Shown in pieces: positions 1-34,362 of a DNA stretch of 34,362 nt (position 1 is its first letter; the number at the start of each line of letters is the position of its first letter). Position numbers and translations under genes: made by a program. The DNA is taken from the NCBI GenBank assembly GCA_903864435.1, contig CAIPFY010000110.1, positions 1-34,362 on the forward strand, written 5' to 3'. The notes below the pieces were generated by a model, which searched no databases, was not told the DNA's origin, and was given only the letters and a program-made list of their open reading frames with translations. This DNA comes from an uncultured Chloroflexota bacterium. GTDB taxonomy: Bacteria; Chloroflexota; Anaerolineae; Aggregatilineales; Phototrophicaceae.

Positions 1-2
1 GA

Positions 3-632
3 AACAGTCTGCTGGTCGGTTTCGTCACCACCGTGTTTTCGACGGTCATCGGCACAATGGTTGCCATGAGCCTCGTGCGCGGGAGGTTTCCCGGCAAAAA
101 CCTGTTGGACGCCGTGCTTTATCTGCCCGTCGTCATCCCGGAAATCACGCAGGCCATTTCGCTGGCCGTATTCTTCCGCATCCTGTTCGATTTCATCAAT
201 ACCAACGCCGGGTTGGATCGGCCTGCCACAACGGGCTTCGGCACCATCATCATCGGGCATGTGGCCTTCTGCATCTCGTATGTCACCATTGTGGTACGCG
301 CCCGTTTCGCCGACATGAACCCGCGCCTCGAAGAAGCCGCCCGCGATCTGGGCGCGAACGAATGGCGCACCTTCTGGCGCGTCACCTTCCCGTTGATCCT
401 TCCCGGCGTGGTGGCAGGTGCGCTGCTGGCCTTCACCATCTCGCTCGACGATTTCATCGTCACCTTTTTCACCTCCGGCATCGGCACGACCACCCTTCCG
501 TTGTTTGTCTACGGCCTGCTGAAAACCAAAGTGCCGCCGGAAATCAATGCCATCTCCACCTTGATGCTGCTGGTATCTACGCTGCTGGTGGGTATTTCCC
601 TGTTGATGCAGGGGCGCGACTCGAACAAATAG
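3..632 (+). CDS. potC: Spermidine/putrescine ABC transporter permease, PotC-like (5' truncated)
   Basis: Inner-membrane permease of a polyamine importer, cut by the left window edge; the frame is open from base 3. Several hydrophobic helices are visible. The cytoplasmic loop carries the EAA signature (EEAARDLGANEWRTF, then a proline-rich PLILPG), which docks on the ATPase. The C-terminal half, with SLDDFIVTFF and a conserved proline-rich helix, is characteristic of PotC rather than PotB. It is followed on the same strand by two potD-like binding proteins and potA, so it belongs to one transporter locus; potB is presumably just upstream, outside the window. Polyamine specificity is inferred from family resemblance. 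Confidence 0.9.
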   Translation, partial: NSLLVGFVTTVFSTVIGTMVAMSLVRGRFPGKNLLDAVLYLPVVIPEITQAISLAVFFRILFDFINTNAGLDRPATTGFGTIIIGHVAFCISYVTIVVRARFADMNPRLEEAARDLGANEWRTFWRVTFPLILPGVVAGALLAFTISLDDFIVTFFTSGIGTTTLPLFVYGLLKTKVPPEINAISTLMLLVSTLLVGISLLMQGRDSNK

Positions 633-727
633 CATCCTGTTGTGGGGATCGCGGGTGAACGCGCTCGCATAGCGTGGTCAAGCGTTACCGTATCTGTCGT
701 TGTTTTGAATTCATTGAGGAGGCTGAA

Positions 728-1831
728 ATGCGTAAATTGGTACTGCTGCTCACATTGATTGTCCTCGTACTGGGGACGGCTGTCACGGCTGCTCAGGATG
801 CCCCTGCCGCGTGGGTTTGCCCCCCCGGTTTTGAAGGGCAAACGTTGAACGTCTATAACTGGACGACCTATGTGGCTGAAGACACGATCTCGAACTTCGA
901 GGCGGCCTGCGGCGTCACCGTCACTTACGACACCTACGAAAGTGCCGACGCGCTGGTTTCGCGTTTGCAACAGGGCAACCCCGGCTACGACATCGTGGTG
1001 CCTGCCGATTACACCATTCAGTCGCTGGTCGCCGAAGGGCTGATCGTCCCGCTGGATCAGGCTGCCATCCCCAACCTGAAGAACCTGAGCGCGGAAATGG
1101 CGAATCCGGTCTACGATCCGGGCAACGTCTACACCGCTGTCTACCAGTGGGGCACGATCGGCATTGGCTACGACCATAACGCGGTGGGCGCAGACATCAC
1201 CAGCTGGTCGCAGGTCTTTAGCTACGACGGCCCGGTGGCGTGGCTGGAAGCCAAGCGCGAAATGATGGGGCTGGCGCTCAACCTGAACGGTTATGACGCC
1301 AACAGCATCAACCCGGACGAAATCAACGCGGCGAAGGAATTCCTGATCGCCAACGGCGGCAACGTGACCTACATCGCCGGCGATGATGGGCAGGAACTGC
1401 TGGCGCGTGGCGAAGTGCATATCACCATCGAATTTATGGGCGACATCTTCCAGAAGATCAGCGAATGTCAGGCAGACTCGGCCTGCACCTCCGACTTCCG
1501 CTATGTCATCCCCGAAGAAGGCGCGAATAAGTGGGCGGATAACATCGCTATCCCGTCGGGCGCACAGAACGAGGCGCTGGCGAACGTGTTCATTGACTAT
1601 ATCCTCGACGCGAAAGTGGGCGCGGACATCAGCAACTACACCTCGTTCGCCACCCCGAATCAGGCTTCGATTGATGCGGGGCTGATCCTGCCCGAACTGC
1701 TGGAAAACCCCGGCATTTACCCGCCCGCCGAAGTTCTGCCCAAGCTGTTCTTCGTCTCGGCGCTCGACCCGGATGCCGAACAGTATTACAACGATGCGTG
1801 GGACGAGATCAAGATTCGCATCGGCAGCTAA
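728..1831 (+). CDS. potD: Spermidine/putrescine-binding periplasmic protein, PotD-like copy 1
   Basis: Extracytoplasmic substrate-binding protein of 367 aa that would deliver polyamines to the PotBC/PotA transporter. The ATG at 728 is preceded by GAGGAGG and opens a Sec signal peptide (MRKLVLLLTL, hydrophobic core, cleavage near TAAQD). An upstream in-frame start at 674 would add a charged extension before the signal and is less likely. The mature protein starts with LNVYNWTTYVAEDT, typical of PotD/SBP_bac_8 proteins, and contains NPGYDIVVP and the C-terminal AWDEIKIRIG. No lipobox cysteine is evident. A close paralogue follows at 1972, with roughly half of the residues identical by eye. Confidence 0.9.
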   Translation: MRKLVLLLTLIVLVLGTAVTAAQDAPAAWVCPPGFEGQTLNVYNWTTYVAEDTISNFEAACGVTVTYDTYESADALVSRLQQGNPGYDIVVPADYTIQSLVAEGLIVPLDQAAIPNLKNLSAEMANPVYDPGNVYTAVYQWGTIGIGYDHNAVGADITSWSQVFSYDGPVAWLEAKREMMGLALNLNGYDANSINPDEINAAKEFLIANGGNVTYIAGDDGQELLARGEVHITIEFMGDIFQKISECQADSACTSDFRYVIPEEGANKWADNIAIPSGAQNEALANVFIDYILDAKVGADISNYTSFATPNQASIDAGLILPELLENPGIYPPAEVLPKLFFVSALDPDAEQYYNDAWDEIKIRIGS

Positions 1832-1893
1832 AGCGCGTGATGTACGATCCCCCTCGACATGCAGACTCACTTTTGAGCGTGCATAACGGGTAG

Positions 1894-1937
1894 AAAACAG
1901 GTTGACAGTGGGGAATGTCCCCACTGTCAATTGTTTT
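1894..1937 (+). terminator. Strong hairpin terminator between the two potD genes
   Basis: A perfect 13-bp stem (1902-1914 with 1918-1930, 3-nt loop) is flanked by an A run at 1894-1897 and a T run at 1934-1937, giving a potentially bidirectional intrinsic terminator. It separates two otherwise co-directional potD paralogues, so copy 2 may depend on partial readthrough or its own promoter. Confidence 0.8.
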
Positions 1938-1971
1938 ATCGTGACGATACAGGAGATTGACAGAACATCTC

Positions 1972-3069
1972 ATGTCCAAAATGATGTGCCGTGTGGGTTT
2001 CCTCCTTTTCACCTTTGCCGTTCTGGTGTGGTACGCTCCGATTGCGGCTCAGGATGTCCCTGCCGCATGGGTGTGTCCCCCCGGATACGAAGGGCAAACG
2101 CTGAATGTGTTCAACTGGTCAACCTATATTGCCGAGGATACCGTCGCCAACTTTGAGGCGGCCTGCGGCGTGAGCGTCAATTACGATGTGTACGAAGGGG
2201 ATGATGGGCTGCTGGCACGCTTGCGACAGGGCAATCCCGGCTATGATATTGTCGTGCCGAGCGACATCAGCGTGGCAACGCTCATCCGCGAAAACCTGCT
2301 GCTGCCGTTGGACTTCAGCAAAATCCCCAACGATGCCAACATTGGCGCGGCTTATAAAAACACCGTTTTTGACCCCGAAAACCAGTATACCGTCCCCTAT
2401 CTTACCGGCACGATAGGGCTGGGTTACAACCAGAAAGCCACCAGCGAAGCCATCACGTCATGGGAACAGTTTTTCAACTATGCGGGCAAAGTGGCGTGGA
2501 TTGAAGATACCCGTTGGATGATGACGCTGGGGCTGCTCATGTCCGGTCACACGCTGAACAGCGCCGACCCGCAGGCCATACAGGATGCCCGCGACTACCT
2601 GATCGCACATGGCGACAATGTAACGGTAATCGCCGGGGACGATGGGCAAGAACTCCTCGCACGGGGCGAGGTGGACATGGTGATCGAGTACAACGGCGAC
2701 ATCTATCAGATCGCGCAGGACTGCGGTTGTGATGATTTCATCTATGTGCTGCCCGAAGAAGGCTCAACCTTCTCGTCTGGTTTCGTCGGCGTTCCGGTCG
2801 GCGCACAAAATCCGGCGCTGGCGAACGTGTTTATTGACTACCTGCTCGACCCACAGGTGGCTGCCGACATCGCCACCTACACCGCCTATCCCACGCCCAA
2901 TCAGGCCGCGATTGATGCCGGTCTGATTGATCCGGCGCTGCTCGCCAACCCCGGCATTTACCCGGACGAGGCCACGCTCAAGCGCCTGTTTTATATCGTC
3001 ATACCGCCGGATGCCGAACAGCTTTACAGCGATGCGTGGGATGAGGTAAAAATTGCGATCAGCCGATAG
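1972..3069 (+). CDS. potD: Spermidine/putrescine-binding periplasmic protein, PotD-like copy 2
   Basis: Second PotD-like binding protein (365 aa from 1972) with the same landmarks as copy 1: WVCPPGYEGQTLNVFNWSTY, NPGYDIVVPSD, GDDGQELLARGEV and a C-terminal SDAWDEVKI. It has a Sec signal peptide ending near PIAAQD. The start is uncertain. A TTG at 1957 sits too close to the AGGAG at 1951-1955, while ATGs at 1972 and 1981 are rather far from it; 1972 gives a normal signal peptide. It arose by tandem duplication and has diverged in the ligand-contacting half, so the two proteins may prefer different polyamines (inference). Confidence 0.88.
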   Translation: MSKMMCRVGFLLFTFAVLVWYAPIAAQDVPAAWVCPPGYEGQTLNVFNWSTYIAEDTVANFEAACGVSVNYDVYEGDDGLLARLRQGNPGYDIVVPSDISVATLIRENLLLPLDFSKIPNDANIGAAYKNTVFDPENQYTVPYLTGTIGLGYNQKATSEAITSWEQFFNYAGKVAWIEDTRWMMTLGLLMSGHTLNSADPQAIQDARDYLIAHGDNVTVIAGDDGQELLARGEVDMVIEYNGDIYQIAQDCGCDDFIYVLPEEGSTFSSGFVGVPVGAQNPALANVFIDYLLDPQVAADIATYTAYPTPNQAAIDAGLIDPALLANPGIYPDEATLKRLFYIVIPPDAEQLYSDAWDEVKIAISR

Positions 3070-3070
3070 C

Positions 3071-3199
3071 ATGGCGGATACACGAACCCTGCGTTGTACC
3101 CCACCGGCGATGGATGTGCGTGAGTACGCCATCCCCCCGGCGGTTGAACCCGTTTACAATAATGCGTGAGACACAATCAAGGTTAAGATCGGAGGCTGA
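3071..3199 (+). pseudogene. Vestigial 3' end of a third potD copy
   Basis: The short gap between potD copy 2 and potA is in frame with a decayed PotD C-terminus. Reading from 3071, codons 3122-3166 give EYAIPPAVEPVYNNA; then TGA (3167-3169) stands where potD has TGG; then DTIKVKIGG and a stop at 3197-3199. Copy 2 has YIVIPPDAEQLYSDAW followed by DEVKIAISR, and copy 1 has DAEQYYNDAW then DEIKIRIGS. The register and the Trp-to-stop change identify a remnant of a third tandem copy. The potA ribosome-binding site (GGAGG, 3191-3195) lies inside the relic's last codons. Confidence 0.7.
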
Positions 3200-3204
3200 T
3201 TCAC

Positions 3205-4383
3205 ATGCCGCAGGTGGACGTTGCACTGATTAACGTCGTCAAAGAATTCCCTTCGCCCCGTCAAGATGGGACGGTGCGGGCGGTAGACGATGTGTCGCTG
3301 GATATTTATGATGGGGAGTTTTTCGCCCTGCTCGGCCCCAGCGGCTGCGGCAAGACGACCACGCTGCGGATGATCGCCGGATTCGAGGATACCTCGTCCG
3401 GTCAAATCTTGATTCGCGGCAAGGCGGTGCAGGACGTGCCACCTTTCCACCGTCCCGTGAATACCGTGTTTCAGGATTACGCGCTGTTCCCCCACATGAC
3501 CGCCCTTCAGAACGTGATGTTCGGGCTGGAAATGGAAGGCGTGAAGAAGCCGGAAGCTCGCAAACGCGCAATGGAGGCGCTGGAACTGGTGCGCTTGCCA
3601 CAGGCCGCCGACCGCAAGCCGCGCCAGCTGTCGGGCGGTATGCAGCAGCGTGTGGCGCTCGCCCGCGCCCTCGTCAAGCGCCCGCAGGTGCTTCTGCTGG
3701 ACGAACCGCTGTCGGCGCTCGATCTTAAACTGCGCGAAGCCATGCGCTTTGAACTGAAAGCCATGCAGAAAAGCCTCGGCATCACCTTCATTTTCGTCAC
3801 CCACGATCAGGAAGAAGCGATGACGATGGCAGACCGCATCGCCGTCATGGACAAGGGGCGTGTGCTGCAAGTCGGCACGCCCGAAGAAATTTACGAGTCG
3901 CCTACCACCAAGTTTGTAGCGGACTTCATCGGTGAAACCAACTTTGCGAAAGGCAAAATCACCGACCGCAAAGACCAGTACAGCGTGGTTCAATTGGACG
4001 ACAGTACGATGGTGCGGGCGCTGACTGGCGAAAACGACGCGGCAGTGGGCAGCGATGTCTCTGTGGCGGTGCGCCCCGAAAAGCTGAACCTGTTCCCCGT
4101 TGAAGGCATGGTGAAATACAACGACGGCAGTTTCGATACGTCCGAAGCCTATCGCGCCGCCATCCTCAAAGACCCGGACATCGAAGTGCATCCGGGCGTG
4201 GTGCGTCAGGCTGTCTACATTGGAACGGACTTCCGCTATGTGGTGGGGATCGGCAAAGATGCCGATATTGAACTGGTAGTACGGGTGCAGAACTACGGGT
4301 TGCGCTCCGACAGCCTGTTCCAGAAGGGGCAAAAGGTATACGTATTCTGGGACAGCGAGAACGTAAACTTGCTTTCCAGCTAA
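3205..4383 (+). CDS. potA: Polyamine ABC transporter ATP-binding protein, PotA-like
   Basis: Cytoplasmic ATPase of 392 aa energising polyamine uptake. Visible motifs are Walker A GPSGCGKTT (44-52), Q-loop Q90, signature LSGGMQQ (142-148), Walker B VLLLDEP (162-168), D-loop SALD, and switch histidine H200. The C-terminal third is a TOBE-type regulatory domain (VAVRPEKLNLFP onwards). It contains an extra charged stretch of about 25 residues (around 302-330) between the first TOBE strand and the usual VYIGTDFRYVV segment. The start ATG is 9 nt after GGAGG at 3191-3195. It closes the transporter cluster. Confidence 0.93.
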   Translation: MPQVDVALINVVKEFPSPRQDGTVRAVDDVSLDIYDGEFFALLGPSGCGKTTTLRMIAGFEDTSSGQILIRGKAVQDVPPFHRPVNTVFQDYALFPHMTALQNVMFGLEMEGVKKPEARKRAMEALELVRLPQAADRKPRQLSGGMQQRVALARALVKRPQVLLLDEPLSALDLKLREAMRFELKAMQKSLGITFIFVTHDQEEAMTMADRIAVMDKGRVLQVGTPEEIYESPTTKFVADFIGETNFAKGKITDRKDQYSVVQLDDSTMVRALTGENDAAVGSDVSVAVRPEKLNLFPVEGMVKYNDGSFDTSEAYRAAILKDPDIEVHPGVVRQAVYIGTDFRYVVGIGKDADIELVVRVQNYGLRSDSLFQKGQKVYVFWDSENVNLLSS

Positions 4384-4397
4384 CAGGCCGATTGCAC

Positions 4398-4434
4398 AGC
4401 GCAGGGACACGACGCAGGCCGTGTTCCCTGCGCT
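4398..4434. terminator. Hairpin between convergent potA and FHA genes
   Basis: AGCGCAGGG (4398-4406) pairs with CCCTGCGCT (4426-4434), extended inward by CACG/CGTG with one bulged T. It lies between two convergent stops. There is no good T tract on either strand, so it may act as a weak bidirectional terminator or a 3'-end stabilising structure. Confidence 0.5.
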
Positions 4435-4446
4435 GATCTGCAAAGT

Positions 4447-5433
4447 TTACTCGGCAAGGATATTCCCCGGATGACGGAACGACACCGACAGCACCAGCCT
4501 GCCGAGGCGCAGTTCATCGCCGTGCCGCAACACGCGCACTTCTTTCGCCAGCATCCGCTGACCGTTTAGGTACGACCCGTTGGAACTCCCCAGATCAGCC
4601 GCCAGCACCGCATTGTTGGCGCTGTCGTAGTGCAGCGTCATGTGCATGCGCGATACGCCCAGATCAACCGCTTTGGTATTCTTCAAATCCACATCCGGCG
4701 TGACGGCGCTGCCCTGCGTGCTGCGTCCGACCACCAATTCCTGCTCGGATCTCTGCGGGCGCACCTCGAACGTTTCGGTTGTGCCGCGCACCCGCAGCAC
4801 CATCACCGAATCCGAACCGAAGAATTCGCTATCCAGCGGTAATGTTTCTTTGTCGGTAAAAGTGCGCGTTTCAAAAACGCCTTTCACAGGTTCCAGCATT
4901 TGCCCGCACGAATAGCAAAACACCTCATGCTTCTGGTTCGTCTTGCCGCAATTCGGGCATTTCACCCACACAATCGCAGCGGGGTCGCTGTCCGGCGGAC
5001 GTTGTGCCAGCAGGCGATCGCCTGCGGCGGGAACAAACTGGGTAATGGTCTGCGTTTCCACTGTTGGACTCGGTCGGGATGAGGCCAACGGAACGATTTG
5101 GGGGGCAGAGGGCGGCGCGGGCGGCGGCTCAATCTCTGCCGAGAAGGGCGGCGTGACGGGCGGCAGCGGGTGCGCGGGTTGAATCGGGCGAATGGACGGG
5201 TTGCTAGAGGGCGCAGGCGGCGCTTGCCCGATGGGCTTCACCACGCCGCCCACAAGCCCCGCCGCCTGCGCCAGCTTTTGCTCATGACCACGCAGCGCGC
5301 CGGCCAATTCTTCGCGTTCCTGTTTGTTCAGCCCTTCAATATGAGGACGAAGCACATTCAGCGCACCTTTGGCATCCAGACCATTGTCGCGCATCCGTGC
5401 ATATTCTTTGAAGATTTCTTTTTGTCGTCCCAC
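4447..5433 (-). CDS. Zinc-ribbon and FHA-domain protein
   Basis: Cytoplasmic adaptor-type protein of about 328 aa. The order is a charged helical N-terminus (about 1-60), a proline-rich low-complexity linker (about 65-150), a zinc ribbon with two CxxC pairs (CPNCGKTNQ and CYSCGQ), then a C-terminal FHA domain. FHA landmarks are GRSTQGS, SRMHMTL and SSNGSYLNG, the residues expected to bind phosphothreonine peptides. A GTG at 5439 is only 2 nt from AGGAG (5442-5446); the GTG at 5433 has 8-nt spacing and is preferred. No Ser/Thr kinase is present in the window, so the phospho-partner is unknown. It diverges from the selenoprotein gene. Confidence 0.82.
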   Translation of the reverse strand: MGRQKEIFKEYARMRDNGLDAKGALNVLRPHIEGLNKQEREELAGALRGHEQKLAQAAGLVGGVVKPIGQAPPAPSSNPSIRPIQPAHPLPPVTPPFSAEIEPPPAPPSAPQIVPLASSRPSPTVETQTITQFVPAAGDRLLAQRPPDSDPAAIVWVKCPNCGKTNQKHEVFCYSCGQMLEPVKGVFETRTFTDKETLPLDSEFFGSDSVMVLRVRGTTETFEVRPQRSEQELVVGRSTQGSAVTPDVDLKNTKAVDLGVSRMHMTLHYDSANNAVLAADLGSSNGSYLNGQRMLAKEVRVLRHGDELRLGRLVLSVSFRHPGNILAE

Positions 5434-5527
5434 CTGCACGGCTCCTGATCGCCATTGATCGAGATGCGAAATGCTTGTATTTGGATTGTAGCCTGATTTT
5501 CAGAGCGCCGCTGAAAAAGGGATACGC

Positions 5528-5533
5528 TATAAT
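5528..5533 (+). promoter_or_regulatory. Candidate -10 box upstream of the selenoprotein gene
   Basis: A perfect TATAAT lies 35 nt before the ATG at 5568, in the region between two divergent genes. No convincing -35 hexamer is seen at the expected distance, so the call rests on the -10 and its position. Confidence 0.35.
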
Positions 5534-5567
5534 AACCGGACACGTTACTCAAAAAAAGGACAGAATC

Positions 5568-5867
5568 ATGCGCTATCCACTGCTCGATGTGACCATCGAA
5601 TACTGCGCGGTTTGACACCACACTCCCCGCGCCGTCAGTTTGACGGACGAATCGCTGAGTGTGCCGGAAATCGAGACATTTGTGCGCTCATGGACACTGG
5701 TTCCCAGTTCGGGCGGACGTTTTGAAGTCACCGTCAACGGGGAACTTATTTTTTCAAAGAAGGCGCTGGGGCGACATGCTGAACCGGGCGAAATTCTGGC
5801 GCTGATCCGGGCGAAAGCCGACGCCATTCGCCCGCCCGGTGTCGAATTTATTCCCGACAGCGAATGA
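5568..5867 (+). CDS. SelW/Rdx-family selenoprotein with in-frame TGA (Sec16)
   Basis: Small thioredoxin-like redox protein of the SelW/SelT/SelH (Rdx) family, 99 residues if TGA at 5613-5615 is read as selenocysteine. The reading starts at ATG 5568 after AAGGA (7-nt spacer) with MRYPLLDVTIEYCAV, then TGA, then HHTPRAVS, and continues in the same frame to the stop at 5865-5867. The TGA occupies the second position of the family CxxC motif, giving C13-A-V-U16. Downstream residues are hallmark Rdx: LVPSSGGRFEVTVNGEL and ALGRHAEPGEI. A SECIS-like hairpin follows the TGA directly. Ordinary gene callers would start at TTG 5640 and lose the redox site. No Sec machinery is in the window; a TGC-to-TGA error is the main alternative. 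Confidence 0.85.
5616..5663 (+). promoter_or_regulatory. Bacterial SECIS-like hairpin
   Basis: Immediately after the TGA, CCGTC (5632-5636) pairs with GACGG (5642-5646) around a 5-nt loop AGTTT that has a G in its second position, 21 nt from the TGA. A second, outer 7-bp stem joins CACACTC (5619-5625) to GAGTGTG (5657-5663). Spacing, stem length and the loop G fit the known rules for SelB-binding bacterial SECIS elements. Confidence 0.75.
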
Positions 5868-5889
5868 TCCGCAAACCCGCCCCCGTGTC
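5867..5889 (+). repeat. 23-bp direct repeat, copy 1, with hairpin
   Basis: A 23-bp sequence starting ATCCGCAAACCC at the selenoprotein stop is repeated exactly at 6075-6097. Here it continues into a hairpin (GCCCCCGT 5879-5886 with ACGGGGGC 5904-5911). Confidence 0.75.
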
Positions 5890-6030
5890 GGGTGCATTCG
5901 GAAACGGGGGCAATGACCCTCATCTCCTGCCCTTCCGCTGCGCGTCATGGCGAAGGGTGTAAGGCAAGCGGACACATCTCGCGTCATGTCCCTACTGTAT
6001 TTCTCCCCTCGCCTAGCTGTACTCAGCGGT

Positions 6031-6056
6031 TGGGAGAGGGGTTGGGGTGAGGGCTT
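6031..6056. repeat. G-rich dispersed repeat motif
   Basis: A purine-rich tract (GGGAGAGGGGTTGGGGTGAGG) opposes a CTCCCCTC at about 6003-6010. It resembles, in composition and in the GGGGTGAGG core, the palindromic elements at 7280-7420 and 26333-26386, suggesting one dispersed noncoding repeat family. Confidence 0.45.
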
Positions 6057-6074
6057 TTGAGCGACTGCCCCAAA

Positions 6075-6097
6075 ATCCGCAAACCCGCCCCCGTGTC
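6075..6097 (+). repeat. 23-bp direct repeat, copy 2, with hairpin
   Basis: Exact second copy of the repeat at 5867-5889. Its GCCCCCG again pairs downstream, with CGGGGGC at about 6111-6117, so both copies are the 5' arm of a hairpin although the 3' arms differ. It lies in the leader of the amino-acid-binding protein gene. Confidence 0.75.
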
Positions 6098-6146
6098 CCG
6101 CAAGATCAGCGGGGGCGAATCAAGCATTTGGAGAGGATAAGCACGT

Positions 6147-7265
6147 ATGAGGAAACTGATCGCGCTGCTGTGCATGGGTGTACTGGTGCTGGGGTGGCAA
6201 ACGGCAGCCGCACAACCCGAAACGCCCGCCGTCATTGGCCCCACCTTGAACAGCATCCTCTCACGGGGGGTGGTCAACTGCGGCGTCAGTGCCGACTTCC
6301 CCGGTTTTGGCGTGGTAGACCCCAACAGCGGCCTGCTGAACGGCTTTGATGTGGATTTCTGTCGGGCGCTGGCCGCCGCACTCTTTGGCGATGCCACCGC
6401 TGTCGAAACCATCCCCCTGTTCAGCCCGACGGAAGGACGCGCCGCCCTCCAGGATGGGCAGATTGATGTCTTGCTGCAAATGGCGGTCGTTTCGCTGGCA
6501 GATGATGCGGCAGACATGGAATTCGCGCCGGTCATCTTTTACAGCGGACAGTCATTCCTCACCCGCGCCGACAGCCCTGTGCAGGACTGGCCGGGGTTGA
6601 GCAGCGCCAATATCTGCGTGGTCGCCGGCGGTTCCGCCGAGGAGTCGCTGCCAGCGGCCCTCGATCTGCGCGGCTTGAGTGCCATCATCTCGCCACTGAA
6701 TAACCTGTCTGCCGCGTGGGATGGCCTGAGCAATGGCCGCTGCGACGCGATCAGCGCCGATCTGACCAGCCTCACGCTGCTCCAGCAGCAAGCCGACGAC
6801 TCGACGGCTTATGGGGTGTGGCAGCGCGCCGATCAGATTTACACCCGTGAACCGTTCGCGCCGCTGCTGCGGGCGGGAGATGACCAGTGGGCGAACATCG
6901 TGCGCTGGACAATTCTCGGCCTGATTCAAGCCGAACAATTAGGGATTAGCAGCGAAACCGTGACCACGCTCAAACGCGGCAAAGTGCCGAATCCGCAGGA
7001 CGCAACGCAGCCGTTCGATGAAGTGGATGCGGACTACCTGAACCGCGTCGGTTGGTCGGTGGCGCGGGTGCTGGACACCTCCCTCGGCATGGGGGCGCAG
7101 TTGGGGCTGGCGACCGGTTTCATGCAGTCGGTGGTGGCACAGGTGGGCCACTACGGCGAAATCTATGCCCGCAATCTAGGGTCGCAATCGCCGCTGCCCA
7201 TCGCACGCACCCTGAACGCGCTGGCGACCACTGGCGGCCTGATCTACGCCCCCGATTGGCGCTAA
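6147..7265 (+). CDS. Amino-acid ABC transporter substrate-binding protein (AapJ-like)
   Basis: Secreted solute-binding protein of 372 aa. The signal peptide (MRKLIALLCMGVLVLG, cleavage near TAAAQ) follows GGAGAGG with 10-nt spacing. The mature protein opens with LNSILSRGVVNCGVSADFPGFG and NGFDVDFCRALAAALFGD, characteristic of AapJ-type general L-amino-acid binding proteins (SBP_bac_3 fold). Further landmarks are DVLLQMAVVSLADD and a C-terminal VGHYGEIYARNLG. AapJ partners (AapQMP) are usually adjacent, but none is in this window, so it is an orphan or works with a permease encoded elsewhere. Substrate is inferred. Confidence 0.88.
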   Translation: MRKLIALLCMGVLVLGWQTAAAQPETPAVIGPTLNSILSRGVVNCGVSADFPGFGVVDPNSGLLNGFDVDFCRALAAALFGDATAVETIPLFSPTEGRAALQDGQIDVLLQMAVVSLADDAADMEFAPVIFYSGQSFLTRADSPVQDWPGLSSANICVVAGGSAEESLPAALDLRGLSAIISPLNNLSAAWDGLSNGRCDAISADLTSLTLLQQQADDSTAYGVWQRADQIYTREPFAPLLRAGDDQWANIVRWTILGLIQAEQLGISSETVTTLKRGKVPNPQDATQPFDEVDADYLNRVGWSVARVLDTSLGMGAQLGLATGFMQSVVAQVGHYGEIYARNLGSQSPLPIARTLNALATTGGLIYAPDWR

Positions 7266-7279
7266 ACGCCCTTCGCGCC

Positions 7280-7420
7280 TCAAAGGTAGGTTTTTGAAGA
7301 ACCTCACCCCTCAGTCCCCTCTCCATCACGCGGAGTACCACTATAGGGAGGGGAAGTGCTGCACGCCCTGAGGGAGAAGTGCTGGGGATGAGGGTTTCCC
7401 AACAAAAAACCTACCCTTGA
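7280..7420. repeat. MITE-like imperfect palindromic element
   Basis: Near-identical inverted termini bound about 141 bp: TCAAAGGTAGGTTTTT at 7280-7295 and the complement of TCAAGGGTAGGTTTTTT at 7404-7420. Between them CCTCACCCCTCAGTCCCC-type and G-rich blocks oppose each other. It holds no reading frame of note and sits between convergent genes. Confidence 0.55.
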
Positions 7421-7466
7421 AAGCATATTTCCCCCGCCCTTCGCCCAGATGATGGTGGTGCGGGCG

Positions 7467-8348
7467 TCATTCCAGCAGCGCCGCCCGCAGCGCCACTAGG
7501 GTCGCGCTGTCCAGCCCTGCGGCGCGGGTGAGATAGCCTTCGATGCCGCCATAACGCGCTTGAATATGCGCCAGCGCCGCCCGTATGCTGCGCGGATCGG
7601 CCACCAGCAGCGGTTGCAAATGTTCGGCGCGGATGCCAAAGCGCCGCAACGATTGGACAGCCCGCGCCCCGTACTGCATAAAATGCGCGTGATAGACGTT
7701 GCTCTGACTGTAATCCGCCACGATGGTTTCTTCCGGCACTCCCAGCAGCAAGAGCAGCAGCGCCGCCGCGACTCCGGTGCGGTCTTTGCCTGCCGTGCAG
7801 TGAATGATGGCGGGCAGGTTGGACGGATCGGCCAGATGGCGCAAAACGCGACCATACAGGGCGGCGTTGCGTTCCAGAATCGTGTCCACATACATTTTAG
7901 GCATCATGGTGATGAACTTGCGCCGATTGATGAACAGGGCGATCAACCGTTCCAGCCGGTTATCTACCGCATCCAACGGCATGTGTGCATAAGCCACGCC
8001 GTCCGGCAAGGCATCCGGTTCCTCGGTCACTTCTTCCTGACTGCGCAGGTCGCATACCCAGCGAATGCCGAGTTCGGTCAGGCGGCGCTCATCCTCTGCC
8101 GACAGGTGATGCAGCGCCCCGCTGCGAAACACCCGCCCCCTACGCACCCGCCGCCCATCCGTTGTGGCATACCCGCCGACATCACGAAAGTTGATCGCGC
8201 CTTCCAGCGGTTTTTCACGCGGCGGCAGATCAACCGGCAGCGGTAGAATCAGAGTCAACGGGTCAATCACCTGCACGCGGTTGCGCCAGTATATCCCCAG
8301 TGCGGCAAGGGGGACGGCGGCGATGAGTAGCAGCGACCAAAGAGTCAT
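7467..8348 (-). CDS. Membrane-anchored protein tyrosine/serine phosphatase
   Basis: 293-aa cysteine-based phosphatase of the Tyr_phosphatase3 (PTP/DSP-like) type. An N-terminal hydrophobic helix (about 3-20) anchors it. Then come the conserved NFRDVGGY (53-60), VFRSGALHHLS and the P-loop HCTAGKDRTG (183-192), with nucleophile C184 and phosphate-binding R190. The substrate could be phosphoprotein or phosphoinositide; the sequence does not decide. Its ATG overlaps the stop of the upstream flavin oxidoreductase by 4 nt (ATGA), so the two are translationally coupled. The functional link between them is unknown. Confidence 0.85.
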   Translation of the reverse strand: MTLWSLLLIAAVPLAALGIYWRNRVQVIDPLTLILPLPVDLPPREKPLEGAINFRDVGGYATTDGRRVRRGRVFRSGALHHLSAEDERRLTELGIRWVCDLRSQEEVTEEPDALPDGVAYAHMPLDAVDNRLERLIALFINRRKFITMMPKMYVDTILERNAALYGRVLRHLADPSNLPAIIHCTAGKDRTGVAAALLLLLLGVPEETIVADYSQSNVYHAHFMQYGARAVQSLRRFGIRAEHLQPLLVADPRSIRAALAHIQARYGGIEGYLTRAAGLDSATLVALRAALLE

Positions 8349-9514
8349 AACATCTCTCCAATGCGTTCAGCGGCCAATTTGATCCCGGCGAAATTGCGGG
8401 ACACGGGGCCAACTTCCAGTTCCGCCAGCGGGCCAACAGCGAACAGCCCCGGCGACCAGCATAAATTCCGGTTCACGATAGGATAGCCATCCGCCGCGAC
8501 GGGCAAACCCGCCTGCGCGATTGCTTCCGCCAGCCACGCGCCGCCCGGTCGGTGCGGCTCAAAGCCGGTTGCCAGCAGAACATGATCGGCATGTAGTTGT
8601 TCGCCATCGTCCAGCGTGAGCCGGATCGAGTCCGGCAGCGCAGCGGCGGCCTGCACCGTTGCGGTGTGCCGCCGCAACAGTTGGTGCGCTTCGGCTTTCC
8701 GCAGTTCCGCCGCGACATCGGCAGGCATAGACCCGCGATGCCGCGCCTCGCGGATTAACGTCCGCCGAACCGCGTAATCCGTCTGACGGTGAAAATTCTC
8801 CAGATGTTGATAGGTAATCCAGCCGGTATCCGCGTCAAACTGGTGAATGCGCGGCGCGTGACGCATGAGCAGAGTCACGCTGCCGGATGCACGCACCGCC
8901 AGCGCGATGGCAGACTGCGCGGCAGTAATCCCGCCGCCCACCACCACCATCCTACCGCCCACAGGCAGCGCGGCGCGTTCAAAAGCAGGGTCGAATAGGT
9001 GATGAACGGGAGCGCCCGCCGCCCGCAGCGCCAGCGCCCACGCCGGCCAGTGCGGTTGTTCGGTAGCACCCATCGCCAGCACCACGTGGCGGGCACGCAA
9101 ACTGCCGGCATCTGTTTCCACCTGCCAACCGTCCTGCACCCGCGTCAGTTGCCGCGCCCGTCCGGTGACACGCAGATCGCGCAGGCGGTAGCGTTCGATC
9201 AAATGCTGGCTGTGCGCCTGAAACAACGGCAGCGCAGGGCGTGCATACGGCTCGATGAAACGCGCCAGCGGTTGCCCCGACAGGGTGCGGGCGAAAGTGA
9301 TGAGCGAGAACGGGTCATAGTGCAGATTATGGGCATGAGAGGAACGCAGGTATTCCATGCCCGCATTGGCGGAAAAACGCGACCACAGCGCCAGCGGCGA
9401 GTCATAGGCATCCAGCACCCGCACGGCAGCAGGCGGGACGCTTTTGCGGCGCGTTAGAAAAAGAGACAAATACGTACCGTGAATTCCACCCCCGACGATC
9501 AGCCAGTCCAGCAT
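8345..9514 (-). CDS. FAD/NAD(P)-binding oxidoreductase (flavin monooxygenase-like)
   Basis: Flavoprotein of 389 aa with two Rossmann dinucleotide sites: N-terminal VGGGIHGTYLS for FAD and a central VVVGGGITAAQSA for NAD(P)H. The late LLATGFEPHRPGG segment is typical of FAD-NAD(P)-binding monooxygenase or lysine N-hydroxylase relatives. An upstream TTG start at 9571 would precede the Rossmann strand by 19 unrelated residues; the ATG at 9514 (MLDWLIVGGG) is the natural N-terminus. The reaction is not predictable. It is the first gene of a two-gene operon with the phosphatase at 7467. Confidence 0.83.
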   Translation of the reverse strand: MLDWLIVGGGIHGTYLSLFLTRRKSVPPAAVRVLDAYDSPLALWSRFSANAGMEYLRSSHAHNLHYDPFSLITFARTLSGQPLARFIEPYARPALPLFQAHSQHLIERYRLRDLRVTGRARQLTRVQDGWQVETDAGSLRARHVVLAMGATEQPHWPAWALALRAAGAPVHHLFDPAFERAALPVGGRMVVVGGGITAAQSAIALAVRASGSVTLLMRHAPRIHQFDADTGWITYQHLENFHRQTDYAVRRTLIREARHRGSMPADVAAELRKAEAHQLLRRHTATVQAAAALPDSIRLTLDDGEQLHADHVLLATGFEPHRPGGAWLAEAIAQAGLPVAADGYPIVNRNLCWSPGLFAVGPLAELEVGPVSRNFAGIKLAAERIGEML

Positions 9515-9878
9515 AAGAAAATCGTGTGCGCTCCCTACTACATTACGAAAACGTAAAGATTGTTGGCGCAATTTGTGATTAATCTATTTTTATTGCACCT
9601 AACATGACATATGTTACCATAAGTCCATGAGTTACATCTGTAGTTAATACATGCCATATTGCATAAGATGGAAGATCATGAAGGTAAAATTTTCTTTGTA
9701 CGTATGTTGGAGGAACATCGGCGTTTTTTGAGGATATGTCCAGAAAACCCACTCCATCATTGCCTCACCTCCTATTTTACACTCAGGAGGATCGTTCCAA
9801 CGGGTTTTTGGATAGGTCGCTAACCGATGGGCGGCTGAAATTCAGTCGTTTCCTCTGACCTACCTGAAGGAGGAACTC
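9515..9878. other. AT-rich intergenic region between divergent genes
   Basis: 364 nt without a convincing gene, clearly richer in A+T than its surroundings, so it probably holds promoters for the divergent oxidoreductase and spoVS genes. Small dyads are visible: AACAT/ATGTT at about 9601-9615, CCTCCT (9768-9773) with AGGAGG (9785-9790), and CTGAAATTCAG near 9835. A 51-codon open frame at 9668-9823 has no good ribosome-binding site. No consensus -35/-10 pair could be assigned. Confidence 0.5.
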
Positions 9879-10196
9879 TTGGAACGTGAGGTCGCAATGC
9901 ACCCAGAAGAAAAGAACGAATCGGGCCCTGACGTCATCAAGGTTTCAGCGAAATCGCGCTCAACGGCAGTCGCAGGAGCCATCGCTGGTGTGATCCGCGA
10001 ACATCGCTATGCCGAGGTGCAAGCCATCGGCGCGGGTGCCGTGAATCAGGCCGTGAAGGCGCTGGCAATTGCACGCGGCTATCTGAATCGGGATGAAATA
10101 GATATTTGTTTCACACCATTCTTCACCGAAGTGAGTATTGATGGTCAGGAACGCACGGCGGTGCGTTTCGCTGTCGAACTGCGCACGCAGCGTTAG
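9879..10196 (+). CDS. spoVS: Stage V sporulation protein S (SpoVS)-like
   Basis: 105-aa SpoVS/Alba-fold protein. The core KVSAKSRSTAVAGAIAGVIRE, VQAIGAGAVNQAVKAL and DICFTPFFTEVSIDGQERTAV matches the SpoVS family almost end to end. The TTG start at 9879 follows a very strong GAAGGAGG (9866-9873), whereas the internal ATG at 9897 has only a weak site, so an approximately 20-residue charged N-terminal extension is likely real. SpoVS occurs in many non-sporulating bacteria and is thought to bind nucleic acid; sporulation need not be implied. The PHP gene follows after 9 nt. Confidence 0.92.
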   Translation: MEREVAMHPEEKNESGPDVIKVSAKSRSTAVAGAIAGVIREHRYAEVQAIGAGAVNQAVKALAIARGYLNRDEIDICFTPFFTEVSIDGQERTAVRFAVELRTQR

Positions 10197-10205
10197 GGGG
10201 CTGTA

Positions 10206-11027
10206 CTGCGCATTGATCTCCATGTGCATACTTGCGCTTCGGACGGGCTATTGACGCCTGTGGAGTTGGTTCAGCTTGCGAAGCGGCGCGGGCTGAACGC
10301 CATCGCCATCACCGATCATGACACCACAGCAGGGATTCATCCCGCACAAGAGGCGGCCAATGGTTCGCCAGTTGTGATTCCCGGCGTCGAAATGAGCTGC
10401 GGCGGCGACGCGGAGGAAATCCATCTGCTCGGCTATTACCTGAATCCAGATGACCCCGCCCTCAATGCCGCGCTGCACATCCAGCACCGCCGCCGACAGG
10501 AACGCGCACAGGCCATGCTGGAACGATTGTCCGCGCTGGGCGCACCGATCACATGGGAAGCGGTGCTGGCACAGGCGGCGGGCGAATCCATCAGCCGTCC
10601 ACATGTGGCGCGGGCGCTGGTGGAAGCCGGTCATGTGGACACGGTAAACGGCGCGTTCGACCGTTATTTGCGGGTGGGACAACCGGCTTACGTGGCGGGA
10701 AAATGGCTCGATCTGGCGCAGGCGATTGATTTAATCCATCAGGCGGGCGGCGCGGCGGTACTGGCACATCCGGGGCTGCTGCGCGAACCGGAACGTTGGG
10801 CCAACCAACCCGGTCTGGACGGCCTCGAAGTGATGCACCCGGCGCATCGTTCGTCGGTGCGGGCAAATTTGCGCGGGTTGGCGCGGCGGTTGGATCTGAT
10901 TGTCACCGGCGGTTCGGATTTTCATCGTCCGGGCGACGCGCTGGCAAGCCAGACCGTCCCGCCCGATACGCTCCAACGGCTGCGCCAGCGTGCCGACAGC
11001 TACACATCACCGGATAAACCGGGGTAA
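10206..11027 (+). CDS. PHP-domain metal-dependent phosphoesterase, probable CTG start
   Basis: Polymerase-and-histidinol-phosphatase fold enzyme (TrpH/YciV/RNase AM type, about 273 aa) acting on nucleotide or RNA 5' ends or related phosphoesters. Metal-binding motifs are DLHVHTCASDG, AITDHDT, IPGVEMSC, HLLGYYL, LAHPG and a terminal GSDFH. The first canonical start, GTG 10224, lies inside the HVH motif and would remove an essential histidine. The frame is open upstream to the spoVS stop, and CTG 10206 has AGGGGG (10195-10200) 5 nt before it, so a non-AUG start giving MRIDLHVHT is most likely. The 3' end overlaps convergent holB by 28 nt. Confidence 0.85.
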   Translation: MRIDLHVHTCASDGLLTPVELVQLAKRRGLNAIAITDHDTTAGIHPAQEAANGSPVVIPGVEMSCGGDAEEIHLLGYYLNPDDPALNAALHIQHRRRQERAQAMLERLSALGAPITWEAVLAQAAGESISRPHVARALVEAGHVDTVNGAFDRYLRVGQPAYVAGKWLDLAQAIDLIHQAGGAAVLAHPGLLREPERWANQPGLDGLEVMHPAHRSSVRANLRGLARRLDLIVTGGSDFHRPGDALASQTVPPDTLQRLRQRADSYTSPDKPG

Positions 11028-12007
11028 TCCAGAAACAGCACTTCCAGCGCCAGTCGCAGGTTGAGGTTCTTGGTCAGGTCGTCCAGTGTGCGGCGCGTGG
11101 CTTTCAACGAGGACAGCGCCTCGTCCGGCGTCATGCTGTTTGCCAGTCGTTTCAGCGCGTCGAGGCGATCCAGATTGGCAGGCGGCGCGGCAGCGCCCTG
11201 TGCCAGCAGCAGCACATCGCGCCAGTAGGTTTGCCACAGTTCCAGCAGCGGCGTGAGCGCCAGCTTGTCACGGCTGAGTCCGTCCGCAATCTCAAACCGT
11301 CCGGCACGGTTACGATGCAGCGCATCCTCCAGCAGATCGAGCGCCTGCGCCCGCTGGTCGAGAATGGCGGGGTCTTGCAGAGCGCGAATCGCCCAGCCCA
11401 TGCGCCCGCCGCACAACCGCGCCAGCAAATCGGCCTGATCGGGCGCAGCGCCTTTATGCTGGATGAGCGCCTCGCGCACGGCTTCTGTCGCCAGCGGACG
11501 CAGCGCAATCACCTGACTGCGGCTGGTGATGGTGGGTAAGAGCGTTTCGGGGGCGGGTGCCAGCAGCAGCAAAACGGCCTGCGGCGGGGGTTCCTCCAGC
11601 GTTTTGAGCAGGGCATCCTGCGCGTTGCCGCGTGCATGGTCAAAGTCGCGGAAAATGGCGATGCGGTAGCGGGCTTCGTAGGGCTTGAGCGCGATGCGCC
11701 CCATCATCGCCCGCACTTCTTCCGTTTTCAGCACGCCGGTAGCCGGGTCATTCTCGGAATACAGAATATCCGGGTGGCTGCCGCTGGCGATTCGCTTGCA
11801 GGCCGAGCAACGTCCGCAAGGGCGTGCGGTTTCGTCCGCCTCGGTGCAGTTCAGCGTCATGGCAAACGCACGGGCGAAGGTTTCTTTGCCGATTGATTCG
11901 GTGCCGACGATGAGATAAGCATGACGAACGCGCCCGTTGGCAAGTGCGCGTCGCAAATGGTCAACTGCCCAATCGTGTCCGTAAACCGGCCAGTGATGCG
12001 TGTTCAT
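11000..12007 (-). CDS. holB: DNA polymerase III delta' subunit
   Basis: Clamp-loader subunit of 335 aa that helps load the beta clamp. The N-terminal AAA+ module shows VYGHDWAVDHLRRAL, a degenerate P-loop GTESIGKET (35-43) with Glu where Ser/Thr normally follows Lys, a four-cysteine zinc module (C54, C64, C67, C70), DILYSE, and the sensor-like LKTLEEPPPQAVLLLLA. Delta' is known not to hydrolyse ATP, which fits the imperfect P-loop. The C-terminal collar helices are present. The gene is convergent with the PHP gene. Confidence 0.9.
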   Translation of the reverse strand: MNTHHWPVYGHDWAVDHLRRALANGRVRHAYLIVGTESIGKETFARAFAMTLNCTEADETARPCGRCSACKRIASGSHPDILYSENDPATGVLKTEEVRAMMGRIALKPYEARYRIAIFRDFDHARGNAQDALLKTLEEPPPQAVLLLLAPAPETLLPTITSRSQVIALRPLATEAVREALIQHKGAAPDQADLLARLCGGRMGWAIRALQDPAILDQRAQALDLLEDALHRNRAGRFEIADGLSRDKLALTPLLELWQTYWRDVLLLAQGAAAPPANLDRLDALKRLANSMTPDEALSSLKATRRTLDDLTKNLNLRLALEVLFLDYPGLSGDV

Positions 12008-12757
12008 CAGTGTTATTCGGCTGGAAACCCCTACTTTCAGGTACGGGGATGAAAGCCGAAACTCCTTTTTTAGGTTAAGTGGGCGATAATCCCCGAAGGG
12101 AGGGAGAGATTTAAGTTACCTATGGCCTCTCCCGTACCTGCCCCCTTACGGGGGTGAAGTTCACCTTGACAATGTTAGTAGCCTGTACTATCCCAACCGC
12201 ACACTGATTTAGACCTTCAATCTGTTTAATGCGTAGGTTCTAGTGCTACGGGCTGCTGAAGCACCCGTAGGTAGGTCTTTACTAACGTAGCCCCGTCAGC
12301 CTTTCGGCTAGTGGCTGAGTCGGGTCAACCTAGCTTTTCTTCCTACAAGCCCCTAGCTTTAGCTAAGGGGTCGTTGACAGACTCTCATGACATCCGTGCT
12401 GGATAACGCGCACTCATGATCCCCATCCCCCGCCCGCCCTCATGATCGGGAAAACGGCTTAGAAGGATCGTCCCTTGTCGTAAGGGGACAAGCGATATTG
12501 AGGTTTCGCTGTCTCAGGTTATTATAGTAGCGTGGGGCAAAAAAATCCTAAGCGGACATCCGCCCGAAAGACGATGCCGCCGCGCATCTCTTTGCCGATC
12601 TACCGAGCCATTGAAGATCAATATCGCTAAAAATCGCGCTTAGATTTATATTTCAATTACGCAAATAATGGCAGCGTTAGGTGTGCGATAGGTGCGGCAG
12701 CGTAGTCTGTGATGCAAATACACACGCTATCCCAACATGATGAGGAGCATGAGAACA
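12008..12757. other. Long gene-free region
   Basis: About 750 nt with no supportable coding frame. The left half (12016-12378) is densely structured and looks like an IS200/IS605 relic. The right half (12379-12757) has three CTCATGA motifs (about 12384, 12412 and 12441), then the galE leader; no clear promoter hexamers were found there. Confidence 0.55.
12016..12378 (+). mobile_element. IS200/IS605-like relic lacking tnpA and tnpB, with omega-RNA-like right end
   Basis: The left end has a two-level hairpin: TTCGGCT (12016-12022) with AGCCGAA (12054-12060), inner CCCCTAC with GTA-C-GGGG, then a T run. The right part holds CTACGGG-C-TGCT (12246-12257) with AGCA-CCCGTAG (12260-12270), a pseudoknot-capable block (CAGCC, AGCC, GGCT, GGCTG; about 12290-12325), and a bulged terminal hairpin (CCCCTAGCT with AGCTA-A-GGGG, 12350-12370) followed by TTGAC (12374-12378). 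A bulged subterminal hairpin next to TTGAC matches right ends of ISDra2-type elements, where the TnpB guide RNA ends. No transposase frame remains. A further hairpin-TTGAC pair at about 12140-12170 suggests a composite. Confidence 0.5.
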
Positions 12758-13747
12758 ATGAAGGTACTTGTTACTGGCGGCGCCGGTTACATCGGCAGCC
12801 ACGTAGTAGACTTGATGGTTAATCGTGGCTACGATGTGGTCGTTTTCGACAATCTCTACACCGGACACGCCGAAGCGGTGCATAAGGACGCGCTATTCGT
12901 CAAAGGCGACCTGCTGGATAAGCCGGCTGTGGATAAGCTGTTCGACGAACACGACTTTAGCGGCATCCTGCATTTCGCCTCGCACACGCTGGTGGGCGAA
13001 AGTATGCAGCTGCCCTGGCTCTACCTGCGCGATAACGCGGTGGCCGCCAGCAACCTGCTGGAAGCCGCTGCCCGCAAATCGGTCAAACGCTTTATCCTGT
13101 CCTCCACCGCCAACCTGTTCGACGCGCCGGAAGTAATTCCCATCACCGCCGAAGAACGCATCGTCCCCGGCAGTCCCTACGGCGAAAGCAAATTCTTCGT
13201 GGAACGCTACCTGCACTGGATGGAGCGCATCTACGGCATGGCGTACTGCTGCCTGCGCTACTTCAACGCCAGCGGCGCGCACCCGCTGGGACATATCGGC
13301 GAAGACCACACGCCCGAATACCACCTGATCCCGATCATTTTGCAGGTGGCGCTGGGGCAGCGCGAAAAACTGACCATTTTCGGGGACGATTATCCCACGC
13401 CGGACGGCACCTGCATCCGTGACTATATCCATGTGATTGATCTGGCGGAAGCGCACGTTCTGGCTTTCGAGGCGCTGGCGGACGGCAAGAGCCGCAAGTA
13501 CAACCTCGGCAACGGCAAAGGCTACTCGATTCAGCAGGTGATTCAGATGGCGCGGGACATCACCGGCCATTCGATTCCGGCAACCGCTGGCCCGCGCCGC
13601 GCTGGTGATCCCGCCACGCTGATCGCCGACAGCACCCGCATTCAGAAGGAACTGGGCTGGCAACCGGAGTTTGGCGACCTGCACCAGATCATCCAGACGG
13701 CGTGGAACTGGCATCAGTCGCACCCGCACGGGTACGCCTCCAAATAA
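12758..13747 (+). CDS. galE: UDP-glucose 4-epimerase
   Basis: Extended short-chain dehydrogenase of 329 aa interconverting UDP-glucose and UDP-galactose. The N-terminal [16 protein letters not shown] binds NAD; the catalytic pair is Y141 and K145 (SPYGESK), with SST (115-117) in the active site. [12 protein letters not shown] and [20 protein letters not shown] are GalE signatures. The start ATG 12758 is 10 nt after GAGGAG (12742-12747); upstream in-frame ATGs at 12737 and 12749 are less well placed. It probably supplies sugar nucleotides for surface polysaccharide. A terminator follows, so it is monocistronic. Confidence 0.93.
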
Positions 13748-13767
13748 TCGCGCTGTGAAAGTTCTGG

Positions 13768-13800
13768 CGGCGGGGTGAGCAATCTCATCCCGCCGTTTGC
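13768..13800 (+). terminator. Terminator after galE
   Basis: CGGCGGGGTGAG (13768-13779) pairs over 12 bp, with one G-T wobble, with CTCATCCCGCCG (13784-13795), loop CAAT, followed by a T-rich TTTGCTTTCT. Confidence 0.75.
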
Positions 13801-13827
13801 TTTCTCCCCCTACGGCCTGCGCTCCGG

Positions 13828-13856
13828 TTTTGTGAAAATTTGTTCATGAGTATAAT
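13828..13856 (+). promoter_or_regulatory. Candidate promoter for the secreted propeller protein
   Basis: A perfect TATAAT -10 at 13851-13856 with poor -35 options: TTTTGT at 13828 (17-nt spacer) or TTGTGA at 13830 (15-nt spacer). It sits 60 nt before the chosen ATG. Confidence 0.45.
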
Positions 13857-13916
13857 TATAACTGCCGTAATTAAGGGCTGTTGTATCCTGTACTGAACGG
13901 AAGGCCAATACACGCA

Positions 13917-15743
13917 ATGAAACGCCATTATCTACTGATTCTTGTGATACTGAGTCTTTTTGCCACGCTCTTTCCCGTCGCTGCCCAATCTAGCGGTTAT
14001 GATCTGGGGCTGCTGACCGTAGACCTGCCGGAAGGTTGGATCGGTCAGGTGGATCTCCCCGTCGGGCTGCTGTTCGGCGCGGACGAAACCAGTGTCACCC
14101 ATATCCAGGCGGTCATGCAGCCGACCTATGCGGCTTTGACCGGCAAGCAGGCCGATTCGTCAGACCGCCCCACCCCGCCGGAGTCGTATGCGGGCGGGTA
14201 TGTGTTCATCCTCGATAAGACCATCGCCATCAATATGCACCTCAGTTTTGATGAGCTTATTCAACAGTTTCCGGCGGCGGTGCAGTTGACCGTAGACGGG
14301 CGCGAGGCGCTCTACTTTGTGAATCCGTCTAACGAGGCGGACGGCAAGCTGGTGGAATATGCCGGCGTGATTAACGATGGCGATCACACAATCCTGTTGT
14401 TCGCCGCCGGAACTAGCGACCTGACCAGCACAGAACAGTTCACCACGATCTTATCGTCTGCCCGTTTCGCCCCGCCCGCCGCTGAACCGACTGCGGCGCA
14501 GCCCGCCGTCAACGCGCAACCCGTCCAACCCGGCACGTTCAGCACTGCCACGCTGACCGGCAGCGAAAGCCTGCGCGATTATCCCGATTCGCGGGTGTGG
14601 GCCGTGTCGCCGGATGCGTCGCGGTTGGCGTATGCCAATCCAGACGGCGTTTGTGTACTCACTTTCGCGGAAGGTGGCGGCGCGGGCGATAGCGTTTGTA
14701 CCCCCATTCCCCTCCAGCGTTCCTTCATTCCCAAAGCGCTCACATGGTCGCCGGACAGCCTTTATGTGGCCTTCCATGAAGATGCGACAACACAGATGGT
14801 AGACAGTGACATCTGGGTGCTGGATGTGGTCGCCAGCGAAGTCCGCAACATGACGCCAGATGGTTACGAAGGGTCGTTTTTCCCGTTCAGCAAAGCCACC
14901 AAGCAGGGGGTGAGCAGTCTAGGGGTGGATATTACCCCGGTCTGGTCGGGCGATACGCTGTATTTCTTCCGCACCACCTATTCGGAGAACCAACCCTTCC
15001 CGACGGCGCTGTACCGTGTGAATGTGGTGAACTGGGCGGAAGCGGAAAAAGTCGCTGACCTGAGCAGCGAGACCGAAGAAATGTTCGGGGTGTTCACCAG
15101 TATCAACGCCAACGATCTGGCCGGCGTTGCCAGTGTGTCCTCCAGTGGGCGCTGGTTGGCGGCGATCCTGCGCCCGCGCAAGCTGGAAAACGCGCAAATC
15201 ATCCTGTTCGATCTGGAAAACGGCACGCTACAGCGCAAGGACGGAATCGGGTCGTTCAGCGCCGGACTGCCAGCCTTCGTTGCCGATACCCGCATGACGT
15301 TCTTCGGGCTGGACTGGTTAGCGGACGACAGCGGGTTGCTGGTGAGTGTCGGCGCGTTCGATCCCTCGCTGGCGGTAAGCAACCTATACCAGTACGATCT
15401 GGAAAGCGGTGCGGTACAACCGCTGCTCGATCTGAGCGCGATCAGCAGCCAAGACGATATGCAGGCCAATGATGCCCTGCCTACCTTCCTGAACCCCCGT
15501 CAATCCGCGCTCCTGCCCGATCGTTCCGGCTTGATCTGGGCGGGGCGTTTGAGAGCAGAAATCGCGCTGTGGTCGGTGCCGCTGCCCCTGACCGGAACGC
15601 CTTACACACCGGACTCGCTGCCGGCGGCCATCGGGCGCTTGGACAGCCCGCCCGCACCCTCAACCATCACCATTGGCGAAGGGAACGGGCAAATTCGGAT
15701 GCTGGTCGGGGGGACGCTGCTCACCTTCACCCGCTCCGAATAA
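13917..15743 (+). CDS. Secreted two-domain protein with C-terminal WD40/TolB-like propeller
   Basis: 608-aa exported protein of unknown function. The signal peptide starts at ATG 13917 (MKRHYLLILVILSLF, cleavage near PVAAQ); an upstream in-frame start at 13881 would precede it with a polar stretch. Residues about 20-195 form a globular domain (VDLPEGWIG, YVFILDKTIAINMH) reminiscent of PsbP/DcrB-like lipoprotein domains. A Pro/Ala linker follows, then a beta-propeller with repeated blades (VWAVSPDASRLAYA, LTWSPDSLYVAFHE, DITPVWSGDTLYFF). No lipobox is visible. It stands alone between two terminators. Confidence 0.78.
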   Translation: MKRHYLLILVILSLFATLFPVAAQSSGYDLGLLTVDLPEGWIGQVDLPVGLLFGADETSVTHIQAVMQPTYAALTGKQADSSDRPTPPESYAGGYVFILDKTIAINMHLSFDELIQQFPAAVQLTVDGREALYFVNPSNEADGKLVEYAGVINDGDHTILLFAAGTSDLTSTEQFTTILSSARFAPPAAEPTAAQPAVNAQPVQPGTFSTATLTGSESLRDYPDSRVWAVSPDASRLAYANPDGVCVLTFAEGGGAGDSVCTPIPLQRSFIPKALTWSPDSLYVAFHEDATTQMVDSDIWVLDVVASEVRNMTPDGYEGSFFPFSKATKQGVSSLGVDITPVWSGDTLYFFRTTYSENQPFPTALYRVNVVNWAEAEKVADLSSETEEMFGVFTSINANDLAGVASVSSSGRWLAAILRPRKLENAQIILFDLENGTLQRKDGIGSFSAGLPAFVADTRMTFFGLDWLADDSGLLVSVGAFDPSLAVSNLYQYDLESGAVQPLLDLSAISSQDDMQANDALPTFLNPRQSALLPDRSGLIWAGRLRAEIALWSVPLPLTGTPYTPDSLPAAIGRLDSPPAPSTITIGEGNGQIRMLVGGTLLTFTRSE

Positions 15744-15756
15744 ACCGGACTCAAAA

Positions 15757-15792
15757 CGGCACACCACCGGCATGTATTCCGGTGGTGTGCCG
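15757..15792. terminator. Bidirectional hairpin between convergent genes
   Basis: A perfect 14-bp stem: 15757-15770 pairs with 15779-15792 around an 8-nt loop, located between the stops of the propeller gene and the slipin gene. The flanks are AAAA on the left and mixed T on the right, which favours service to both strands. Confidence 0.75.
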
Positions 15793-15824
15793 CTGTCTGT
15801 CGTTATGAAAGTGAACCGACGGGT

Positions 15825-16766
15825 CTACTCCGCTGGCGGAACTTTCGGGTTGTTGGCGGCCATCGCCGTCATCAACTGCTGCGCCATACTGGTCAATTCC
15901 ATCGGCAGAACAAACTTGGTCGAAGGGCTGGAACCTACCTCGCGCAGCGCATCCAGATATTGCAGCGACATGGTGTTGGCATCCACATCTTTCGCTTGGC
16001 TGGCGATGGCTTGCAGCGCCGCCGCGAAACCCTGCGCCTTCAACACCTGCGATTGGCGCTGGCCTTCCGCTTCGAGGATTGACCGCTGTTTCTCGCCTTC
16101 CGCCCGCAAAATAGACGCCTGCTTCTCGCCTTCCGCCACCGCGATAGAGGCTTCGCGTTCACCGCTGGCACGGGTGACGGTGGCGCGGCGCTCACGTTCG
16201 GCGCTCATCTGGCGGTTCATGGCGTCCTGCACTTCACGCGGGGGCTTAATCTCGCGGATTTCGACGGTGGTGATCTTCATCCCCCAGCGTTCGGTAATTT
16301 CGTCCAGCTTGATGCGCAGCGTATCGTTAATCTGTTCGCGCTTCGCCAGCACATCATCCAGCGTAAGATCACCGATGACGGCGCGCAGGGTGGTCGTGGC
16401 GATGTTCACCGCCGCGCTAACCACATTATCCACTTGCAGCACCGCCAGTTTCGGCTCTACCACGCGGTAGTACACCAGAAAGTCAATGTCAATCGGGGCA
16501 TTGTCACGGGTAATGCCGGTCTGCGAAGGGATGTCGAGAAAGCGTTCGCGCACATCCACCTTACGCACCTGTTCAACAAACGGGATCACAAACACGACGC
16601 CGGGGCCGCGTGTACCGGCGTAGCGCCCCAACGACAGCACCACGAGACGCTCGGTTTCCGGCACGATGCGGATCATGCGCGAGATTAACCAGAACACCAG
16701 CAGCACAACGAAAATCAACAGAATAATTGCACTTGAACCACCAAAAGCCTGATTAAAATCGTTCAT
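15825..16766 (-). CDS. SPFH/Band 7 protein (slipin, stomatin-like)
   Basis: 313-aa membrane-anchored prohibitin-homology protein that forms large oligomers in membrane microdomains. It has an N-terminal transmembrane helix (about 13-30), the band-7 core (VPETERLVVLSLGRYAGTRGPG, VDVRERFLDIPSQTGITRDN, IDFLVYYRVVEP, RAVIGDLTLDDVLAKRE), then a long Ala/Glu-rich coiled coil (about 185-250). It overlaps the upstream nfeD gene by 4 nt (ATGA). Slipin-NfeD pairs are a well-known conserved module linked to membrane quality control. Confidence 0.93.
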   Translation of the reverse strand: MNDFNQAFGGSSAIILLIFVVLLVFWLISRMIRIVPETERLVVLSLGRYAGTRGPGVVFVIPFVEQVRKVDVRERFLDIPSQTGITRDNAPIDIDFLVYYRVVEPKLAVLQVDNVVSAAVNIATTTLRAVIGDLTLDDVLAKREQINDTLRIKLDEITERWGMKITTVEIREIKPPREVQDAMNRQMSAERERRATVTRASGEREASIAVAEGEKQASILRAEGEKQRSILEAEGQRQSQVLKAQGFAAALQAIASQAKDVDANTMSLQYLDALREVGSSPSTKFVLPMELTSMAQQLMTAMAANNPKVPPAE

Positions 16767-17419
16767 TCCCTCTCCTCCAGATGGGATTGTTCCGGGGTCT
16801 GGTGCTTGTGCTTGACCCCTTCTACCAATAATTGAAGTCCTTCACGATCCTGCACAATAACTTCGTCACCGACTTCCAGCGGGTGTTCGCTGGAGGCTGT
16901 CCAGTGTTCACCGCGCACGTTCACGCTGCCAATGTGGACTTTGCCCACCGGTTGCGAGGCTTTCACCACACGCCCCGCCGCGCCCACTAACTGCTCGTTG
17001 TCGTCAATCACCGCTGATTGCTGCCGCATCCGTTTGAGCAGCGGCATCAGCGCGTAGCGGTGGTATACCCACGCCACGCCAACGGTCAGCAGAATCAACC
17101 ACCACGCGACCGGCATCGTGTTGAACAGCAGGAACGCGCCCAACGCCTGTACCAGCAGGCCAACTTCCGCGATTCGTCCGGCGCGGGGGTAGGCCAACGG
17201 GGTGAGATGGAAACTCAGCAGGCCGACAATCACTAGCAGCACGCCGAGCCAGTTCACAGGCAGATTGGTGAACAGCACCAGCGCCCCGCCCACCAGAATC
17301 AGCGCCGCGATTTCCAACGCGCCGGTGCCGGGGACATAAACCGCCATGACGGCTGCCCACAGGCCAAATACGAGGACGAAATAGACCAGACCGGGATCGG
17401 ACAAAACGGATGTGAACAC
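16763..17419 (-). CDS. NfeD family membrane protein
   Basis: 218-aa partner of the slipin. It has about four or five N-terminal transmembrane helices and a C-terminal OB-fold NfeD domain (LVGAAGRVVKASQPVGKVHIGSV, WTASSEHPLEVGDEVIV, VEGVKHK). It lacks the ClpP-like protease domain of long NfeD proteins, so it is the short form. The start is GTG 17419, 5 nt after AGGAG. It is the first gene of the coupled nfeD-slipin operon, and the soluble OB domain is expected to contact the slipin. Confidence 0.9.
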   Translation of the reverse strand: MFTSVLSDPGLVYFVLVFGLWAAVMAVYVPGTGALEIAALILVGGALVLFTNLPVNWLGVLLVIVGLLSFHLTPLAYPRAGRIAEVGLLVQALGAFLLFNTMPVAWWLILLTVGVAWVYHRYALMPLLKRMRQQSAVIDDNEQLVGAAGRVVKASQPVGKVHIGSVNVRGEHWTASSEHPLEVGDEVIVQDREGLQLLVEGVKHKHQTPEQSHLEERE

Positions 17420-17532
17420 AAGAACTCCTTTTTGAACACACCCACACGCCTCATTATATGCCGAATAGAGCTTGCTTGCTCCCCCATTGATTGAGGGATG
17501 GGGGTGGAGATTGAGGGGCTAAATGGTGCGTC

Positions 17533-17572
17533 TGGTCGTCCGGGGGGAGATGGAGTAGCATGAGGACGACCA
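17533..17572. repeat. 9-bp inverted repeat upstream of the DinB-like gene
   Basis: TGGTCGTCC (17533-17541) and GGACGACCA (17564-17572) are perfect complements 22 nt apart, ending 21 nt before the ATG at 17594. It could be an operator or an mRNA hairpin. A smaller CCCCCAT/ATGGGGG dyad lies just upstream, near 17480-17505. Confidence 0.45.
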
Positions 17573-17593
17573 TCTTGAGAGGAGTGAAAAACG

Positions 17594-18067
17594 ATGCTTA
17601 CACCGGCTGAACGTCAAAACCGCATCGCCCGCCTGCGCAGCCTGCCTGACCAGATCGAGGCGCTGGTGCAGCCCCTAACGCCCGCGCAACGTACCGCCGT
17701 CACCCTTCCCGGCGAGTGGACGGTGGCGCAAAACGTGCATCATCTGGCGGATTCCCATATGAACGCTTATATCCGCGTCCGCCTGATGCTGACCGAAGAC
17801 CGTCCGGCGCTCAAGCCCTACGATCAGGACGAATGGGCGAAACTGTCGGATGCCAGTGCTGCCGATGTGACCAACTCAATCGCGCTGCTGCGCAGCCTCC
17901 ATGCCCGCTGGTGCGCCCTGTTCGAGAGCTTGCAGGACGATCAGTGGTCGCGGGTGGGGGTGCGCCCCGACAAAGAAGTAACCGTCGAACACATCCTGAA
18001 CACCTACGCCAAGCATGGCGAAGATCATATTGACCAGATTCAGCGCACGCTGGCGGCAGGACAATAA
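17594..18067 (+). CDS. DinB/YfiT-like putative metal-dependent transferase
   Basis: 157-aa four-helix-bundle protein of the DinB superfamily. The metal ligands are likely H49 or H50 (WTVAQNVHHLADSH) and the C-terminal HGEDHIDQI pair, giving the three-histidine site of YfiT/BstA-like thiol transferases. GAGAGGAG precedes the ATG. The resemblance to YfiT (PGEWTVAQNVHHLADSHMNA) suggests a low-molecular-weight-thiol transferase or hydrolase, but the substrate cannot be read from the sequence. Confidence 0.85.
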   Translation: MLTPAERQNRIARLRSLPDQIEALVQPLTPAQRTAVTLPGEWTVAQNVHHLADSHMNAYIRVRLMLTEDRPALKPYDQDEWAKLSDASAADVTNSIALLRSLHARWCALFESLQDDQWSRVGVRPDKEVTVEHILNTYAKHGEDHIDQIQRTLAAGQ

Positions 18068-18078
18068 CGAACGAGAAG

Positions 18079-18106
18079 GCAGGGCGATCTGAACGGTCGT
18101 CCCTGC
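18079..18106. terminator. Hairpin between the convergent DinB-like gene and cysM
   Basis: GCAGGG-CGA (18079-18087) pairs with TCG-T-CCCTGC (18097-18106). It sits in the 48-nt gap between two convergent stops and has no clear T tract. Confidence 0.45.
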
Positions 18107-18115
18107 GGCTTGTCT

Positions 18116-19078
18116 CTATGACCCCGCCTGCCAGAAACTCTCGCTCAGGTACTTGTAAGCGTTGTCCGGGAACAGCGTCACCACCACGCCCGCCTCGCCG
18201 CGCACCGCCAGTTCTTCCGCCACTTGCAGCGCCCCAACCATCGCCGTCGCCGAGCTAATGCCCACCAGATAGCCTTCTTCACGCGCCAGCCGCCGCGCCA
18301 TCGCATAGGTGGCCTCGGTGCTGATGCCAATGTTGCGATCCGCGAAGACCGGATCGAAAATCGCCGGCTGGATGGCAGTGGGCATGTGCTTCAACCCTTC
18401 TAGCCCGTGAAACGGCGAGTCCGGTTGCAGCGACACCACCTGCACCGCACGGCTGAAATCCTTCAAGCGGCGGCCTGTCCCCATCAGCGTGCCGCTGGTT
18501 CCCAGCCCCGCCACAAAATGCGTCACGCTGCCGCCCGTCTGCTGCCAGATTTCGACGCCCGTGGTCAGGTAGTGCGCCTGCCAGTTCGCCGGGTTGCTGT
18601 ACTGGTCGGCATAAAAATAGGTGTCCGGTTCGGCGGCAGCCAGTTCACGCACAGCGCGAATCGCCCCGTCGGAACCTTCCAGCGGGTCGGTGAAGCGAAT
18701 ATCCACGCCATAAGCGCGGAGGATCGCCACCCGTTCCGGGCTGGCGTTCTGCGGCAGGAACAGCGTCACGCGGTAGCCCTTCGCCGCGCCAATCATGGCA
18801 TAGGCGATGCCAGTGTTGCCGCTGGTGCTATCCAGCAGGATTTTGTCGTGGGTCAGCTTGCCGGTGCGCTCCGCCTCTCGGATGATGTTGGCTGCCGCAC
18901 GGTCTTTCACGCTGCCGCCGGGGTTCGCCCATTCCGCTTTGGCGAACACCTGCACATCGGCGGGCAGGTGCGCCGTCACCCGCCGGAAACCGAGTAACGG
19001 CGTGTTGCCGATCATTTTCTCGATGCTGGTGGCCTCAACGTCAGGCAGGGTATCAAGTTCGATGTTGCGAAGCGCCAT
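18116..19078 (-). CDS. cysM: Cysteine synthase (PLP-dependent, CysM/CysK type)
   Basis: 320-aa enzyme making cysteine from O-acetylserine (or O-phosphoserine) and a sulfur donor. PLP lysine K58 lies in NPGGSVKDR; the substrate loop is TSGNTGIAYA (85-94); the PLP-phosphate loop is GLGTSGTLMG; and the late GISSATAMVGAL segment is conserved. The N-terminus MALRNIELDT precedes a standard IGNTPLLGF. CysK and CysM are hard to separate by eye; the AEWANPGGSVKDRAA context favours CysM-like. A long structured leader with its own promoter (19079-19383) precedes it, suggesting transcriptional attenuation. Confidence 0.9.
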   Translation of the reverse strand: MALRNIELDTLPDVEATSIEKMIGNTPLLGFRRVTAHLPADVQVFAKAEWANPGGSVKDRAAANIIREAERTGKLTHDKILLDSTSGNTGIAYAMIGAAKGYRVTLFLPQNASPERVAILRAYGVDIRFTDPLEGSDGAIRAVRELAAAEPDTYFYADQYSNPANWQAHYLTTGVEIWQQTGGSVTHFVAGLGTSGTLMGTGRRLKDFSRAVQVVSLQPDSPFHGLEGLKHMPTAIQPAIFDPVFADRNIGISTEATYAMARRLAREEGYLVGISSATAMVGALQVAEELAVRGEAGVVVTLFPDNAYKYLSESFWQAGS

Positions 19079-19140
19079 GCTGGTTCCTTAATCGCTGCTT
19101 GAACAATAAACGTTCGTATCGTCAAAGCGGCTCAATCAAC

Positions 19141-19223
19141 AAAAAAGGCCAGCAGCAAAACAAAAAGCGCGGGTCGTCATCCACTCAGGGACGCGCCCAC
19201 GCTTCTATGACTTGCTGCTGGCC
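19141..19223 (-). terminator. Nested hairpin terminator in the cysM leader (candidate attenuator)
   Basis: On the minus strand GGCCAGCAGCAA (19223-19212) pairs perfectly over 12 bp with TTGCTGCTGGCC (19158-19147), followed directly by six T (19146-19141). The enclosed segment folds again (GCGTGGGCGCGTCCC against GACCCGCGC). It lies 62 nt upstream of cysM and downstream of its candidate promoter, so it would stop transcription before the gene unless antagonised. No known riboswitch or T-box consensus was recognised. Confidence 0.65.
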
Positions 19224-19354
19224 TGTGTAAAAGCCGCTTGGTTATCGCCTAGTCATCCGAAGTGTGGTCAACGCCCCCGCTTCAGACAACAACACGCGCA
19301 GGTATACATCATGCTTGTGCGAACACTTTCCGTCATCTGTTCCCAACGTTTCTC

Positions 19355-19383
19355 AGTGTAACGAAGTGTGTTCTGGATGTCAA
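19355..19383 (-). promoter_or_regulatory. Sigma70-type promoter for the cysM leader
   Basis: On the minus strand: -35 TTGACA (19383-19378), 17-nt spacer, -10 TACACT (19360-19355). This gives a leader of roughly 270 nt before the cysM ATG. The rest of the region between cysM and yceI (19079-19429) shows no gene. Confidence 0.7.
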
Positions 19384-19429
19384 CCAGCACGCACGATTTC
19401 TAGGCCAACACTCAGCTACGCAACCGCAC

Positions 19430-19963
19430 CTAGACGACGAGGATCGCTTCCGCGTCTACAGTGATGTTGATGTCCTTGCCCACCAGCCAGCCGCCGGTTT
19501 CCAGCGCCATGTTCCACGTCAAACCGAAGTCTTCGCGGTTGATCTTGGTCGTGCCGGTGAAACCAACGCGGGTATCGCCGAAGGGACTCTTGGTTTCGCC
19601 CAGAAATTCCACATCCAGCACAACCGACTTGGTGACGTTACGAATGGTCAGGTCGCCAGTGATCTTCGCCTTTTCGCTGCCGCTGTAAGGCTCCACTTTC
19701 GTACTCTTGAAGGTGATGCTCGGATAAGTCGCCACATCCAGAAAGTCCGGGCTGGCGAGATGCTGATCGCGCTGTTCGACGCCAGTCGAGGACAGCGACT
19801 TGGTTTCAATCACGGCTTCCACCGACGAGGCCGCCGGATTCTGCGGATCGTAGGTCAGCGTGCCGTTGACGGTCTTGAAGCCGCCGCGCACGGTGGTAAT
19901 CATCATGTGACGGGTCGAGAAATCGGCTGCGCTATGGGTCGGGTCGAGCTTATACTGTGCCAT
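19430..19963 (-). CDS. YceI family protein
   Basis: 177-aa lipocalin-like beta-barrel of the YceI family, which binds isoprenoid or other amphiphilic lipids. Family landmarks are YKLDPTHSAADFSTRHMMITTVRGGF, QRDQHLASPDFLDVATYPSITFKST, ITGDLTIRNVTKSVVLDVEF and KINREDFGLTWN. No signal peptide precedes it, so this is the cytoplasmic form. The ATG at 19963 gives MAQYKLDP, the usual beginning; an in-frame ATG at 19981 adds six residues and is less likely. Confidence 0.93.
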   Translation of the reverse strand: MAQYKLDPTHSAADFSTRHMMITTVRGGFKTVNGTLTYDPQNPAASSVEAVIETKSLSSTGVEQRDQHLASPDFLDVATYPSITFKSTKVEPYSGSEKAKITGDLTIRNVTKSVVLDVEFLGETKSPFGDTRVGFTGTTKINREDFGLTWNMALETGGWLVGKDINITVDAEAILVV

Positions 19964-20139
19964 GTGACGTGTATCCCTCATCTTTAGCTATCGTACAACC
20001 ACAAGCGGACTGTAGTCCGTTTACGAAAATCAGGATACAACGGAAACCAGCGAAAATCTATTAGAAGCCTGTTAGAAAAGCGGACGCTCGTCCGTTTGCA
20101 ATCGCCGCGCATCCATCCGGCGCGGGTGGCGTATGGGGA

Positions 20140-20167
20140 TTGACGGAACCCGCTGTCGTGCTAGAAT
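20140..20167 (+). promoter_or_regulatory. Promoter of the rplJL operon
   Basis: -35 TTGACG (20140-20145), 16-nt spacer, -10 TAGAAT (20162-20167). Transcription would start near 20174, just before the L10 leader. Confidence 0.75.
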
Positions 20168-20184
20168 GGAACACATCAACAACT

Positions 20185-20270
20185 GAGATGCTTTACCGCA
20201 GACAGCAGGTGCTTCCGCTTAATATCCTGCCGAGGTGAGGGCGCACCGACTATCCCAATAGGATGACAAG
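20185..20270 (+). promoter_or_regulatory. Ribosomal protein L10 leader
   Basis: The segment with AGACAGCAGGTGC and, after a short loop, CCTGCCGAGGTGAG matches the kink-turn region of L10 leaders, where L10(L12)4 binds its own mRNA. Its position between the operon promoter and rplJ is standard. The pairing CAGCAGG with CCTGCCG is visible. Confidence 0.82.
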
Positions 20271-20271
20271 G

Positions 20272-20301
20272 GCGGCTCGCTTCGTGCGGAGCCGCTTTTT
20301 T
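20272..20301 (+). terminator. Attenuator-type terminator downstream of the L10 leader
   Basis: GCGGCTC (20272-20278) pairs with GAGCCGC (20289-20295), extended inward by GC pairs, followed by six T (20296-20301). It lies between the L10 leader and rplJ, so L10 binding probably controls termination here. Confidence 0.8.
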
Positions 20302-20351
20302 GTTGAGTCAGCCTCCGGGCTGAATCTTTGACGGAAAGGAGGAAAAAGAGC

Positions 20352-20882
20352 TTGGCAATTACAAAAACTCGTAAGGAAGAACTGCTCGGTATCTATGGCG
20401 ACTTGCTCAAGCAGGCGACGGGCATCGTTGTGACCGAGTACAAAGCGATTACGGTGGCACAGGTGAACCAACTCCGCGACAAACTGCGCGATGTGCAGGG
20501 CGTGTATGCGGTGACGAAGAACACCCTGTTCCTGATCGCGCTGCGTGAGGCAGGCTGGCCTGCCCCCGAAAACCTGTTTACAGGTTCGACAGCAGTCATT
20601 TTCGGAGCCGAAAATTTCCCGCAGGTGGCGAAAGCTGCTATCGGGTTCAATAAGGACTTCGAGAATTTCTACGCCGTCAAGGGCGGCATCATGGCCGGGA
20701 CGGTTCTAAATGCGGCACAGGTGGATGCAGTGAGCAACCTGCCGTCGCTGGACGAACTGCGTGCGCAGCTCGCCGGACTCATCGTCCAGCCCGCTTCGGG
20801 TGTGGTCGGTGTCATCAACAGTGCGGTTGCAGCCGTACCGCAGGTTCTTCAGGCTTATGTGTCCAAACACGAAGCCGCCTAA
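20352..20882 (+). CDS. rplJ: 50S ribosomal protein L10
   Basis: 176-aa base of the ribosomal stalk, which anchors L7/L12 dimers. The TTG start at 20352 follows GGAGG (20338-20342) by 9 nt and gives MAITKTRKEELLGIYGDLL, the normal N-terminus. The conserved core includes VVTEYKAITVAQVNQLRDKLR, VTKNTLFLIAL and the C-terminal LLAQL-type helix (LDELRAQLAGLI). rplL follows 49 nt downstream in the standard order. The operon is autoregulated through the upstream leader. Confidence 0.96.
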   Translation: MAITKTRKEELLGIYGDLLKQATGIVVTEYKAITVAQVNQLRDKLRDVQGVYAVTKNTLFLIALREAGWPAPENLFTGSTAVIFGAENFPQVAKAAIGFNKDFENFYAVKGGIMAGTVLNAAQVDAVSNLPSLDELRAQLAGLIVQPASGVVGVINSAVAAVPQVLQAYVSKHEAA

Positions 20883-20931
20883 TTGTATTCGTTCAAAAAC
20901 CATACTCGTATTGTGCTAGGGAGATGAGACA

Positions 20932-21318
20932 ATGGCTGATCTGAACCAAATCGTAGAGTTATTGAGCGGGCTGACTATTCTGGAAGCCGCTGAACTGAAG
21001 AAGATGCTGGAAGAAAAGTGGGGCGTTAGCGCCGCCGCTGCTGCCCCGGTCATGATGGCCGCCGCCGCTGCTGCTCCGGCTGCCGCCGCCGAACCGGAAG
21101 AAGAACAGACCGAGTTCGCCGTCATCCTCAAGGACGGTGGCCCGCGCAAGATCAACGTCATTAAGGTTGTCCGCACCCTCACCAGCCTCGGCCTGAAAGA
21201 AGCCAAGGACTTGGTTGAAGGCGCACCCCAGACCGTTCTGGAGAGCGTGGGCAAGGATGCCGCCGCCGATGCCAAGGCCAAGCTGGAAGCCGAAGGCGCG
21301 GTCGTCGAGGTCAAGTAA
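20932..21318 (+). CDS. rplL: 50S ribosomal protein L7/L12
   Basis: 128-aa stalk protein that recruits translation GTPases. The N-terminal dimerisation domain ([21 protein letters not shown]), an Ala/Pro-rich hinge (about 33-53) and the C-terminal factor-binding domain ([34 protein letters not shown]) are complete. GGGAGATGAG precedes the ATG. A strong terminator follows, closing the operon. Confidence 0.97.
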
Positions 21319-21347
21319 GACCCCTTTCGTCCATTTCAGGACATCCG

Positions 21348-21376
21348 CAGGGAGCCAATTGGCTCCCTGTTTTTTT
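21348..21376 (+). terminator. Terminator of the rplJL operon
   Basis: CAGGGAGCC (21348-21356) pairs with GGCTCCCTG (21361-21369), loop AATT, followed by seven T (21370-21376). Textbook intrinsic terminator. Confidence 0.93.
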
Positions 21377-21458
21377 GTCCCCGCACTCTCATCTCCTCCA
21401 CTTTTCAGGTATCATGGACGCCGTTTGCCGTTTTTAACCCGCCGAGGCTTCGTAACCG

Positions 21459-22202
21459 ATGCAACCTGTACACCGTGAAAAACATTCGGCTGAACGCCGT
21501 CAGCCGATTACGCTCAGTGTCATCATCCCCTGCTATAACGAATGCAACCACATCGAAGAAGTGCTGAACCGCGTCGAAGATGTCGAACTGGCGAACGAGA
21601 TCATCATTGTGGATGACGGTTCCACCGACGGCACCCGCGAAGTGCTGAAGCGCATCGAAAGCGAAATTGCCGATCATCCCAACCTGCGCATCCTCTATCA
21701 CGAGCGCAATATGGGCAAGGGCGCGGCGGTGATTACCGGCTTCCGGGAGGCCACCTGTCAGGTGCTGCTGATTCAGGATGCCGACTTTGAGTATGACCCG
21801 CGTGAATATCCGGTGCTGCTCAAGCCTATCGAAGAAGGAATCGCCAAAGTGGTCTACGGTTCGCGCTTTCTGGGCGGGCCGCGCAAAGCCATGAACTTCT
21901 GGAACATGGTCGCCAACCGTTCCCTCACGCTTGCCACCAACATCCTCTACAACGCCATCCTCAGCGATATGGAAACCTGCTACAAGGTGTTCCGCGCCGA
22001 AGTGGTGAAAGACATGCTCATCCGTGCGCGGCGCTTCGAGTTCGAGCCGGAAGTGACGGCGAAAGTACTCAAGCAGGGCATCCGCATCTACGAAGTACCG
22101 ATTTCATACAACGGACGCGAATGGAACGAAGGCAAGAAGATCAAGTGGACGGATGCGCCGATTGCATTGTGGACGTTATTCAAATACCGCTTCGTCAATT
22201 GA
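21459..22202 (+). CDS. Family 2 glycosyltransferase (dolichyl-phosphate-mannose synthase-like)
   Basis: 247-aa cytosolic or peripheral glycosyltransferase without transmembrane helices. GT-A fold motifs are SVIIPCYNECNHIEEVL, EIIIVDDGSTDGTRE (VDDGSTD 51-57), GKGAAVITGF and the metal-binding DAD (107-109) in QDADFEYDP. The later DMETCYKVFRAEV and RFEFEPEVTAKV resemble polyprenyl-phosphate glycosyltransferases (DPM1/GtrB-like core). It likely loads a sugar onto a lipid carrier for envelope glycosylation; donor and acceptor are not decidable from the sequence. Confidence 0.87.
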   Translation: MQPVHREKHSAERRQPITLSVIIPCYNECNHIEEVLNRVEDVELANEIIIVDDGSTDGTREVLKRIESEIADHPNLRILYHERNMGKGAAVITGFREATCQVLLIQDADFEYDPREYPVLLKPIEEGIAKVVYGSRFLGGPRKAMNFWNMVANRSLTLATNILYNAILSDMETCYKVFRAEVVKDMLIRARRFEFEPEVTAKVLKQGIRIYEVPISYNGREWNEGKKIKWTDAPIALWTLFKYRFVN

Positions 22203-22274
22203 GGATAAGCATAGGTATTTCGTCCTATTACATGGTTTTCGCTATCACAGTTGTTTAACAATTAACGCAAACCA

Positions 22275-22303
22275 TTGACTCATTAACGAAACAAATGTAG
22301 GAT
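22275..22303 (+). promoter_or_regulatory. Promoter for the REC-histidine kinase gene
   Basis: -35 TTGACT (22275-22280), 17-nt spacer, -10 TAGGAT (22298-22303), about 40 nt before the ATG at 22344. A TTGTT-T-AACAA dyad (22251-22261) just upstream could be an operator. Confidence 0.65.
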
Positions 22304-22343
22304 TAATCATAATTCAACGGAGAGGCGCACTCGCCAACCAGTT

Positions 22344-23492
22344 ATGAATAACATCCTCACCATGACGAACAATCAAAATCAACACACTGAACTACGTCCG
22401 CGTATTCTAATCGCCGACGATGAATCGGATGCTGCCGAACTGCTGGCACGCATTCTGGAACGGGACTATGTAGTGATGGTGGCCGGCGGCGGGGTGGAAG
22501 CCGCGCATCTGCTCAACAGCCACGCCTTCGATCTGGTTCTGCTAGATGTAATGATGCAGGATATGAACGGGCTGGCGGTGCTGCAAATGATCCGCAGCCT
22601 GCCCCGGTACACCGACGTGCCGGTGATGCTGGTGTCGTCGCTGTCGAGCAGTGATGAGATTGTGCAAGGGCTGCGGCGCGGCGCCAACGATTATGTCACC
22701 AAGCCCTATGATATGAACGTGGTGCAAGCCCGCATCAAAACCCAGCTGTCGCTCAAGCGCCGTCATGATGTGCAGCGCCACGATCTGATTGACCTCAAGA
22801 CCAATGCCGAGATGAAGTCCCGCTTTTTGCGCATGGCTTCCCACGATCTGAAAAACCCGCTGAACAACATCCGTCTGGCGCACTACTACCTGCAAACCGT
22901 TTTTGGCGTTGAAGCAGATGCACAGGACGCGCTGAATACCATTGAGACGGCTGTCCTGAGCATTAATCATCTGATCGAAGAATTTGTGGAAACCGCCGCG
23001 TTGGAAGAAGGCCGCACAACCGTTCAACTGGAACGGGTGACGGTGGAAGATGTGATCTGGGAAGTGATCGCTCGGCATGGCGCGGAGGCGAACCGCAAGA
23101 ACATCACCCTGCTCATGGGCGATACCGATGGCGTGGTGGTGGCTGACCGGACGCGCCTGTTCCAGATCATCAGCAATCTGGTGGGGAACGCCGTCAAATT
23201 CAGCCCGGTGGGGGCGATGGTCACGGTGTCGTCGTCACTGGTGGATGACCGGGTGCATATCACGGTTGCGGACGAAGGCCCCGGCATTCCGCTGGCTGAA
23301 CGCAGCAGTCTGTTCTCGCCCTATACCAAGCTCAGTGTCCGGCCAACCGGCGGCGAAAGCGGTTCGGGGCTGGGGTTGTGGATTGTGCGTGAACTGGCGA
23401 GGCTCCAGCACGGAATAGTGGGTGTGGAATGCCCGCTGGATGGGGGTTCTCTGTTCTGGGTGGATTTGCCCATGTTCAGCGACATCGGCTGA
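22344..23492 (+). CDS. Hybrid response regulator / sensor histidine kinase
   Basis: 382-aa cytoplasmic signalling protein with an N-terminal receiver domain and a C-terminal kinase. REC: acidic pair D25-D26, phosphoacceptor D68 (LVLLDVM) and K120 (VTKPYD). HisKA: H167 in MASHDLKNPLNNIR. HATPase: N-box ISNLVGNAVKFSP, G1 ADEGPGIP, G2 GSGLGLWIVREL. There are no transmembrane or sensor domains, so input probably comes through phosphorylation of the receiver by another kinase. No cognate output regulator is adjacent. The start is uncertain: GGAGAGG near 22318 is 18 nt from the first ATG, and M7 (22362) is possible. Confidence 0.92.
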   Translation: MNNILTMTNNQNQHTELRPRILIADDESDAAELLARILERDYVVMVAGGGVEAAHLLNSHAFDLVLLDVMMQDMNGLAVLQMIRSLPRYTDVPVMLVSSLSSSDEIVQGLRRGANDYVTKPYDMNVVQARIKTQLSLKRRHDVQRHDLIDLKTNAEMKSRFLRMASHDLKNPLNNIRLAHYYLQTVFGVEADAQDALNTIETAVLSINHLIEEFVETAALEEGRTTVQLERVTVEDVIWEVIARHGAEANRKNITLLMGDTDGVVVADRTRLFQIISNLVGNAVKFSPVGAMVTVSSSLVDDRVHITVADEGPGIPLAERSSLFSPYTKLSVRPTGGESGSGLGLWIVRELARLQHGIVGVECPLDGGSLFWVDLPMFSDIG

Positions 23493-23510
23493 CTGCACAT
23501 CTACATAAGC

Positions 23511-23537
23511 AAAAGCGAACCCGCAGGTTCGCTTTTT
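23511..23537. terminator. Bidirectional terminator between convergent genes
   Basis: AAAA then GCGAACC (23515-23521), loop CGCA, GGTTCGC (23526-23532), then five T. Symmetric A/T tracts allow termination from both strands. Confidence 0.88.
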
Positions 23538-23556
23538 AGTTGCCTCAAAGAACCGA

Positions 23557-23754
23557 TTAGGATTCCTTGTACTTCGCAGCTTCCCAATCCTTCTGGCTCA
23601 CGAACTTGGTCAGGTTGCGTCCGTCCTTGGTCTGAGCGCGCAGGCCGTAACGAGTCTGCCCATTCTTGGTCGTGAACTTGGTCTTGGTGATGCTCTTTTC
23701 GTCAATCTTGACCTTCTTGCGAACTTTCACATCATAGAATTCAACGGTTGCCAT
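23557..23754 (-). CDS. Small conserved basic protein of unknown function
   Basis: 65-aa lysine-rich protein (MATVEFYDVKVRKKVKIDEKS, TKFTTKNGQTRYGLRAQTKDGRNLTKFVSQKDWEAA). AAGGAG sits 8 nt before its ATG, so it is surely translated. The pattern of short strands with TRYGLRA and NLTKFVS resembles small proteins I associate with Chloroflexota, but no function is known to me. Net positive charge could suit nucleic-acid binding (inference). It ends just after a bidirectional terminator and is monocistronic. Confidence 0.8.
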   Translation of the reverse strand: MATVEFYDVKVRKKVKIDEKSITKTKFTTKNGQTRYGLRAQTKDGRNLTKFVSQKDWEAAKYKES

Positions 23755-24017
23755 TATAAATCTCCTTATTGATCGCTGATGCGAAGCATCAAACTTTTGA
23801 GATAGGCGTTGCGAATTTCCCTCAAATAAGGGAAGAATCTCATAACCTATAATTAATATTGCAGATTTTCCCTAAACATGCAAGCGATTACGGGGAAAAT
23901 CACCGGTAATTGTTAGGATTTTGTCAATATTTCTCCCGTAAGCCCTTTTTCTTACGCCGTGACGCTTGAAAATAACGATCGGTGTAAGAGGACGTATTTT
24001 CCCCGCAAAGGTTGTCT

Positions 24018-24803
24018 ATGCAGCGCGAACGATTGAATTGGCTGAATTACCGCGACTGGCAGACGGGCATGAGCAGCGCCGAAGGTGAATTGCGCGTGCT
24101 GCCGGAGGTGTGGAGTCCGCAGTTACAGAATGCGCGTCCGGTGGTGGTGCTGCTGCCGCCCACCTATGGTGACGGCAAGCGCCGCTACCCCACCCTGTAT
24201 ATGCACGACGGGCAAAACCTGTTTGACCGGGCGACGGGCTTCGCGGGGCAAGAGTGGGGCGTGGACGAAACGCTGACACAGTTAGCCGCCGAGGGCCACG
24301 AGGCCATCGTGGTCGGTGTGTGGAATACGCCGCTGCGCTTCCCCGAATACAACCCGTTCCCGCACTATGAAGCCGGACGCGGCGCGGATTATCTGGCGTT
24401 CTTGGCGGATACGCTCAAGCCACAAATTGACAGCGCCTTCCGTACCCTGCCGGACGCGGCGCACACGGGCATCATGGGGTCGTCTATGGGCGGCTTGATT
24501 AGCCTATACGGGTTCTTTCACCGTGCCGACACATTCGGCTTTGCCGGCGTGATGAGTCCTTCGGTGTGGGTGGGCGGCGGCTCGATCTACCCGTATGTCA
24601 GCGACCGGACGCACCGCGCCGGACGATTGTATCTGGACAACGGCACCCGCGAGAGCAGCGCCCGCAAACTGCACGCAACCCTGCTGGCGCGGGGCTGGCG
24701 CGATGGTCAGGATATGCGCTACGTGGTGGAACCGGAGGCCGAACACAACGAAGCGGCGTGGGCGCGGCGGCTGCCGGACGCGCTGCGTTTCCTGCTGGGA
24801 TAA
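24018..24803 (+). CDS. Esterase D-family alpha/beta hydrolase
   Basis: 261-aa carboxylesterase-like hydrolase (putative esterase, PF00756-type). Landmarks are the strand VVVLLPPTYGDG, YPTLYMHDGQNLFD, the oxyanion/nucleophile elbow GSSMGGLIS with catalytic serine in its centre, and a C-terminal EAEHNEAAW carrying the likely catalytic histidine. No signal peptide is present. The ATG at 24018 lies 6 nt after AAAGG; a TTG at 24012 abuts that site and is unlikely. Related enzymes include enterochelin-esterase-like and acyl-transfer proteins; the substrate is unknown. Confidence 0.87.
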   Translation: MQRERLNWLNYRDWQTGMSSAEGELRVLPEVWSPQLQNARPVVVLLPPTYGDGKRRYPTLYMHDGQNLFDRATGFAGQEWGVDETLTQLAAEGHEAIVVGVWNTPLRFPEYNPFPHYEAGRGADYLAFLADTLKPQIDSAFRTLPDAAHTGIMGSSMGGLISLYGFFHRADTFGFAGVMSPSVWVGGGSIYPYVSDRTHRAGRLYLDNGTRESSARKLHATLLARGWRDGQDMRYVVEPEAEHNEAAWARRLPDALRFLLG

Positions 24804-24867
24804 CCCGCGAAAGGCGAATCGCTGCTATGCTCCTCAATCAGGGTTGTCCTATTGAAGGAGAGGCACC

Positions 24868-24927
24868 ATGCCCCATTACCTCTGCGTCACCTGCGGCGCA
24901 CAGTACCCCGAATCCGATCAGCTGTGA
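24868..24927 (+). pseudogene. N-terminal stub of a zinc-knuckle MBL-fold hydrolase gene
   Basis: A 19-codon frame with an excellent GAAGGAG site 8 nt upstream reads MPHYLCVTCGAQYPESDQL and stops. The start MxxYxCVTCGxQYxES is that of metallo-beta-lactamase-fold hydrolases with an N-terminal zinc knuckle, which continue with CPIC and about 250 more residues. Nothing of the remainder exists here: the frame ends where the minus-strand RHH-MazF gene ends (24918). Likely a gene truncated by insertion or deletion. Confidence 0.55.
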
Positions 24928-25442
24928 AAAAATGACCGCTGGAGGAACTGCATCCCCGCCAAAATCTGGCTCACCCGCTGGTCGCTTAACCTCCCGATAT
25001 AGGCGCCAAGCTGCGTTTTAGCGACGGTAGACACTTTCGAGACTTCCACGACGCTCTGCTTGGGCAAATTGGCCTCACCCATGTCCAGCACCACATTCCC
25101 CGGCAAACGGGCGCGCTCGATATTCGAGGTCATAGCACAGGTCACGACTGTCGGGATGCGGCTGTGATTCAAAAGATCGTCCTGAATGACCACATGCGGA
25201 TGGGGAATGCCCGCTGCGGTGTCCTCTGGATTTTCAAGCAGCACCCAGTAGACGCCGCCTCGATGGATGGCGGCGGTATCCCGTTCCTCAGCCGGCATTG
25301 GATCGGAATAGCGGTTGAGGAACTGCTCAAGCGCCGTCCGAACCACCTGATTCCGGGAGATATGGAGGCGCTCGGCTACCGCTTGCGCTTGCTGGTGCAG
25401 CGCCTTGGGGAGCGTGATAGACGTTCTGATCGTTTCAGCCAT
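24918..25442 (-). CDS. Fused ribbon-helix-helix antitoxin / MazF-PemK toxin
   Basis: 174-aa single polypeptide combining both halves of a type II toxin-antitoxin system. Residues 1-46 (RTSITLPKALHQQAQAVAERL, SRNQVVRTALEQFL) are a ribbon-helix-helix DNA-binding domain. Residues about 60-168 are a MazF/PemK-like ribonuclease (HRGGVYWVLLENP, PHPHVVIQDDLLN, CAMTSN, LPKQSVVEVSKVSTV, IGRLSDQRVSQILAGMQFL), with R61 and the T105-S106 region at the expected active site. An internal ATG (25296-25298, M49) just before the toxin part could allow separate toxin translation. It starts 32 nt after pth and overlaps the metallo-hydrolase stub at its end. Confidence 0.83.
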   Translation of the reverse strand: MAETIRTSITLPKALHQQAQAVAERLHISRNQVVRTALEQFLNRYSDPMPAEERDTAAIHRGGVYWVLLENPEDTAAGIPHPHVVIQDDLLNHSRIPTVVTCAMTSNIERARLPGNVVLDMGEANLPKQSVVEVSKVSTVAKTQLGAYIGRLSDQRVSQILAGMQFLQRSFFHS

Positions 25443-25474
25443 GTGGCGACACTTTCATCAACGGCGGCGCGGCA

Positions 25475-26059
25475 TCAGGGTGCCTCAATGCTACTGTTGT
25501 GGCGCGTCATCGCCAGTTCGATGCCTTCGGTCAGCCACGTTTCGACAGCACCGGCGGCGCGGTCAATCACCTGCGCGGCGAGGATGGCTTCGTCGCCTTT
25601 GAACGCGCCTAGCACGTAATCTTTGGCGGCCATCTTCCCCGGCGGGCGGCTGATGCCGAAGCGCAAGCGGCTGAAGTCCTGCGTACTGAGGTGCTGGATG
25701 ACGCTCTTAATCCCGTTCTGCCCACCCGCGCTGCCGGATTGACGCAGGCGCACCGTCCCCAACGGCAGGTCGAGATCGTCACAGATGACCAGCAAATTCG
25801 GCAGGTCAACCTTATAGAAATCCATCAGTGAGCGCACCGCCTCCCCGCTGAGGTTCATGTAGGTCTGCGGCTTGGCGAGGATCACTTTGCGCCCGCGAAT
25901 CAGGCCGGTAGCCGCCAGCGCCTTGCGTTCTTTTTTGCCGAACACTAGCCCGAAACGGCGGGCGAGTTCGTCCGCCACCCGGAAGCCGACATTGTGGCGG
26001 GTGTCCTCATATTCGCTGCCGGGGTTGCCCAGCCCAACGATCAAATACCAGTCGGTCAT
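25475..26059 (-). CDS. pth: Peptidyl-tRNA hydrolase
   Basis: 194-aa enzyme recycling peptidyl-tRNAs released from stalled ribosomes. It shows LIVGLGNPGSEYEDTRHNVGF (catalytic His in RHNVG), LAKPQTYMNLSGEAV, VICDDLDLPLGTVRLRQSGSAGGQNGIKSVI and RLRFGISRP. The ATG at 26059 (MTDWYLIVGLGNPG) follows AGGAT by 5 nt; the longer frame to 26230 would prepend 57 unrelated residues. It lies directly upstream of the RHH-MazF fusion on the same strand, so the toxin gene may be co-transcribed. Confidence 0.95.
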   Translation of the reverse strand: MTDWYLIVGLGNPGSEYEDTRHNVGFRVADELARRFGLVFGKKERKALAATGLIRGRKVILAKPQTYMNLSGEAVRSLMDFYKVDLPNLLVICDDLDLPLGTVRLRQSGSAGGQNGIKSVIQHLSTQDFSRLRFGISRPPGKMAAKDYVLGAFKGDEAILAAQVIDRAAGAVETWLTEGIELAMTRHNSSIEAP

Positions 26060-26175
26060 GCTATCCTGCGCCTCTCTGCTGCCCATCGGCGGCGAAGTAT
26101 AGCACGACCCGCCGCTAATGCTGAGTCGAGATTTGACTTGCAAAAACACACTGTATTCCAGCGAAAGGGGATACC

Positions 26176-26275
26176 ATGAGCAAAGACTTCTTGACCGGCT
26201 TTGATACCTCGCGGGTTCGTTTATCAGCACAGCGGCGTGGTGCCGGACATCATGACGCTCTCGAAAGGCATATCG
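26176..26275 (+). pseudogene. Frameshifted fragment of a class III aminotransferase
   Basis: A short stretch encodes the active-site segment of an acetylornithine/GABA-type aminotransferase across two frames: DFLTGFDTSR (26185-26214, resembling DEVQTGFGRTG) and, one frame over, GFVYQHSGVVPDIMTLSKGI (26213-26272), where the lysine of TLSKG aligns with the PLP lysine. No N- or C-terminal domains remain. The 5' end has an AAAGGGGA ribosome-binding site and ATG (26176), giving a 44-codon frame that is probably not functional. Confidence 0.6.
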
Positions 26276-26332
26276 GCGCGACCCTCGTCAAAGAGGAAGT
26301 CGCGGCCTGACGCGGTTGGAAGCCTAACCCGC

Positions 26333-26386
26333 AACCTCACCCCGCTGCGCCCTTTCCGTGCGGAGAAGGGACTGAGGGGTGAGGTT
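26333..26386. repeat. 54-bp palindromic repeat element
   Basis: Perfect 11-bp ends AACCTCACCCC (26333-26343) and GGGGTGAGGTT (26376-26386) enclose a second dyad (CCCTTTCC with GGAGAAGGG). It shares the CCTCACCCC and GACTGAGGGG core with the element at 7280-7420, so both likely belong to one dispersed family. Confidence 0.65.
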
Positions 26387-26388
26387 CT

Positions 26389-28332
26389 TTACGCCAATTC
26401 GCGGTCTGAATTGAATTGCGTTTCATACAGGTGCGCGTACAGGCCGCCCTGCGCCAGCAGATCGGCATGGGTGCCGTGTTCCACCACCCGCCCGCGATCC
26501 AGCACCAGAATCTGATCGGCAGCCAGAATCGTGCTCAAACGGTGGGCGATGACGATGCTGGTGCGCCCTGCCATCACCGTCTTGAGCGCATCCTGAATTA
26601 GCGCCTCCGACTGGCTATCGAGGTGGCTGGTGGCTTCGTCCAGCACCAGAATGCGCGGGTTCTTGAGGATGACGCGGGCGAGAGCGATGCGCTGCTTCTC
26701 GCCGCCACTCAGCCGGTAGCCGCGTTCGCCCACCACCGTATCGTACCCCGCCGGCATCCCCATGATGAAGTCGTGAATATTGGCGGCGCGGGCGGCGGCC
26801 TCCAGTTCGGCCTGTGTCGCATCGGCGCGGGCATAGAGCAGGTTGGTGCGAATCGTGTCGTGGAACAGGTGCGTTTCCTGCGTCACCATGCCAATCTGCG
26901 CCGCCAGCGAGTCCAGCGTGATATCGCGCAGGTCGCGCCCGTCCAGCCGGATTTGCCCTTCGGTGGGATCGTACAGGCGCGGAATCAGGTAGGTGAGCGT
27001 GGTCTTGCCGGCACCGCTGGGGCCGACCAGCGCGGTCAACTGCCCCGGCTGAATGGTGAACGACACTTCTTCCAGCGCCGTTTCCCGCGCCTGATGGCTG
27101 ATGGCGGGTTTCTCCGTCTTGCCGCTGGCCGGCTTGCTGCTGCCGGAAAGTGAAGTCATCACATTATCCATACGCCCCGGACGGTTCACCGCCGAAAGCA
27201 GGTTTTCCTCTTTGACCTCGTAGCGGAACGAAACATGGTCGAAGATCAGTTCGCCGCGCACCTTATCCACCACCTGCGCGTTCGGGCGGTCAGCGATTTC
27301 TAGCGGCAGGTCAACCACTTCAAACACGCGCTCGAAGCTCACCATCGAAGTCGCAAAATCCACCGGCGCATTGGTCAACGCTTGCAGCGGCCCGTATAAC
27401 TGTGTGAGGTATGAGCCGAAGGCCACAATCGTGCCGACGGTGAACACGCCATCCAGCACTAGATGACCGCCTACCCAGTAAACCAGCGCCGTGCCGACCA
27501 CGCTCACCATGCCGATGACCACGAAGAAGCGACTGCCCCACACGGCCTGCGCGATGCCCGCGTCGCGCACATCGGCGGCGCGCCCCTCGAACCGCTGCAC
27601 CTCGTCGTTGCCGCGCCCGAACAGCTTGACCAGCAGCGCCCCGCTGATGTTGAGCGTTTCGTTCATCATGGCGTTCATCTGCGCGTTGTTTTCCATCTGC
27701 GTGCGAGCAATGTCACGCAGACGGCCACCCAACCGCCGCGCCGCGATGATAAAGAACGGCAGCACCATAATCCCCAGCACGGTCAACCGCCATTCCATCG
27801 TGAGCATGATCGCCAGTGTAGCGATGACCGTGATGATGTTGGTGATGATGTCCACAATCGTCGTGCCGATTGCCCGCTGCGCCCCCACCACATCATTGTT
27901 CAGGCGGCTCATCAGTTCGCCGGTTTTGGTGTTGGTGAAGAAGCGGATGGACATCCGCTGCATGTGTTCAAACAGGCTGACGCGCAAATCGTAGATCACG
28001 CCTTCGCCAATGTTGGAGTTCACTTTGCGCTGATACACACGGATCAGGCCGGTGAGGACGGGCAGCGCCACCAGCCCCAACGCCAGCACGTTCAAACGCC
28101 CCACATCCCCGGTGGGTAGCGCGTTGTCAATCAGGTCGCGGAAGATTAGCGGGTTGAGCAAGCCTAGCGCGGTGGTGACGAGAATCGTCAGCAGCAGCAT
28201 GATAATCTGCCCCTGATACGGACGGGCATAGCCGAGGACGCGCTTGAGCAGCGCCCGACTGACTTTCTTCTGACGGCCTTCGTCGTCACCCCAGATGTAC
28301 ATTCCCCAACCGCCGCCACCGCCGTGTAGCAT
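26389..28332 (-). CDS. ABC exporter half-transporter (MsbA/MDR-like)
   Basis: About 647 aa with an N-terminal six-helix membrane domain and a C-terminal ATPase, working as a homodimer or heterodimer to export lipids or drugs. Motifs: Walker A GPSGAGKTT, signature LSGGEKQR, Walker B ILVLDEAT, switch IAHRLST. The N-terminus is Gly-rich. A 45-residue polar insert (NRPGRMDNVMTSLSGSSKPAS onward) interrupts the ATPase between the A-loop strand VSFRYEV and ALEEVSF. The ATG at 28332 is preferred because AAGGGGA lies 6 nt upstream; in-frame ATGs up to 28389 lack such a site. Confidence 0.92.
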   Translation of the reverse strand: MLHGGGGGWGMYIWGDDEGRQKKVSRALLKRVLGYARPYQGQIIMLLLTILVTTALGLLNPLIFRDLIDNALPTGDVGRLNVLALGLVALPVLTGLIRVYQRKVNSNIGEGVIYDLRVSLFEHMQRMSIRFFTNTKTGELMSRLNNDVVGAQRAIGTTIVDIITNIITVIATLAIMLTMEWRLTVLGIMVLPFFIIAARRLGGRLRDIARTQMENNAQMNAMMNETLNISGALLVKLFGRGNDEVQRFEGRAADVRDAGIAQAVWGSRFFVVIGMVSVVGTALVYWVGGHLVLDGVFTVGTIVAFGSYLTQLYGPLQALTNAPVDFATSMVSFERVFEVVDLPLEIADRPNAQVVDKVRGELIFDHVSFRYEVKEENLLSAVNRPGRMDNVMTSLSGSSKPASGKTEKPAISHQARETALEEVSFTIQPGQLTALVGPSGAGKTTLTYLIPRLYDPTEGQIRLDGRDLRDITLDSLAAQIGMVTQETHLFHDTIRTNLLYARADATQAELEAAARAANIHDFIMGMPAGYDTVVGERGYRLSGGEKQRIALARVILKNPRILVLDEATSHLDSQSEALIQDALKTVMAGRTSIVIAHRLSTILAADQILVLDRGRVVEHGTHADLLAQGGLYAHLYETQFNSDRELA

Positions 28333-28432
28333 AGCTTTCCCCTTGGCCTGTCGTCGAGCCATTCTGTCGTATTGCATGACGTTCAGCATAGCGCAGACCA
28401 GTGCGGTTGCCTACTGCACGAAGGGTTAGGGC

Positions 28433-29380
28433 TTATTGCCCGATGCCGATGTGGATTAGCGGGAAATGCGCCATCTGCGTCAACGGCACCGGAACACAGC
28501 CGCCCGGTTGTTGACCACAGGCCAGCGCCAGCGCGAACAGGTCAGGCGTGCCGCTAGTGTCGGCCTGAAAGAGTACGCGGGATGAGTCGGGCGACCAGCG
28601 CAACCCTGCCGCCGCGTTCGGCGCTGTTCCTAGCAACAGCGGGTTATGCTGCACACAATCGTCCCCCTCCAAACAGGCGGCAGGCAGCGCATACACGGCC
28701 TGCGAACCGCCGCGATCTGACAGGAACGCAATCCACGCGCCATCCGGCGACCACGCCGGGTACAAATCAGTCCCCGGCAGTCCGGTGAGCCGCAACCGTG
28801 CGCAGTCCGGCGCACAGACCACGCGCTGCGCGTAAATATCGGCGGGGTCGCCCGTCCCGCCTGCCGTGTACAGCAGCGTCAGGCCGTCAGGCGACCATGC
28901 CGGTGAACCATGCCCGCCCTGCTCATGCGTGATCGGCTGTATCTCACCACTGGAAAGTGTGAGGATGGCAATCTCGGTGTGATCGCTGCCAGAGGCGAAG
29001 GCCACCTGCGTACCATCCGGCGACCATGCCGGCAGGGCGTTGTAGGCGCGGTTGTCGGTCAGGCGGCGCGTCTGACCGGTGAACACATCCCTCCAGTACA
29101 GATCGAAGTTCACATCCCCCCACGCGCTGTAGATCAATGCGCTGCCGTCCGACGCGAGCGCAGGCAGCCCTTCGGTGCGCGTCAGCCGCAGCAAAGGCGC
29201 GGCTAACCCCCGCTGTACATCCACCAGATAAATGTCCCCGAACAGATGCCGTTCGCGTTTGAGCGTCGTCCAGTCAGCCTGCGGCAAACCGCGCCCGACC
29301 AGTGTGGCAAGCAGCAGCAGCGTCAGCATAACCACGCCAAGCCGCACGGCGGAGGTGAGTAGGATTTTGTTAAGAGTCAT
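28433..29380 (-). CDS. Membrane-anchored TolB-like beta-propeller protein
   Basis: 315-aa protein with an N-terminal hydrophobic helix (about 10-28, signal anchor) and an extracytoplasmic propeller. Repeated blades carry the TolB/PD40 motif: ALPAWSPDGTQVAFA, SPAWSPDGLTLLYT, YPAWSPDGAWIAFLSDR and LRWSPDSSRVLFQ. Two cysteine-rich insertions (CAPDCARL, CLEGDDCVQH) may form disulfides. There is no Tol-Pal partner, as expected outside Proteobacteria; the ligand is unknown. It lies 43 nt upstream of the ABC exporter ORF limit on the same strand and could be co-transcribed with it. Confidence 0.82.
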   Translation of the reverse strand: MTLNKILLTSAVRLGVVMLTLLLLATLVGRGLPQADWTTLKRERHLFGDIYLVDVQRGLAAPLLRLTRTEGLPALASDGSALIYSAWGDVNFDLYWRDVFTGQTRRLTDNRAYNALPAWSPDGTQVAFASGSDHTEIAILTLSSGEIQPITHEQGGHGSPAWSPDGLTLLYTAGGTGDPADIYAQRVVCAPDCARLRLTGLPGTDLYPAWSPDGAWIAFLSDRGGSQAVYALPAACLEGDDCVQHNPLLLGTAPNAAAGLRWSPDSSRVLFQADTSGTPDLFALALACGQQPGGCVPVPLTQMAHFPLIHIGIGQ

Positions 29381-29481
29381 TTACGTTTTTTATAATTGGG
29401 GTGCAAGGTTATTGCAAGGTTGAGAATATCAAATAAGATGTAACAAACCTGTGACAAACACGATACAATCTAAATTATATC

Positions 29482-30165
29482 ATGCGATCTCATCACCGTC
29501 GGCTTTCCGTGTATAATCGTCGTCATCGTTCAGCAACGACTGTTCTGAATATTATTCTGCTAGGCGTGGTTATGGGCATGGCTTACCTGATGCTGGATAT
29601 GGCGCGAACCCGTCCCACCGTCGGGGTGGCAACGGTTGCGCCGTCGCCTACTGCCATGCGCACCATCATCCATACCCCTTCGCCGCAGCCCACCGTCAGC
29701 ATGACGCGCACCCCTATCCAGATGCCGCTGACTTCCCTGCTGGAAACCGTGCTAATCGTGCCGACTGCCGGGGTGAACAGCCCGATTGTGGAAGTGTACG
29801 TGGGCGATACAAGCTGGGATGTGAGCGATCTGGGCAACCATGTCGGTCATTTGCAGGGAACCGCGTCATGGGATGACCCCCTCGGAAACATCGGATTGGC
29901 CGGTCATGTGGAACGCGCCGACGGCACGAAAGGCGTGTTCGCCAATCTGGGCGACGTACAGGTAGGCGATCCGATCATCGTCAAACGCGGCGGTCAGCAG
30001 TGGAACTATGTCATCCGCAACCTGAATCGGGTAGACCCGAACGATATCAGCGTTCTTTACCCCGACGATCATAGCCAGATCACGCTCATCACCTGCGATG
30101 ATTACGACCTGATGAACAACACCTACCGCGAGCGATTGGTGGTTGTGGCTGAACGAGTGACGTAA
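29482..30165 (+). CDS. Sortase family transpeptidase
   Basis: 227-aa membrane-anchored sortase. It has a basic N-terminus, one transmembrane helix (about 21-39), a Pro/Thr-rich stalk (about 44-85) and a sortase barrel. The catalytic triad is visible: H142 (LAGHVERADG), C205 (TLITCDDYD) and R218 (YRERLVVVAE). It cleaves a C-terminal sorting motif and joins the protein to a nucleophile, or cross-links subunits. The class is not clear (D/E/F-like). There is no ribosome-binding site before ATG 29482; a TACAAT (29464-29469) lies only about 12 nt upstream, so a nearly leaderless mRNA is possible. Next gene after 5 nt. Confidence 0.87.
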   Translation: MRSHHRRLSVYNRRHRSATTVLNIILLGVVMGMAYLMLDMARTRPTVGVATVAPSPTAMRTIIHTPSPQPTVSMTRTPIQMPLTSLLETVLIVPTAGVNSPIVEVYVGDTSWDVSDLGNHVGHLQGTASWDDPLGNIGLAGHVERADGTKGVFANLGDVQVGDPIIVKRGGQQWNYVIRNLNRVDPNDISVLYPDDHSQITLITCDDYDLMNNTYRERLVVVAERVT

Positions 30166-30170
30166 CCTCG

Positions 30171-30836
30171 ATGGATGCGTCGTGGACTCGCCGCCTGTTT
30201 AGCCCGTTGTGGACGGTGCCGCCGCTGGTGGATTTCACCGTACAAGCGCCGTTGGCGGATTGCTCGCGCCGCATCGCAGAAGCAGCACGCCCCAGTTTGA
30301 ACCGCCTGCACCTGCGTAACCTGTTCGCAGATGGCCGCCGCTACTATCTAAACCCCTCGCCGCAGGGGTTCCACATGACCAGCAACAGCAAAATCCCTTG
30401 GAGACGCGCCCGCACCACGCAAGCCGCTGTCCTCAGCGCCGAACTGATCCCAACCGGCGACTCCTCCACGCGCATCCGGTTGCACTCCCGCATGAAAGTG
30501 TTCTACTTCCTCGATACCTTCATCGTCCCCGGTTTCATGGCCTCGATTCTGGTTTTCGTACCGATCCACCCGCTGCTGATTGCCCTGTTCATCGCGGTGC
30601 TGTTCGGCTTATCATGGGTCGGCCACCGTCTGACGGCGGCGCTGCAAGTGGCAGACATGATCTACTTCATCCGCAAGGCGTTGGAAGAAGTGACGCCGGG
30701 TGTTTCGGGCGCACTGGGCGCAGGCACGGAGGATGTGGTCAGTCCGGGCGACTTCCGGCAGGCGTGGGAACGGTTTTACAACGAACACCAGAATGAGCGA
30801 GAACGTGACGACGACAGCGATTTGGAAGCAGATTAA
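30171..30836 (+). CDS. Predicted membrane protein of unknown function
   Basis: 221 aa, not recognised. Residues 1-105 are polar and probably form a cytoplasmic alpha/beta domain (FTVQAPLADCSRRI, LRNLFADGRRYYLNPS, RTTQAAVLSAELIPTG, TRIRLHSRMKV). Two adjacent transmembrane helices follow (about 112-131 and 133-151), with a proline between them, suggesting a hairpin. The tail (about 152-221) is cytoplasmic and ends in an acidic run (RERDDDSDLEAD). It starts 5 nt after the sortase stop and overlaps the GNAT gene by 44 nt, so the three are a tight operon; a functional link to the sortase is only suggested by that. Confidence 0.75.
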   Translation: MDASWTRRLFSPLWTVPPLVDFTVQAPLADCSRRIAEAARPSLNRLHLRNLFADGRRYYLNPSPQGFHMTSNSKIPWRRARTTQAAVLSAELIPTGDSSTRIRLHSRMKVFYFLDTFIVPGFMASILVFVPIHPLLIALFIAVLFGLSWVGHRLTAALQVADMIYFIRKALEEVTPGVSGALGAGTEDVVSPGDFRQAWERFYNEHQNERERDDDSDLEAD

Positions 30837-31566
30837 CCACCTCGAAGCCATTTCGATGACCGCGCTCCCCGCACAGCGCACCGCCTATCTGGGCGGGTGG
30901 GTGTTACGCTTCTCAGCGGGCTTTACACGGCGCGGCAACGCGGTTCACCCGCTGTACGGAATGCCGGATGATCTGCTCGGCGCGGTTGTGGCCTGCGAAA
31001 CGCGCTACGCCGCGCATGGCCTCCCTACCATTTTCAAACTCACGCCAGCCGTCCCGCCCGCACTGGAGGCACTACTGCGCGAACGCGGCTATGCGCAAGA
31101 AGCCGGTGCGAGTGTGCAGGTTGCATCCGTGCGCGGTGTCACGGCGGTAGAGGGGCTGGAAATCGCACCGGCGCTAACCGAAGAATGGTTGGCAGCCTAT
31201 TTCCGCCTGAATGAGCGACCGCTGGCCTACCTACCCATCATGCGCGATATGCTCACGCGCATCCCGTGTCCGGCGGGGTTCGCGGCGCTGCGCCATGACG
31301 GGCGAATCGCCGCGTTAGGGTTGGGCGTGGCGGATGGCGACCATGTGGGGCTGTTCGACATCGCCACCGACCCGACGCTGCGGCGGCAAGGGTTGGGGCG
31401 GCAGCTGGTGCATGGCATCCTGCACTGGGGCGCGGCGGCGGGCGCGGCGCAAGCCTATCTGCAAGTGCTGCCGACCAACACCCCCGCGCTGAATCTCTAC
31501 GCGCAGTTGGGCTTTGCCGAAGTGTACCCCTACACCTACTTCACCCGCCCCAACGCGCCCCTATAG
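30793..31566 (+). CDS. GNAT family N-acetyltransferase
   Basis: 257-aa acetyl-CoA-dependent acyltransferase. The N-terminal half (LGGWVLRFSAGFTRRGNAVHPL) matches a subgroup with a long extra N-terminal domain. The C-terminal GNAT fold shows FDIATDPTLRRQGLGRQLVHGIL, with the acetyl-CoA pyrophosphate loop RRQGLG, and NTPALNLYAQLGFAEVYPYTYF. The ATG at 30793 (MSENVTTTAIW) is chosen; the frame extends upstream to 30700 only within the previous gene. The acceptor substrate is unknown. The last 6 nt overlap the convergent PLP-enzyme gene. Confidence 0.88.
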   Translation: MSENVTTTAIWKQINHLEAISMTALPAQRTAYLGGWVLRFSAGFTRRGNAVHPLYGMPDDLLGAVVACETRYAAHGLPTIFKLTPAVPPALEALLRERGYAQEAGASVQVASVRGVTAVEGLEIAPALTEEWLAAYFRLNERPLAYLPIMRDMLTRIPCPAGFAALRHDGRIAALGLGVADGDHVGLFDIATDPTLRRQGLGRQLVHGILHWGAAAGAAQAYLQVLPTNTPALNLYAQLGFAEVYPYTYFTRPNAPL

Positions 31567-32718
31567 GCGGCTGAGCGCCTGATCGAAATCTGCGATCAGA
31601 TCGTCCGTGTCTTCCAGCCCGACCGAAATCCGCACCATCCCCGCCGAAAGCCCCGCCCCCGCCAGTTCATCGGCGGACAGCATGGAATGGCTGGTCAATA
31701 CGGGAATGCTCACCAGCGTTTCGGCGCTGCCCAGATGCGCAACATTCATACCGATTTTCAACCCGTCGCATAACGTGCGGGCGGCCTGTAGGTCAGCCAG
31801 CGCGATGCACATCATCCCGCCAAAGCCGGTCATCTGTTCAGCCGCCACCGCATGTCCGGGCGTGGACGGCAGGCCGGGGTAATACACCGCTTGCACCTTC
31901 GGATGATGGGCGAAATGTTCCGCCAACGCCTGTGCGCTGCGGTTATGCTGCTGCATCCGCAGTTCCAGCGTTTTCAGGCTGCGATCCAGCAGGAAAGCAT
32001 CGTTCGGGCTAAGGATGCCGCCGAACACTTTGCGTGCCCCGAACAGCCCCGCCAGCCGTTCCCGCGACCCCATCACCGCGCCCGCCGTCAGGTCGCTATG
32101 ACCGCCGAGGTACTTGGTGGCGCTGTGCAGCACCAGATCAACGCCCAAGTCCAGCGGGTTCTGGTTGATGGGTGAAGCGAACGTGTTGTCCTTCACCACC
32201 AGCGCCCCGATGCGTTTAGCCGCCGCCACCACCTTGCGGATAGAAAGGCAGTCACAACGCGGGTTGGTGGGCGTTTCAAAATACACCGCCTTCGCCTGTG
32301 GCACATGCTTCTCAACCTCGTACAGGTCAGCCTCATCCAGCAGCTTGACGTGAATGCCATAGCGCGGCGCATAGTCGCGCAGGAACGTCACCGTCCCGCC
32401 GTACAGCGTCCGACTGGCTGCAATCGTATCGCCCGCCCGCAGCAGCCCCATGAGGGTTGTGGTGATGGCGGTCATCCCGCTGGCGAAGGTCAGCGCGGCT
32501 TCAGCATGTTCCAGCGCAGCCAGTTTGGTTTCCACGTTACGCAAGGTGGGGTTGTCGTAACGGGTATAGAAGAACGCCTCGGAACCATAGTCGTTGATCT
32601 GCGCGAAACCGTCGCTGTCCGGGGCAGCAAACGCGGCGGTCTGGTAAATCGGGAAGGCAATGGCGCGATCAGGCGCAGGGAACGGGTTGTGAATGGCACG
32701 GGTGGCACGGCGCGGCAT
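31561..32718 (-). CDS. Cys/Met metabolism PLP enzyme (cystathionine gamma-lyase / methionine gamma-lyase type)
   Basis: About 385-aa trans-sulfuration family enzyme. It has FPIYQTAAFA, YTRYDNPTLRNVETKLAALE (Tyr/Arg contacts to PLP phosphate), SGMTAITTTLMGLL, KAVYFETPTNP, VVKDNTFASP and the PLP lysine in LHSATKYLGGHSDLTAG. The family includes cystathionine beta/gamma-lyases, methionine gamma-lyase and O-acetylhomoserine sulfhydrylase; the exact reaction is not decidable by eye. Start: AAGGG (32728-32732) is 9 nt before ATG 32718 and only 3 nt before ATG 32724, so 32718 is preferred; the frame to 32832 adds non-family residues. Confidence 0.88.
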   Translation of the reverse strand: MPRRATRAIHNPFPAPDRAIAFPIYQTAAFAAPDSDGFAQINDYGSEAFFYTRYDNPTLRNVETKLAALEHAEAALTFASGMTAITTTLMGLLRAGDTIAASRTLYGGTVTFLRDYAPRYGIHVKLLDEADLYEVEKHVPQAKAVYFETPTNPRCDCLSIRKVVAAAKRIGALVVKDNTFASPINQNPLDLGVDLVLHSATKYLGGHSDLTAGAVMGSRERLAGLFGARKVFGGILSPNDAFLLDRSLKTLELRMQQHNRSAQALAEHFAHHPKVQAVYYPGLPSTPGHAVAAEQMTGFGGMMCIALADLQAARTLCDGLKIGMNVAHLGSAETLVSIPVLTSHSMLSADELAGAGLSAGMVRISVGLEDTDDLIADFDQALSRL

Positions 32719-32835
32719 GGGCATAATCCCTTCAACGACGGTCGCAAATAGCGAATGATAGGCGAATCGGAATTGTAGCAAGGACAGGGCGGGAACCACA
32801 AAACCGCCCGGACGAATTGAAACAAAATTCAAACC

Positions 32836-32872
32836 TTTCTGTAAGGATTACTGACGGATCGCCTTACAGAAA
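32836..32872. repeat. 11-bp perfect inverted repeat between divergent genes
   Basis: TTTCTGTAAGG (32836-32846) and CCTTACAGAAA (32862-32872) pair perfectly around a 15-nt loop, in the 258-nt region between the PLP-enzyme and MopE-repeat genes. It could be a regulator-binding dyad or a 5'-UTR hairpin; no T tract follows. Confidence 0.55.
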
Positions 32873-32976
32873 CTCGCTCAGACGTTAGGTGTGTGTAGGG
32901 ATGTCTCTGGTTTACTGAATGAAACGCTCTGTGCCGGAAGAAAGATTCGGTGTAATGAGCAGAAGGATGATAGATC

Positions 32977-34362
32977 ATGGCGTTCCAGATTAAACAACTC
33001 AGATGGTACATTCTGATCCCGCTGCTCCTACTGGTGGGATTGAGTACCGTTCATCTGGCGACCGTCAATGCCAACCCCGGCACATTTACGTTCGGCGGGG
33101 CGCTTGACGGAACGAATTACCCCAGTTCCGAGTATGAAGATCATGTCGTCCATCTCATTGCGGGCGAACAGGTATCGGCCACCGCCACCTGCAATAACCA
33201 CGACGACATGGATACCCAGATGTGGGTTTTCTTGCCCAATGGCACCGAATTTATGTATGACGATGAAGGGAACGGTGGATGGCTCTGCGCGGGCATTTAT
33301 CACGCTTCCGCCGTCAGCTTTAGCGCCCCTCTCACCGGCGATTTTGTGTTTCGCGTTGGAACATGGGATTATCCCGCTGACATGCCCTACACGCTGACCG
33401 TTAGCATAGCGGGTAACGATCAGGACGGTGACGGTTTCGCGCCTCCGGCAGATTGCAACATGAATGATGCCACCACCTACCCCGGCGCTCCCGATTCAGT
33501 CGGTGATAGCATTGACCAGAACTGCGACGGCGTGGACGGAATCGCCCCGCCGGATGCCGACAACGACACCTATCGCTCGGATGTGGATTGCAACGACAAC
33601 AACGCCAGTATCAACCCCGGCGCGACGGATATAGCCGGTGATGGCATTGACCAGAACTGCGACGGCGTAGACGGAATCGCCGCGCCAGTGGATGCCGACA
33701 ATGACACCTACGCGGTCGGTGTGGACTGCAACGACAACGATGCCAGCATCAACCCCGGTGCGACCGAAATCCCTGACGACGGCATAGATCAGGATTGCAG
33801 CGGTGCCGATCTGGTCACGCCCCCGCCTGCTGACGTAGATGGCGACACCTACGCGGTCGGTGTGGACTGCAACGACAACGACGCCAGCATCAACCCCGGT
33901 GCGACCGAAATCCCTGACGACGGCATAGATCAGGATTGCAGTGGTGCCGATCTGGTCACGCCCCCGGTAGATGCCGACAATGACACCTACGCGGTCGGTG
34001 TGGACTGCAACGACAACGATGCCAGTATCAACCCCGGCGCGACCGAAATCCCTGATGACGGTATAGATCAGGATTGCAGCGGCGCCGATCTGGTCACGCC
34101 CCCGCCTGCTGATGTAGATGGCGACACCTACGCGGTCGGTGTGGACTGCAACGACAACGATGCCAGCATCAACCCCGGTGCGACCGAAATCCCCGACGAC
34201 GGCATAGATCAGGATTGCAGTGGTGCCGATCTGGTCACGCCCCCGCCTGCTGATGTAGATGGCGACACCTACGCAGTCGGTGTGGACTGCAACGACAACG
34301 ATGCCAGCATTCACCCCGGCGCGACGGAAGTTGCCGATGATGGCATAGATCAGGATTGCAGC
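32977..34362 (+). CDS. Secreted protein with MopE-like repeats (3' truncated)
   Basis: The first 462 codons of an exported repeat protein that runs off the window. AGAAGGA lies 9 nt before the ATG. The signal peptide spans about 1-30 (WYILIPLLLLVGLSTV). A beta-sandwich of prepeptidase-C-terminal type follows (about 31-145; DHVVHLIAGEQVSATATC, FRVGTWDYPADMPYTLTVS). From about residue 148 at least seven tandem repeats of the putative metal-binding MopE type occur, consensus DxDxDTYxxxVDCND, NPGATEIPDDGIDQDCSG. The repeated Asp/Asn residues suit Ca2+ binding and the paired cysteines a disulfide. A sortase gene 3 kb upstream may act on such a surface protein, but the C-terminus is not visible. 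Confidence 0.88.
   Translation, partial: MAFQIKQLRWYILIPLLLLVGLSTVHLATVNANPGTFTFGGALDGTNYPSSEYEDHVVHLIAGEQVSATATCNNHDDMDTQMWVFLPNGTEFMYDDEGNGGWLCAGIYHASAVSFSAPLTGDFVFRVGTWDYPADMPYTLTVSIAGNDQDGDGFAPPADCNMNDATTYPGAPDSVGDSIDQNCDGVDGIAPPDADNDTYRSDVDCNDNNASINPGATDIAGDGIDQNCDGVDGIAAPVDADNDTYAVGVDCNDNDASINPGATEIPDDGIDQDCSGADLVTPPPADVDGDTYAVGVDCNDNDASINPGATEIPDDGIDQDCSGADLVTPPVDADNDTYAVGVDCNDNDASINPGATEIPDDGIDQDCSGADLVTPPPADVDGDTYAVGVDCNDNDASINPGATEIPDDGIDQDCSGADLVTPPPADVDGDTYAVGVDCNDNDASIHPGATEVADDGIDQDCS
33418..34362 (+). repeat. Tandem 135-141 bp coding repeats
   Basis: The VDCND landmark recurs at about 33451, 33586, 33724, 33865, 34003, 34144 and 34285, a period of 135-141 bp (45-47 codons). 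Copies 3-7 are nearly identical at the DNA level while copies 1-2 have diverged, which indicates recent expansion or gene conversion toward the 3' side. Confidence 0.9.

Follow-up and report, generated by a model that had tools for sequence, protein, structure and literature searches.

Introduction

Bacterial SelW-like selenoproteins were published in 2005 from 48 Sargasso Sea sequences, and the available portion of that report gives a G in the apical loop as the mark of the bacterial SECIS element (PMC1088965). In 2006, SelW-like selenoproteins were listed for Geobacter sulfurreducens, Desulfotalea, Symbiobacterium and others, and the part of the paper at hand credits the Chloroflexi with three selenoproteins in three families (PMC1794560). 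For Epsilonproteobacteria, SelW genes that had been missed in annotation were described in 2015, together with an invariant apical-loop G in the SelW element (PMC4607533, partial text). Among the open-access literature titles that we searched, none was of a SelW study in Anaerolineae.

Here we evaluate a candidate for this family, called selW below, from an uncultured Chloroflexota bacterium. The window, meaning the whole stretch of DNA that was analysed, is 34,362 nucleotides long. An original prediction made from its sequence had proposed a SelW/Rdx selenoprotein encoded across an in-frame TGA, and we combined family profiles, structure prediction, comparative genomics and RNA covariation to assess it.

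The selW frame and its neighbours

The following features of the window are needed for the argument:

5568..5867, + strand: selW, very probable selenoprotein gene of the SelW/Rdx family; product of 99 residues, with residue 16 predicted to be Sec
5613..5615, + strand: in-frame TGA, conserved in relatives, predicted to be read as selenocysteine at the second redox position of CxxU
5640..5867, + strand: in-frame TTG-initiated 3' part of selW, not a separate gene; a stop-respecting gene caller could report it
4447..5439, - strand: FHA-domain protein gene, divergent from selW, a neighbour kept in the genus
6147..7265, + strand: family 3 extracellular solute-binding protein gene, a neighbour kept in the genus

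The ATG at 5568 opens a frame on the + strand that ends at the stop TGA at 5865-5867. Its translation reads MRYPLLDVTIEYCAV-TGA-HHTPRAVSLTDE...ALGRHAEPGEILALI... up to that stop and includes the EYCAV-TGA motif and the ALGRHAEPGEI residues. Re-reading the sequence thus returned the frame as it had been proposed, with the ATG at 5568, the EYC motif, the TGA at 5613-5615, ALGRHAEPGEI and the stop at 5865. The ribosome-binding site that had been claimed is borne out as a fair one (AAAAAAAGGAC, 5' of the ATG), and AAGGAG-type sites occupy the same place in several relatives. The in-frame TTG lies at 5640-5642.

The FHA-domain and solute-binding-protein neighbours give no clear hint of what selW does, and zinc-ribbon matches in the FHA-domain protein fall under the cut-off. 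An exact 23-base direct repeat is present in two copies in the window, one just 3' of selW (5867-5889) and one before the solute-binding-protein gene (6075-6097). Elsewhere in the window, the minus strand carries a match to the PemK/MazF-like toxin family (PF02452; 24918-25442) and adjoining SPFH/Band 7 and NfeD genes (15825-17419).

Family membership and predicted fold

For profile scoring, Cys was written for Sec at the inner TGA. The selW product is a member of the Rdx/SelT-SelW-SelH family by Pfam PF10262 (60.8 bits against a cut-off of 22.6, 1.5e-16, residues 8-81) and by TIGR02174 (48.1 bits, cut-off 34.2). Against NF041051 (SelTWH_Campy), a Campylobacterota model, it scored 75.7 bits, below the cut-off of 88. 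Solved SelW-related proteins also match the product by sequence, with Cys at the TGA position in both alignments shown (2fa8 and 3dex). Cys likewise replaces Sec at the redox position in two loci from sampled genomes, L042 and L045; the Rdx relatives with Cys at position 16 to which the original prediction had pointed are found among both solved proteins and genomic sequences.

The order of strand 1, CxxC/U and helix 1 defines the Rdx/SelT-SelW-SelH family. An AlphaFold2 model of the selW product, made from a 30-row alignment (pLDDT 90.1), has a strand at residues 6-13 and a helix at residues 19-30, with CxxU placed where strand 1 ends, ahead of the helix, and is predicted to adopt a thioredoxin-like fold in which the redox motif sits between the first strand and the first helix. 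When the model was searched against PDB structures, SelW-related bacterial structures came out on top (best 2fa8, E 1.4e-8) and mouse SelW stood at rank 23 (E 1.7e-3).

Conservation of the in-frame TGA

Genome contigs were scanned for relatives using patterns that leave out residue 16, and the best 80 of the 187 loci found were kept. Codon 16 is TGA in 80/80 of these best 80 of 187 and codon 13 is Cys in all of them as well, as expected of the proposed CxxU with TGA at its second redox position. By name, the same best 80 of 187 comprise 66 Chloroflexota-type loci (we take their genus names to belong to the Chloroflexota), eight Gemmatimonad, four Actinomycetota-type, one Armatimonadetes and one Bacillus.

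Whole genomes were sampled at two depths. In a sample of 61 genomes, made up of the window's own genome and 60 relatives, 29 match selW; 27 of these, the window's own included, have a CxxU copy, one (G028) has a Cys copy, and one (G016) has a remnant only. Genome G025 has a second, CxxC-type Rdx paralogue (L045, 36% identical) beside its TGA-selW. Across the class, a selW relative, counted irrespective of the codon at position 16, was present in 178/396 sampled genomes (E <= 0.001), and among the class-wide matches listed G028 alone has no stop inside. Some rows of this wider sample carry an extra TAA, TAG or TGA inside the match. The TGA-selW matches L131 and L136 (genomes G347 and G323) also span a TAA, for which overrun of the true end and decay are both possible. 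TGA-selW further appears under the names Actinomycetota or the like and Bacillus (L088, L090, L093, L115 and L122), where transfer or mis-binning is possible.

The coding sequence that follows the TGA is itself conserved. Among 11 same-genus sequences, codons 29-92, which lie after the hairpin described below, have a pN/pS of 0.27 with pN<pS in 55/55 pairs, indicating purifying selection. The TGA of selW thus aligns with Sec or Cys of its homologues and is followed by a conserved reading frame.

A SECIS-like hairpin downstream of the TGA

The original prediction had also placed a SECIS-like hairpin 3' of the TGA. Its core is:

5632..5646, + strand: bacterial SECIS-like hairpin core, stem 5632-5636 with 5642-5646, loop 5637-5641

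The stem begins after a spacing of 16 bases from the TGA. To follow it in relatives, we aligned the window with the 80 named loci (81 rows, 77 of them distinct), leaving out the whole-genome loci, several of which lie on contigs equal in length to those of named loci; the 51 bases around the TGA align gap-free throughout, and the loop G at 5638 is invariant (81/81 sequences). Covariation was tested on the 77 distinct rows against 500 shuffles, with a six-pair stem and five-base loop that were derived from the same sequences. Three of the five measures lie beyond all 500 shuffles: hairpin cells that are paired (86.1% against a shuffled mean of 79.9), hairpin cells changed on both sides (37 against 9.2) and the covariation score (0.325 against 0.194). 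Two measures are weaker, with 15/500 shuffles as high for pairs showing a change on both sides (5/6 pairs) and 177/500 for further pair types (10). Sliding the 3' side of the hairpin gave 14.5-63.4% pairing, the outermost pair is unpaired in 43/77 distinct rows, and RNAalifold chose four of the six stem pairs on the same alignment. The covariation and the invariant loop G uphold the predicted hairpin, directly 3' of the TGA and with a G in its apical loop. Its fold as a single sequence is weak and not significant (z -1.76; 13/200 shuffles fold as well). A search of 5400-5900 against Rfam, which is not known to hold a general bacterial SECIS family, gave no match up to E 1.

Synonymous change across the 11 same-genus sequences is lowest in the hairpin, with a pS of 0.32 in codons 17-28, 0.62 in codons 1-15 and 0.66 in codons 29-92; at this low pS, pN<pS holds in only 44/55 pairs for the hairpin codons. 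The combinations of residues 23 and 26 among the 81 sequences include V-T 37, V-A 19, A-A 11, I-M 7 and T-V 2.

A covariance model of the hairpin region found the selW site in its own genome at 59.7 bits (by construction), and since the next match, at 15.5 bits, was not significant, this search shows no other selenoprotein gene there. The model likewise had no match in the selD locus described below, nor in the Cys copies L042 and L045 or the remnant L044, the last three being a weak control in that the model includes coding and TGA columns.

These results bear on whether the TGA could be a sequencing or assembly error for a Cys codon, or selW a dead pseudogene. The genome is a draft (5.39 Mb in 464 contigs, 94.54% complete, 4.88% contamination) and a decayed-looking copy exists in the same-genus genome G016 (L044), both of which would suit such an account. 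An error or a dead gene is nevertheless hard to reconcile with the same TGA in other species (80/80 of the best 80 of 187 relatives), with purifying selection on the codons after the hairpin in the genus, and with covariation in the hairpin, and we rejected it as extremely improbable.

Selenocysteine machinery in the same genome

It had been predicted that the host would have selA, selB, selC (tRNA-Sec) and selD, and all were matched in the window's own genome. The tRNA-Sec lies on contig C176 (68.6 bits; named tRNA-SeC (tca) by ARAGORN), with eight further matches below the cut-off. Some of the controls, Caulobacter, Thermus and Thermotoga among them, also exceeded this cut-off, so the tRNA-Sec model alone is not specific. 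The selB gene is on C120 (376.2 bits), with the cut-off exceeded in 2/14 control genomes. The selA gene is split over contig ends, with positions 1-407 of 455 on C260 (518.6 bits) and 387-454 on C249, the two parts sharing 29 residues. On C453, selD (369.8 bits) contains one TGA, at CAG*ASK, and because of this in-frame TGA it is probably, judged from its sequence, a selenoprotein gene too. The selD locus (L014) is G000:C453:6867-7802 on the minus strand.

An in-frame TGA alone does not tell which residue is inserted, and a variant code reading TGA as Trp or another residue would also account for it. Against such a code stand selW itself and seven more of the 27 TGA copies, which use TGA as their terminal stop, the redox position of the codon, where L042 and L045 have Cys, and the tRNA-Sec and selB in the genome; it was rejected, and we regard it as having next to no chance of being correct. 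A different proposal is that the UGA doubles as a regulated stop, giving Sec when selenium is plentiful and otherwise ending the protein after 15 residues. In known bacterial systems, termination does compete with Sec insertion. Here there is no sign of a role for the short product, and the proposal, which we think very unlikely, would add to Sec insertion at residue 16 rather than replace it.

Co-occurrence with selB and absence within the genus

We then compared the distribution of selW with that of the machinery, calling selB at E <= 1e-60 and tRNA-Sec at E <= 1e-8. Among the 60 relatives, selB was present in 40 and tRNA-Sec in 44, with a tRNA-Sec match in all 40 selB genomes. The expectation that the trait would be unusual for this kind of bacterium did not hold, given selB in two thirds of these relatives (40/60) and the SelW relatives in 178/396 genomes of the class. 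A tRNA-Sec without selB was seen in G028, G037 and G044 (best 50.5-56.5 bits) and in G049 (76.1 bits). The strong tRNA-Sec of G049, with no selB at E <= 1e-60, may be a real exception or reflect a missed selB.

Counting the window's own genome (61 in all), selB is found in 27/27 genomes with TGA-selW and in 14/34 others (Fisher p 2.4e-7, with related genomes treated as independent). Since those 14 genomes keep selB and no TGA-selW was found in them, the machinery is not there for selW alone in the order as a whole.

Within the genus, TGA-selW and selB occur together in 11/17 genomes, and in 11/11 of the genus loci selW is flanked by the FHA-domain gene on one side and the family 3 solute-binding-protein gene on the other. 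In the other six genomes (G003, G004, G010, G011, G015 and G016), selB and tRNA-Sec are both missing at the set thresholds; these genomes are 76-97% complete with 2-10% contamination, and the locus is assembled in each. Five of these six have both neighbours at one locus and no selW match there (tblastn E <= 0.05). The sixth, G016, retains a decayed-looking remnant of 61 codons at the syntenic site (L044:1429-1614); it still has its start, its TGA and its C-terminal part, but Gly replaces Cys13 and about 37 central residues are missing. No Cys version of selW was found in the 17 genus genomes.

Because 11 of the 17 genomes have both genes, six have neither selB nor an intact selW, and none has a Cys version, selW might be a chief reason why this genus retains the Sec machinery. 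The hairpin may also couple residues 23 and 26, an RNA constraint in protein evolution. We offer this reading tentatively and consider it somewhat doubtful. Near relatives that have selB and others that lack it, including one in which a remnant persists at the site, provide a neat natural experiment on how Sec use is lost.

Proposed mechanism and significance

Because of the family scores, the conservation of the TGA, the hairpin covariation, the predicted fold and the genome's own selA, selB, selC and selD, the locus is very probably, on sequence grounds, a genuine SelW/Rdx selenoprotein gene. These lines of evidence, and the co-absence with selB, were all obtained by computation. The product would be a SelW/Rdx protein that is predicted to fold like thioredoxin and to have selenocysteine as the second residue of its active site. 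SelB, loaded with Sec-tRNA (anticodon UCA), would recognise the hairpin that starts 16 bases 3' of the UGA and insert Sec as residue 16. The resulting active site would read CAVU and lie between the first strand and the first helix, and the protein would then most likely act as a small thiol/selenol oxidoreductase via a Cys13-Sec16 bond. We put the probability of this explanation as a whole at roughly 97%.

The locus lends support to the decoding of UGA as selenocysteine in this uncultured bacterium. SelW relatives are frequent in the class, and such genes are easily shortened in annotation.

Comparison with known systems

The CxxU motif is common to the window's selW and the bacterial SelW-like selenoproteins in the available parts of the earlier reports (PMC1088965, PMC1794560). 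Its hairpin also resembles the bacterial SECIS elements of the first of these, which in the accessible text follow the UGA immediately and carry a G in their small apical loop (PMC1088965). Compared with the SelW proteins of both reports, so far as their available text extends, the lineage here is Chloroflexota-type and the gene lies between FHA-domain and solute-binding-protein genes in its genus (PMC1088965, PMC1794560). The Epsilonproteobacteria SelW, in the portion of that report at hand, is a Sec protein, as the window's selW product is predicted to be, and its gene shares with selW a hairpin after the TGA, a covarying stem and an invariant loop G; its apical hairpin is a 5/6-bp one (PMC4607533). 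The window's selW differs in coming from another phylum and in scoring below the NF041051 (SelTWH_Campy) cut-off. The solved Rdx proteins (2fa8, 2obk, 3dex, 2p0g and others) match it in fold and sequence but differ in having Cys at the Sec position in both alignments seen, those of 2fa8 and 3dex. Bacterial SelW selenoprotein genes are already known, and the selW of this window extends the family to one more lineage.
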